From contig DUFP01000007.1 of assembly GCA_013331795.1 (NCBI GenBank), positions 4,977 to 53,776 on the forward strand: a DNA stretch of 48,800 bases. Reading direction: 5' to 3'. The DNA is from Nanobdellota archaeon. Lineage in GTDB: Archaea; Nanobdellota; Nanobdellia; SCGC-AAA011-G17; GW2011-AR17. The notes under the pieces are model-generated. The model saw nothing but the letters and a program-made list of their open reading frames with translations, had not been told where the DNA came from and ran no database searches. Position 1 is the first letter of the stretch; each line of letters starts with the position of its first letter. A program made the translations under genes and the position numbers. Shown piece after piece: positions 1 to 48,800 of this stretch.

Positions 1-20
1 ACTAAAATAATTTTATTCAT
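1..20 (-). CDS. 5' end of a gene leaving the window, possibly a second small lipoprotein
   Basis: On the minus strand an ATG at 20-18 opens MNKIIL and runs off the window edge. A strong ribosome binding site (AAGGAGGA) lies about 10 bases upstream. The region before it is nearly identical to the region before the lipoprotein gene that starts at 498, and the first residues (MNKIIL against MKKSIL) also look alike. I infer a tandem relative of that lipoprotein. Only six codons are visible, so the product itself cannot be judged. Confidence 0.5.
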
Positions 21-31
21 ACAATCATTCC

Positions 32-82
32 TCCTTTAAAATAATTAAAAAATAATAAAACAAAGAAATATATAAAACTATC
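32..82 (-). repeat. Duplicated promoter/leader, copy A
   Basis: About 50 bases here match 509-558 almost base for base. Both copies contain a TATA-like box (TTTATATATTTC on the minus strand), the run CTTTGTTTT, and then TTTTAATTATTTTAAAGGA leading into the ribosome binding site. Copy A drives the gene starting at 20 and copy B the lipoprotein starting at 498. Confidence 0.7.
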
Positions 83-138
83 TAAAAAATAAAAAGGATA
101 AAAAACAAACAAATGTGTTTAACTTAGCCGCAACAGTA

Positions 139-498
139 TTAGACACAGCAGTAACAAGTTTCAACATCATCTGTACCCTTTATCCAACAACATTCCTTTT
201 CACATGTCAAACCACTTGCTCTACCACCACTAAGAGCACTACTATATCTTCCAACATTCTCAGAACCATCTGCTGCTGGAGCGTAAGCAGGACTATCACC
301 AGTTTCTTCACTAAGCCCACTGGAATCACAAAGAGCATCTAAATCAGGATCAAATCCAACTTCACGAGATGCACATACATTAATTAAATCTGCATCAGTT
401 AAATATGTTTTTTCATCCACTTCAACAACTTGTTGTGCACAGCCTACTAATAAGAGAAACAATGCTCCAAACATAAAAGATAAAATACTTTTTTTCAT
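139..498 (-). CDS. Small Cys-rich lipoprotein
   Basis: 119 residues. The N-terminus has a short basic start, a hydrophobic stretch and a lipobox-like LVGC (Cys at about residue 20), so it is probably lipid-anchored outside the membrane. The middle is acidic and low in complexity. The last 20 residues are rich in Cys (CEKECCW and CYCCV), suggesting a disulfide-bonded or metal-binding tip. I do not recognise a family. It sits next to a CcdA-like protein and other envelope Cys proteins, so a link to extracytoplasmic redox chemistry is a reasonable inference. The start follows a GGATGGTGAT ribosome binding site and the duplicated promoter at 509-558. Confidence 0.7.
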   Translation of the reverse strand: MKKSILSFMFGALFLLLVGCAQQVVEVDEKTYLTDADLINVCASREVGFDPDLDALCDSSGLSEETGDSPAYAPAADGSENVGRYSSALSGGRASGLTCEKECCWIKGTDDVETCYCCV

Positions 499-508
499 AA
501 TATCACCA

Positions 509-558
509 TCCTTTAAAATAATTAAAAAAAAGAAAACAAAGAAATATATAAAGTTATC
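509..558 (-). repeat. Duplicated promoter/leader, copy B
   Basis: Second copy of the promoter and leader seen at 32-82. It includes the TATA-like TTTATATATTTC (minus strand, about 543-555) and the shared TTTTAATTATTTTAAAGGA. Its left part overlaps the last codons of the CcdA-like gene, so the promoter of the lipoprotein lies at the 3' end of the upstream gene. Confidence 0.7.
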
Positions 559-1504
559 GGAATTTTCTAAGTAAAAAATATCCTAATAAAAAAACAAAAG
601 CAATAAACAAAGCAAGGCCTATGAAAGGAACAAAAGAGCTACTTAACAAACTTTCTTGTAATGCATACCCTTTCAAATTTGCACCAGCAATATTAATAGT
701 AAGAAACAAGCTTGTATCTTGAAAAAGAACAAAAATAAGACCCATAGAAATAAGCATGATCCCTGCAATAAGTTGTGTACTATGTATTTCTAAGGTTTTC
801 CCAAAAAAAGTAAAATGAAATTGTTTTCCTCGTATCCATGACTTTTCATGAAGTTTAAATCCATCAACTGCAAAAGAAAAGAGAAAAAATGGCACAAAAT
901 TTCCTAAAGCATACAAAAACATCAATAAAGCAACCTTTGTATAACTCCCAAAAATACTTGCAATGAGTAGCACCCCTCCCAAAATAGGCCCTGTGCATGC
1001 ACTCCATCCCAAAGCAAAGAGCATACCTAAAATAAAAACACCAAAAAGACTTTTTGCCTTAAAGACTTTTATAGGAAGAAAAGAAAATCCTTTTCCAACA
1101 ATCTGCATAACTCCAAAAAGAATCAAAAATAATCCTGCAAGAAAAATAAGGAAACTATGCTCCGCTTGAAAAAATAAAATACTCTGCCCTAAAAAAGAAG
1201 CAAGAATGCCTAAAGCAATAAATATACTAGTAAATCCTAAAAAAAAAGTAAATGTATGCCAAGTACTTTTTTCTTTTAAACCATAAGAAAAATACATTGG
1301 AACAATTGCTAATGTACAAGGGGATAAAATTGCAAGAAGCCCAGCAAGAAAAGCAACAATATACGTAATATTTTCTAAGTAGTATGCTGCTTGTTGATTA
1401 TTATAATCAATAATTTTTTGAATGCTCGCAGGAAGTTCCAAAGCAGAAACAACTACACTAAGTAACAAAAGAAAACAAAGAACAAAAAGAATCCACTTTT
1501 TCAT
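554..1504 (-). CDS. CcdA/DsbD-like transmembrane thiol-disulfide carrier
   Basis: 316 residues. After a signal-like hydrophobic N-terminus and a roughly 25-residue extracytoplasmic segment come about six to seven membrane helices. The hallmark Cys pair of the CcdA/DsbD family is present: LSPCTLAIVP in the first core helix (about residue 62) and WSACTGPILGG in a later helix (about residue 168). Family members pass electrons from cytoplasmic thioredoxin across the membrane to extracytoplasmic thioredoxin-like partners. The nearby anchored protein with three CxxC modules (3171-4244) is an obvious candidate partner, though this is inferred. The gene is followed on the same strand by the lipoprotein gene. 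Confidence 0.85.
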   Translation of the reverse strand: MKKWILFVLCFLLLLSVVVSALELPASIQKIIDYNNQQAAYYLENITYIVAFLAGLLAILSPCTLAIVPMYFSYGLKEKSTWHTFTFFLGFTSIFIALGILASFLGQSILFFQAEHSFLIFLAGLFLILFGVMQIVGKGFSFLPIKVFKAKSLFGVFILGMLFALGWSACTGPILGGVLLIASIFGSYTKVALLMFLYALGNFVPFFLFSFAVDGFKLHEKSWIRGKQFHFTFFGKTLEIHSTQLIAGIMLISMGLIFVLFQDTSLFLTINIAGANLKGYALQESLLSSSFVPFIGLALFIAFVFLLGYFLLRKFR

Positions 1505-1536
1505 AGAAAGAGAAAAAGAGCCACCATTAAAATACT

Positions 1537-1989
1537 TTACGAAGAGGAATCTTCTTTTTCATAAAGATACAAAAAATTTGCTGCTGAAGTATGTCCCCAC
1601 CAGCTCTTGCGCAATTTTTTATCATAACACAATCTATCAGAACCATAAAAAACTACTGCCATTGTTGCAAGTGCTAAACTAAAATCCCTCACAGCAATAT
1701 CATTATAGCCCAAACTAAATGCAATGCCAAAAAGATGCAAACCAAGAACCAATGCGCTAAAACGAGTAAAAACTCCAAGAGCTAAACACAGCCCAAACAA
1801 AGATTCAAAGAAACCATTGAGGAGAATAAAACTCACTGGATCAATAGGCAAACTTTCTACCCAAGAAGGAAGCCATGCAACCCATGCACCTGCATTGAAT
1901 AATTGATTCAAACCAAACCAGAGAAATAAAAAAGCAACAGCATAACGCAAAAGGATAGGAGAATGCTCTTTGAACCAAGTGTATCTCAT
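1537..1989 (-). CDS. DoxX-family membrane protein
   Basis: 150 residues with four predicted membrane helices. The pattern LLRYAVAFLFLWFGLNQLF near the N-terminus, a central NGFFESLFGLCLALGVFTR and a LGLHLFGI segment fit the DoxX/DoxD-like family. Members are membrane proteins tied to thiol or quinone redox chemistry in several organisms. It lies 32 bases upstream of the CcdA-like gene on the same strand, so the two are probably co-transcribed. A TATA-like TTTATATAATATT on the minus strand at about 2010-2022 may be the promoter. Confidence 0.75.
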   Translation of the reverse strand: MRYTWFKEHSPILLRYAVAFLFLWFGLNQLFNAGAWVAWLPSWVESLPIDPVSFILLNGFFESLFGLCLALGVFTRFSALVLGLHLFGIAFSLGYNDIAVRDFSLALATMAVVFYGSDRLCYDKKLRKSWWGHTSAANFLYLYEKEDSSS

Positions 1990-2211
1990 AAAAGAAAAGA
2001 AAGAGGAAATATTATATAAATCTATTGATTAAAACGTTTACAGAAATATACCTAAAAAATCAAAGATAAACGATAAAGAACGAAAATTTTCAAAAAGGGA
2101 ACTAAAATGTAATCGAAAACAAAAGAAACATTTTATATAAAATAGAAATAATCCCATCTAAGTGCAAAAAGATTATAAAGACTAAATCTAAAAAAAGAAA
2201 GAGGTGAATGC

Positions 2212-2928
2212 ATGGAAAACGAAGAACTAAAAACAGAAAAAAAAGAAAACACAATAATACACAAAGCAAACTGGGCATTACTAACACTTTTTACAATACT
2301 TATTTTATTCAACCAATATCAAGTTCTTGGTCTAAATGATCTAACGGGAAACGCTATAGGATCTTTTTCTTTTGGCAATGGAGACCTTTCCGATGTTGAT
2401 GTGACAGAAATTCAATCAACTGCTCAAGGAATCGCACTTTTATTCCCTCTAAATGATATTGAAACAACAGAAGACGCAATTGCAATTATGCTTCCATTAG
2501 GAACTCCAGAGTATGGAAATGCTATGGGTGTATCTTTTGATGACCCTGTGAACTCTCTTTCATTATTAGAGAATGGCTATCCTACACTCAAAACACAAGC
2601 AGAAGCAAATCCAGAAGTCTGGGAAAGATATATTGCTCTTGCTGCTGCTCCTAGAGGAATTTCTTGTGAATTTTGTTGTGGAATTGGTGCACAAGGAGTA
2701 ACTACATCAGGTGAACTTCGTTGTGGTTGTGCACATAATCCTGCTGCACAAGCAGTTGCGCTTTGGCTTATGTTAAATACTGATTATTCTGATGCAGAAG
2801 TTTTACGAGAAGTATATCGTTGGAAAACCTTATGGTTTCCAAAGGATATGGTTGGATTAGCATTAGATATCGCTGGTGGAAACACTGATGTATTAAATGA
2901 ATTACCAGGAATGGTAGGGGGATGTTAA
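2212..2928 (+). CDS. Membrane-anchored PCYCGC/CcmH-like Cys protein ending in MVGGC
   Basis: 238 residues. A cytoplasmic head of about 20 residues is followed by one membrane helix (about 20-42) and a long extracytoplasmic part. Around residues 150-200 there is a compact Cys cluster (CEFCCGIG then LRCGCAHN) followed by a helical stretch with DYSDAEVLREVYRWKTLWFP. This arrangement resembles the PCYCGC-domain proteins and, more distantly, CcmH-like reductases; that likeness is from memory of the family pattern. The protein ends in NELPGMVGGC, a terminus shared with the next gene. The start is fixed by a GAGGTG site a few bases before the ATG. Function unknown; metal or thiol chemistry is likely. 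Confidence 0.65.
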   Translation: MENEELKTEKKENTIIHKANWALLTLFTILILFNQYQVLGLNDLTGNAIGSFSFGNGDLSDVDVTEIQSTAQGIALLFPLNDIETTEDAIAIMLPLGTPEYGNAMGVSFDDPVNSLSLLENGYPTLKTQAEANPEVWERYIALAAAPRGISCEFCCGIGAQGVTTSGELRCGCAHNPAAQAVALWLMLNTDYSDAEVLREVYRWKTLWFPKDMVGLALDIAGGNTDVLNELPGMVGGC

Positions 2929-2929
2929 A

Positions 2930-3148
2930 ATGAACAAAAATTGGATTTTTGCAATTGTCCTTGGAGTATTGATCATTGTATCAGTAGTACAAGCAGTGCA
3001 ACTAAGTAGTATTAAAGAAAGCATAAGCGAGGGAGAACTAAGTACAGGTTCTGCAACAAGCACAACAAACACTGCTGGCTCTTCTTCAAGTAGCACAAGT
3101 AGCTCTTCTTCACTAAGTGAACTTCCATCCATGGTTGGTGGTTGTTAA
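2930..3148 (+). CDS. Small anchored protein with Ser/Thr linker ending in MVGGC
   Basis: 72 residues. The N-terminus is a single membrane helix (about residues 4-24). It is followed by a short charged segment and a linker made mostly of Ser, Thr, Gly and Ala (about 38-62), and it ends in SELPSMVGGC. The ATG lies one base after the stop of the preceding gene, so the two are translated from one message. The last nine residues match the preceding protein except for one Gly/Ser change, while their codons differ at several silent positions. It may act as a tether presenting a C-terminal Cys outside the cell. No known family recognised. Confidence 0.65.
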   Translation: MNKNWIFAIVLGVLIIVSVVQAVQLSSIKESISEGELSTGSATSTTNTAGSSSSSTSSSSSLSELPSMVGGC

Positions 3149-3170
3149 TTTTTATTTTTTTGGAGAAAGA

Positions 3171-4244
3171 ATGGCAAACATAAAAAAAATAACTTGGATA
3201 CTAACAGGTCTTATTGCAGTGCTTCTTATTGTAAATGTGTACATTACTCTAAGTATGAGTGGGATTGCAGAAGATCTAGCTTCTGATGCAAAAGAAAAAG
3301 CAAGAGCTGGAGAAATTCAGATAATCACGCTAGCAGACACATCATGTACAGACTGTTTTGATATTATGACAGCCGTAGACTCTGTAAAAACTGCAAATGT
3401 AGAAGTAACATCTGAACAAATTATAGAATATACTGATGGTACTGCCCAAGAACTCATAGAAAAATATAATATTGAAAAAATTCCTACAATCATTGTAACA
3501 GGAGAAATTAATAAAGAAGGCTCTGAAATCCCAGGTTTAGAAGAAGAATCTGATGCATTAATATTTACCAATCAAGACCCTGTCTACTTTGATATCTCAG
3601 CAAATGAGTATAAAGGAAGAATACAAGTAAAACTTATTACCAACTCTGATTGTGAAGATTGTTATGATATGACAAAATTCATCGCTGCATTGAAAGATCT
3701 TGTAATAATCTCAAATGAAGAAACGATAGAACTAGATGATGCAAAAGAACTTATAGAAAAATACAGCCTTGCAGAAGTTCCAGCAATAATCATTTCTGGG
3801 GACATAGAGCTCTATCCAGATACAGCAAATAAACTTGAAGTAATTGGAACTTATATAGAGGAAGATCTTATTCTGACTGCAAAACTAAACCCTCCATACT
3901 GGGACATTGCAGAAGACAAAGCTCTTGGGCTTGTATTTTTAACCTACATCACAGATGATTCTTGTGAAAACTGTTACAACGTCAATATACATAAAACTGT
4001 ATTAGAAAATTATGGTGTTTTTATTGCTGAAGAATCAACAATAGATATTTCAAGTGATGAAGGAAAAGCATTGAAAGAAAAATATAACCTCACAAAAGTT
4101 CCAACAGTTATTGTTTCTGAAGATCTCCAATACTATTCAGGAATAGAAAAAATCTGGGAGCAAGTAGGAACCATTGAAGAAGATGGGAGCTATGTTTTTA
4201 GAGAATTAGATTTAGTTTCTAAAGAATATACAACTTTAGACTAA
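3171..4244 (+). CDS. Membrane-anchored protein with three tandem thioredoxin-like modules
   Basis: 357 residues from the ATG that follows GGAGAAAGA; an upstream in-frame ATG at 3117 lies inside the previous gene and is not used. One membrane helix (about residues 8-28) precedes three repeats of about 100 residues. Each repeat has a CxxC pair: CTDC (59/62), CEDC (161/164) and CENC (265/268). Each also carries a later helix ending KYN/KYS and a cis-Pro-like strand (KIPTIIV, EVPAIII, KVPTVIV), as in thioredoxin folds. The CxxC dipeptides are acidic rather than GP or GH, so redox behaviour may be unusual. Context with the CcdA-like and DoxX genes suggests an extracytoplasmic dithiol relay. Confidence 0.8.
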   Translation: MANIKKITWILTGLIAVLLIVNVYITLSMSGIAEDLASDAKEKARAGEIQIITLADTSCTDCFDIMTAVDSVKTANVEVTSEQIIEYTDGTAQELIEKYNIEKIPTIIVTGEINKEGSEIPGLEEESDALIFTNQDPVYFDISANEYKGRIQVKLITNSDCEDCYDMTKFIAALKDLVIISNEETIELDDAKELIEKYSLAEVPAIIISGDIELYPDTANKLEVIGTYIEEDLILTAKLNPPYWDIAEDKALGLVFLTYITDDSCENCYNVNIHKTVLENYGVFIAEESTIDISSDEGKALKEKYNLTKVPTVIVSEDLQYYSGIEKIWEQVGTIEEDGSYVFRELDLVSKEYTTLD

Positions 4245-4311
4245 ATATTTTATTTTTTTCTTATTTTTAAGCCTAGAAATTCTTTTAAATACAAAAAAAA
4301 ACAAAAAAGGT

Positions 4312-4974
4312 ATGAAACTTTTTGTATGGGACTTTCATGGAACTTTAGAAAAAGGCTGTATAGAATCATTTCCAGATGTATTCAATAATGCCCTAGAAAA
4401 AGAAGGATACAAACAGCGTTTCAACAAAGAAACAACAAAGAACTATTTTGGTCTTCCAGTAAGAGAAATATTCCGAAGATATATCCCAGATATTTCAATA
4501 GAACAAATAGAAAAGCTTACACAAAGGATAAGCTCAGAAGAAAGCCTTGAAATAACAAGAGAAACACTAAGAGCAAATGAGCACGCAGAATATGTCCTTG
4601 AAGTAATAGCAAGCAAAGGTCACGACCAAATTCTTATTTCAAATATTTCTGATAAAGAAATGTCCTGGTTCTTAAAAGCAGTAAATTTAGAAAGATTTTT
4701 TCCACCAGAGAAAGCATTACCAATTATAAATGGAAAGACAAAAAAGAAAAAAGAAGAAATTTTAAAAGAGTATATAGAAGGAAAAAGAATAGAAGATATA
4801 GTAATTATAGGTGATTCAATAGGAGATCTAGAACTTGCTTGGGTTGTAGGAGGTCTAACATATCTCTATGCACATCCAGGAAGGGACTTTCCTATAATAA
4901 GAAGCAATACAATACCTGACTATAAAATCAATGACTTAAGAGAAGTTTTAAAAAGTGTAGAAATCAGATTTTAA
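4312..4974 (+). CDS. HAD-superfamily protein, phosphoglycolate phosphatase-like, altered motif I
   Basis: 220 residues with the order of a HAD phosphatase with a helical cap. Motif I is WDFHGTL (residues 6-12), motif II is ILISNIS, motif III Lys lies in the KKKK stretch, and motif IV is IGDSIGDLELA. In motif I the second Asp of the usual DxDGT is replaced by His (D7-F-H9), and that Asp normally acts as acid/base. The protein could therefore be a slow phosphatase or a non-catalytic relative. A TATA-like CTTTTAAATAC at 4282-4292 sits about 25 bases before the ATG, so the message is probably leaderless. The 3' end overlaps the rps2 stop by four bases, tail to tail. Confidence 0.75.
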   Translation: MKLFVWDFHGTLEKGCIESFPDVFNNALEKEGYKQRFNKETTKNYFGLPVREIFRRYIPDISIEQIEKLTQRISSEESLEITRETLRANEHAEYVLEVIASKGHDQILISNISDKEMSWFLKAVNLERFFPPEKALPIINGKTKKKKEEILKEYIEGKRIEDIVIIGDSIGDLELAWVVGGLTYLYAHPGRDFPIIRSNTIPDYKINDLREVLKSVEIRF

Positions 4975-5585
4975 TCTTCTTTAATAAATTCTTCAAGAGG
5001 GATACTGAGTTCCTCTTCAGATTTAATAGTTCCACGTGCTTTCATATATTCCTTCCCAAGAAGATAGAACATCAATCCTAAAGATTTCTTTCCCTTATTA
5101 TTACAAGGAACAACAAGATCAACATAATTTGATTCATTATTCGTATCACAGCATGCAACAACAGGGATCCCTGTACGCACAGCATCCATAACTGCATTTT
5201 TATCTGGCCACGGATCTGTAACAAAAAGAATCTTAATTTCTTTAAAATCCTCTAAAGCAGGATTAGTTAGTAAACCAGGTCTATATCTCCCTGCAATCAC
5301 TGGAATTCCAGTTAATTTATGGAAAAGCTTCGCACCTGCCCACCCATTTTCTCTTCGGCATACAACAAGAATATCCTTTGTATCATATTGAGCTAAAAAT
5401 TTAGCTGCAATCTCAATTCTTTCATCAATTTTTTTCACATTAAGAACAGCCAATCCATCAGGTCGCACTTTATAGATAAAGGGAGCCATATATTTCGTCC
5501 GAAACTTCGTCCCTATATGCAATCCAACCTTAAGGTAATTCTCCAATGGAGTTAAAAAAACTTCTTGTTCTTCAGCCATGTTCAT
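4971..5585 (-). CDS. rps2: Small ribosomal subunit protein uS2
   Basis: 204 residues, matching archaeal uS2 length. The signature regions are LKVGLHIGTKFRT near the N-terminus, GRYRPGLLTNP in the middle, and FVTDPWPDKNAVMDAVRTGI followed by VDLVVPCNNKGKKSLGL. It binds the head of the 30S subunit. It lies downstream of the enolase gene, and eno next to rps2 is a familiar archaeal order. A TATA-like CTTTATATACC on the minus strand at about 5603-5614 places transcription start almost at the ATG, so it may be transcribed leaderless in its own right. The second Met (residue 3) is an alternative start. Confidence 0.93.
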   Translation of the reverse strand: MNMAEEQEVFLTPLENYLKVGLHIGTKFRTKYMAPFIYKVRPDGLAVLNVKKIDERIEIAAKFLAQYDTKDILVVCRRENGWAGAKLFHKLTGIPVIAGRYRPGLLTNPALEDFKEIKILFVTDPWPDKNAVMDAVRTGIPVVACCDTNNESNYVDLVVPCNNKGKKSLGLMFYLLGKEYMKARGTIKSEEELSIPLEEFIKED

Positions 5586-5624
5586 AGTGAAATTTTCTAG
5601 GGTATATAAAGCTTTCTCCAGCTC

Positions 5625-5978
5625 CTAAAGAGAAGAAATTCTATGAGATAAATCAGTTACAAGATCTAAAAGAGAACGTAAAGTTAGAGCAGAGCCTTCT
5701 GGACAAGACTCAATATCTTTCTTAGGAAGAGCATAGAGCTCTAAAGAAAGGATTTCCCCTTCCTGTAATTTTTGAAAGGAACGAATATATGCACTCTCCA
5801 CACATAAATCTGAAGCGGTAATAGAAATCATATCTAAAGGATGAAGGGAATGAATATCACGGGAAATTGCAAGGCCAATAAGGATTTCATTTTCAATCAG
5901 AACAGGGGCTCGTTCATGTGCAGACCCTAACTTTCTTCCATATTGAAGAATACTTCCTGGAGCAAAATATCTTTCCAT
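5625..5978 (-). CDS. Conserved-looking unknown protein between eno and rps2
   Basis: 117 residues, not recognised. No membrane helix or signal is seen. The first half looks like a small beta-rich fold (ILQYGRKLGSAHERAPVLIE) and the last 25 residues are helical. It lies between enolase and uS2 on the same strand with short gaps, so it probably belongs to a housekeeping group. A TATA-like AAACTTTTAAAG on the minus strand at about 6000-6011 is about 26 bases before the ATG, indicating a leaderless message. Confidence 0.65.
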   Translation of the reverse strand: MERYFAPGSILQYGRKLGSAHERAPVLIENEILIGLAISRDIHSLHPLDMISITASDLCVESAYIRSFQKLQEGEILSLELYALPKKDIESCPEGSALTLRSLLDLVTDLSHRISSL

Positions 5979-6010
5979 AAGAAAAAGAAAATAACCAAAT
6001 CTTTAAAAGT

Positions 6011-7144
6011 TTAATGCTTCTCTAAATCTATTAATCTTCGAAGCTTTGCTTCCCTTTCTTTTCCAAATATCCCTGTTTTAATATAAGGAATATGCCAGGC
6101 GGCTGCAAGATCAGCAATCAAAGTATCCATAGTCTCTCCAGATCGATGAGAAATAATAGTTGCTATACCCTTTTTTTTACAAAAATCCACAATTTCCTTC
6201 GTCTTAATAAGGGAGCCTATTTGATTTGGCTTGACAATAATACTATTTACAGATCTCTTTTTCAAAGCAATCTGAAGACGTTCAATATTTGTAGTAACAA
6301 GATCATCACCACAAATGAGATTTTTGCCTTTATGAATTCGTGAAAAACCAGAAAAATCCTCCTCTTGTAATGGATCTTCAACATAAGAAAGATGATATTT
6401 TTGTATCCAATTATTTACTAAATGAATCTGTGATCCCTTAGAGAGTACATTTTTCTTTAGAGAAGAATGCATATAAGAATATTTTCCCTTCTTATAGAAC
6501 TGACTTGCTGCAACATCAACACCAAGCTGCACAGAATATCCCTCTTTTTTTATCTCATCTAAGAGCTGAGAAAGAAAAAGAAAAACATTCTCATTTGTTT
6601 TTTGAAGAATAAAAGCTCCCTCATCTGTTTTCTTCTTTATTTTTGTTATCTTTCCAATCAGATCATACACATGGCGATTCAAAAAAACTCTGTCCTTCAT
6701 AGTTTTCATTTTAGGAAGAAGAAGAAATTCTTGTATATCGGTGCCAATACCTTTACTATGTGCACCACCACCAACACAATTTCCTAAAGGAACAGGAAAT
6801 CGTAAACGTGAAGAGAGATAAGGAGCAACATTTCCATGAGCCATCGCTTGTAAGCAAGCTCCTTGTAGAGCAACAACAGCATTTCCCCCAAGTAGAGGAA
6901 TAAAAGAATCAAAAACTGCAAGATCAGAAAATTCTGTTAAAGAAAAATTTTTAAAATGAGGATGTTTGTTAATAAAAGTAACAGAAAATTCTATTCCTTG
7001 AGAAGAGAAACAGGGGACTTCATGTTTTCCTGTAGAAGCACCAGAAGCTGCAGAAGCTTTATATTTTTTATTAACAATAATTTCTATTGCTTTCTCACCA
7101 CGAGAATTTTTAATAATATGAGCTCGAACCTCTTTGATATGCAT
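6011..7144 (-). CDS. eno: Enolase
   Basis: 377 residues, shorter than the usual 410-430. Key features are present: the catalytic loop SAASGASTGKHEV near residue 35, a VKPNQIGSL segment with the active-site Lys (about 308), and ISHRSGET with the loop His/Ser/Arg (about 337). The C-terminus KTGIFGKEREAKLRRLIDLE replaces the longer end of most enolases. It converts 2-phosphoglycerate to phosphoenolpyruvate, and PEP synthase is encoded later in the window. The shortening comes from trimmed loops and C-terminus rather than truncation. A TATA-like TTATTTAAATAG about 22 bases upstream suggests a leaderless message. Confidence 0.92.
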   Translation of the reverse strand: MHIKEVRAHIIKNSRGEKAIEIIVNKKYKASAASGASTGKHEVPCFSSQGIEFSVTFINKHPHFKNFSLTEFSDLAVFDSFIPLLGGNAVVALQGACLQAMAHGNVAPYLSSRLRFPVPLGNCVGGGAHSKGIGTDIQEFLLLPKMKTMKDRVFLNRHVYDLIGKITKIKKKTDEGAFILQKTNENVFLFLSQLLDEIKKEGYSVQLGVDVAASQFYKKGKYSYMHSSLKKNVLSKGSQIHLVNNWIQKYHLSYVEDPLQEEDFSGFSRIHKGKNLICGDDLVTTNIERLQIALKKRSVNSIIVKPNQIGSLIKTKEIVDFCKKKGIATIISHRSGETMDTLIADLAAAWHIPYIKTGIFGKEREAKLRRLIDLEKH

Positions 7145-7224
7145 ACAAACAAGAAAGCCTTACTATTTAAATAAGTATTTAAGCCCTTTTTTTATTCCTA
7201 GAATTTAAAAGAAAAAAAATTTCT

Positions 7225-7560
7225 CTACTCCAAAAAAGGTTTTGGACCGCTTTTACCACTAATTTCTTTCTTAACTTTTTTCCTTACTTCTTCCTCTAAA
7301 TTTGCAATAGTTTTATGCAAAGCTTTAGGCAGCTCCCAGTCTGCCTCTTCAGCAGTGAGCAAAATACTTGGATCTTCCAGACGAAGATGAATAGAATATT
7401 TTGCTCGTGCACCTAATTTTTCAAATTTATGCACATCAACAATAAGTTTTGACTTTTTAAAATCCCTAAGAAACTTCTCATATGCAATTTCAGTAAGGCG
7501 TTTTATTTCTTGCGTCTCAGCAGCATTTAAATCTTTTAAACGATTATAAATTATACCCAT
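7225..7560 (-). CDS. Small RaiA/HPF-like protein (putative)
   Basis: 111 residues. A helix (residues 13-30) is followed by strands (KLIVDVHKFE, AKYSIHLRLE), then a second long helix with ALHKTIANLEEEVRKKVKKE. This beta-alpha arrangement resembles ribosome hibernation factors of the RaiA/HPF group or the related PHA-system small proteins. The match rests on fold-like pattern only. The start follows a GGAGGGAT ribosome binding site. The A/T box at 7590-7603 could serve this gene and the opposite 41-residue gene together. Confidence 0.5.
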   Translation of the reverse strand: MGIIYNRLKDLNAAETQEIKRLTEIAYEKFLRDFKKSKLIVDVHKFEKLGARAKYSIHLRLEDPSILLTAEEADWELPKALHKTIANLEEEVRKKVKKEISGKSGPKPFLE

Positions 7561-7589
7561 TTTTTATCCCTCCAAAGATAACGAGCTTC

Positions 7590-7603
7590 TGAAAATATTT
7601 AAA
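7590..7603. promoter_or_regulatory. Shared bidirectional TATA-like box
   Basis: The sequence AAATATTTAAAGC is nearly palindromic. It lies about 27 bases before the ATG at 7626 on the plus strand and about 30-40 bases before the ATG at 7560 on the minus strand. It could position the basal machinery for both divergent genes. Confidence 0.4.
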
Positions 7604-7625
7604 GCTTTGTATACTTTACTTCACC

Positions 7626-7751
7626 ATGCACATAAAAAAACTTTGTCAAATCTGTGAAGCAGAACCTGCACAAGAGACATGCCAAAAGTGTGGCAGACTT
7701 ATGGGGAAAAAATGTAAAAAAGGAATCATGTGTAAAGCGTGCAATCCTTAA
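7626..7751 (+). CDS. 41-residue zinc-ribbon-like protein
   Basis: A short reading frame of 41 residues starting MHIKKLCQICEAEPAQ. It has seven Cys: CQIC, CQKCG, KKC and CKAC, the spacing of one or two small zinc-binding knuckles. A TATA-like ATTTAAAG lies about 26 bases before the ATG, as for other leaderless genes here. The stop overlaps the stop of the opposite gene by four bases. Such tiny zinc proteins are common in archaea and often bind nucleic acid or partner proteins; the role here is unknown. The Cys pattern and promoter make a real gene likely despite its size. Confidence 0.7.
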   Translation: MHIKKLCQICEAEPAQETCQKCGRLMGKKCKKGIMCKACNP

Positions 7752-8278
7752 TATTTTTTTAATTGCGAAGAGGCTCCGCGAATATCAACTAATTTTCCAT
7801 CCAAATCACTATTGGGAGTTGTTTTTGCAAGAAGCCTATCCTGATAGCAAGCAATATGGGCAAGAATCTCCCCTTCACTCAATAACTGAGAGGTCTTTTC
7901 ACCAGCAATATGAAATAATCTTCTTCTTTCAAAAAAATTATACCCTAAACGTCGCACACCAGCAATGTAATGCTTTTTTGTCAAGGAATTAAAACCTTTA
8001 TGACGAACAGTCAAATCATCAGATAAAAAATAATAATTTACTCGAAGAGTGAACAAATAAGAAAGATCCTGTGGAAACCAAGTTTGTAAAAGAACAGGAA
8101 GACAAAGAGAATATTCTCCATTCCTTATGGAACCAATATCCAAAGAATGTGCCTGTTCCACAGAACAATAGTTTTCTAATTCTTTTTTTCTTCTTCCAAA
8201 AAGCTTCATAAAACCAAAAAGAGAAAAGAGCTTTAAAAAGCTTGGGGAAGTGTTAAATAGGGAAGAAATATACCTCAA
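7748..8278 (-). CDS. Unknown protein, 176 residues
   Basis: Not recognised. The frame opens with TTG at 8278; an internal ATG at 8209 (MKLFGRRKKE) is an alternative start that would drop a hydrophobic N-terminal 23 residues. The core is mixed alpha/beta with many aromatic residues (RRLGYNFFERRRLF) and no membrane helix. Its 3' end overlaps the small zinc protein by four bases. A TATA-like TTTATATTTATAG at about 8315-8327 on the minus strand may be the promoter. Confidence 0.55.
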   Translation of the reverse strand: MRYISSLFNTSPSFLKLFSLFGFMKLFGRRKKELENYCSVEQAHSLDIGSIRNGEYSLCLPVLLQTWFPQDLSYLFTLRVNYYFLSDDLTVRHKGFNSLTKKHYIAGVRRLGYNFFERRRLFHIAGEKTSQLLSEGEILAHIACYQDRLLAKTTPNSDLDGKLVDIRGASSQLKKY

Positions 8279-8381
8279 TAGATGGAAGAAACCTTAGAAA
8301 CAAAAACGATTATCTATAAATATAAAGGGTCTCTACAAAAAACCTCTCTCCTGAATATGTACACTCTTGAATGGAAGTAAA

Positions 8382-8951
8382 ATGAAATTTTCTTTTCTTA
8401 TCCCTTTCTTCATCATCCTTCTATCGACAAATCTGCTTATTTTTAACCTTGATTTTTACAAAACAGAAATGGCTCAATATGGCATATATGAAAACGAAAC
8501 GAAAAACCTTTTACAATATTTCCTTGGCGCAGAACTCAGCACAGAAAAATACTCCGAAAGAGAAGTTCTTCACATGAAAGATGTACGAAATCTTGTCTGG
8601 ATATCTCTTTCCATCACAAGCATTCTAAGTATACTTCTACTAATAGGAGTAAAAAAAACGAAACAAAGAAAAAAAGAATTCATTCTTGGAGGAATTCTTA
8701 CCACTATACTCGTTCTGGCACTGATCGTAGCACTTTTCACATTTTCCATATCATTTCCTGCCTTTCATAAAATACTTTTTACAAATAATTACTGGCTTCT
8801 CCCAGCAGATTCCTTATTGATCCAAATGTTTCCAGAAAGATTCTTCATCGAGAGCATAAAACAAATAATTTTATATAGCTTCACTCTTTCTCTACTCAGT
8901 ATAATCATAGGAATTCTACTTCCAGGAGAAAAAAATGACAAAAGAACATAG
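8382..8951 (+). CDS. DUF1461/TIGR01906-like integral membrane protein
   Basis: 189 residues from the ATG at 8382; a TTG at 8367 would add five residues. An N-terminal membrane helix is followed by an outside loop with FYKTEMAQYGIYENETKN and SEREVLHMKDVRNL, then three more helices. The YG-Y-E and E-L-H-M-K-D-V motifs are typical, as I recall, of the DUF1461 (TIGR01906) family, whose function is not established. The stop overlaps the following glutaredoxin start by 17 bases, so the two are translated together. Confidence 0.7.
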   Translation: MKFSFLIPFFIILLSTNLLIFNLDFYKTEMAQYGIYENETKNLLQYFLGAELSTEKYSEREVLHMKDVRNLVWISLSITSILSILLLIGVKKTKQRKKEFILGGILTTILVLALIVALFTFSISFPAFHKILFTNNYWLLPADSLLIQMFPERFFIESIKQIILYSFTLSLLSIIIGILLPGEKNDKRT

Positions 8952-9180
8952 CATTACCATTTACAGTACACCTATATGCCCTTATTGTGTACAACTAAAA
9001 AATTATCTAAAAGAACAAGGTTTCAAATACACAGATATTGATGTTTCCAGAGATCATAAAAAAGCAGAGGAAATGATTGAAAAATCAGGGCAAATGGGCG
9101 TGCCAGTAGCCGACATTGATGGACAAATTGTCATTGGATTCAATAAAGAGAAAGTAAAGAAATTACTAAGCATCAAATAA
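8935..9180 (+). CDS. Glutaredoxin-family protein
   Basis: 81 residues, the usual length for a small glutaredoxin or NrdH-like protein. It has the active site CPYC (residues 13-16), the cis-Pro motif GVPVADIDG with the substrate-groove TVP equivalent, and a GFNKEKVKKLL C-terminal helix. It reduces disulfides in the cytosol using thiol donors. The gene overlaps the preceding membrane-protein gene; a GGAG site lies just upstream of the ATG within that gene. With the envelope thiol proteins at the left end it forms part of a thiol-rich window, but it is not physically linked to them. Confidence 0.88.
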   Translation: MTKEHSITIYSTPICPYCVQLKNYLKEQGFKYTDIDVSRDHKKAEEMIEKSGQMGVPVADIDGQIVIGFNKEKVKKLLSIK

Positions 9181-9296
9181 TAGTATTCTATTATCCTTCT
9201 CGTAAAGTACTCATTGTAATATTCATAACTAAAAAGTTACAATAAAAGTTTAAAAAGAGAAAGGCTATAGACACTTTAAAAAGGAGGTGGACTGAA

Positions 9297-9527
9297 GTGG
9301 TGATGAAAAAAAAGGCCATAAGAAGTTCAAGTAACGGAAATTTCAGAGGAAATTTTATTTTATGGGGGCTACTAATATTAATTCTTAAGATAGCAGGAAT
9401 TGCATTCCTTGTACAAGGATTCATTCTTCAACTCGCAACAGGAATCTTATACTATGGACTCCTCCATTATACATTGGGAATAATATTCGGATTTCTCGCA
9501 TGGCGTTTGTATAAAAAGAAATTTTAA
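9297..9527 (+). CDS. Small membrane protein with GTG start
   Basis: 76 residues. A basic N-terminus (KKKAIRSSSNGNFRG) is followed by two membrane helices (about 22-45 and 52-70) and a basic end. No family recognised. The start is placed at GTG 9297 because an excellent AGGAGGTG site ends seven bases upstream; GTG 9300 and ATG 9303 follow at once and are alternatives. A TATA-like AAAGTTTAAAAAG lies at about 9246-9258. The stop is followed by a T-rich tract. Confidence 0.65.
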   Translation: MVMKKKAIRSSSNGNFRGNFILWGLLILILKIAGIAFLVQGFILQLATGILYYGLLHYTLGIIFGFLAWRLYKKKF

Positions 9528-9560
9528 TTTTTTTTCTCTTTATTTTTTAATATCCTAAAC
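9528..9560 (+). terminator. T-rich tract, possible archaeal terminator
   Basis: Right after the stop codon lies TTTTTTTTCTCTTTATTTTTTAA, with runs of T and no hairpin. Archaeal RNA polymerase often stops at such tracts. This is inferred from composition only. Confidence 0.4.
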
Positions 9561-9643
9561 CATCCTCCTTTTATTCATACAATTAAAAAAATTTGTGCAA
9601 TATTTAGAAAAACTTTAAATACTTCTTTCATAACTAACAAAGC

Positions 9644-9910
9644 ATGATTTGGGAAACTGCAGCTTTAGGCCTTCTTGGGGGAATAGCACGTGCATGCGTA
9701 GGGCTCTTAAAAGCAATGCGCAATGATGTAGAAATTGTATGGACATACACTGCAGTAACAATTATTGCTTCTGGCATTATTGGTGCAGCAGCAGGAATGC
9801 TTTTTGACTCAGACGCAAAAATGTCTGTGATCGCAGGATATATAGGAACAGACCTTCTAGAAAATACATATAAAATCATTTTCAAAAAACAGAATATAGA
9901 AGCAAAGTAA
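9644..9910 (+). CDS. Small membrane protein, 88 residues
   Basis: Two to three hydrophobic segments: a Gly-rich first helix (AALGLLGGIARACVGLL), a second with VTIIASGIIGAAAGMLF, and a C-terminal part with VIAGYIGTDLLENTYKIIF. The overall look is similar to small holin-like or phage/plasmid membrane proteins, but I cannot assign a family. A TATA-like AAACTTTAAATAC at 9610-9622 sits about 28 bases before the ATG, consistent with a leaderless message. Confidence 0.6.
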   Translation: MIWETAALGLLGGIARACVGLLKAMRNDVEIVWTYTAVTIIASGIIGAAAGMLFDSDAKMSVIAGYIGTDLLENTYKIIFKKQNIEAK

Positions 9911-9957
9911 ACTCAAAGACAAATAATCTTATAAATAAAAAAAAATTCTAAAGAAAT

Positions 9958-11259
9958 ATGCGCCACGAAAGAATATCAGTGACAGACGAAGCAGCCGAAT
10001 TAAATCAACAATTAAAAGGAACAGTTGCTGAGCGCTTACTTTCTAGACAAGGTGTTCGTGCATATTACCCCAAATCAGGAATTCCTGGACAAACCATGGA
10101 AGCAAAGGGAACACAAATAAATGCAACTCTAGGGCAAGCATTTGATGATGAACGTCAACCACTCTACATTCCTGCATTTGCAAAATATACAAACCTTGAT
10201 CCAAAAGAAGTTTTTCCATATGCACCAACACATGGAATAACGCCTTTAAGGGAATTTTGGCAAAAGGAAATACGAAGAAAAAACCCTTCTCTAGATGGAA
10301 TAATTTCCTTACCTGTCGCAACAAGCGGTCTAGCACATGGTTTAACACTTGCACAACAACTCTTCATTGACGAATATGACATGGTCACCATATTCGCACC
10401 ATTTTGGGGAAACTATAAATTACACTTTGAAGGAGAAAATGAACAAACAATCTGGAATCCAGTGCCATTATATAACCAAAAAGAAAAACTAAATCTCACA
10501 GAGATTCTCGCTGCATTATCTGGTATGGACAGAAAACATATTCTTTCTTTAACATTTCCAAGCAATCCAACAGGGTATACCCCAACAGAAGCAGAAGCAG
10601 AAGACCTTTTTACAATTATAAAAGAATCAGCAGAAAGAAATAATGATATTCTTGTTATTTGTGATGATGCATACTTTGGTCTTACCTATGAAAAAGGCTT
10701 ACTTGAAGAATCTCCATTCGCACGTCTTGCAAATATACATGAAAACGTACTCGCAGTAAAAGTAGATGGTGCAACAAAAGAAGCATTCTTTTGGGGGGCT
10801 CGTGTAGGATTTCTTACTTATGGCTTTAAAGGAATGACAAAAGAAGAAGCAAAAGCATTAGAAGATAAAACTGCAGGGAGAGTCCGTGGAACAATCTCTG
10901 GAGTCTGCACAGGATCTCAACATATGGTTCTGCATGGAATGCAAGATCCTCTTTTTGAAGAGCAATTACAAAAGAACAGGGATATATTACAAGGAAGAGT
11001 TCAAACAATAAAAAGAACCTTAGAAGAGCACCCAGAATGGAGAGAAGAATATAGAGCACTTCCATTTAACTCTGGATATTTTATGTGCCTAAAAACAAAT
11101 AAAGATACAGAAAGAGTAAGAAAAATTCTTCGTATGGAATATAATACTGGAGTCCTTTCTATAAATAATATGCTCCGAATTGCACACGCAGCAGTACCAG
11201 AACACGCAATTCCAGAGCTCTACGAAAATATCTATCAAGCTTGTAAAAAAGTTTCATAA
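9958..11259 (+). CDS. PLP-dependent class I aminotransferase, aromatic/aspartate type
   Basis: 433 residues. Fold-type I aminotransferase motifs appear in order: substrate/PLP loop TPLREFW, the FPSNPTGYTPT loop, VICDDAYFGL with the PLP-binding Asp and Tyr, the probable PLP Lys in VKVDGATKEAFFWGARVGF, and the carboxylate-binding Arg in MLRIAHAAVP. It moves an amino group between an amino acid and a 2-oxo acid. The overall pattern suggests aromatic amino acid or aspartate substrates, but specificity cannot be read from sequence alone. A TATA-like CTTATAAATA 26 bases upstream fits leaderless transcription. Confidence 0.85.
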   Translation: MRHERISVTDEAAELNQQLKGTVAERLLSRQGVRAYYPKSGIPGQTMEAKGTQINATLGQAFDDERQPLYIPAFAKYTNLDPKEVFPYAPTHGITPLREFWQKEIRRKNPSLDGIISLPVATSGLAHGLTLAQQLFIDEYDMVTIFAPFWGNYKLHFEGENEQTIWNPVPLYNQKEKLNLTEILAALSGMDRKHILSLTFPSNPTGYTPTEAEAEDLFTIIKESAERNNDILVICDDAYFGLTYEKGLLEESPFARLANIHENVLAVKVDGATKEAFFWGARVGFLTYGFKGMTKEEAKALEDKTAGRVRGTISGVCTGSQHMVLHGMQDPLFEEQLQKNRDILQGRVQTIKRTLEEHPEWREEYRALPFNSGYFMCLKTNKDTERVRKILRMEYNTGVLSINNMLRIAHAAVPEHAIPELYENIYQACKKVS

Positions 11260-11297
11260 GGTATTTTCAAAAATCTTTCAAAAGAACTTTTAAATCC

Positions 11298-11319
11298 CCG
11301 AAAATCTTCCGGATTTTCT
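11298..11319 (+). promoter_or_regulatory. Repeated promoter-proximal element, copy 1
   Basis: The 15-mer CCGAAAATCTTCCGG followed by ATTTTCT occurs here and, exactly, at 47534 and 48296. It contains a hairpin-capable inverted repeat, AAAATC and GATTTT separated by TTCCG. Thirteen bases after the CCGG lies AAACTTTTTTAAG, a TATA-like stretch, and then the small gene at 11351. Position and repetition suggest an operator or upstream activator site. Confidence 0.7.
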
Positions 11320-11350
11320 ATCTAAAACTTTTTTAAGAAGTTTTCTTTAA

Positions 11351-11518
11351 ATGGAAGAAGTGATAGAAAGCCTAATAAACCAAAAAGTAATTTTTGACAG
11401 TACAGGACAAAGGTATATACTCCCTTTTCTCCTCATAACAATCCTACTTATCATAGGAAGAATAATTTATGAAAAAAATTATCTCAAGAATAACAGTGGA
11501 AGTGCTAGGATCCCCTAA
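11351..11518 (+). CDS. 55-residue membrane protein (putative)
   Basis: The frame starts MEEVIESLINQK and holds one clear membrane helix (about residues 23-40, RYILPFLLITILLIIGRIIY) with a short polar tail. It overlaps the following gene by 50 bases in another frame, which is long, so either the tail is tolerated or the true product is shorter. The repeated element at 11298 lies directly upstream, as it does before another small membrane protein at 48357. No strong ribosome binding site is visible. Moderate support only. Confidence 0.45.
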   Translation: MEEVIESLINQKVIFDSTGQRYILPFLLITILLIIGRIIYEKNYLKNNSGSARIP

Positions 11519-11885
11519 GGATCATGTAGAAAAAGCACTACAACAAGTAATAAAAAAACTAAGAGAAGATGAAAAAGGCATTAAAGTTCTCAAAGTAGAA
11601 GAATTTGAATGTAAACAAATGGATAATAAACTTTGGAACACATTTGCTGATATAGAATTTGAAACATTTGAACTAAAGAGAGTATTAGATGTATGCTACG
11701 ATTACATGCCCTCAACAATTGAAATTCTAGAACCAGCAGGTCTAGAGATAGATACGAATGATATCGCAGATGTATTCAATGACTTTCTCACCCATCTACA
11801 TAAATATTCTATGGTTTTAAAGAAATTACAAACAGAAAATATCTACATGATGAAAGAATTAGAAAAAATAAAAGAAAAAAAATAA
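11469..11885 (+). CDS. Unknown protein, 138 residues, ferredoxin-like fold pattern
   Basis: An N-terminal beta-alpha-beta pattern (ISRITVEVLG, a helix with KDHVEKALQQVIKKL, then IKVLKVEEFEC) is followed by further strands and a long C-terminal helix (about residues 108-138) with coiled-coil character and a lysine-rich end. It resembles small conserved proteins seen in DPANN archaea, but I do not know a function. It follows, and partly overlaps, the 55-residue frame downstream of the repeated element at 11298. A GGAAG site lies upstream of the ATG. Confidence 0.65.
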   Translation: MKKIISRITVEVLGSPKDHVEKALQQVIKKLREDEKGIKVLKVEEFECKQMDNKLWNTFADIEFETFELKRVLDVCYDYMPSTIEILEPAGLEIDTNDIADVFNDFLTHLHKYSMVLKKLQTENIYMMKELEKIKEKK

Positions 11886-12257
11886 TTATTGTTTAATAAA
11901 ATTACCAGTATGAAATTCTATACCATAGCCTTGCCTTTCATAATGTAAAGTAAAATTAATATAATAAGGGGCTATTGCTCGACATAAATCTTCAATATCA
12001 TCAACACTATAGATACCACGCGCAAGAAGAAAATTCGTGCGAGTAAGCATACGATCTGCAGAAGATGGATTACCAGATTTCACATCTAAATAATACATTC
12101 TTACCTCTTCAGAAATCCGAGAAGGAGCTTCCTCAAAGTAATATCTTTCCAGCTCTGAAATTTCCTCTACAGATAAATTTTTTCTAAACTTCTGTTGTTT
12201 ATGGAAGTCTTCTCTAATATAATGAATAGTCTGACCATCCATAGTTTCATAAAACAT
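11886..12257 (-). CDS. Unknown protein, 123 residues
   Basis: Not recognised. It is mostly helical with no membrane segment: an acidic helix around residues 28-50 (VEEISELERYYFEEAP), a second with DIEDLCRAIAPYYI, and a C-terminal strand region. It begins at an ATG about 25 bases downstream of a TATA-like CTCTTAAATATAAC, so it is likely leaderless. The stop abuts the stop of the convergent gene with no spacer. Confidence 0.6.
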   Translation of the reverse strand: MFYETMDGQTIHYIREDFHKQQKFRKNLSVEEISELERYYFEEAPSRISEEVRMYYLDVKSGNPSSADRMLTRTNFLLARGIYSVDDIEDLCRAIAPYYINFTLHYERQGYGIEFHTGNFIKQ

Positions 12258-12324
12258 AAAAAATAATATAAAAAAAGTTATATTTAAGAGTTTGCTTTAT
12301 AAAAAATAAAAGAAAAAAAATAAT

Positions 12325-12531
12325 TTATTTTCTACAAGTTTTACAACAAGCAACAACACCGGAAACAAAGATTACTGCAGCTGCAAGTACAATAATCCAT
12401 TGTGCCCAAGAAACGCTCATAAAAACAAAGACCAAAATCACTGCCGCTAAAACAGTGTGCGCCCAGTCTTTAGAATTTGCTCCAGGCATACATATCATAT
12501 TCTCACTTTTTTCTGTTTTCTTTTTTGCCAT
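12325..12531 (-). CDS. Small two-helix membrane protein
   Basis: 68 residues from the ATG of MAKKKTEKSEN. That start is chosen because a GGAGGAGGGG site lies a few bases before it; an ATG at 12546 is itself part of that site. After a polar, basic head come two membrane helices (about 24-42 and 45-60) and a tail with CCKTC. The coding region overlaps the end of PEP synthase by 29 bases, so it is in the same transcript. Role unknown. Confidence 0.6.
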   Translation of the reverse strand: MAKKKTEKSENMICMPGANSKDWAHTVLAAVILVFVFMSVSWAQWIIVLAAAVIFVSGVVACCKTCRK

Positions 12532-14899
12532 TTTCCCCTCCTCCATTTTTTATAATACCTTCTAATTTTCCAATAGTTTTTCGAATACTAGAAACAGCAT
12601 CCATATTTGCAGAAACTGAATCAATTCCTTCTCTAAAAAGAAACTGAGCCATCTCTATTCGTGAACCTGCTTGTCCACAAATAGAAGTTTCTACCTTATG
12701 TTTCTTACATGTCTGTATAACTTTATGTATCTGTCGTAACACTCCAGGATGCATTTCATCATAGAGCTTTGCAACCCTTCCTGAATTTCGATCACATGCA
12801 AGTGTAAATTGTGTAAGATCATTAGTACCTAAAGAAACAAAAGAAATTCCTTCTAAGCAAAGTTCTTCAATCATCTGTACAGCTGCAGGAGTTTCTACCA
12901 TAATACCAAACTGAATATCCTTCAGAGGAGTAATACCAGTACTTTCCTTAAATATTTTTTTCGCCTGATGTACTTGTCCAGGATCTGTCACAAGAGGGAG
13001 CATAACTCCCAGGTTTGTATATCCAGCTTTATGCACTCTTTTAATAGCTTCAAATTCAGCCTTCAATAATTCTGGTTGATCAAGACTTCTTCGAATACTT
13101 CTCCATCCCATCATAGGATTATCTTCTTCCGGTTCAGTTTCTCCACCAGTAAGATTTCGAAATTCATCTGTCCGTGCATCAAGAGTTCTATACCATACAG
13201 GTTTTCCCTGAAATGCTTTACAAATAATTTTTAAATTTTCTGTTAAGTGCGAAACAAATTCTTCAGTTTTCCCAGAATGAATCATATACACAGGATGCTC
13301 TCGATTTTGCATATTAATAAATTCACTTCGTAGGAGCCCAACACCATCTGCTCCAGTCGCTGCAGCTCTTTCAGCAAGTTGTGGCATATCAAGAATAACT
13401 TTCACACCAATTTTTGTTTTAATATCCACACGCTCTTCTTTCTCATCTTCCACAAGAGAAACATTTCCTTGATAGACTTTTCCCTTCCGCGCATCAACAG
13501 TAATAAACATGCCTTCCTTGAGTTTCACTGTTGCAAGGTCTGTTCCCACAACACAAGGGATACCTAATTCTCGAGAAACAATTGCAGCATGTGCAGTGCT
13601 CCCGCCAGCATCAGTAACAATTGCACTTGCTCGTTCCATTGCAGGAACATGATCTGGGGTAGTCATTCGTGCAACAAGCACATTCCCTTTTTGCACTCGT
13701 TTCAAATCAGCAACATCATGCACAATAACAACAGTACCCTTTCCAATGCCAGGAGACGCAGGAATTCCAGAAACTAAAAGCTGTGCATCTCTCTCCTCAA
13801 CATCTCCTTGAGCAAGACTCTCAGCCCTCTCTACATGAACATCTTTTTTTGTATGTTCAGCAACTTCTTCTTTCTTCACCTCTTTTTTCTTTCCTAAAGT
13901 AGTAATAGGCCTCGTCTGAGTGATATACACTTTTCCTTTTTCTACAGCAAATTCAATATCTTGTGGTTTTTTATAGTGCTCTTCAAGTTTTAATGCATAT
14001 TCAGCCAATTGTTTAATTTCTCTTTGATGCAATGTCTCTTCTTCTTGTTTAGAAACAGGAACATCAACCTTTATTGTATTCATTTTTTCTGTATCTCGAA
14101 TATACATCCATGTTTTCTTCGCAATTATTTTTTTCTCAACAGTAAATCCTTTTTTTGTTACAGAATACTCATCAGGAGTAATTGCTCCAGAAACAACAGC
14201 CTCTCCTAGTCCATAAGAAGCTTCAATAAGAATTTCATCAGAGTTTTGTGACACAGGATTCACAGTAAACATGACTCCTGCGACTTCAGAATTCACCATT
14301 TTTTGAATGACAACTGCAATCAAAACTTTTTCATGTGGAAAATTATTTTTTACCCGATAATAGATTGCTCGTGCAGTATACAAAGATGCCCAACATGCTA
14401 ACACAGCCGCAAGTAAATTTTTTGGCCCTTTAATATTCAAATAACTTGCTTGCTGTCCTGCAAAACTCGCTTCTGGAAGATCTTCCGCAGTCGCAGAGCT
14501 TCGCACAGCAACATACGCAGGGTCTCTTCCTGGAAGAATGAGTCCCTCAACACCACTACCACGTAAAGCAGGATCAACATTCATATGTTCATATGCTTCT
14601 AATATTGCTTGTCGTATTTGTAAAGGCATAGGTGTAGAAAGAATAAGACTCTGGATTTCTTTTTCCGCAGCTTGGAGTTTATCATTATCCTCAACATCTA
14701 ATTCTTGTAAAATACCAAATATTTTTGTATCAATACCCGTCACATGAATAAAATGCTTAAAAGAATAAGAACTAATGACAAAACCTCCTGGAACAGGCAA
14801 ACCTAAATTATACATTATTCCAAGATTATTACCTTTACCACCAGCTAAAGGAAGAGAATTCTTATCTAATTCAGAAAACCATACAATATATTTTTCTAT
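12503..14899 (-). CDS. ppsA: Phosphoenolpyruvate synthase (pyruvate, water dikinase), probable AUA start
   Basis: 798 residues as placed here. It makes PEP from pyruvate and ATP for gluconeogenesis. N-terminal ATP-grasp: VRSSATAEDLPEASFAGQQ; swivelling His domain: GGSTAHAAIVSRELGIPCVVG; C-terminal TIM barrel: LGTNDLTQFTLACDRNSGRVA and SICGQAGS (usually GQAPS). The first in-frame ATG is at 14815, but the conserved LAGGKGNNLG motif lies before it, so the gene must start earlier. Reading back gives EKYIVWFSELDKN and then ATA at 14899, seven bases after a GAGGTG site. An ATG at 14903 is in another frame that stops after ten codons. Either AUA is used or one base has been gained after that ATG. 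Confidence 0.88.
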   Translation of the reverse strand: MEKYIVWFSELDKNSLPLAGGKGNNLGIMYNLGLPVPGGFVISSYSFKHFIHVTGIDTKIFGILQELDVEDNDKLQAAEKEIQSLILSTPMPLQIRQAILEAYEHMNVDPALRGSGVEGLILPGRDPAYVAVRSSATAEDLPEASFAGQQASYLNIKGPKNLLAAVLACWASLYTARAIYYRVKNNFPHEKVLIAVVIQKMVNSEVAGVMFTVNPVSQNSDEILIEASYGLGEAVVSGAITPDEYSVTKKGFTVEKKIIAKKTWMYIRDTEKMNTIKVDVPVSKQEEETLHQREIKQLAEYALKLEEHYKKPQDIEFAVEKGKVYITQTRPITTLGKKKEVKKEEVAEHTKKDVHVERAESLAQGDVEERDAQLLVSGIPASPGIGKGTVVIVHDVADLKRVQKGNVLVARMTTPDHVPAMERASAIVTDAGGSTAHAAIVSRELGIPCVVGTDLATVKLKEGMFITVDARKGKVYQGNVSLVEDEKEERVDIKTKIGVKVILDMPQLAERAAATGADGVGLLRSEFINMQNREHPVYMIHSGKTEEFVSHLTENLKIICKAFQGKPVWYRTLDARTDEFRNLTGGETEPEEDNPMMGWRSIRRSLDQPELLKAEFEAIKRVHKAGYTNLGVMLPLVTDPGQVHQAKKIFKESTGITPLKDIQFGIMVETPAAVQMIEELCLEGISFVSLGTNDLTQFTLACDRNSGRVAKLYDEMHPGVLRQIHKVIQTCKKHKVETSICGQAGSRIEMAQFLFREGIDSVSANMDAVSSIRKTIGKLEGIIKNGGGENGKKENRKK

Positions 14900-14948
14900 A
14901 CATAATCACCTCAATAGATATATTCAAAGAGAGAGACTTTATAAAGGT
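14900..14948 (-). promoter_or_regulatory. Promoter and ribosome binding site of ppsA
   Basis: On the minus strand CCTTTATAAAGTC (about 14935-14947) is a TATA-like box and GAGGTGAT (about 14905-14912) a strong ribosome binding site. They show that the transcript and translation start lie well upstream of the first in-frame ATG at 14815. Confidence 0.6.
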
Positions 14949-15125
14949 TTTTACAAGGATTCCAAAAATATTCTTTTCCTATGATGCTCTTTTTATATAA
15001 TCCAAAAATACTGGAGTATAGTTTTCTCATTTTAGGATAATTAAACTTTTATTCTTCATTAATATTAAAATAGAAAGGAGAGATATAATTTTAACTGAAA
15101 AATTCCCCTTTTAAAAATAAAAACC

Positions 15126-15326
15126 CTAAACCCTCTTTAAAACACCCAACATAGGCTCAGAAATAAAATTTTCATCCATAAGTTGTTGTAAACAATCCTT
15201 TACAATCATCTCTCCTAGCCCCATCTCTCCTGCAATATAATAAACTTTTTCAGAAAAAACAGATCTGCTTTCACTCGTCAGCTTTTCAATAATTCCTCGT
15301 ATACTTGCCTTTGTATCTTTTGTCAA
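15126..15326 (-). CDS. Small winged-helix-like protein, TTG start
   Basis: 66 residues if translation begins at TTG 15326, which follows GGGGTGGTAGGG. The sequence is helix (KASIRGIIEKLTSES), helix (SEKVYYIAGEMGLGEMIVKDCLQQLMDEN), then a short strand pair (FISEPMLGVLKRV), the outline of a winged-helix DNA-binding domain. A longer frame to 15416 adds a hydrophobic, poorly supported 30 residues. It lies alone between ppsA and the TldD/PmbA pair and could be a local regulator; this is inference from fold pattern. Confidence 0.55.
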   Translation of the reverse strand: MTKDTKASIRGIIEKLTSESRSVFSEKVYYIAGEMGLGEMIVKDCLQQLMDENFISEPMLGVLKRV

Positions 15327-15529
15327 CCCTACCACCCCTTTTCTAAAAATAAACCTAATAATACACCTAAACAAATTTTCTTTATATATCTTTAGAAAAG
15401 AAAATATATATTTCAAAATATAGTTTTCATTGAAAATAAATCTTTATAAATGAATTTTTTGCAGAGTGACAACTCCTAATGAAGCAAATAATATCTTAAA
15501 TATTTTTTTAAAAGGTATAAGGCTTAAGC

Positions 15530-17023
15530 ATGCATTTTAAAGCAAAAGAAGAAAATTTCTTATGGAAAAAATTGCGAAACTATTTAAAGATTAATACTCC
15601 CTTCCATAAAATGGACGAAGATCTCGCACATTTTTCTATAGACCAAGCACGAAAATTAGGTGCAAGCTACGCCGAAGCCCGTTTAGAGAGTACAACAGCA
15701 AATTCTCTCGTCATGAAAAATGGAGCAATAGAAGCCTCAAGTTTTGACCATTTTGGAGGTATTGGTATTCGTTTTATTGTCAATAAAAAACTAGGTTTTG
15801 TCTCAACAAATGAACTCAGCAAGAATAAAATAATTACTATCCTAGAAAAAGCAATAAGAATAACAAAAGCAACAAAAACTATGGGAGAAAATATTTCACT
15901 CTCAAAAGAAAGAACAGAAAAAGCAAGATATGAAGTAAAACAAAAAAAGAAGTTAGCAGATATAGGTGTGGAAGACAAAATTTCTCTCCTACAAAAAGCA
16001 GAGAAAGCAATCCAAAGCACAAAAGTAAAAGTTCCTTCACGATATGTAGTCTTATCAGATACAGACACCAAAGAGTATTTTACAAACTCAGATGGTTCTA
16101 GAATTTTCGCACATGTCCCAAAAATGAATTTTTATTATTTCCTCACTATTAACGCAAACAACAAAACAACACAAAGATATTGGGTATATGGTGCGTCAGG
16201 TGGTTGGGAACAAGTAGAAAAATGGAACATCCCAAAGATATTTTCTGAAGAAGTTACAAGTATGAACAATATTCTCAGAAAAGGAATCAAAACACCCCAA
16301 GGAATCATGCCCATTGTCTGCGGTCCGCAAGTATCTGGAATTATGGCACATGAAAGCTGTGGGCATCCATTTGAAGCAGATCGTATTCTCGGACGCGAAG
16401 CTGCACAAGCAGGAGAATCCTATGTCCAACTTGCAATGAAAGGAAAAAAAATGGCTTCCTCCATTGTAAGCATTGCAGACGATCCAACTATTGCAAACAG
16501 CTATGGCTACTTTCTCTATGATAACGAAGGAGTAAAAGCAAAAAGAAAGCTACTCATTAAAGATGGAAAAGTCAATGAATTTCTCCAAAACAGAGAAACT
16601 GCCTTTCAACTCAAAACAAAAAGTAACGGTTCTTCGCGTGCATCTGACTTTGAAAAAGAACCAATTATTAGAATGTCCAACACCTTCATGCTTCCTGGAG
16701 ACTACAAAGAAGAAGAACTTTTTGAAGGAATAAAAAAAGGAATCTACATGAAAAATTTCATGGAATGGAACATTGATGATAAACGATTAAATCAAAAATA
16801 TACCGGAGCAGAAGCATATCTCATTGAAAACGGGGAAATTTCCACACCAGTGATTAGCCCAATTTTAGAAGTATCCTCATTAAAAATGTATCCAGCAGTA
16901 GATGCTATGGGAAATAACCTAGAACTCCACGCAGGAGATTGCGGAAAGGGGGAGCCCATGCAAGGGATACCTGTAACACTTGGAGGACCAAGTATACGAT
17001 TGCAAGGGCTAAGAATAAAATGA
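15530..17023 (+). CDS. tldD: TldD-family metalloprotease
   Basis: 497 residues. The zinc motif is HESCGHPFE (HExxxH type, about residue 277), with the later Cys/Asp-rich ligand region GNNLELHAGDCGKGEPMQG near the C-terminus. The N-terminal domain has the typical GASYAEARLE and GIGIRF segments. TldD works with PmbA/TldE to cleave short or unfolded peptides, including modified peptide precursors in some bacteria. The first 27 residues (before MDEDLAHFS at 15611) are an extension not usual for the family, so 15611 may be the real start. The last bases overlap the partner gene as ATGA. Confidence 0.9.
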   Translation: MHFKAKEENFLWKKLRNYLKINTPFHKMDEDLAHFSIDQARKLGASYAEARLESTTANSLVMKNGAIEASSFDHFGGIGIRFIVNKKLGFVSTNELSKNKIITILEKAIRITKATKTMGENISLSKERTEKARYEVKQKKKLADIGVEDKISLLQKAEKAIQSTKVKVPSRYVVLSDTDTKEYFTNSDGSRIFAHVPKMNFYYFLTINANNKTTQRYWVYGASGGWEQVEKWNIPKIFSEEVTSMNNILRKGIKTPQGIMPIVCGPQVSGIMAHESCGHPFEADRILGREAAQAGESYVQLAMKGKKMASSIVSIADDPTIANSYGYFLYDNEGVKAKRKLLIKDGKVNEFLQNRETAFQLKTKSNGSSRASDFEKEPIIRMSNTFMLPGDYKEEELFEGIKKGIYMKNFMEWNIDDKRLNQKYTGAEAYLIENGEISTPVISPILEVSSLKMYPAVDAMGNNLELHAGDCGKGEPMQGIPVTLGGPSIRLQGLRIK

Positions 17024-18348
17024 AACACGAAGAAATAACACAATTCCTCTTAGAAGAACTCAAAAGAAAAGGAGCAGATGATGTTATCTTACAACTCGGC
17101 TCTGGAGAAACAACGCTCATTAAATTTGTCAACAATAAGATTTCTACGACAAAAACATGGGAAAGCACAAACCTCAGTATATTCGCAACAAAAAATCAAA
17201 AAATTGTAACGAGTTCTTTACGCACCTTTGATAAAGAAACAGCAAAAAAAAGCGCAGAGAACATAATAAGAAGTCTTGCAAGGATGCAGCCAAACAAAAA
17301 CTTTAAAGGCATTGCACAGGGCCCATTCAAATACACAAAGGAACAAGACTGCTATGATCCAAAAGTAGAAGCTCTCAATGAAGAAATGGTAGACATGGTC
17401 AAACAAGCAATCGATACCGCAAAGAAAAAAGCAAAACGTTCCTCCGGTACGCTAGAAAAAACATCTGCAGAATCATACTTACTTACTTCGAATAATGTAG
17501 AAGCTCACGAAAGAGGTACTGGTTTGTACTTTGCGATACGAACACTCATTGATAAGAATAGTTCCGGCTACGGCTCTTGTATCTCTCGTATGAAAAACAA
17601 AATAAAAATACAAGAAGCAACCGAACATGCAACACATATTGCGCAATTATCTAAAGGCCCAAAGATAGCAATGTCTGGGTCTTTCGATGTGATTTTTGCT
17701 CCTCATGCAATCGCAGCCATAGTTGATCGCTTCGCAGATAATGCATCTATTTTTTCTGTTGAGTCCGGCTTGTCCTGTTTAAAAAATCAATTAGGAAAAA
17801 AAATTGCAAATCCTCTCGTCACAATATACGATGACCCAACAAGAGCAAATGGCTACGGGTCAACACCATACGATGCAGAAGGAACACCCACGCAGAAAAC
17901 AAGCATAGTTGAGAAAGGTGTCTTCAAAAATTATTTGCACAATGCATCTACAGCACGTAGATACAAAGTGAAAAGTACAGGAAACGCAGGATTAATTTCA
18001 CCAAGAGCTTTTAGTCCTGTACTCAAAGAAGGAAAGTATAACAAAGAAGAATTATTTAGACAAGTAAAGAAAGGGATCTACATTACCAATGTGTGGTATA
18101 CACGTTTTCAAAATCATGAAACAGGAGACTTTTCTACGATTCCACGAGACGGTGCCTTTTACATAGAAAATGGAAAGATAAAGAAACCCCTGAAGGATAT
18201 TCGTATCTCAGAAAATATACTTAAAATATTAAAAAATATTTCTGCACTTGGAAAAGAAACAACACAAATAAAAAGTTGGGAAGTAGACACGCCAACGACA
18301 GTGCCTTATACTTTGATAAAGAATATAAATATTACAAAGCCTAATTAA
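17020..18348 (+). CDS. pmbA: PmbA/TldE-family partner of TldD
   Basis: 442 residues from an ATG overlapping the tldD stop. It shares the overall TldD/PmbA layout but lacks the HExxxH zinc motif, as expected for the PmbA/TldE subunit. Typical regions are GSFDVIFAPHAIAAIVDRF, NPLVTIYDDPT, and the C-terminal ITNVWYTRFQNHETGDFS and YIENGKIKKPL. The two proteins form the TldD/E protease. Translational coupling shown by the four-base overlap supports a fixed subunit ratio. Confidence 0.88.
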   Translation: MKHEEITQFLLEELKRKGADDVILQLGSGETTLIKFVNNKISTTKTWESTNLSIFATKNQKIVTSSLRTFDKETAKKSAENIIRSLARMQPNKNFKGIAQGPFKYTKEQDCYDPKVEALNEEMVDMVKQAIDTAKKKAKRSSGTLEKTSAESYLLTSNNVEAHERGTGLYFAIRTLIDKNSSGYGSCISRMKNKIKIQEATEHATHIAQLSKGPKIAMSGSFDVIFAPHAIAAIVDRFADNASIFSVESGLSCLKNQLGKKIANPLVTIYDDPTRANGYGSTPYDAEGTPTQKTSIVEKGVFKNYLHNASTARRYKVKSTGNAGLISPRAFSPVLKEGKYNKEELFRQVKKGIYITNVWYTRFQNHETGDFSTIPRDGAFYIENGKIKKPLKDIRISENILKILKNISALGKETTQIKSWEVDTPTTVPYTLIKNINITKPN

Positions 18349-19409
18349 AATTCAACAGTTCTCCATCGGAAAAAAATATTTCGAAGAGTTGTACCAAGTT
18401 TAAAATTACGTAAATTTTGTTTTCGTTGAACCCCAAGGCCAGAAAAACCATTCATAACAAGACATTCTGCAGTAGGATCATAATAATGCCTTCCTAACGA
18501 CTGAGCATCGCTTGTAAATGCAGACCTTTGAAGAGAAGAAGAAAGAACATCTAAAGGAATAAGGACATGATCTCGATGTAAACGCTGTCCAAAAGCATCA
18601 CATTCTGAATCATAAAGAGCAAGTTTTTCTAAGTCTTGGATCTTTGAACGCAAATCAACTGTTCGAATATAATCTAAACCTGCAGTAGAAGGATCCCAAG
18701 AAACAGTACAAAAAAAACGTACAAGAGAAATATCACCATCAGTATTTACTTCATGATTGACAAAGTCTGCATTAAAACGACTCCTTTCAGAAAAATCTTC
18801 TATCAAATAATCTTTATCATAAAAGTTTATTTTTAATTCAGATAAGAGTGAAGAACAATCCACAAACTTGGGCGCATATATATCCTCTCCTACAGTACAA
18901 GAAGACCTATTGGGATACCCTAAAATAAAATGCCTACCATTATACACAATCAAGGCTTCTTCACTTCCCTCCCGTAAAAGTAAATCCCTCGGTTCAGCAA
19001 TTTCTTCCAAACTATTAGAGTGACCAGCAAGAGCACCTAATCGAGCACCATCAGTTCTTGCAATAGTCAAAATATACCCTGGATATCCCCCTACAAGATA
19101 AAGAAGACCACCAGCCTGTAAACGAAGAGGCCATCTAGGTTTTGCAAGAATAGAATCTTTTCCTAAGAGAAATTGTTCAGATTGAAGTAAAGCATCTGGA
19201 TGGATAGGAGACTTACTATTTCCTATTTCTAATCTCTGAAGTATTTTAGGATCTGTGAGTATTGGAGCATAAGGTTCTTGACAACGAACATGAACATATC
19301 TTCCAAAAGAAAGTTCTCGAGAGAGAGGCTTTGACCAAACTCCAAAAACATCCCCAGGTGTATCAGTATTCGTTCCTTCTGCTAAAGCAAGATAAGTTGT
19401 ATCAACCAT
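18345..19409 (-). CDS. Large unknown protein with a Nudix-like box
   Basis: 354 residues. The N-terminal 90 residues are of no recognised type. Residues about 95-165 look like a Nudix fold: strand GGLLYLVGGYPGYILTIART, then GALAGHSNSLEEI and, after an insertion of about three residues, LLLREGSEEALIV, which resembles the end of the Nudix box (REx2EE). The rest is mixed alpha/beta. If active it would cleave a nucleoside diphosphate-linked compound, but the box is divergent. It sits next to a second Nudix-like gene (19479-20032) on the same strand and may be functionally linked. The stop overlaps pmbA by four bases, tail to tail. Confidence 0.5.
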   Translation of the reverse strand: MVDTTYLALAEGTNTDTPGDVFGVWSKPLSRELSFGRYVHVRCQEPYAPILTDPKILQRLEIGNSKSPIHPDALLQSEQFLLGKDSILAKPRWPLRLQAGGLLYLVGGYPGYILTIARTDGARLGALAGHSNSLEEIAEPRDLLLREGSEEALIVYNGRHFILGYPNRSSCTVGEDIYAPKFVDCSSLLSELKINFYDKDYLIEDFSERSRFNADFVNHEVNTDGDISLVRFFCTVSWDPSTAGLDYIRTVDLRSKIQDLEKLALYDSECDAFGQRLHRDHVLIPLDVLSSSLQRSAFTSDAQSLGRHYYDPTAECLVMNGFSGLGVQRKQNLRNFKLGTTLRNIFFRWRTVEF

Positions 19410-19478
19410 AAAAACAGGAAAAAAAGAATATTTATAAAACTATCTATATAAACAAAAACCTCCTTACAAAAATAAATA

Positions 19479-20032
19479 TTACAAAGCAGAATGGGATTCT
19501 AAATATATCTTAAGATATAAAAGACCAACAAGAGTCATAGCAAGATCAATTTGAGAAAGAGCTTCTTTCTTAAACAAATTTTTATAAGAAATAAGTTCTA
19601 ATAGAGAGCATTTTTCAACTTCAGAAACTTTTCTAGCATTATGATATAAAAAGAAATAATGTTCATTTCCAGCAATTTTACTGGAAAATCAATAATCCCA
19701 GATTCTCTAAGTGTAAGCCACTCATCAGATTCATAACCTGCCTCTCTTAGAAAAGTTCTTTTTGCAGCTTCTAAATGACCCTCATCTTCAAACAAAGTTC
19801 CTATAGGGAGAGTAAGATAATGTCTAAATTGAGCATACTTTGGTTGAGAAAGAAAAATAACTTTTTGATCAGATGTCAAAGCAACAACAACACTAAAAGA
19901 TTTGTCTCTTCTATCCCATAAAAGATACGTACGCCCTTCACCCAAAGAGGTTTGAATCTCACGTTGAAGAACAGTAAAGAACATATTTTGATAGACAACT
20001 TTTTCAGAAAGGATTTTGCCAATAGTACCCAT
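19479..20032 (-). pseudogene. NudF-like Nudix hydrolase with a one-base frameshift
   Basis: The frame from ATG 20032 reads as an ADP-ribose pyrophosphatase-like protein (VVVALTSDQKVIFLSQPKYAQ, then LPIGTLFEDEGHLEAAKRTFLREAGYES) until about residue 118. It then drifts into unlikely sequence and stops at 19598. Reading one frame over from about 19680 restores a good Nudix C-terminus (AGNEHYFFLYHNARKV, then ELISYKNLFKKEALSQIDLA) ending at 19479, giving about 184 residues, the family length. One missing base near 19680/19681 would explain it. The Nudix box also lacks the usual RE, so it may have been inactive already. A sequencing error cannot be excluded. Confidence 0.75.
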
Positions 20033-20107
20033 AAAGAAAGAAAAGACCTAATATTACAAAAATATTCCTCCGTAAATCTTATAAAACCAATCTAAAAATG
20101 TAGTACT

Positions 20108-21283
20108 ATGCAAAAAAAGCTTAAAATCGGCTATGTTCTCTCTTACTTTCACCCATTTAAAGATGGCACAGAAAATAACTGTTTATACTTAGCAACAGAA
20201 ATGGTAAAGTTAGGCCACGAAGTACATGTATTTACATCAGATAGAAGAGACGGGCAAATTATTAAAGAAAAAGAAGGAATGATAAATGGCATCCATATTC
20301 ACAGAAGCAGAACTCTTCTAAGATATAAATATTATCTTGAATTAAATCCAGAAATAATTGGGTCTATTTTAAAATATAAAGATTTAGATGTTCTTCATAT
20401 TCACAGCTTTGGTTTTGTCATGTATGATATTGCCTTCGTTCTCAAAAAACTTCTTGGCGATAAAACAGTAATTATCAACACACCACACGGTCCATTTATG
20501 TCTTTAGACAGCTATCCCTTGTGGCAAAAAGCATTGAAAAATATATTCACAACTTTAGAATATCCAATAAACTGGATGTACGACGGCGTAATTCAAGTAA
20601 ACACAGAACAATGGAAATGGATCACAAAATCAGGAGTCTCAAAAAAAAGAATCCATTTTGTTCCTGATGGTATTCCTCAAGATCGTTTCAAAAAAATAAG
20701 CAATAAAGAATTTATCAAGAAACATAAGCTAGAAGGAAAATTTATCCTCTGTAATTTAGGGAGAGTTTTAAAATATAAAGGCCAAGATGATATAGTAAGA
20801 GCATTACCAGACATTGTAAAAAAATACCCTAATGTTATTTTTCTTTCTATGGGCAAAGATCATGGCCTTCTTGAAGAATGTCTACAACTAGCAAAAGAAC
20901 TAAAAGTTGAAGATCATGTAAGATTTTTAGGCATGGTATCTGAAGACGAAAAACTCCAAGGATTAGATGCAACAGATATTTTTATTCTTTCAAGCGAATG
21001 GGAAGCATTTGGCATAGTAACACTAGAGGCAATGGCACGAAAGAAATCAGTCATTTGTACAGACTGTGAAGGAAGTCTCTACTTAGTAAAACCAGAAAAT
21101 GGTTTGCTATATCATTACGAAGACGTAGAAGGATTAAAGAAAGCTATATTCAAGCTAATGGAAGATACAAAGCTACGAAAGAGTATGGAAAAAGAAAACT
21201 ACAAAAAAGCAGTAGAATTAACAAACGAAGCAATTGCCAGAAATTACCTTGAACTATTATACTACCAATTACAAGAAAAATGA
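20108..21283 (+). CDS. GT4-family glycosyltransferase
   Basis: 391 residues. A GT-B fold protein: N-terminal Rossmann half with GTENNCLYLATEMVKLGHEV, linker, and C-terminal half with ILCNLGRVLKYKGQDDIVRA and the donor-binding SSEWEAFGIVTLEAMAR (EX7E motif). It transfers a sugar from a nucleotide-sugar donor, retaining configuration. It begins the glycan cluster that runs to 28219. A TATA-like CTTATAAAACC 25 bases upstream of the ATG indicates leaderless transcription. The stop overlaps the next start (ATGA). Confidence 0.88.
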   Translation: MQKKLKIGYVLSYFHPFKDGTENNCLYLATEMVKLGHEVHVFTSDRRDGQIIKEKEGMINGIHIHRSRTLLRYKYYLELNPEIIGSILKYKDLDVLHIHSFGFVMYDIAFVLKKLLGDKTVIINTPHGPFMSLDSYPLWQKALKNIFTTLEYPINWMYDGVIQVNTEQWKWITKSGVSKKRIHFVPDGIPQDRFKKISNKEFIKKHKLEGKFILCNLGRVLKYKGQDDIVRALPDIVKKYPNVIFLSMGKDHGLLEECLQLAKELKVEDHVRFLGMVSEDEKLQGLDATDIFILSSEWEAFGIVTLEAMARKKSVICTDCEGSLYLVKPENGLLYHYEDVEGLKKAIFKLMEDTKLRKSMEKENYKKAVELTNEAIARNYLELLYYQLQEK

Positions 21284-22161
21284 TTTCAATAATTATAACA
21301 GCCTTTAAAGAACCAAAAACAATTGGGAAAGCAATAGGAAGTATTCTCGAACAAAACATAAAAGAAAAATATGAACTTATTGTTGCATGTCCTGATGAAG
21401 AAACAAAAAATATTGCTCTTAGTTACAAAGGAGTAAAACATTTCCAAGATCCAGGAAAGGGGAAAAGTTTTGCATTAAATCTCTTATTCAAAGAGGCAAA
21501 GGGAGATATTCTTATTTTTACTGATGGTGATGTTTTTATAGGGAAAAATGCAATTAATGAAATAATAAAACCTTTTAATAATCCAAGAATTGGTTTTGTT
21601 GGGGGAAGAGTAGTATCACAAAATGAAAGAAACTCTATGCTAGGATATTGGAGCCACCTTCTTGCAGATGTAGGAGCACATAGAACGAGAAAAAATCGTG
21701 CAAAAAGAGGAGAATTTTTCGAATGTTCTGGATACCTCATGGCAATGCGAAATAATATTATTAAAGAAATTCCTTTAGATGTCGCAGAAGATTCTATTCT
21801 CCCATATTATTTTTTTAGAAAAGGCTACAAAATTGCATACGCTTCAAAAGCTATAGTCTTTGTAAAGAATCCTACAAAATTTACAGATTGGTTAAAACAA
21901 AGAAAACGCACTGCAAAAGCACATACAAAACTGAGAAAATATGAACCGCACTTTCCACAAATGAAATCTTTTAAAAATGAAATTCTAGAGGGAAGTTTCC
22001 CTATTTGGCTCTACCCAAAAAATATAAAAGAATTTTATTGGACAGGAATTTTATGTTTTGCAAGATTATATATGTGGCTAAATCTAAAATATGAAGAAAC
22101 TGTTGAAAAAAAGTTTTATAATGATGGTTGGGATCGAGTAGAATCAACAAAAGAATCATAA
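21280..22161 (+). CDS. GT2-family glycosyltransferase
   Basis: 293 residues. GT-A fold: MISIIITAFKEPKTIGKAIGSI at the N-terminus, nucleotide-sugar metal motif TDGDVFIGKN (about residue 85), and the acceptor motif with AEDSILPYYFFRKGYK (about 168). A hydrophobic segment near the C-terminus (WTGILCFARLYMWL) may touch the membrane. It is translationally coupled to the preceding GT4 gene. It probably builds a surface glycan with the sugars made by the downstream genes. Confidence 0.87.
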   Translation: MISIIITAFKEPKTIGKAIGSILEQNIKEKYELIVACPDEETKNIALSYKGVKHFQDPGKGKSFALNLLFKEAKGDILIFTDGDVFIGKNAINEIIKPFNNPRIGFVGGRVVSQNERNSMLGYWSHLLADVGAHRTRKNRAKRGEFFECSGYLMAMRNNIIKEIPLDVAEDSILPYYFFRKGYKIAYASKAIVFVKNPTKFTDWLKQRKRTAKAHTKLRKYEPHFPQMKSFKNEILEGSFPIWLYPKNIKEFYWTGILCFARLYMWLNLKYEETVEKKFYNDGWDRVESTKES

Positions 22162-22193
22162 TATTTATAAAGGGATAATAAAAAAAAGAAACC

Positions 22194-23318
22194 ATGGATA
22201 TTGAAAAATTAATAAAAGAAATAACTTCAAATGAAGATGCATTAGCATTTACTAAATCAAAAGGTGCAAATATACATGAAGCAAGAGCTGTGACAGAACA
22301 AACAATGCATGATGTTTTCTATGTTCCTTCTGCATATGAAAATAGTGGAATATATATAAAAATCGCAAAAATGGGAAAGAATGGCCCTGATAAAAAGGAA
22401 ATGGAAATAGAAGCGGCTTGGTACGAAGCATTGAGATCAAGATTAAACATACCTGGAGTTCCAGAAGCAAAAACATTTCAATTAAATGAAGATTTTGCAC
22501 TTGCAGTAGAAGAAGTGCAAGGATTAACATATGATCACATTCTTAAGAACTTAGAAAAAAGAGGAGTAAATATAAAACATTCAAAAGAATTAAAAAAATT
22601 AATGGAAAAATCAGCAGAAATAACTGCACGAGGATATGCATTAAGAGGAGAAGTTCCTACATATTTTGGTGATTTTAATAAAGAAGAGTTAGAATTTTTA
22701 AATAGAAGAAGCTCAAAAATTCTTAATGGAAATGGAATTCAAATAGAAGACTTAGAAAAATTGCTCACAGCTACTGTAACACCATTAACTGATGAAAGAA
22801 TATGGTTGTTATATAGAGACGCAACACCATTAAATTGGATAGATACACCTAAAGGAGTAGTGCCTATTGATCTAGGTTCAACAAGTTATAGGCCTCCACA
22901 GTTTGAAGCAATCGCATTGTTTGAAACACCAAATTCCGGTTTTAACAGTCTTTCAGAAGAAGAAAGAATAGAACTAATTTTTGATTATAGAAGAATGTTA
23001 AAAGATGCTGGAACAACTGTAGAGAGACTTGGAACTATGTCTGATTTTTTTACGAACTACTGTTTAGCAAGTTTCGTCAAAAATATTTCTGGATGGGCAT
23101 CAAGAAAACAGCATATTTCAGATAATCTAAGAGATATAGAGGGAGATAATCAAAGTAAAGCAGATATTGCAAAAGAAAGACTTCCAAAGAACAGAGAAGG
23201 AGCAACATTTCACAGGAGAAGAGCATTAGAAGCTTTAAGAAATATCAAAGTGTACTTGAAAACATATAATCTAACAACTGAATATCTAAGAACAGAAAAT
23301 ATACTCAATCAAGATTAA
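22194..23318 (+). CDS. APH/choline-kinase-like phosphotransferase (putative)
   Basis: 374 residues, not a standard family I can name. The catalytic core of protein-kinase-like phosphotransferases is visible: the loop YRDATPLNW (about residue 206, D and N matching HGDxxxxN) and VVPIDLGST with the metal-binding Asp (about 221). An N-terminal part with SGIYIKIAKMG and a later Glu-rich helix could carry the ATP Lys and its Glu partner. The substrate is unknown; given the cluster, a sugar or lipid-linked sugar is plausible. A TATA-like ATTTATAAAGG 25 bases upstream suggests its own leaderless message. Confidence 0.6.
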   Translation: MDIEKLIKEITSNEDALAFTKSKGANIHEARAVTEQTMHDVFYVPSAYENSGIYIKIAKMGKNGPDKKEMEIEAAWYEALRSRLNIPGVPEAKTFQLNEDFALAVEEVQGLTYDHILKNLEKRGVNIKHSKELKKLMEKSAEITARGYALRGEVPTYFGDFNKEELEFLNRRSSKILNGNGIQIEDLEKLLTATVTPLTDERIWLLYRDATPLNWIDTPKGVVPIDLGSTSYRPPQFEAIALFETPNSGFNSLSEEERIELIFDYRRMLKDAGTTVERLGTMSDFFTNYCLASFVKNISGWASRKQHISDNLRDIEGDNQSKADIAKERLPKNREGATFHRRRALEALRNIKVYLKTYNLTTEYLRTENILNQD

Positions 23319-23389
23319 TTATTCTATTTAACCAAAATAAAGCTTAGACATACATAAACCTTTTAAAACAAAATTTCAAAAGTAACAAT

Positions 23390-24409
23390 ATGAAAATTAC
23401 TGCGAGGGCGCCTATTAGAATTGAATTTGGCGGAGGTGGAACAGATATTTCTTCTTTTGCTGATAGATACGGTGGTTGTGTTCTAAATGCTACAATAAAT
23501 AAATATGCATATACAAGTTTAAAACCAAATCATAACACAGATCTAAAGATCATAAAAACAGAAACGAATGAATCTCTTCTTTTTAAGGATACTAAAGATT
23601 TAGCATATAATGGAGACCTTGATTTAATGAAAGCAATCATAAAAAGAATGAAAATTAATTATGGCTGTGATATTTTCTTCCGTGCAGAAGTACCTCCAGA
23701 TTCAGGGCTTGGAAATGGTGCAACTGCTGCAGTATCAATGATAGGGGCTTTTAATCATTTAAAGCATGAAAAAAAATTAGGTGATTATGAAATTGCAGAA
23801 TTAGCGTATGAAGCCATGAAATATGAACTAGATATTCAAGGAGGAAAACAAGCCTTTTTTTCTAGTGTTTTTGGGGGTTTTAATTTTATAGAATTTCTTG
23901 AAAATGGCTTTACAAGAGTAAACAAAGTAAAAATAAAAAAACAAACAATTGCTGAATTAGAGAAGCATCTTCTCTTAGTATACCTAGGAAAAAGAGAGAA
24001 AGAAGAAAGCTCACAAAATATTATTAGACAGCAAGAACAACATTATGAAAAAGTAGAAAACATTGCAACTCTTGAAAAATTAAAAGAAATTGCTTGGGAG
24101 ATGAAAGAACGTCTTGAACATGGTGATCTTAATGGTTTCGGAGAAAAGATGGAAAAAGCTTTCGAAACAAAAAAAATACTAAACCCAAATATCACAAACC
24201 AAAGAATAGAGGATATTTCAAAATTAGCAAAAGAAAATGGGGCTATTTCAACAAGAATACAAGGCTCTGGTGGAGGGGGCCATATGATTATTCTCTGTGA
24301 CACAAATAAAGAACATACCGTTTCAAAAGTATTATTAGAAAAAGGAATTAATTCTATACCCTATACCTTTATTGATAGAGGCCTAGAAGTTTGGGAAGGG
24401 AATGACTAA
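23390..24409 (+). CDS. hddA: GHMP-family sugar kinase, HddA-like (heptose 7-phosphate kinase)
   Basis: 339 residues. GHMP motifs: RIEFGGGGTDISSFADRYGG (substrate loop typical of D-glycero-D-manno-heptose 7-phosphate kinase), PPDSGLGNGATAAV (motif 2, where GSS is replaced by GNG) and IQGSGGGGHMIILCD (motif 3). It would phosphorylate the anomeric position of heptose 7-phosphate. The next gene is the isomerase that makes that substrate, and its ATG overlaps this stop by one base. A TATA-like CTTTTAAAAC 25 bases before the ATG marks a start of transcription within the cluster. Confidence 0.8.
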   Translation: MKITARAPIRIEFGGGGTDISSFADRYGGCVLNATINKYAYTSLKPNHNTDLKIIKTETNESLLFKDTKDLAYNGDLDLMKAIIKRMKINYGCDIFFRAEVPPDSGLGNGATAAVSMIGAFNHLKHEKKLGDYEIAELAYEAMKYELDIQGGKQAFFSSVFGGFNFIEFLENGFTRVNKVKIKKQTIAELEKHLLLVYLGKREKEESSQNIIRQQEQHYEKVENIATLEKLKEIAWEMKERLEHGDLNGFGEKMEKAFETKKILNPNITNQRIEDISKLAKENGAISTRIQGSGGGGHMIILCDTNKEHTVSKVLLEKGINSIPYTFIDRGLEVWEGND

Positions 24410-24999
24410 TGGAAGAAAGAATTAAAAGAGAACTAACAGAAGCCACCTTAGTAACACAAGCATTAGTAAATAAACATATCCAAGAGATTAAAACAATTAC
24501 AGAACTAGTCATTCACGCATATCAAAATGGAGGAAGACTTATTATGTTTGGAAATGGAGGAAGCGCCGCAGATGCACAACATATTGTCGCAGAGCTTGTA
24601 AACTACCTGTACATGCCAGGGAGGCCAATGTTAGATGCACTTGCACTTACAGTCAATACATCAGTGTTAACAGCAATTGGAAATGATGTAGGCTATGAAA
24701 ATATTTTTGCAAGACAAATAGAATCTTTAGTAACAGAAAAAGATGTTGTTATTGCAATTAGCACTTCAGGAAATTCTCCCAATATCCTAAAAGCTATTGA
24801 GGCAGCAAAAAAAGTAAAGGCCAAAGTAATTGGTTTGACAGGAAAAACTGGTGGAAAAATGGCTGCAATAGAAATGGATATTCTTGTCAAAATACCTACA
24901 GCTGATGTCGCACGAATTCAAGAAGCACACATGAAGATTGGGCATATTATGTGTAGCCTTGTAGAAAAAGAACTTTTCCAAGAGAAAAGATTCAAATAA
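24409..24999 (+). CDS. gmhA: Sedoheptulose 7-phosphate isomerase
   Basis: 196 residues, the usual size. SIS-fold signature GNGGSAADAQHIVAEL (about 45-62, with the catalytic Glu), the sugar-phosphate loop ISTSGNSPNILKAI, and QEAHMKIGHIMC near the C-terminus with the conserved His. It converts sedoheptulose 7-phosphate to D-glycero-D-manno-heptose 7-phosphate, the first step of the ADP- or GDP-heptose pathway. Coupled to the kinase genes on both sides. Confidence 0.92.
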   Translation: MEERIKRELTEATLVTQALVNKHIQEIKTITELVIHAYQNGGRLIMFGNGGSAADAQHIVAELVNYLYMPGRPMLDALALTVNTSVLTAIGNDVGYENIFARQIESLVTEKDVVIAISTSGNSPNILKAIEAAKKVKAKVIGLTGKTGGKMAAIEMDILVKIPTADVARIQEAHMKIGHIMCSLVEKELFQEKRFK

Positions 25000-25001
25000 A
25001 A

Positions 25002-26018
25002 ATGGAAAGCATCACAACAAGATGTCCAGCAAGAATTAGTTTTGGAAATGGTGGAGATACAGATTATTACATCAAAGAAATAGGCTGGGGATGTATTGTA
25101 AATGCAACACTCAGTAGTTTATATTTTGAATGCAAAATTAATGGGAAAGAGGAAAGAGCCATTATTTATAATGACCATTTAGAAAAATCTTCTGAAAAAA
25201 CAATATTACAAAATTTAAAGTTAGAAGGTGACAAGTTAGACTTAATTAAAGCAACGATATCTTATCTTAATCCCTACTTTAAAAAATCTATTGAAATCAA
25301 TACAAACATCCCTAAAGAATCTGGACTTGGTGGTTCTTCAACATTAAATGTAGCCTTAGCATTAGCACTCCTTAAAGATAAGGGAGAATTAACAAATCCA
25401 GAAGAACTCGCAAAAATAACATATTATATTGAAAGAAAAATTCTCCAAGTAGAAGGAGGCTATCAAGACCAATGGGCAGCAGCATATGGAAGAGGTTTAA
25501 ACTTAATGATTTTTAAAAATAAAAGAGTAGAAGTTGTTCCTATAAAAATAACAAAAGATACAATAAGAAAACTAGAAGAAAACTCTATTTTAGTATATTT
25601 TTCTCAAAGAAGAGATAGTGGAAAAGAGATACACAAAGACCAGGAAAATAAAATAAAAGAGAATCCAGAAGAGTTGAGAAAAATAATGATAGAAAAAAGA
25701 GATAATACTATGGCAATTAAAGAATCACTAGAAAAAGGAGATGTAGAATCATTTGCAGAATGTTTAAACAAAGATTGGGAATTAAAACAAAAGCTCAGTG
25801 CAAAAATTGGAACACGAGATGAAATTTATAAAACTGCCCTGGAAAATGGTGCCTTAGGCGGAAGATTATGTGGTGCAGGAAGTGGTGGAGCATATTATTT
25901 TTATTGTAAGGAAGGAGATAAAGAAAAAGTTCTAGAATCTCTAAAACCATTTATCCAAATGCAAATTCTTTTCAAAATACAAAGAGCTGATGAGTATGGA
26001 TCCTGGTACCAAACATGA
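25002..26018 (+). CDS. Second GHMP-family sugar kinase
   Basis: 338 residues, paralogous to the gene at 23390 but clearly diverged. Motifs: CPARISFGNGGDTDYYIKE, PKESGLGGSSTLNVALALAL (a standard GLGGSS motif 2) and LCGAGSGGAYYFYC (motif 3). It starts two bases after the gmhA stop and its stop overlaps the next start (ATGA). Having two GHMP kinases around one isomerase may mean that one acts on heptose 7-phosphate and the other on a different sugar. Which is the heptose kinase cannot be settled by eye; the first has the more HddA-like N-terminus. Confidence 0.8.
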   Translation: MESITTRCPARISFGNGGDTDYYIKEIGWGCIVNATLSSLYFECKINGKEERAIIYNDHLEKSSEKTILQNLKLEGDKLDLIKATISYLNPYFKKSIEINTNIPKESGLGGSSTLNVALALALLKDKGELTNPEELAKITYYIERKILQVEGGYQDQWAAAYGRGLNLMIFKNKRVEVVPIKITKDTIRKLEENSILVYFSQRRDSGKEIHKDQENKIKENPEELRKIMIEKRDNTMAIKESLEKGDVESFAECLNKDWELKQKLSAKIGTRDEIYKTALENGALGGRLCGAGSGGAYYFYCKEGDKEKVLESLKPFIQMQILFKIQRADEYGSWYQT

Positions 26019-28219
26019 AATATATTTTCCTTGATAGAGATGGAGTAATTAATGATGAACTACACTTTCTAACAAAAAAAGAACAAATTAAGATGATTCC
26101 AAAATCTGCAGAAGCAATAGCATTGTTAAATAAAGCAGGATACAAAGTCATTGTTATAACAAATCAACCGGTTATTGCAAGAGGAATGTGTACAGAAGAG
26201 AGTCTAAAAGAAATCCACAAAGAAATACAAAGTATATTAGAAAAAGAAAATGCTTATATTGAATCATTTTATTATTGCCCACATCATCCTACAGAAGGAA
26301 ATTCATCCTTTACAAAAGAGTGTGAATGTAGAAAACCCCATCCAGGAATGATCCTTAAAGCAAAAGAGGACTTCCATCTAGACAATCTAAATGAATGTTA
26401 TATGGTTGGGGATAAAATCTCTGATATTAAAGCAGGAAATAGTGCTGGTTGTAAAACTATTCTTGTAGAAACAGGGGACGGAAAGATCGACAAATGGAAT
26501 GATGCTGTTCCAGCATATTATGCAAGAGATTTATATGAAGCAGTAACAAAATTCATTCTAAATGAAAAAAAGTTAAAATTATTTATTGCTGCTGGTGGAA
26601 AAGGAGAAAGACTGTACCCCTTAACCAAAGATATCCCGAAGCCAATGGTTCCTATCTGTGGGAAACCTGTATTACATCACCTCGTAGATTGGGCAAAAGA
26701 AAATAATATTTGTGAAATTATTATGCTCAGCTGTCATTTTTCTGAGAAGATAATTGATTATTTCAAAGATGGAAGAGAATTTGGAATAAAGATACATCAC
26801 TCTAGTGATCCTTATCCACTAGGAAGTGGAGGTCCATTACGATATGCTAGAAAATATATTGATGACACATTTGTATATCTCTCTGGAGATCATATATGCA
26901 CTGTAAACCTAAAAAATATGTTAGAGTTTCATAAAAAAAATAATGGAAACATCACAGTTCTTGTTCATAAATCAACGCATCCTTGGGATTCAGATGTTTT
27001 ACAAATAAATGGAGAAAAGAAAGTAGTAAAATTTATTTCTAAACATGATGATCATACAAACGCTGGAGATCTAACTAATTCAGGGCTTTGTATTATAGAA
27101 CCAGAGATAATTGGTTTTGCAGATCAGGAAAAATTTGATTTCGAGACCTATCTTTATCCAAGGATATTAGAAGCAGATGCAAAAATGCTTGCATACGAAA
27201 GTGACGAATTTATGTCAGATATGGGCACACCGGAACGCTTAAAAAAGTGTGAAGATTTTCTCAAAAGCAAGATGGAAAGAGTTCTCGTAACAGGCGCCTG
27301 TGGAATGATGGGGCAACATCTGCTTCCCCTATTGCAAAAGAAAGGAAATTATAATATTCTTGGGACCTATTTTAGGCCTACAACAAACCTCAAAGAATTG
27401 CCTAAAGATATCAAAATTAAAGAACTTGATGTCCGTGATTATAGAGCAGTACGAAGAGTAATAGAAGAATTCAAGCCAGATAAGATCCTTCATCTAGCTG
27501 CACAAAGCTATCCTACTGTTTCTATGGATGAACCTCAATATACTGTAGATACAAATATCAGAGGAACAATAAATCTTTTTGAAGCTGTTCGTGAATTAAA
27601 ACTAGACCCAATTATTCTTGTAGCCTGTTCAAGTGCAGAATATGGATTTGTAGAAGAAAAAGATGTCCCAGTAAAAGAAACACATCCCCTGAGACCATTA
27701 CATCCCTATGGCGTCAGCAAAGTTGGTCAAGATCTTCTTTCGTATCAATATTTTAAAAATCATGGTATGAAAACATTACGTGCAAGAATATTTAATACCA
27801 CAGGCCCAAAAAAAGTAAATGATGTCTGTTCTGATTTTACAAAACAAGCAGTTATGATCGAAAAAGGGCTACAAGAAAACAAATTTTATGTAGGCAACTT
27901 AGAAGCACGTAGAGCAATTACTGATGTTCGTGATATGATCGAGGCATTTCTTTTACTTATGGAAAAAGGCGAACATGGAGAAGTATATAATATTTCAGGT
28001 GAAAAAGCATACTTGATCCAGGATATTCTCAATGAGATTGTAAAAAAGACAAATATTAACCCGGAAATAATAGTTGATCCTAAACTTCTTCGCCCAACTG
28101 ATGAAAAGATAATTTTTGGAGATAATACAAGATTAAAATTACATACAGGCTGGGAACAAAAAATTTCAATAGACCAGACACTCCAAGATATGATTGAATA
28201 CTGGAGAAAAGTTCTCTAA
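26015..28219 (+). CDS. Trifunctional fusion: GmhB phosphatase, sugar-1-P nucleotidyltransferase, SDR epimerase/reductase
   Basis: 734 residues in three domains. Residues 1-180 are a GmhB-type HAD phosphatase: FLDRDGVIND, a zinc loop CPHHP with CECRKP, and MVGDKISDIKAG. Residues 187-418 are an HddC/ManC-like nucleotidyltransferase: IAAGGKGERLYPLTKDIPKP, SGDHICT and SDMGTPERL. Residues 420-734 are an extended SDR: VTGACGMMGQHL, SSAEYG and YGVSK, nearest in look to GDP-mannose 4,6-dehydratase or GDP-6-deoxy-4-keto-mannose reductase. Together they would dephosphorylate heptose 1,7-bisphosphate, activate heptose 1-phosphate and modify the nucleotide sugar. An internal ATG at 27272 marks the third domain start. 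GDP as carrier is inferred. Confidence 0.88.
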   Translation: MKYIFLDRDGVINDELHFLTKKEQIKMIPKSAEAIALLNKAGYKVIVITNQPVIARGMCTEESLKEIHKEIQSILEKENAYIESFYYCPHHPTEGNSSFTKECECRKPHPGMILKAKEDFHLDNLNECYMVGDKISDIKAGNSAGCKTILVETGDGKIDKWNDAVPAYYARDLYEAVTKFILNEKKLKLFIAAGGKGERLYPLTKDIPKPMVPICGKPVLHHLVDWAKENNICEIIMLSCHFSEKIIDYFKDGREFGIKIHHSSDPYPLGSGGPLRYARKYIDDTFVYLSGDHICTVNLKNMLEFHKKNNGNITVLVHKSTHPWDSDVLQINGEKKVVKFISKHDDHTNAGDLTNSGLCIIEPEIIGFADQEKFDFETYLYPRILEADAKMLAYESDEFMSDMGTPERLKKCEDFLKSKMERVLVTGACGMMGQHLLPLLQKKGNYNILGTYFRPTTNLKELPKDIKIKELDVRDYRAVRRVIEEFKPDKILHLAAQSYPTVSMDEPQYTVDTNIRGTINLFEAVRELKLDPIILVACSSAEYGFVEEKDVPVKETHPLRPLHPYGVSKVGQDLLSYQYFKNHGMKTLRARIFNTTGPKKVNDVCSDFTKQAVMIEKGLQENKFYVGNLEARRAITDVRDMIEAFLLLMEKGEHGEVYNISGEKAYLIQDILNEIVKKTNINPEIIVDPKLLRPTDEKIIFGDNTRLKLHTGWEQKISIDQTLQDMIEYWRKVL

Positions 28220-28222
28220 GCT

Positions 28223-28768
28223 CTAAGAAGAGTTAAAAAAAAGTTCCAAAAAGCCAGGTTCTTTTATAGGAACATTTTCAAAAGGATGTATATCTTGTTC
28301 TAGTGCTAAAGCAAGTATTTTTTTCTTGGACTGAAATCTCAAATGGATCATCATTTTTTTCACGAATAGATATATTCAAATTTGGAAATCTTTCTTTGAG
28401 TGTCGCTAATCTTTTTTGTGCTGTAAGAAATAAAGAAATGGCATATCTGCCCCTAATCTAGCACAATAAAATTCCTCATAAAAAAGTATTCTATTTGTAG
28501 TACTTCTAGACAAGAATTTATTAGAATATCCATAAGTATCAATATTTCCCATTATATAGATTCTCCCTAAACTAATTTTATCCAATTCTAGATTCATAGT
28601 TGGTTTTACAGTTGGTATAATTTTTACATAAGAAATTCTTTCTTCATCAACAAAATCCATAAATTCTAATAAGGAATGAAGAACAAATATTTTTATAGCA
28701 GGAATATGTAAAGAACAAAATCTTACCTTAGTAACTTGTGATAAAGGATTTAAATATCTAAAGGGCAT
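28223..28768 (-). pseudogene. Unknown gene broken by two one-base frame shifts
   Basis: The frame from ATG 28768 (MPFRYLNPLSQVTK) stops at 28406 after 120 residues. Coding-like sequence continues in the next frame from about 28441 (ISLFLTAQKRLATLKERF, then NLNISIREKNDDPFEIS). After a 7-T run at 28318-28324 it shifts again to end KKKILALALEQDIHPF and ELFFNSS at 28223. Joining the pieces needs one base gained near 28441 and one lost in the homopolymer, giving about 181 residues. I do not recognise the protein. It may be a decaying gene or may contain sequence errors. It ends four bases from the stop of the convergent fusion gene. Confidence 0.65.
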
Positions 28769-28797
28769 AAAAGTTATTTGTATAGAATAGGCAATTC

Positions 28798-31137
28798 TCA
28801 GTAATCCCTTAAATACTCTAAAGTGCTTTGTTCCGGAGCCTTATATTTATCAGTTTCTGCAATAGAACTATATCCTTTAACAAGGAAATTCAAAAATTTC
28901 TTCCATGCTTTTTCCTCTTCTGCAGGTGCTGGTAGATAAGGATCTGTAGATTCCTCTGGACCTTGATCCTCATATTGGTCACAATCAGGATTAGATTTAT
29001 CTAGAATTTGTATACAACTACCATATACACAGCTCCAACAATCAGGTTCACCACTAAATTCATCTGCACAATCACTTGCACTCTCACATTCATTAAATAA
29101 TATATTACTTCCAAAATTCACCTTTGGAATACGAGGAATCTCATCATCACAACCACTATCCTCTTCACAATCACTATCATCACAATCAATAGTACCATCA
29201 CCATCATTATCAATATTATCAGCACAGTCTTCTGCTTCAGAAACAACCAAAACACTTTCACAATCACTATCATCAATACAATCATCATCTAGGCAATCAA
29301 CAAGAGTATCACCATCATCATCTACACTATTATCACAATCCTCTAAAGAAACTTCTTCACTTACACAAGCATCATTCTCACATGTACAAGCAACAGCCTC
29401 ATATCTCACAAGAATATCCTCACAATAATATTCCCGTAGGGTATCAGAGCTATTTTTTGCCTGATTCATATGATCTGCATCAGTAACGCAAGAATCTTCA
29501 TAATCATAAGGGACATTTGTATTTGTATAGTACGCAAGACCAGTACTTATTCCTGCAAGGGTATAATTCTTTCCCCCATCAGTCTCATGACAAATCTCAT
29601 CAGCATCTAAACAAAAGACATCTCCGTCTCCATCATAATCATTATGAGAATAATTCCCTTCTTCATTAGAATTATAAAAAGTATTATCAAAGAAACCATC
29701 AGGGCATATTTCAACACACACACCAACATCACAGCTCTCTGTAACTTCACAATCAGCATCAACAGTGCAATCTATTCCAAACTCTTCATCAGCCCAAGAG
29801 CTGCATTCAGAGTCATCTAAATCACTCTCTCCATCTCCATCATTATCCACACCATCAGCACAACCAGGAAGCACATCAGTACAAACATCTTCTATAGAAG
29901 CAACACAAACACTATCTGTTGCACAATCACTATCATCACAATCAACATTCCCATCACCATCATCATCAATACTATCATCACAATGTATTTCTACTACAAC
30001 ATCCTCCTCAAGAGTTTCTCCAACACAAACATCATTATCACAAGTATAACCATCATTACATTGCCCTTCTTCAGTACAAGAATTATAGCATATTTCAGTA
30101 GCTATATCACAGGCATACGCCCCTTCACAAACATATCCTATACCACAAGAAACATCTTCGCTACTTACAATAGAATTATCACTATTTGGACAATCACTAT
30201 CAGCAGAATAATAGACACTTCCACTACTGGAACTCATAAGACCTAAGCCTGTACATATTTGACTTGGATCAATAATACTCGTCTCTAGATTCTTACAACC
30301 ATACAATTCTGTTGCACTATCACAAAGAGTAGTACATTCTAAAGGTTCTAATGTACAATCCTTATAACTTGTAAAAGATCCTGTACTTGCAATATAACAG
30401 CCACAAGCATAATCTATTTCCCCATCAGCACTAACATCGCAACCACCAGTACTATCAATGCTCCCATCAGCATCTCCATCAATGCCATCATCACAAGTAT
30501 TTTCTACACTTCCTAAAGCACTACCAGAACCAGAGCCATCAGAACTTCCAGATTCAGAACTATCAGTACCATTGCTTCCCGCTCCACCAGAACTCTCTGC
30601 AGGACCTTTTTTCACACAAATATCAAAGGAACAGCCATAATGTGTACTAAATTCTTCTTCACACTCTTCATCAGTATCACAAAAAAAGTCTACACAACTC
30701 CCATTTGCACATGTTTCTCCATAGCCACAATCTGAATAAGAATCACACTCCCCACCAAATACAAAAAGTTCCTCTTCTTCCTCTTCAAGAGAAATACTTT
30801 CTTCAACATCTTCTTCTAATTCTTTTATGCAATCACCATCACTACAACTATATCCACGTCCGCAATCTCTGTCAAAAGAACATTTCACCTCTTCTTCTCC
30901 AGGAAGAAAAAACACAACAGCAAAAATCAATCCAATAAGAACAACAAGTCCAAACCAAAAATAGGGAGAACGAAAAACAGAAGGATGAGCAACCTTCATA
31001 CACTTTGAAATAGTTGCAGAAGAAATACCACTCTTTGTAAGCGCTTCTTTTATTTTAGCATCCGAATAGCCTTTACTTTCATAATCCCTAATATATCCAA
31101 GAACTTTTTTTTCTGTATCAGTAAGTGTTTTCGCCAA
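28798..31137 (-). CDS. Cys-rich surface protein with Asp-rich Ca-type repeats (paralog A)
   Basis: 779 residues starting at TTG 31137, seven bases after a GGTG site. A small cytoplasmic helical domain (YSDAKIKEALTKSGISSATI) is followed by one membrane helix (about 55-75) and a long extracellular part. The latter has EB-module-like Cys repeats (DRDCGRGYSCSDGDC) and about five repeats of the form C-D-x-x-D-D-D-G-D-x-x-D-C-x-D-x-D-C, e.g. DNDGDGTIDCDDSDC. Such Asp-rich loops bind calcium in thrombospondin-type and related repeats. The protein is probably a stiff, Ca-dependent, disulfide-rich surface component. Paralog B follows upstream. Confidence 0.8.
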   Translation of the reverse strand: MAKTLTDTEKKVLGYIRDYESKGYSDAKIKEALTKSGISSATISKCMKVAHPSVFRSPYFWFGLVVLIGLIFAVVFFLPGEEEVKCSFDRDCGRGYSCSDGDCIKELEEDVEESISLEEEEEELFVFGGECDSYSDCGYGETCANGSCVDFFCDTDEECEEEFSTHYGCSFDICVKKGPAESSGGAGSNGTDSSESGSSDGSGSGSALGSVENTCDDGIDGDADGSIDSTGGCDVSADGEIDYACGCYIASTGSFTSYKDCTLEPLECTTLCDSATELYGCKNLETSIIDPSQICTGLGLMSSSSGSVYYSADSDCPNSDNSIVSSEDVSCGIGYVCEGAYACDIATEICYNSCTEEGQCNDGYTCDNDVCVGETLEEDVVVEIHCDDSIDDDGDGNVDCDDSDCATDSVCVASIEDVCTDVLPGCADGVDNDGDGESDLDDSECSSWADEEFGIDCTVDADCEVTESCDVGVCVEICPDGFFDNTFYNSNEEGNYSHNDYDGDGDVFCLDADEICHETDGGKNYTLAGISTGLAYYTNTNVPYDYEDSCVTDADHMNQAKNSSDTLREYYCEDILVRYEAVACTCENDACVSEEVSLEDCDNSVDDDGDTLVDCLDDDCIDDSDCESVLVVSEAEDCADNIDNDGDGTIDCDDSDCEEDSGCDDEIPRIPKVNFGSNILFNECESASDCADEFSGEPDCWSCVYGSCIQILDKSNPDCDQYEDQGPEESTDPYLPAPAEEEKAWKKFLNFLVKGYSSIAETDKYKAPEQSTLEYLRDY

Positions 31138-31192
31138 AAGATATCACCAATTCTTCTTTTATGTGACGAAAAGAACTTTTAAACCTTTCTAT

Positions 31193-33289
31193 TTATGGAA
31201 AAAAACTCACATCTAAGAAATGATCGAGAACTGCATCACTTTGGAAAAGGAAAGATAAGAATCTCTGGAAAGAAGTTTCTTCACCTTCAGGTGCAAAAAA
31301 TTTAATAGATAGTTTCTTACCTTTTAGAGAAGAAGCAACTACTGCACTCTCAGAATCATCTTCTGTACTATCGCATTCAGTATCAGCTTCTAGATAATCA
31401 CCATTAATATCCTTACAAGAAGCTTCACAATAAGCAACAAGGTCATAACCTTCATCTTTAATAATTTCTTCAGGTATTAGACTTACACAAGAAATAATAG
31501 TTTCATCCTTATCACAAGCACCAAGCCAATCATACATTCCATCCTTATCATTATCCACAGCATCTACACAAGCAACAGTCTCAGATTCAGAAGCAACATT
31601 TCCACTAGAAGGTAAAACACAAGCACCATTGCTGCAACTTGCAGTAGAGCCATATGCAGTACTACAAGAAATATTTGCATAACTCAATGTATAATCTTCA
31701 GCACAAAAATATTCCTGAAGAGTATTCAAACTACAACTATCTGTTTCAGTTTCTACTTCTTCACCACTTACAACAGTAACAATACCTTGTTCAATATAGG
31801 GGTCTGTAACAGAAGAATCAGAATCAAAACAACTAATAGTTTCAACACAAGCGTTATCGTAAACACAATCATCATCTAGACAATCAACTAAACCATCTCC
31901 ATCATTATCTAAAGAATCAGTACAAATACTCTCTGAAAAAACTTCAACCTCTACAGAATCTTCCTCTACATTCCAATCAGAACCACAATCAGAGTCTTCT
32001 AAATCACTATCTCCATCTGCATCATTATCCACACCATCAGCACAACCAGGAAGCACATCTGTGCAAACATCTTCTGTAGAAGCAGCACAAGCACTATCGC
32101 TCGTACAATCACTATCATTACAATCATAAAGAGAATCTCCGTCATCATCCATACTATTACCACAATCTTCTACAGCAAAAACAACAACACAAACGCCACC
32201 TGTACAACTATATCCAGAAGCACACTCTCCTCCAGCAGAAGTACACACATTGTAACAATAAGAATTTCTTGCACATGTATAACCTAAAGAAGCACATTCA
32301 CTACCAGTAGATGTACAAGCAGTACTTCCAGTAACAGAATAATTAGCAAAGGCAACAGAATGAGTTATTTCTTCTTCATTATCACTTTCCTTATTCTCAC
32401 TAACATTGTTATAATAATCAACAGCAACTCCCAAAGTCACATTAAGAACATTCAAATCTTGTACAAGAGAGTAAAGAATAGAAGAATTTCCATTACAAGT
32501 ATAGAGAGTTGATTCTCCTTCTCCTAAATCATGTCCAGTAACCTTAATATAATTTCTTCCCAAAATACTCTCATTCTCTAATCCTAAAGAACATGCCAAT
32601 GTAAAGGTTTGCGAAGAAGATCCTTCACCATCATTACTTACATTTACAAGATAGTGAAAAGTACTCATATCACTCACAGAAGGTGCAAAAGAAAAGCTAG
32701 TAAAGGCAAGAGAAGAAACCAAATAATTAGGCTTTACACTTGCATTGTCCTCATCTTCTTCTTCCTCAGCAACACAAATACCTGATGCACAGCTATAAGC
32801 CGCAGCACAGCCACTTGTTGAAGTACAAGAATCATAGCAGTTGCCAGAAAGAGAACAGGCATATCCCCCATTACAATCAGAGTCTAAACCACATTCAGGC
32901 TCTTCCTCTTCAATATCATCAAAACTATCATCATCAGTAATGATCTCTTCTAAAATACATGAACCACTATCACAACTATATCCACGAGAACAATCCCTAT
33001 CAGAAGAACATTCTACATCAGAAGAATCAGGAATAAAAGTATAGGCAATCCCTAAAATTGCAAGAAGAAAAACAGCACCAAGGATGATAAATAAAGGCTT
33101 TTTTGTCGCAAAAGGCTTTTTTACTGTTTGTGAAGAAGAAGAACTTCCAGAAGATGTAGCGGCAGTAAAAGCTTCAGAAATCTGCTCTTGTTTCCATCCT
33201 TTTTGAAGAAGCACCTGCTGAATTTGACTCCGAGAATTTCCCTTTGCTAACGCACTTTGAATGAAACTTACAATCCGCTGATCAGCCAA
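31193..33289 (-). CDS. Cys-rich surface protein with Asp-rich Ca-type repeats (paralog B)
   Basis: 698 residues from TTG 33289, placed seven bases after GAGGTG; the longer frame to 33376 lacks such a site. Layout as in paralog A: a helical cytoplasmic domain (SRSQIQQVLLQKGWKQEQI), a membrane helix (PLFIILGAVFLLAILGIAY), then ECSSDRDCSRGYSCDSG and further Cys modules. A roughly 150-residue CARDB-like segment (FSFAPSVSDMSTFHYLVNVSN) follows, then repeats such as DDDGDSLYDCNDSDC and DNDGDGLVDCLDDDC. It lies 55 bases upstream of paralog A on the same strand. The two likely form or decorate the same surface structure. Confidence 0.8.
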   Translation of the reverse strand: MADQRIVSFIQSALAKGNSRSQIQQVLLQKGWKQEQISEAFTAATSSGSSSSSQTVKKPFATKKPLFIILGAVFLLAILGIAYTFIPDSSDVECSSDRDCSRGYSCDSGSCILEEIITDDDSFDDIEEEEPECGLDSDCNGGYACSLSGNCYDSCTSTSGCAAAYSCASGICVAEEEEDEDNASVKPNYLVSSLAFTSFSFAPSVSDMSTFHYLVNVSNDGEGSSSQTFTLACSLGLENESILGRNYIKVTGHDLGEGESTLYTCNGNSSILYSLVQDLNVLNVTLGVAVDYYNNVSENKESDNEEEITHSVAFANYSVTGSTACTSTGSECASLGYTCARNSYCYNVCTSAGGECASGYSCTGGVCVVVFAVEDCGNSMDDDGDSLYDCNDSDCTSDSACAASTEDVCTDVLPGCADGVDNDADGDSDLEDSDCGSDWNVEEDSVEVEVFSESICTDSLDNDGDGLVDCLDDDCVYDNACVETISCFDSDSSVTDPYIEQGIVTVVSGEEVETETDSCSLNTLQEYFCAEDYTLSYANISCSTAYGSTASCSNGACVLPSSGNVASESETVACVDAVDNDKDGMYDWLGACDKDETIISCVSLIPEEIIKDEGYDLVAYCEASCKDINGDYLEADTECDSTEDDSESAVVASSLKGKKLSIKFFAPEGEETSFQRFLSFLFQSDAVLDHFLDVSFFP

Positions 33290-33388
33290 TAATATACACC
33301 TCTTCAGAGAAAACAATACTCCTAACCTTTTTAAACATTTCTTTTTCAGAAAAGAATATAAAGCAGAAAAAAACAAAAATTGCTATAC

Positions 33389-33498
33389 GCGCTGGTAATT
33401 TAGGGGTAGAGGCTTAAAGTCGCCTAAAATTTCTGCCTTCCATTGGAATAAAATCCTGAAGTGAGCAGATCACCTGGGTTCGAATCCCAGCCAGCGCA
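33389..33498 (+). tRNA. tRNA-Gly(UCC) with a canonical intron and a D-arm insertion
   Basis: Acceptor GCGCTGG pairs with CCAGCGC, the T-arm is CTGGG TTCGAAT CCCAG, and the discriminator is A; CCA is not encoded. The anticodon stem TCTGC/GCAGA encloses the loop CTTCCAA, anticodon TCC at 33439-33441, if 21 bases (33443-33463) are removed after position 37. That intron forms a textbook bulge-helix-bulge: CTTC pairs with GAAG, flanked by 3-base bulges CAT and TGA. The D-arm is about 16-17 bases too long: D-stem ATTT would pair with AAAT at 33427-33430 only if about 33410-33426, which contains AGGC/GCCT, is ignored. A TATA-like AATATAAAG lies about 30 bases upstream. Confidence 0.88.
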
Positions 33499-33520
33499 TT
33501 CTATTTCCATACTATTAATC

Positions 33521-34654
33521 TCAATAACTATCATACAAAGCAAAAGTCTCCTTTGCAATACTATCCCAAGTATAACTCTTTACTTTCTTTTTATTTATCC
33601 CACCAATTTTTTTCGCAAGCCGAGGATTTTCAATAAGATAAATGACTTTTTCTTTCAATAAAGCAATATCTCCATAAGGAACAAGATATCCATTTTTTCC
33701 TTCTTCTATCTCATACGGAACACCATTACAAGGGGTAGCAACAAGAGGAAGCCCTGATGCCATTGCTTCAAAAATACTCAAAGGCAAACCTTCTCTATAA
33801 GAAGGAAGAACAAATACAGAAGCTGCTTGATACATTGTTGCAATCTTTTCTTTTCCTTGAATAGAACCATACACATGAATTCTTTTTTCTTGTCCAATCA
33901 TTTCTTTAACTCTCTGCATTTCTCCTTCATCAGGCCCGACAAGAACAAAATCCAAATCCTTTCTTTCTTTCAAAATCTCTTGCGCCATCTGAACAAAAAC
34001 ATCTGGCGCTTTTGTAGGATGTAATCTCCCGAAGAAAAGAACCATTTTTTCTTTAATTCCTAATTGTTGTTTAAAGGTATTATTTTTCACAGGAGAAAAA
34101 AAGCATGCATCCATCCCATTTCGAATAATGCAAATTTTCCTTTCTGAAGTCCATTTCTTTAAAGTAGGAATTTCCCAAGGAGTAATAGCAATAATTTTAG
34201 AACAAAAAAGATAACTAACTCTATTCCCTATCAGTTCTGCAAAGAATAAAGGAATTCTCACACTTAGCGGACGAAACTTATCTGTCCAAGGGCAATGGGT
34301 CGTATGAATATGTCTTTTTCCTTTCAAAAATGCAATAATCCCAGCAAAGAATACATAATCTTTTTGAGAAACATGGCTATGCACCACATCATATTTTTGC
34401 CAAAGCAAATCCCAAATATATCCAGGAAAAAGTATTGTATTAAGAGAAAGTTTTATCCAATATCGTGATCGATGTATATACACACCATTGATAACTTCAT
34501 ATTTTTTTTCTATTCTCTTATGTTTATCAAAATCACTGCAAAAAACATGTACTTCATGCCCATCAGAAACATATCGCTCTGCTAATTCCTGAATCACTTT
34601 TTCCACGCCACCAATAGTAGGAGTATAATATGTTCCAATCAGAGCAATGCGCAT
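33521..34654 (-). CDS. GT4-family glycosyltransferase
   Basis: 377 residues from the ATG of MRIALIGTYYTPTIGG. GT-B fold: N-terminal half with GGVEKVIQELAERYVSDGHEV, then MVLFFGRLHPTKAPDVFVQ and the donor-site LPSYREGLPLSIFEAMASGLPLV split across the EX7E motif. It retains configuration at the transferred sugar. It is alone between two tRNA genes and not in the main glycan cluster, but could serve the same surface glycans. Confidence 0.87.
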   Translation of the reverse strand: MRIALIGTYYTPTIGGVEKVIQELAERYVSDGHEVHVFCSDFDKHKRIEKKYEVINGVYIHRSRYWIKLSLNTILFPGYIWDLLWQKYDVVHSHVSQKDYVFFAGIIAFLKGKRHIHTTHCPWTDKFRPLSVRIPLFFAELIGNRVSYLFCSKIIAITPWEIPTLKKWTSERKICIIRNGMDACFFSPVKNNTFKQQLGIKEKMVLFFGRLHPTKAPDVFVQMAQEILKERKDLDFVLVGPDEGEMQRVKEMIGQEKRIHVYGSIQGKEKIATMYQAASVFVLPSYREGLPLSIFEAMASGLPLVATPCNGVPYEIEEGKNGYLVPYGDIALLKEKVIYLIENPRLAKKIGGINKKKVKSYTWDSIAKETFALYDSY

Positions 34655-34700
34655 AAGAAAAACGCTCAAAAAAGTCCTTATAAGACTTATGAAAGTGTAA

Positions 34701-34784
34701 CGCCGTGGCTCGGATTTGAACCGAGATATCCCGAAGGAAACAGGTTTTCAAGACCTGCGCGGTACCAGATTGCGCCACCACGGC
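34701..34784 (-). tRNA. tRNA-Ser(UGA)
   Basis: 84 bases on the minus strand. Acceptor GCCGTGG pairs with CCACGGC, discriminator G. Anticodon stem CAGGT/ACCTG with loop CTTGAAA gives anticodon TGA (34748-34750). A long variable arm (TTTCCTTCGGGATAT region) marks it as serine type, and the T-arm has GGTTCAAATCC. No intron. A TATA-like AAGTTTTTAAAG about 26 bases upstream lies within the end of the Trm112-like gene. Confidence 0.93.
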
Positions 34785-34817
34785 ATAAAGAAAAAGAGAA
34801 AGAAGATCTTTAAAAAC

Positions 34818-34958
34818 TTATTCCTTGCAGAAATTCACTATTCCTCCACGAAAAGAGTACCTTTTCTTGCAGAGCATACAAAAAAGAAACATTTTATTTT
34901 CAACCAAAGAAGAATGGCAAGAAGGACAAACGAAAAGTGCAAAAAGTTCTTTCTTCAT
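34818..34958 (-). CDS. Small Trm112-like zinc ribbon protein
   Basis: 46 residues from ATG 34958 (MKKELFALFVCPSCHSSLV). Two Cys pairs, CPSC and CMLC, with an aromatic and Gly-Gly-Ile-Val end (RYSFRGGIVNF) resemble the Trm112/UPF0434 zinc ribbon. Trm112 in archaea activates several RNA and protein methyltransferases. A methyltransferase gene lies 1.5 kb away but a partnership is only a guess. A TATA-like TATTTATATTATT about 25 bases upstream supports the ATG start and a leaderless message. Confidence 0.7.
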   Translation of the reverse strand: MKKELFALFVCPSCHSSLVENKMFLFCMLCKKRYSFRGGIVNFCKE

Positions 34959-35033
34959 CCAGAGGAAAAGTCCTAATAATATAAATATTTTGCTGTATAA
35001 ATCTTTAAAAACAAGACGAACTAGAAACAAAAG

Positions 35034-35696
35034 ATGGGATTTTCAAATTGGTGGGAAAGCACATTCTCTGCAGATAAATTTAACGCACAAAAAGCTCTAA
35101 AATATGTAAAAAAAGAATACAAATCTCCACAAGCAGAAGCAGGTTTTGACCAAATTTTTCTCGATTTAGCAGAAGAAGAAATAACAAAACAAAAAAGACT
35201 CCTTTCTTTTGAAGAAGTTGAGAGGCTCTTACATCGCGCACGAATCCAAGCAAGGCATAAAACAAGAAATACTGGAAGAGAAACAAATGTAATGCCAAGA
35301 GAAGAAGAGCAACATGAAGAAGAAAGTATGCCTAGAACAATGGGAACATTGTCAAAAGAGGTCTACGATCGATTAGAAAAACAATTACAAACAGTAAAAA
35401 CAACAACCAACCCATTACTTTCTGAATCTGAATTAGGGACAGTACGAAACTTAAAACTAAAAACTGCAGAAGAAACCATTCTAAGAATTGCCCAAGAGCT
35501 TTCTATAGCAGCAAAAGCAAGGGGAGTAAGCACAGAAACACAACGTGCCTATCATTTAGAAATAAACAGATGGACAAAGTTTGCAAAAAGAATTAATGGA
35601 AGATTGGATAAGAGAGTCTCTGCATTAGACTTTAAGGACTATGTAAATGACTTTGAAAGAAGTTTTCAATCAACACGAAAAGAAGCAAAACATTAA
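35034..35696 (+). CDS. Unknown helical protein, tandem paralog 1
   Basis: 220 residues, mostly helical and charged, without membrane helix. It begins MGFSNWWESTFSADKFNAQ and shares with the next gene the pattern MGF-x-x-W, a KAL...IKK-like helix, an FxxxxxxLAEEEI segment and an RIQ/RIRQ helix. The middle is an acidic linker (PREEEQHEEES) and the rest is predicted coiled coil. No known family recognised. A TATA-like CTTTAAAAAC about 25 bases before the ATG indicates leaderless transcription. Confidence 0.65.
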   Translation: MGFSNWWESTFSADKFNAQKALKYVKKEYKSPQAEAGFDQIFLDLAEEEITKQKRLLSFEEVERLLHRARIQARHKTRNTGRETNVMPREEEQHEEESMPRTMGTLSKEVYDRLEKQLQTVKTTTNPLLSESELGTVRNLKLKTAEETILRIAQELSIAAKARGVSTETQRAYHLEINRWTKFAKRINGRLDKRVSALDFKDYVNDFERSFQSTRKEAKH

Positions 35697-35722
35697 TAAA
35701 CAAAATTCTCTTAAAAAAAGAC

Positions 35723-36496
35723 ATGGGATTTTGGGGTTGGCTAACAAATATATTTTCTCCTAAAGAATATGATACAAAAGCCGCACTACATTTTATCAAA
35801 AAAAACTACGAAAAATATAAGATAATTGATCCAGAAGACAGAAAAGAATTTGAAGAAATGTTTGGAGCTCTCGCAAAAGAAGAAATATATCGCCTAAAAA
35901 GATACCTCGAAGCAGAGGAAATAAACATCCTCGCACAAAGAATCCGAATTCGCCAATTTCAATTAAAAGAAAAAGAAGGGAAGAAAATTATTGGGAAAAA
36001 AGCAGGAAAAGAAGATATACAAGAATGGAGCCAACAAAAAACACAGTTATTTATAAAGATAATACGAGAAAATATTACTCCTAGTCTTTCTAATTTAACA
36101 AAAGATATGGGAAAAATAGAAGCTCTTGAAGCAAAATATACACATGCACTGGAAAGAAATACTGCAACAGTTTTTCTAAACGCAAAACGAGAATTGGCAG
36201 ATATTGAAAATGAAATTAAAACAAGCCTAGCAATTTTGGAAAAGGCAAAAAAAGATCTTTTTTCTCTCTATGGAAACACAGAAATAGAAACAAAACTTAC
36301 AGAGCTCATACAACCTTGGAAAACAACGTTAAATCTCTTACAAAGAACAAGAATAGTAGGAAAAAATCCAGAAATCATAGCAATTCTAAGAATAATAACA
36401 AAAAATACAAGAAAAGAATTTAGTCATAAATTTCAGAATTTCATAGCAACAGCGACTGCACACAAAGCAAGACTAGAAGAAATGTATGCAAAGTAA
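35723..36496 (+). CDS. Unknown helical protein, tandem paralog 2
   Basis: 257 residues. The first 75 residues align with the previous gene (MGFWGWLTNIFSPKEYDTKAA, then LAKEEIYRLKRYLEAEEI and RIRIRQF). The C-terminal two thirds are a long helical region (for example ALEKAKKD-like heptads around 150-185), suggestive of coiled coil. It starts 26 bases after the preceding stop and is probably co-transcribed. Its own stop abuts the stop of the convergent methyltransferase. Confidence 0.65.
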   Translation: MGFWGWLTNIFSPKEYDTKAALHFIKKNYEKYKIIDPEDRKEFEEMFGALAKEEIYRLKRYLEAEEINILAQRIRIRQFQLKEKEGKKIIGKKAGKEDIQEWSQQKTQLFIKIIRENITPSLSNLTKDMGKIEALEAKYTHALERNTATVFLNAKRELADIENEIKTSLAILEKAKKDLFSLYGNTEIETKLTELIQPWKTTLNLLQRTRIVGKNPEIIAILRIITKNTRKEFSHKFQNFIATATAHKARLEEMYAK

Positions 36497-37084
36497 TCAC
36501 TGCAAAACAGACTTATACACTCTATAACCACCTTTTCTGCACAAGGTCTCTACATTCCCATAAACTTCTTGCATATATTTAGAAAAAGTTTCGCCTCCTT
36601 TATTATGCCGTGCAACAACTTGGAGACTTCCATGAAAAGAAAGATGCTCTTTTGCATCATAAATCATCTGCATACACAATTTCTTTCCTGCACTCTGCGG
36701 AGGATTGAAAAGAATAACATCAAATTTCTGCTTTTCTAACTTCCCATAGGCATCACTCACAAAAATCTTCACACGATCAATCCCTTTTGTATTCATCTTT
36801 GCAAGCTCTACAGCACGTGCATTAACATCAACAAGAATGACTTCCTTTTTTGTAAGTGTAGATGCAACCTTTCCAATAACACCAATACCACAGCCTAAAT
36901 CCAAGACTCTATCATTTTCAGAAACCTGCATATATTCTGCAAGTACAGCAGTTCCAAAATCTACTTTATCCTTGGAAAAAACACCAGACCCAGTAAAAAA
37001 AGAAAACTTTTTCCCTCGAAGAACAGCTTCTATTTTTTTTAACTGTAAAATACTATCTTGTTGTGGAGAATAATAATGACTCAT
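36497..37084 (-). CDS. Class I SAM-dependent methyltransferase, RsmC-like
   Basis: 195 residues. SAM-binding motif VLDLGCGIGVIGKVAS (about 60-75), acidic loop VILVDVNARAVELAKMN, and catalytic NPP motif VILFNPPQSAGKK. The N-terminal FFTGSGVFSKDKVDFGTAVL is typical of the small MTS/RsmC-like N-methyltransferases, which act on rRNA or similar targets. The ATG directly follows the stop of the upstream gene (TAAATG), so translation is coupled to the two S-layer-associated genes upstream, an odd pairing. Confidence 0.85.
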   Translation of the reverse strand: MSHYYSPQQDSILQLKKIEAVLRGKKFSFFTGSGVFSKDKVDFGTAVLAEYMQVSENDRVLDLGCGIGVIGKVASTLTKKEVILVDVNARAVELAKMNTKGIDRVKIFVSDAYGKLEKQKFDVILFNPPQSAGKKLCMQMIYDAKEHLSFHGSLQVVARHNKGGETFSKYMQEVYGNVETLCRKGGYRVYKSVLQ

Positions 37085-37711
37085 TTATTCCATAATTCCT
37101 AACAATTGATAAAGCATTCTGTCTGCTGCACGAATAATTTCATTTTCATCAGTGCCAACAATAATAATACAATACTCATCAGTATAAACCTTTGTTTCAG
37201 AGCCCAAAGTAAGCCAAATAACAGTCGTATTATCGCTTCCATCATAACAAGATTTTACAGGATAGCCCTGTGTATTCTCCTGAGTCATTGCACTATGCAC
37301 AGGAACACCATATAAATAATCATTATCAATAGTTTTATCAATTTCTAAAGCAGCAATGGTTGTTTTTGAAGTGAGACCAGCATTGGGATTAATAGTCACA
37401 TAAATTTCTTCATCCCCAAAGATTCTTGTATTAAGAGCTCCTTCAACAGTAATATCTTCTAAAGAAAGAGGATCATTTCGTAAAACAAGTGTATAAATAA
37501 TAGTGCTCAATGTACCAATATTCATAGGGATATGAGTTTCTGTATCACTTACTTTAGTAACATTAAAAGTACTTTCTCCATTGCTATATTGATAATTATC
37601 CTGGACTGCAATGCTTGGCTCACTAAAGAAAAAATATATTCCTCCGATCAGCAAAATACCTATTAAAATAAGGATAAAATACTGAACACCATCACTTTTT
37701 TTTTCAAGCAT
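37085..37711 (-). CDS. Membrane-anchored S-layer companion protein 1
   Basis: 208 residues from ATG 37711, which overlaps the stop of the preceding gene. One membrane helix (about 8-28) and an extracellular part. The C-terminal stretch IIVGTDENEIIRAADRMLYQLL resembles the S-layer protein segment LVAGTSADDTRRASKAI. This suggests a shared fold and a role in the cell wall, perhaps as an anchor or assembly factor. The next gene downstream is a methyltransferase. Family not otherwise known. Confidence 0.6.
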   Translation of the reverse strand: MLEKKSDGVQYFILILIGILLIGGIYFFFSEPSIAVQDNYQYSNGESTFNVTKVSDTETHIPMNIGTLSTIIYTLVLRNDPLSLEDITVEGALNTRIFGDEEIYVTINPNAGLTSKTTIAALEIDKTIDNDYLYGVPVHSAMTQENTQGYPVKSCYDGSDNTTVIWLTLGSETKVYTDEYCIIIVGTDENEIIRAADRMLYQLLGIME

Positions 37712-38288
37712 ATTGATCAAGAATCAATTTATCGGTAATACTTAATAAATTTTTCCCTTGTATAGTCAAGCAATTTCCTTCTAAAACAACAGAACTTTCA
37801 TTTGCTTGGTCAAAAAGAATGACCCCTATAGTGCTTGTCGCATCAGCACATGTTCGAATAGGAAGATTCCCACAAAGCTCATGCTCTTGAGAACAAGCAA
37901 CGACCAAAGCTCCAGAATATCCTGCATTTTGTTGAAAATCACTCAGTGCAGAAGAAAAATCATCATCAGGGTTAAAGCTCAAATAAAGCTTTTGCACATC
38001 TGATAAAAAAGAAAGAGAAACAGCATCAAAACGAAGTCCTTCTGCATCTTGAGGATTACCAAAAAGAAGAATCCTTTGCTCATCTTCAGTATATGCAAGC
38101 CACCCTTGTGTCGTTTGAACAAACTCCAAACCATTATACTCTACTTTTTCTTGTCCATTTGTATCTAAACCATAATAAAGAACGCTAAACACCATAATGG
38201 AAATAATAAATAAACCCATAAGAATGGTAAGAAATTTTTTATTTTGATAAAAAGGTACCGCTTTTTCTACATACCGTATCTGTTTCAT
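37704..38288 (-). CDS. Membrane-anchored S-layer companion protein 2
   Basis: 194 residues. Basic N-terminus, one membrane helix (about 20-40), then an extracellular region with Cys at several positions (VACSQEHELCGNLPIRTCAD). The end EGNCLTIQGKNLLSITDKL resembles the C-terminal motif of the following protein. It starts about 25 bases after a TATA-like AACTTTTTAAATCC at 38309-38321, so it is the first gene of a three-gene leaderless operon just after the S-layer gene. Role inferred from position. Confidence 0.6.
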   Translation of the reverse strand: MKQIRYVEKAVPFYQNKKFLTILMGLFIISIMVFSVLYYGLDTNGQEKVEYNGLEFVQTTQGWLAYTEDEQRILLFGNPQDAEGLRFDAVSLSFLSDVQKLYLSFNPDDDFSSALSDFQQNAGYSGALVVACSQEHELCGNLPIRTCADATSTIGVILFDQANESSVVLEGNCLTIQGKNLLSITDKLILDQYA

Positions 38289-38325
38289 AAAGAAAAAGAT
38301 TTTCTAGGGATTTAAAAAGTTTTTC

Positions 38326-38361
38326 TAAGAAAAAAAAAGAAAAAAAGAAAGGGCTATGCCC
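38326..38361 (-). terminator. Hairpin plus T-tract after the S-layer gene
   Basis: On the minus strand, directly after the S-layer stop codon, GGGC-ATA-GCCC (38351-38361) is followed by a long T-rich tract to about 38329. This can form a short hairpin followed by uridines, a likely transcription terminator for a highly expressed gene. Confidence 0.65.
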
Positions 38362-40692
38362 TTATGCAGTTACTTCTTCAACTACTTCTTCAGCTACTTC
38401 TTCTTCAGCTGCAGCTACTACAGCACTTACATCAATATCTGTAAGACTTGTACCGCTAACCAAAGCTTCTGTTCCACTGAATTCATAGTCAGCATAGTTT
38501 GCAATAGCTTTAGAAGCTCTTCTTGTATCATCTGCAGATGTTCCTGCAACAAGCATTGCTACTTTATCACCATTGTCAGCCATTTTAACTACTGCTTCAC
38601 CATCTTCAAAGCTCCAACCATCACAAGTATAGTCGAATAACTCTTCTACTAAGGTATTAGCACATGGTCCTCCAACAAGGATCAAGTTGTAGTCTGATGC
38701 ATCACTTACTTCAGAAGCCAACTTCGTTACTGGAGTTACTGCAACTGCTACATAGGTAACATCTCCGCCACTCACGGTAGAACTTGTTCCTTTGATAACA
38801 ATATTTGCTTTAACTTGGTCTCCTGGAATGCTCAAGCTTACTCTATCAGATGCACCATTGGACTTAGGGTTTTTAATGATAACACCATAAGCTGTCCTAT
38901 GATCTTCATCTTTAGTACCCATAGATAAACCGCCACTTGCTGCATTACCCCAGAGTATCTCTCCAGCTTCTTCTGTACTTCGAGTATTTCCTAAGCTATC
39001 CATCTGCTGATCTGATGCGGAAACTGTTCCCCATACCAAAGTCAAGTTATCATATCCTGCAAGGATATCAGAACTTGTATCAGGTGTTGATGCTATAGAT
39101 AAGTTCAAAGTTGTTACAGTTGTTGCTTGAGAAGTTGCACCAGTTCTTATAACAAGGTTTGTATCTTTCGTATTCCCATAATTGATACGGAAAATTTCTT
39201 GTCCAGAGACATTAGCGTTTAACTCTCCAAAAAACTTAATCTGGGAGTTAGAGGTGTCTTTATAGAAAACCCCTACGTGAAGCCCTGTTATGTCTGCTGC
39301 TGCACTTGCTGATAAGTTCACAGTTGAATTAACAGCACTTGGTGTATATAACCAAACATCTTTAGCTTTCTGAGCACTAGATACATTACCAACAGTACCT
39401 GCAGTTCCACTTGTTGTATAAGGCCTTAACTCAATACCATCACTAGCTACAGTATAGATATGAATTGCTGGCACAGATGCGTTTCCAGTACCAAATGCTT
39501 TTGAAAAGTCCGCTGATGTGTCATAATCAAAAGTATAGGTTGCATAGTCATCATCTTCAACACTCAAACTGTCATAACAGATTTCTACATAGTTGTTTGG
39601 TAATACAATACACTCACCAACTGCTTTTACATTATTGGAAATGGTGTTGTAAACAAAATCATTTTCAACAGAAAAATTCATTGCAGTTCCGTTTTGTTCC
39701 AAACCTTCTAAGTTCCATACCCAATTTGGAGCATCTGTATCTTCACCAATATATGCATCTCCATCTGTATATGTTTCAGAAGCTTGTTTACCTACGATCA
39801 AGTTTGCTGAAGATTCTTCTCTTTCAGTTCGACTAAAAACACTATCAACAGTAATTTCTACACCATTAACAGTTGCTGTTGCAGCAGAAGAAATAATTTT
39901 ACTTTCTCCATCAACATCAATAACTGCAGAGGTACTAGATACATCTGTTAAAGTAATTGTTTTCGTTTCACCATCAATATCTATATCAACAGATTCACCT
40001 GCTCCTAAATAGTACTCATCTCCAACATATGCAGTAAACTTATTTCCTGCAGAATCAATACTTGTAATTTTTAAATTATCTCCTAAGAAAGAGATACTTA
40101 AAGGGTCTGCTGAAGTTGTTTTTCTCAAGTTAATAGTCTCATCAAATTTATAGTAAAATTTGATTTGATCTCTTGTTTTTACTTCTAAATAAACATCTGT
40201 TTTATAGTCATCATCTGCACTCGTCAAACTTGTTTCTGGGGATGGATCAGCCTTATCCAGAATTTCTAATTGTTCTGAAGTATCATATGCTGTTCCTTGA
40301 AAAGTTATTTCACCATCAAACAAATTAGATACATCATCATCTTGTAATTGAGTATCGAAAAAAGTTGTGTTTGATAATCCTAAGTGAAGTGCAACTTGTT
40401 CAGTTTTTCCACCTGTAACAGAAACTGTTGTAGAATCAGATTCAACTGCTGTTTTGGATTCGAATTGTAATCCTGTAGCAATGTCTACCATTCCTAAAGT
40501 ATCTGCTGCGTCTGCGTCGTCTCCTACAACTAAAGCGTTTGTATCATCGTAGACACCATCTACAACGAAAGGTTGTGGATAATCACTTAAATCTACAGCC
40601 ATAGCCCCTGTTAATGTTGCTCCTACCATAGCAACACCGGTTCCGATTGCTGCGATTCTCTTCATAGTTTTTCTAACAAATTGTTCTTGCAT
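38362..40692 (-). CDS. S-layer protein, methanococcal type
   Basis: 776 residues. A signal peptide (MKRIAAIGTGVAMVGATLTGAMA) is probably cut after AMA (about residue 32). The mature N-terminus VDLSDYPQPFV and the acidic, Thr/Ser-rich body resemble the S-layer proteins of Methanococcus and several DPANN archaea. The C-terminal domain has LILVGGPCANTLVEELF and VAMLVAGTSADDTRRASKA, a recognised feature of that family. The acidic tail (AAEEEVAEEVVEEV) is short and repetitive. It forms the outer protein lattice and is a likely target for glycans made by the 20108-28219 cluster (inferred). It has a long leader with a strong ribosome binding site. Confidence 0.87.
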   Translation of the reverse strand: MQEQFVRKTMKRIAAIGTGVAMVGATLTGAMAVDLSDYPQPFVVDGVYDDTNALVVGDDADAADTLGMVDIATGLQFESKTAVESDSTTVSVTGGKTEQVALHLGLSNTTFFDTQLQDDDVSNLFDGEITFQGTAYDTSEQLEILDKADPSPETSLTSADDDYKTDVYLEVKTRDQIKFYYKFDETINLRKTTSADPLSISFLGDNLKITSIDSAGNKFTAYVGDEYYLGAGESVDIDIDGETKTITLTDVSSTSAVIDVDGESKIISSAATATVNGVEITVDSVFSRTEREESSANLIVGKQASETYTDGDAYIGEDTDAPNWVWNLEGLEQNGTAMNFSVENDFVYNTISNNVKAVGECIVLPNNYVEICYDSLSVEDDDYATYTFDYDTSADFSKAFGTGNASVPAIHIYTVASDGIELRPYTTSGTAGTVGNVSSAQKAKDVWLYTPSAVNSTVNLSASAAADITGLHVGVFYKDTSNSQIKFFGELNANVSGQEIFRINYGNTKDTNLVIRTGATSQATTVTTLNLSIASTPDTSSDILAGYDNLTLVWGTVSASDQQMDSLGNTRSTEEAGEILWGNAASGGLSMGTKDEDHRTAYGVIIKNPKSNGASDRVSLSIPGDQVKANIVIKGTSSTVSGGDVTYVAVAVTPVTKLASEVSDASDYNLILVGGPCANTLVEELFDYTCDGWSFEDGEAVVKMADNGDKVAMLVAGTSADDTRRASKAIANYADYEFSGTEALVSGTSLTDIDVSAVVAAAEEEVAEEVVEEVTA

Positions 40693-40840
40693 TTTTACAC
40701 AACACCTCCCTGTGTGTGATTATATCCTGCACAAGATATTGTAACCTCGTGCGAATTGTCATCCCTGTTTTTATCAAAGTCACTTCTATGTTCATTAATC
40801 GTAAGACTAAAACAAGAAAATGACTTTATAAAGTTTTATC
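40693..40840 (-). promoter_or_regulatory. S-layer promoter and structured leader
   Basis: A TATA-like AAACTTTATAAAG lies at about 40823-40837 on the minus strand, so transcription should begin near 40800 and give a leader of about 110 bases, long for this genome. The leader contains a hairpin (GCACGAG/CTTGTGC, 40729-40752, 10-base loop) and a ribosome binding site GGGAGGTG (40703-40710), ten bases before the ATG. The structure may tune translation or stability of an abundant message. Confidence 0.6.
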
Positions 40841-41018
40841 TATTTTAGAGCTCATATTATTGCTAAAACATAATAATTTAGCCATAAGAAGGCTTAAATT
40901 ACCGCTATAGAGCAGAGATCCATATACAAAAAATGTACCACTCATCAGGTTACAAAGGCCAAAAAGAGCTATAACCCTCAAATTTAATAGAATAAAGCTA
41001 AAAGCATAGGCCTACACA
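40841..41018. other. Intergenic stretch with no gene seen
   Basis: About 180 bases between the S-layer promoter and the last pilin-like gene. No reading frame of note, tRNA or clear repeat was found. With the S-layer leader it makes a gene-free stretch of about 325 bases. A CTGATGA on the minus strand near 40943 was looked at as a C/D RNA box and not supported. Confidence 0.5.
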
Positions 41019-41444
41019 TTAGTAACAATAAACAAGTCTAATCTCTATACTGGCAGTGGAATAGTCATCAGCCAAGCTATTTCCTGCACAAGTGTTTGGA
41101 GAGTACAGTTCTTCTCCGATAAAGAACATATATTCATCTTCACTCCAGCCATTGGCTGCAGCGAGTGCTGCAACGTCTCTTTTCACGAGAGCACAGCTAT
41201 CTTCTGCACAAATAAAACCACCACCACTTGCACAACTCTTAATTGCATCTCCTAAAGAGCTATCCTCACAGAGGGTATATTGCTTCATGACAGTTAAAAA
41301 ATTAGAAACCTCTAAATTTTCTTCCGCTTCAGCAAGAAAGTCACTATCATCATCACTCGCAAAACGAAAATAAAAGATCAAACTAAAAAAGAGGAGTAAT
41401 ATAATAACCATAAAACCAATAATTTCAGTCTGTCCTTTTTTCAT
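41019..41444 (-). CDS. Pilin-like protein 4
   Basis: 141 residues. The N-terminus MKKGQTEIIGFMVIILLLFF is a class III (archaeal pilin-type) signal: a short basic leader, KG, then a polar residue, Glu and a hydrophobic helix. The globular part is acidic and has Cys at several positions (LCEDS, KSCASGGGFICAEDSC, NTCAG, VYC). It is the last gene of the five-gene surface operon and overlaps the preceding gene by four bases. Confidence 0.7.
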   Translation of the reverse strand: MKKGQTEIIGFMVIILLLFFSLIFYFRFASDDDSDFLAEAEENLEVSNFLTVMKQYTLCEDSSLGDAIKSCASGGGFICAEDSCALVKRDVAALAAANGWSEDEYMFFIGEELYSPNTCAGNSLADDYSTASIEIRLVYCY

Positions 41445-41971
41445 TGCAAAATCTCCACAAATAAACGGCCAAATCTATATTCATCTGTCAAAGGATAATA
41501 CAAGCTCACAGGAGTAGATATTACAACAGAAGAAATATACTCTACCCTAGGATCAAAATAAGGATATACAGCACAATCGGGATAAGCCCCTTGCACACAC
41601 ACTTCTTCTACATTTTCAGGCTCTGGATAGACCTGTGTAAAATACACCTTCTGCTTACAATTGCTGGTAAAGAACTCTGTATACTCCTGAGAAGCATCAA
41701 AAACCATGAGTTTACTTGTATCAATACACTGCTCTCTCTTTCCATTCACACTACATTGAATTTCAGGCATACTTGCAATAGAAGAAAGCATAACAGTATT
41801 AGAGACTATACAAGCATTTTCTCCTGCTTCTTCCACATTTTGGGAAGAAAACTTGAAATAAAAGCCTAAAGCAACAACAAGGACAACCATAAAGACCATG
41901 GCAACCATCAAAGTTTCCATCATTTGGATATCCCCTTTTGTATTAATAGATCTCAGGGCACTCACCTCCAA
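41441..41971 (-). CDS. Pilin-like protein 3
   Basis: 176 residues. The class III signal lies a little inside: INTKGDIQMMETLMVAMVFM, then a hydrophobic helix. The ATG at 41971 gives a basic leader and overlaps the preceding gene by 29 bases. The head has Cys pairs (ENACIV, EIQCSVN, REQCID, SNCKQK and VEEVCVQGAYPDCAVYP) suitable for disulfides. Probably a pilus or pseudopilus subunit together with its neighbours. Confidence 0.7.
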   Translation of the reverse strand: MEVSALRSINTKGDIQMMETLMVAMVFMVVLVVALGFYFKFSSQNVEEAGENACIVSNTVMLSSIASMPEIQCSVNGKREQCIDTSKLMVFDASQEYTEFFTSNCKQKVYFTQVYPEPENVEEVCVQGAYPDCAVYPYFDPRVEYISSVVISTPVSLYYPLTDEYRFGRLFVEILQ

Positions 41972-42932
41972 GATCTTTGTTTGCCTCTTCTACAAATGCT
42001 TCCTTTGTAAGAAAAGAGCCATAAGAACGCTCATCAAAGCTCTGAAAATTGTTCAAAGCAGTTTTCATAGAAGCATAATCACAGAGAGGAAGCCTTGTTG
42101 CAAAAAACTTTGTTTTATCATAATAAACCCCAGTGACCCTACCTAATTTCTCTAAAACCAATTGAAAATTATAAGAATAAAGAGAGGCATCTCCAGAAAC
42201 AATCCCTCCAATAAGAAGGGGATAACTCAAATAAATGACTTCTTCCCCATTTGGATACAGAATCTCTCCAGAAGAATAATCATCTAAGGAAGAGTGTACT
42301 TCTAAAATTTCAGAAGAAGAAAAAAGAGCAGCAATGTCTTCTGCATAAACTTCAGAAGAAGAAAAAAACACAAAACGCACTTTTTCATAAGAGTTGGTAA
42401 GTTCATATAAAGTATTGAGATCCGAAGCAATCTGTGTTGTAGAAACAATTTCTACAGGAAAATTTTGTGGGAGAGAAGTATAAGAACTCTGCAGTTCTTG
42501 AACCACATCTTCTGTACTTGCATCATACACTAATATATATACAGTCTTCCCATCAGCAATATAAAACACATTTCCTATCCTATAAGGAATTTCCAGAGAC
42601 TTTGTAGCAAGAAGTATATCCTCCCCTTTCACTTCAAAAGGAGCAAAAATAATATGATCTATATCTTTTGATTGTCCATCACTAAGAATCTTCCCCTCAT
42701 ACACACGAAAAGAAAGATCCTGTGAAAAAGAAAGTGTTTTTTCTGCAGAATCAGATGCTGAAAAAGCAGCAAATTCATCATTCAGAGAACTAACTAATTC
42801 TGCTGCAGAAAGTGATCCTGAAAAATCTATAAACTTGTATGCAAACCCTACAAAGAACATAAAAACAATTCCCCCAATAACCAATGCAAAAATATAATTG
42901 AAACTGGAAGACATTTGTGCTTTATTTTTCAT
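41943..42932 (-). CDS. Pilin-like protein 2, large head
   Basis: 329 residues. MKNKAQMSSSFNYIFALVI leads into a hydrophobic helix, a pilin-like N-terminus, though the Glu at +5 is not clear. The extracellular head is large for a pilin and contains alternating strands and helices (IDHIIFAPFEVKGEDILLA, YEKVRFVFFSSSEVYAED). Cys occurs only near the end (PLCDYAS, GGECPEIY). It overlaps its neighbours by 11 and 29 bases, so the operon is tightly coupled. Confidence 0.65.
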   Translation of the reverse strand: MKNKAQMSSSFNYIFALVIGGIVFMFFVGFAYKFIDFSGSLSAAELVSSLNDEFAAFSASDSAEKTLSFSQDLSFRVYEGKILSDGQSKDIDHIIFAPFEVKGEDILLATKSLEIPYRIGNVFYIADGKTVYILVYDASTEDVVQELQSSYTSLPQNFPVEIVSTTQIASDLNTLYELTNSYEKVRFVFFSSSEVYAEDIAALFSSSEILEVHSSLDDYSSGEILYPNGEEVIYLSYPLLIGGIVSGDASLYSYNFQLVLEKLGRVTGVYYDKTKFFATRLPLCDYASMKTALNNFQSFDERSYGSFLTKEAFVEEANKDLGGECPEIY

Positions 42933-43422
42933 AATAGGAGATTCCTACAAATTCTTTTTGTGATTGGATAAGCAAATCTTTTCCATTACTAATACAAAGA
43001 GGATTTCCTTCTAAAGTCTGAAAAGATTCAATGGTGAATCTATTTCTATCATATAATCCCTGGGGAAAAATATAAACATTATAATCCTCATCAAAAACTA
43101 ACTCTAACTCTCCTTCTAATTCTGCAGAGCAGGCTTCACCATTAAACGTACAAGATCCTTCCATAGAATTACTTGAAAAACAAAGAGTTTCTATATTTTC
43201 AGAAACAGAAAAACTATATACTTTAGAAGAGCCAACATCATAATTTCCAAAGCTATTCAATGTTGCATCAAAATCTTCTAACTGATCTAAAAATTCTACA
43301 TAATCTGCTTCTTCAGTCAGATCAAGAATAACTTTTGCTCCATACAGAAGAATAAATGCTCCAACAATCAGAGAAAATACTAAAATTAATGGTAATCCTA
43401 AAATTTGCGCTTTTTTTTTCAT
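42922..43422 (-). CDS. Pilin-like protein 1
   Basis: 166 residues. MKKKAQILGLPLILVFSLIV is a basic leader and hydrophobic helix of pilin type. The head carries paired Cys (ETLCFSS, GSCTFNGEACSAE) and a C-terminal NPLCISNGKDLLIQSQKEF. It begins one base after the stop of the 1343-residue protein gene and overlaps the next pilin gene by 11 bases. It is probably a minor subunit attached to the large protein. Confidence 0.65.
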   Translation of the reverse strand: MKKKAQILGLPLILVFSLIVGAFILLYGAKVILDLTEEADYVEFLDQLEDFDATLNSFGNYDVGSSKVYSFSVSENIETLCFSSNSMEGSCTFNGEACSAELEGELELVFDEDYNVYIFPQGLYDRNRFTIESFQTLEGNPLCISNGKDLLIQSQKEFVGISYYEK

Positions 43423-43423
43423 G

Positions 43424-46400
43424 TTATACCCACGTACTTAAATCAATATAATATTCTGCTTGATTATCATAAGCATCTTCACAGATCACATAATACTGCG
43501 CAGCTTCAAGATTTGCTTCATGCTCTGTTTCTCCTTCACCAGTCATAGCAATACCCTCACCAAAAGTAAAAGGATCAGGAGCATATTCACACGCTGCATT
43601 TTCATTCGTAACAAAAAGAAGCACAGAATAAACAGTATCAACATATAAAGATGCAATTTCTGGTCCATCATTATCAATCTCAACAGCAAAGTTTGTACTA
43701 TTTGTTGCCCTGTTTCCTGCGATATCTTGGCAACGCACATAATACGTATACTCTCCCTCTCCAAGTGTCAAAGGCTGACTGTGGAAGCTAGCATTTGTTG
43801 TAAGGAATTGTGCCATGCTAGTATAATCAACATCTTCAAGGTTGTACCCACAAATTGCTTTTCCGAATTCTGCTCCACCATCTGTCTCTACTTCTAAACT
43901 CACATTAAAATCATACAAAGTTTCAGAAGGAAGAAGTTGTGTAATCTCTAATGGAGATTCCGTTTGTTTTGTAGTAAATTTAAAACTATCCTCATTCACA
44001 TTACCAGATTGATCCATACATTTAAAGTAAAAAGTATTTATTTCTCTCTCTGCAACACCAGTAAGTGTTGTTGCACATGCATACGTTCCATAATATGCAG
44101 AGCTTTGTTCTGTACTGGAATCCACACAACTCATACTGTTGCTCATAAATTCATAGCTTGTTTCATTGCTATTCCAACGGCAATCTGCAGGTTCATTGGT
44201 ATACAAGCTAAAAGAAGTCTCACTTGCATTGTAAGGCATATATGCACCATTATTTATAGAAGTATATTTCACTTCAGGAGGAGTGAGATCTGGCGTCGTA
44301 TCCACAGTAAATCGAATAAAATAATCTCTTTCATTTGCATTTCCATTTGAATCAGCACATCGGATATAAATTGTATGTATGCCTTGAGTAAGAGCAACAA
44401 CTTCTTCACTTGTCACTTCATCACCAAGAGAGAAAGTAAGTGCATGATCATAGGTATAAATACCAGCACCAAAAGTATTTGCCATAGCATCATATTCGAC
44501 ACCAACTTCAGAACTATAATGACAAAGTGCAGGCTCATCTGTTTCAATCGCAAAAGTAACAGGGGTAAAAGCAGGAATAAGTTCATTAATTTCATATCCC
44601 TTATCTCCTTCTTCCTCAGTTTCAGTAATTGTAAGACTCTCACTCAATGCTTCTTTTTGTGGAGTAATGTGAGGAGAATTCACATCATTAACATAAAGGG
44701 AAACACATGTTTCATTGCTTGTACCTTCATTCACAAGATCACAGCTTGCTCCAAGAGATCGGCACTTATATTCAGAGCAAGGTGCATATTGATCATTACA
44801 TAATTCACAATTTTTGCCACCAGTAGGAGGCTGCCATAAATTACAATCAGCAGTATAAGCTACTGTAGTCTCATTTTCATTCGCATATTCTACAACGAGA
44901 TACACAACAGTGATAACAGTGACCCAATTTGCTACTTTTGTCACAACACCTTTTGCTTGTCCGCCAAACAAAGTTGTTGGCAAAGGAAGAGCCCCTTCAA
45001 CAAAACATCCGCCACTATCAAGGATTTTATCCATTACTAAACCCTGACCTTTTTCAGCAACAGTATCTTCAACGGAAAACTGAGGCACTTCTGGTGCTTG
45101 GGCTACCGTTTGAATATCCTCACATTCTATAGGAGGACTCCCAGCTCTAGCCTTGGTTTGAACTCCATCAATAGGCCCATTTTGTTTAGAACAAGCCTCA
45201 TAACCTCCTCTAACACATTTATAATAATATTCATCAGTTCCATCACCTAAATTATAAGAAGCATCACATTTTCCTTTATCTGTTAAAGCAGTATCAGCTG
45301 TAGTTGTATCATTAGCAGTTGCAGCTCCTGTAGTATTTGTTTTTGTAGAAGGAGCTGCAGGACAACAATACTTATCTTCATTCTCTGCACTATTACAATA
45401 CTTTTCTTTCACACCAGTATTTCCTTTTGCACAAGAACAACTATATCCTTTCGTCTCAGCACTGTCTCCACAAGTATCTATTTTTTGTTCCGATGCAGCT
45501 TTTTTTGCAGCATCTTCAGTCGCATAAGCAAAAGCTGACCTTGCTGTTGCACTCGCACCTTTGGCGGCAGCAGCCTTCGCACACTCACTGCCACCCACAC
45601 CATCCTTACCAGCACCCACAGCATTACTCACACCACCAACAATAACAGAAGCAATGGCAACATAAGTTACAGGATTTTTCCACACATTAGGACTATTAAA
45701 TCCATAAAGATCCTCACCTTCATCTTTTTCATCAACATTCACAAGATAATCCCAAGATCCAATATCCTTTGTTTCTAAATCATCAAAATCAAAAAAGTAT
45801 TCTTCATCAAACATACTGCTTCGAAATCCTTCAAAGCCAGCTTCACCAACATAATTATAATATGCACCACAATCTCCCTGTGCTTTACAAAAAGTATTTT
45901 GATCAACAAGCCAATCCCTGCTCTTGCATCCATCAGGGCTTTCTCCTGTAACTTGCCAAGCATCCACAGGAGGTGTCTGCCCACCAAAAAGTCTGCTCCA
46001 TCCACCAATTCTATAGCTCACTGTACATGCCGTCGAAGCAACACTGCATTCTTTTGCTGTCGCTGCTTCTACTTCTGTATCAGAAGAAGAACCTTCACCC
46101 CAAAATTTTAATCCTGGAGGAACTTGTGACAAGCAAACACCATAAGGAGTATCATCAGCAGAAGAAGAGAAACTAAACTCTAAAGGAGTATTCTCACTTT
46201 CCTTCCAAAAACAATCTCGTAAATCTTCATTCACACAGCAATCATATCGTTCAGATAAACTTTCAGGATCATTACAAGCATTGCAATCATTTCTATTCTC
46301 TCGGCATGCGGCTTCTACATATTCTCCATCTCCAAGATACAAGCCTTCTAAATTACCCAGCACTTCATTGGTTAATACACCATTCATACAAAGTTGTTCT

Positions 46401-47455
46401 CGATAATCAGTACAAGGCTCAACAATTTCTTCTCCATTAATACAAAGATGGCGATAATGTCGTGAACCTACTGCATCTAAACCTTCCCCTGGTCGAGAAT
46501 CATACACACACCAGGATTCTCCATTCCTTCTTTCCTGTCCAGAAAGTGGACTTGCACTATTTTCATAGGTTTCTTCACAGCTTAAATCAATGCAAGTATA
46601 ATCACCATCATCCATAACATTATCTACATCAGCCTCGCAAATCATACCTTGGGAATAATCACAATTACCGCAGTTTTTGTCATACGCATCAGAAGCAGTA
46701 CAAGAATCTTCTTCCTCTAGTACATATCCATTATTATAAGAAACTCGCTCATCAGAAGAATAAATATTTTCTCTATTTCCGCAAGAATCATACCAATATA
46801 CTTTTCCCTCATAGCACCCTGTATATTGTTGTTTCGCACATTCTGTAGAAAGCAAATCATTGGAACAAAGTATGCCCTCATGAAATCCTTCTACAGTAAA
46901 ATTCGCTCCTACCACAGGAGACACAACAGTACAACTTTCTCTTGTTTCAAACACAGCGCTTGAACCAGAAACACAACATCCAAAGTCTAAATTTTTTACA
47001 GAATTTAAACAAGCACTTTCCGTTTCAATCGTATCGTCAAAAGAAACAGAAGCTTCTTCATATGCACTTCCAACACTCTTACATTTTACTTCAGTCACAA
47101 AAAAAGCTTGATCAGCAATCACACAGCATCCTTTGTTACACTGATCTATTGCACAGGCTGAAGAATCACTCCAGCTAAAATCTTCCTCTGCTCCACATGT
47201 TGCACGAGGAGTATTTTGATAGCAGTTCCCTTCGTCAGAAGAATAACAACAGCCAACTTGGCAGAAAGAAGTCTGCTCACAAGAGGTATAACTGCTCAAA
47301 TAATTTTCATCACAAGAACTTTCATCGGTGTATTGACACCAGTTGCCTTCAGTATCCTTTTCGCAACAAGCAGTAATTCCTAAAACTGGAGAAAGAAAGA
47401 ATATATTAGCAAGAATAATAACCAGTATACAAAATAAGATAAAACCTCTTTTCAT
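43424..47455 (-). CDS. Giant Cys-rich surface protein heading the pilin operon
   Basis: 1343 residues. A signal-like N-terminal helix (about 5-25) leads to many Cys modules with CC pairs (ITACCEKD, QVGCCYSS, NKGCCVIAD, DFGCCVSG; the first 160 residues hold four). The middle has two hydrophobic stretches (about residue 600 VTYVAIASVIVGGVSNAVG and about 850 WVTVITVVYLVVEYA), so it may cross or lie in the membrane, and further Cys modules. The last 400 residues hold about four Ig-like repeats with pattern C-x-Y/W ... F/Y-x-x-M ... C-x-D-x-x-G-N. It may be a tip or base protein for the pilins encoded after it. Function is inferred. Confidence 0.7.
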   Translation of the reverse strand: MKRGFILFCILVIILANIFFLSPVLGITACCEKDTEGNWCQYTDESSCDENYLSSYTSCEQTSFCQVGCCYSSDEGNCYQNTPRATCGAEEDFSWSDSSACAIDQCNKGCCVIADQAFFVTEVKCKSVGSAYEEASVSFDDTIETESACLNSVKNLDFGCCVSGSSAVFETRESCTVVSPVVGANFTVEGFHEGILCSNDLLSTECAKQQYTGCYEGKVYWYDSCGNRENIYSSDERVSYNNGYVLEEEDSCTASDAYDKNCGNCDYSQGMICEADVDNVMDDGDYTCIDLSCEETYENSASPLSGQERRNGESWCVYDSRPGEGLDAVGSRHYRHLCINGEEIVEPCTDYREQLCMNGVLTNEVLGNLEGLYLGDGEYVEAACRENRNDCNACNDPESLSERYDCCVNEDLRDCFWKESENTPLEFSFSSSADDTPYGVCLSQVPPGLKFWGEGSSSDTEVEAATAKECSVASTACTVSYRIGGWSRLFGGQTPPVDAWQVTGESPDGCKSRDWLVDQNTFCKAQGDCGAYYNYVGEAGFEGFRSSMFDEEYFFDFDDLETKDIGSWDYLVNVDEKDEGEDLYGFNSPNVWKNPVTYVAIASVIVGGVSNAVGAGKDGVGGSECAKAAAAKGASATARSAFAYATEDAAKKAASEQKIDTCGDSAETKGYSCSCAKGNTGVKEKYCNSAENEDKYCCPAAPSTKTNTTGAATANDTTTADTALTDKGKCDASYNLGDGTDEYYYKCVRGGYEACSKQNGPIDGVQTKARAGSPPIECEDIQTVAQAPEVPQFSVEDTVAEKGQGLVMDKILDSGGCFVEGALPLPTTLFGGQAKGVVTKVANWVTVITVVYLVVEYANENETTVAYTADCNLWQPPTGGKNCELCNDQYAPCSEYKCRSLGASCDLVNEGTSNETCVSLYVNDVNSPHITPQKEALSESLTITETEEEGDKGYEINELIPAFTPVTFAIETDEPALCHYSSEVGVEYDAMANTFGAGIYTYDHALTFSLGDEVTSEEVVALTQGIHTIYIRCADSNGNANERDYFIRFTVDTTPDLTPPEVKYTSINNGAYMPYNASETSFSLYTNEPADCRWNSNETSYEFMSNSMSCVDSSTEQSSAYYGTYACATTLTGVAEREINTFYFKCMDQSGNVNEDSFKFTTKQTESPLEITQLLPSETLYDFNVSLEVETDGGAEFGKAICGYNLEDVDYTSMAQFLTTNASFHSQPLTLGEGEYTYYVRCQDIAGNRATNSTNFAVEIDNDGPEIASLYVDTVYSVLLFVTNENAACEYAPDPFTFGEGIAMTGEGETEHEANLEAAQYYVICEDAYDNQAEYYIDLSTWV

Positions 47456-47467
47456 TTTCCACCCATT

Positions 47468-47491
47468 CTCTAAGATTTTTAAGGCTTAGAG
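47468..47491 (-). promoter_or_regulatory. Perfect 7-bp palindrome in the leader of the giant gene
   Basis: CTCTAAG and CTTAGAG are separated by ten bases. On the minus strand it lies between a TATA-like ATATTTATAAATC (about 47493-47507) and the GGGTGG site before the ATG at 47455, so it overlaps the expected transcription start. It could be an operator or an mRNA hairpin. Confidence 0.5.
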
Positions 47492-47533
47492 ATTTATAAA
47501 TATATTGGAATTTTTATACGAGATATCTACTTT

Positions 47534-47556
47534 CCGAAAATCTTCCGGATTTTTCT
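47534..47556 (+). promoter_or_regulatory. Repeated promoter-proximal element, copy 2
   Basis: CCGAAAATCTTCCGG followed by ATTTTTCT, identical over 15 bases to copies at 11298 and 48296. Twelve bases after its CCGG begins AAAGCTTTATG, a TATA-like stretch; another, TTTTAAATAAA, lies just before the HEPN gene start at 47605. Confidence 0.7.
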
Positions 47557-47604
47557 AATAAAGCTTTATGAATCCAAAATGTTTTAAATAAAAAAGAATA
47601 CAAT

Positions 47605-47991
47605 ATGGATATGCGAAAAGAAAGTGAACATTGGCTTCTTCAAGGAAAAGAAGAATTAGAAACAGCAAAAGCTTCTTTTGAAATGAAGAAATGGTTTGCA
47701 GTTGCATTTTGGTGCCAGCAAGCAGCAGAAAAAGCATTGAAAGCAGCTTTTATCGAAAAGAAAAAAGAATCCCCAGGAACAACACATTCATTAACATTTT
47801 TAGGAAGAGAATTAAATATCCCCACAGAGCTTTGGAATAGTTTACGAGATTTGACAAAAGAATATTACCTTTCAAGATATCCTGATGCAAGTGAAGACCT
47901 CCCTTATAAAATGTATACAAAAAATGATGCAGATAAATATATTCAAGATTGTGAGAAGATTGTAAAATGGGCAGAGTCACAAACAAAATAG
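47605..47991 (+). CDS. HEPN-domain protein of a HEPN/MNT pair
   Basis: 128 residues, all helical: ESEHWLLQGKEELETAKASF, then the conserved KKWFAVAFWCQQAAEKALKA and a C-terminal LTKEYYLSRYPD region. This is the COG2250-type HEPN architecture, which pairs with minimal nucleotidyltransferases. The RX4-6H ribonuclease motif of toxic HEPN proteins is not apparent, so nuclease activity is doubtful. The repeated element at 47534 lies upstream. It overlaps the nucleotidyltransferase gene by 25 bases. Confidence 0.85.
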   Translation: MDMRKESEHWLLQGKEELETAKASFEMKKWFAVAFWCQQAAEKALKAAFIEKKKESPGTTHSLTFLGRELNIPTELWNSLRDLTKEYYLSRYPDASEDLPYKMYTKNDADKYIQDCEKIVKWAESQTK

Positions 47992-48290
47992 TCCTAAAAG
48001 AACTAGAAAGAGTAAAAAAAGAACTTTCTAAGAAGTATAAAATCCAAAAAATGCTTCTTTTTGGCTCAAGGGCAAGAGGAGATTATAAATTAACCAGTGA
48101 TGTAGACCTTATTGTTATTTCTAAAGACTTTAAAAAATTATCATTTCGAGAAAGACCAAATGATTTTTTAGATACATGGATACTCCCAATAGATTTTGAG
48201 GTAATCTGTTACACTCCTGAAGAATTTCTTAGAAAGAAAAAAGAATATGGAATAGTAAAACAAGCCGCAAAAGAAGGACAAAAGATATAG
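47967..48290 (+). CDS. Minimal nucleotidyltransferase (MNT) partner
   Basis: 107 residues. The polymerase-beta motif LLFGSRARGDYKLTSDVDLIVIS gives the GSxxRG loop and the DVD metal pair (about residues 32-50); a third Asp/Glu is in IDFEVICY. In known HEPN/MNT modules the MNT adds AMP or similar groups to the HEPN protein, or acts as an antitoxin. All catalytic residues look intact. The overlap with the HEPN gene shows coupled translation. Confidence 0.88.
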   Translation: MGRVTNKIVLKELERVKKELSKKYKIQKMLLFGSRARGDYKLTSDVDLIVISKDFKKLSFRERPNDFLDTWILPIDFEVICYTPEEFLRKKKEYGIVKQAAKEGQKI

Positions 48291-48295
48291 AATTT

Positions 48296-48318
48296 CCGAA
48301 AATCTTCCGGTTTTTTCT
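48296..48318 (+). promoter_or_regulatory. Repeated promoter-proximal element, copy 3
   Basis: CCGAAAATCTTCCGG followed by TTTTTTCT. It lies five bases after the MNT stop. Twelve bases after the CCGG begins AAAGTTTTATTAAAAG, TATA-like, and the gene start at 48357 follows with an AGGAG site. The first base after CCGG differs from the other copies, which weakens the inverted repeat by one pair. Confidence 0.7.
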
Positions 48319-48356
48319 GAGAAAGTTTTATTAAAAGAAATTCCTTAGGAGAAAAG

Positions 48357-48527
48357 ATGAAACAAAAAGCAAAATATATTTTAGCAGTCGCAGGAGTCAC
48401 AGGTACAATTTTTGGAATAGGCATAGCCATTCCAGGATTTATGCAAAACTTGTACACTCCAGCAATTATAGGGACAATTTTAATATTTGCAGGCCTAGTA
48501 ACATTTGCAATTTCTTTCGGAGAATAA
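48357..48527 (+). CDS. 56-residue membrane protein
   Basis: Begins MKQKAKYILAVAGVTGT and has two hydrophobic segments (about 8-26 and 34-53) joined by a short polar turn with PGFMQNLYTP. It is preceded by TTAGGAG as ribosome binding site and the repeated element at 48296. The stop is one base before the start of the next small membrane protein. Not recognised. Confidence 0.65.
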   Translation: MKQKAKYILAVAGVTGTIFGIGIAIPGFMQNLYTPAIIGTILIFAGLVTFAISFGE

Positions 48528-48528
48528 A

Positions 48529-48798
48529 ATGGATGAAAAAATAATAAGAAAAAACCTTTTAGATTTGAAATATAATAAAAATCTCCAATATTTTAATACT
48601 ACAATAATTGCATTATTAACATTTTTATTGGGAATAATTATTGCGTATATTTCTCAAGATATTTTATTTACACTAGATAATAGTTTAATTTTCTTATCAA
48701 TTACTGTAATCATAATGAGTATGTGTGTCATAAGCTTAATTAACTTTCATAATAAAATGAGAAATATAGAAAAAGAAATTAAAAATTTATCCTATTAA
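48529..48798 (+). CDS. 89-residue membrane protein
   Basis: From the ATG at 48529 (MDEKIIRKNLLDLKYNK), with GGAG a few bases before. Two membrane helices (about 25-45 and 52-72) and a charged helical tail (KMRNIEKEIKNLSY). It follows the 56-residue gene by one base and is co-transcribed. A longer frame from 48505 lies within the previous gene. Not recognised. Confidence 0.65.
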   Translation: MDEKIIRKNLLDLKYNKNLQYFNTTIIALLTFLLGIIIAYISQDILFTLDNSLIFLSITVIIMSMCVISLINFHNKMRNIEKEIKNLSY

Positions 48799-48800
48799 AC

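Follow-up and report, generated by a model that had tools for sequence, protein, structure and literature searches.

A 15-bp palindrome placed in front of promoters in the genome of a Woesearchaeota-like archaeon is, with a probability that we put at roughly three in four, the upstream activating site of a regulon read by one putative dimeric regulator. It occupies the position directly before the BRE, a place at which archaeal activators bind. The window, that is, the whole stretch of DNA that was analysed (48,800 nucleotides), is located within contig C21 of a genome of 974,666 bp (G000; 41 contigs, 34% GC), in which a simple codon-usage caller delineated 1024 genes with approximate edges.

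Sequence and copies of the element

Pattern matching in the window placed CCGAAAATCTTCCGG exactly at positions 11298, 47534 and 48296, each time on the plus strand, as the original prediction had stated. With up to three mismatches to this 15-mer, the window holds four matches, against a mean of 0.63 (maximum 3) in shuffled sequence. The inverted repeat AAAATC/GATTTT, which had been proposed along with these copies, was wrong: the true arms are CCGGAA and TTCCGG around a central ATC. When the pattern was relaxed genome-wide, the full element emerged as a 15-bp palindrome, [C/T]CGRAAATCTT[C/T]CGG, with CCGGAA-ATC-TTCCGG as its best form. The best copies are perfect palindromes, and the three copies of the window carry one mismatch to this form, A for G at position 4.

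The pattern [CT]CG[AG]AAATCTT[CT]CGG has 18 copies without mismatches in G000 and 21 with at most one, and the reversed pattern, used as a control, has none with at most one mismatch; at two mismatches this control climbs to 16 copies, hence that level was not relied on alone. Called genes span 86% of the genome, and 20 of the 21 copies are non-coding although non-coding DNA makes up 13.9% of it (binomial p ~1e-16), so that random scatter over coding and intergenic DNA is not seen. Iterating a PWM at a low threshold led to drift towards a coding pattern, and this approach was abandoned.

Promoter geometry and the loci of the window

Promoter copies in G000 share one orientation relative to the promoter, and the position of the element immediately upstream of the BRE is constrained. 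In 15 of 19 proximal copies, exactly 16 bases separate the element from the best TATA-like octamer, and a TATA match of at least 7/8 lies no more than one base from this offset in 17 of the 19, against 4.65% of random non-coding positions. A multi-genome alignment of 113 non-redundant proximal sites, anchored on the element alone, revealed an A-rich BRE (AAA) at +12 to +14 and TTTATTAA at +17 to +24, with the offset of 16 in 64 of the 113 sites. The first ATG of the open reading frame is found 45-46 bases past the element at 28 of 57 sites (mode 46), which forms a peak about 26 bases from the TATA centre. This is the usual archaeal distance from TATA to transcription start; leaderless transcripts are therefore predicted, with the element at about -61 to -47. 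That copies are enriched at constant spacing to TATA boxes and to start codons, in this genome and in its relatives, is in line with what had been proposed for a regulon. A second copy lies 20 bp upstream at C6, C29, C11, L021, L126 and L128 and 30 bp upstream at C8, L244 and L250, spacings that equal two and three helical turns, respectively.

All three copies of the window are followed by the TATA-like stretch previously noticed, at the identical offset of 16 bases. Copy 1 (11298..11312, plus strand) stands in a promoter context: the BRE/TATA sequence AAAAC-TTTTTTAA occupies 11324..11336, with the TATA at 11329, and transcription is predicted from the leaderless mode to start near 11359. This promoter probably drives a gene for a 138-aa protein (11469..11885, plus strand), which has a homologue in genome G036 and no match in a Pfam search. 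A 55-aa open reading frame on the same strand begins at 11351, about 8 bases before the point where transcription is predicted to start.

Copy 2 (47534..47548, plus strand) precedes AAAGC-TTTATGAA at 47560..47572, with the TATA at 47565 and a predicted transcription start near 47595. Downstream on the same strand lie the two genes of a HEPN/MNT pair, the toxin being a HEPN-domain protein (47605..47991; PF05168, E 2.9e-26), for which a leader of about 10 bases is predicted, and the antitoxin an MNT nucleotidyltransferase (47967..48290; PF01909, E 9e-13). On the other side of copy 2, a gene for a 1343-aa protein (43424..47455, minus strand) is divergent from the element, which thus does not serve as its terminator.

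Copy 3 (48296..48310, plus strand) is followed by AAAGT-TTTATTAA at 48322..48334 (TATA at 48327). Transcription is predicted to start at 48357, the A of an ATG placed 46 bases past the element, which is the modal distance. The gene that begins there (48357..48527, plus strand) encodes a predicted membrane protein of 56 aa without a Pfam match. Its orthologue in G002 also keeps the element, and no HEPN/MNT pair immediately precedes it there; copies 2 and 3 hence appear to be independent units.

Downstream genes and distribution among relatives

About 20 transcription units in G000 share the site, and the genes that follow it are unrelated in sequence. Pfam searches assigned a number of them to toxin-antitoxin (TA) families, namely VapB/MazE antitoxins with PIN toxins, PemK/MazF, HEPN with nucleotidyltransferase, HicB, DUF4258 and PBECR-like proteins. 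Other downstream families are C5 DNA methylase, IS200 Y1 transposase, TnpB-like OrfB, ORF6N, MCM, LTD, OB-fold and PLD. A promoter-type element within 450 bp upstream, always at offset 16, was found for 10 of 26 PIN TA genes of G000, G002 and G036 (long PIN-ATPases left out), compared with 22 of all 1024 genes of G000 (2%; p ~8e-11), a background taken from G000 only while most of the PIN genes are in G002. Among HEPN genes, the element was present at one of seven, the case in the window itself. As a control, 30 random size-matched small operon-first genes were inspected: the 10 scanned with Pfam included no TA family, and a few of the other 20 were judged by eye to be TA or IS genes. Considering this control, the TA excess among small genes is smaller than the PIN comparison suggests.

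A small TA-toxin-like family of about 105 aa with the motif HAHFRL..EAQR was observed at L019:1140-1454 (minus strand), L115:2091-2402 (plus strand) and L161; in G000 a DUF2283-like gene follows it. The genes at L019 and L115 carry the element, in G000 and G036, and their proteins had no Pfam or NCBIfam match; the NCBIfam search of the small toxins of unknown family gave no family name. Putatively structured leaders were noted at C8:9285-9389, C18 near 23,800 (minus strand) and C30 near 15,050 of G000 and at L244, L250 and L128 of G002. Three of these loci contain, downstream of the element promoter, a tRNA-Leu-like RNA with an intron-like insert and no normal acceptor stem, and the C8 leader scored 25.9 bits against the Rfam tRNA model (model positions 7-64), which is under the cut-off. 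Three have in common a later TAGCGAGAGCTATAGGAGG-like segment ahead of the start codon. The leaders look like paralogous structured 5' leaders.

Copies with at most one mismatch occur in 18 of the 103 genomes of the order, compared with a single control match in all of them. In this order-wide scan, G002 has 25 copies, G036 17, G000 14 and G030 7, and the others have 1-4. Promoter-type sites with the right TATA are carried by G000, G002, G003, G016, G017, G021, G031, G036, G044, G085 and G087 and, outside the order, by G105 and G136; the single matches in G001, G005 and G015 are not promoter-like. The distribution is patchy across several families of the order and the two outside genomes. The sibling species G001 and G003-G006 contain at most one copy each, though most genes are shared.

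At several promoters the element is kept between genomes: in front of the LTD protein in G000, G002, G003 and G036 (four genomes, two families), of the membrane OB-fold protein in G000, G017 and G021 (three genera, two families), and of MCM and the 56-aa protein in G000 and G002 (two species). PBECR-like toxin genes have it in G002, G031 and G036, where the family assignment relies on a Pfam match for the G036 protein and on sequence resemblance for the other two.

Nature of the site, its reader and its meaning

The element would most naturally be read by a dimeric DNA-binding protein. In the mechanism that we propose, the candidate regulator would bind the palindrome, as cooperative dimers at tandem sites, and would assist the loading of TBP/TFB at the promoter. 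Leaderless mRNAs of TA modules, of MCM, of extracellular nucleic-acid-handling proteins and of a few mobile or restriction genes would then be switched together. The original prediction of a regulon stood with respect to the fixed distances, the scarcity of coding copies and the lack of a longer mobile repeat, but not with respect to its inverted repeat, and the perfect palindrome of the best copies, the helically phased tandems and the TA-rich regulon are features that it did not contain.

By analogy, the element would belong to the archaeal upstream activating sites. Archaeal Lrp-type sites (Ptr2, LysM, Ss-LrpB) are imperfect palindromes of 13-17 bp with an AT-rich centre, located in a constrained position just upstream of the BRE, and further copies lie two or three turns of the helix away on the upstream side (PMC2995911). 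The 15-bp palindrome with its centre AAATCTT and its tandems 20 and 30 bp apart resembles these activator sites in size and centre, BRE-proximal position and tandem spacing (PMC2995911); it differs in being much less degenerate, in its sequence, in serving about 20 promoters and in having a reader that is only a candidate. The UV-inducible hexanucleotide A(N)TTTC of Sulfolobales lies just upstream of BRE/TATA in many unrelated genes and is essential for promoter activity (PMC5817253). It is likewise a cis site near BRE/TATA common to many unrelated genes, but it is non-palindromic, 6 bp long, placed at -44 to -39 and found in another phylum. In the Methanococcus fla promoter, activator sites for EarA are repeated directly in front of the BRE (PMC5512572), an arrangement that the element shares; they are, however, 6-bp sites of one operon with a different protein and sequence. 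Anti-defence genes of archaeal viruses have a common early-gene promoter sequence (PMC11065993), again one regulatory sequence for many unrelated defence-related genes, which belongs to the core BRE/TATA region, whereas the element is a separate upstream palindrome, chromosomal and absent from IMG/VR contigs.

Several observations speak against an activating site: siblings G001 and G003-G006 have few or no copies, most copies in G030, G099 and G100 have a different layout, and the BRE/TATA sequences look strong. Some archaeal activators act at weak promoters.

A rather unlikely alternative is an operator: a repressor dimer beside the BRE would hold down the expression of TA and other accessory genes, and a signal would release it. 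In TA modules, a palindromic operator is usually bound by a repressor, and the regulon has many genes that do harm when over-expressed; yet in no case does the site overlap the TATA, the BRE or the transcription start. TA autoregulatory operators are each specific to their own antitoxin. The same element stands before VapBC, MazF/PemK, HicB, HEPN-MNT, PBECR and non-TA genes, so that unrelated antitoxins have the site in common and ordinary TA autoregulation was rejected. Strict spacing to the TATA is, moreover, what contact with TBP/TFB would be expected to produce, as known activators show (PMC2995911, PMC5512572, PMC5817253).

We consider it improbable that the palindrome is a general strong-promoter or chromatin element, UP-element-like and read by an abundant constitutive DNA-binding protein. 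It does precede core genes (MCM and one ribosomal-protein promoter in G036), and the wHTH protein g503, universal and highly conserved, would be conceivable as this reader. The element is, however, restricted to about 4% of operon-first genes, most ribosomal promoters are without it, and siblings with the same core genes and with g503 at 92-97% identity have few or no copies.

That the element is the end or a regulatory part of a mobile element, its copies travelling along, appears very improbable. The IS200 and TnpB genes among the downstream genes and the patchy distribution would fit such an origin, but flanks beyond BRE/TATA and downstream genes are unrelated between sites, so that no longer mobile repeat is seen and mobility as the sole explanation is contradicted; core genes are preceded as well, and 2.9 million viral contigs (IMG/VR) contain no match. 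Some of the copies are likely to have been transferred horizontally with TA modules that carried their own promoter. An RNA hairpin or intrinsic terminator of the upstream gene (CCGGAA-AUC-UUCCGG plus a U-run) is hardly credible: a 6-bp hairpin followed by T5-6 is possible in the best copies, but upstream genes are codirectional in 10 and divergent in 8 of 19 cases (background 136 to 202), positions 4/12 show no pairing covariation (A-C 19 vs A-T 3), and the distance to the downstream TATA and ATG is fixed.

The Lrp/AsnC protein g689 (C27:9523-9987) is a candidate for the regulator of the element, which we treat as a weak lead on account of its weak association with the element and the Lrp-like architecture of the site. 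Its orthologue is present in 9 of 11 genomes with promoter-type sites and in 37 of 92 others (p 0.011, uncorrected for phylogeny). Against it, g689 is absent from G085 and present in siblings having few or no sites, its recognition helix is just as well conserved in genomes that do not have the element, and its own gene is not preceded by the element. The form CCGGAAATCTTCCGG was named as a probe for binding assays.

Two other proteins were considered and set aside. The 98-aa winged-helix protein g503 (C20:202-474) is 81% identical to its G036 homologue; homologues (L292-L321) occur in 94 of the 103 genomes of the order, single-copy in most and mostly at 70-97% identity, and such universality within the order makes it uninformative for the identity of the regulator. 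Its promoter is without the element and carries a different sequence conserved in the family, AACCACTNNNCAATAGCTACA. The wHTH family of g886 (C39:2640-2993; about 115 aa, not recognised by Pfam) adjoins TA genes and element sites, but it is a multi-copy accessory family, with up to 11 copies per genome, and shows no association with the element (12/18 vs 47/85, p 0.44).

Neither the 15-mer nor its variants had an exact-text match in open-access papers, and no described regulon was found in the papers searched on regulation in Woesearchaeota, a very diverse group of uncultured DPANN archaea. A single element serving this many unrelated TA modules, in a DPANN archaeon with a reduced genome, is unusual. 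A broader proposal, which we offer tentatively and regard as clearly less likely than not, is that a single regulator in Woesearchaeota would hold under common control unrelated TA modules, genes of restriction and of transposons, the helicase MCM and proteins that handle nucleic acids outside the cell (LTD, OB-fold, PLD and a possible thermonuclease). Such a switch might constitute the reaction of a DPANN archaeon to foreign DNA or to stress on its DNA; TA modules that are newly acquired would be drawn into it repeatedly, by gaining the 15-bp site.

The analysis provides for Woesearchaeota a precise cis element, together with a list of the genes that follow it and the predicted starts of transcription. 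It ties many unrelated TA modules to a single putative switch, a link that is relevant to when TA modules are expressed in archaea, and the fixed geometry allows the element to be used in such genomes as a probe for stable RNAs and for genes that are small or unannotated.
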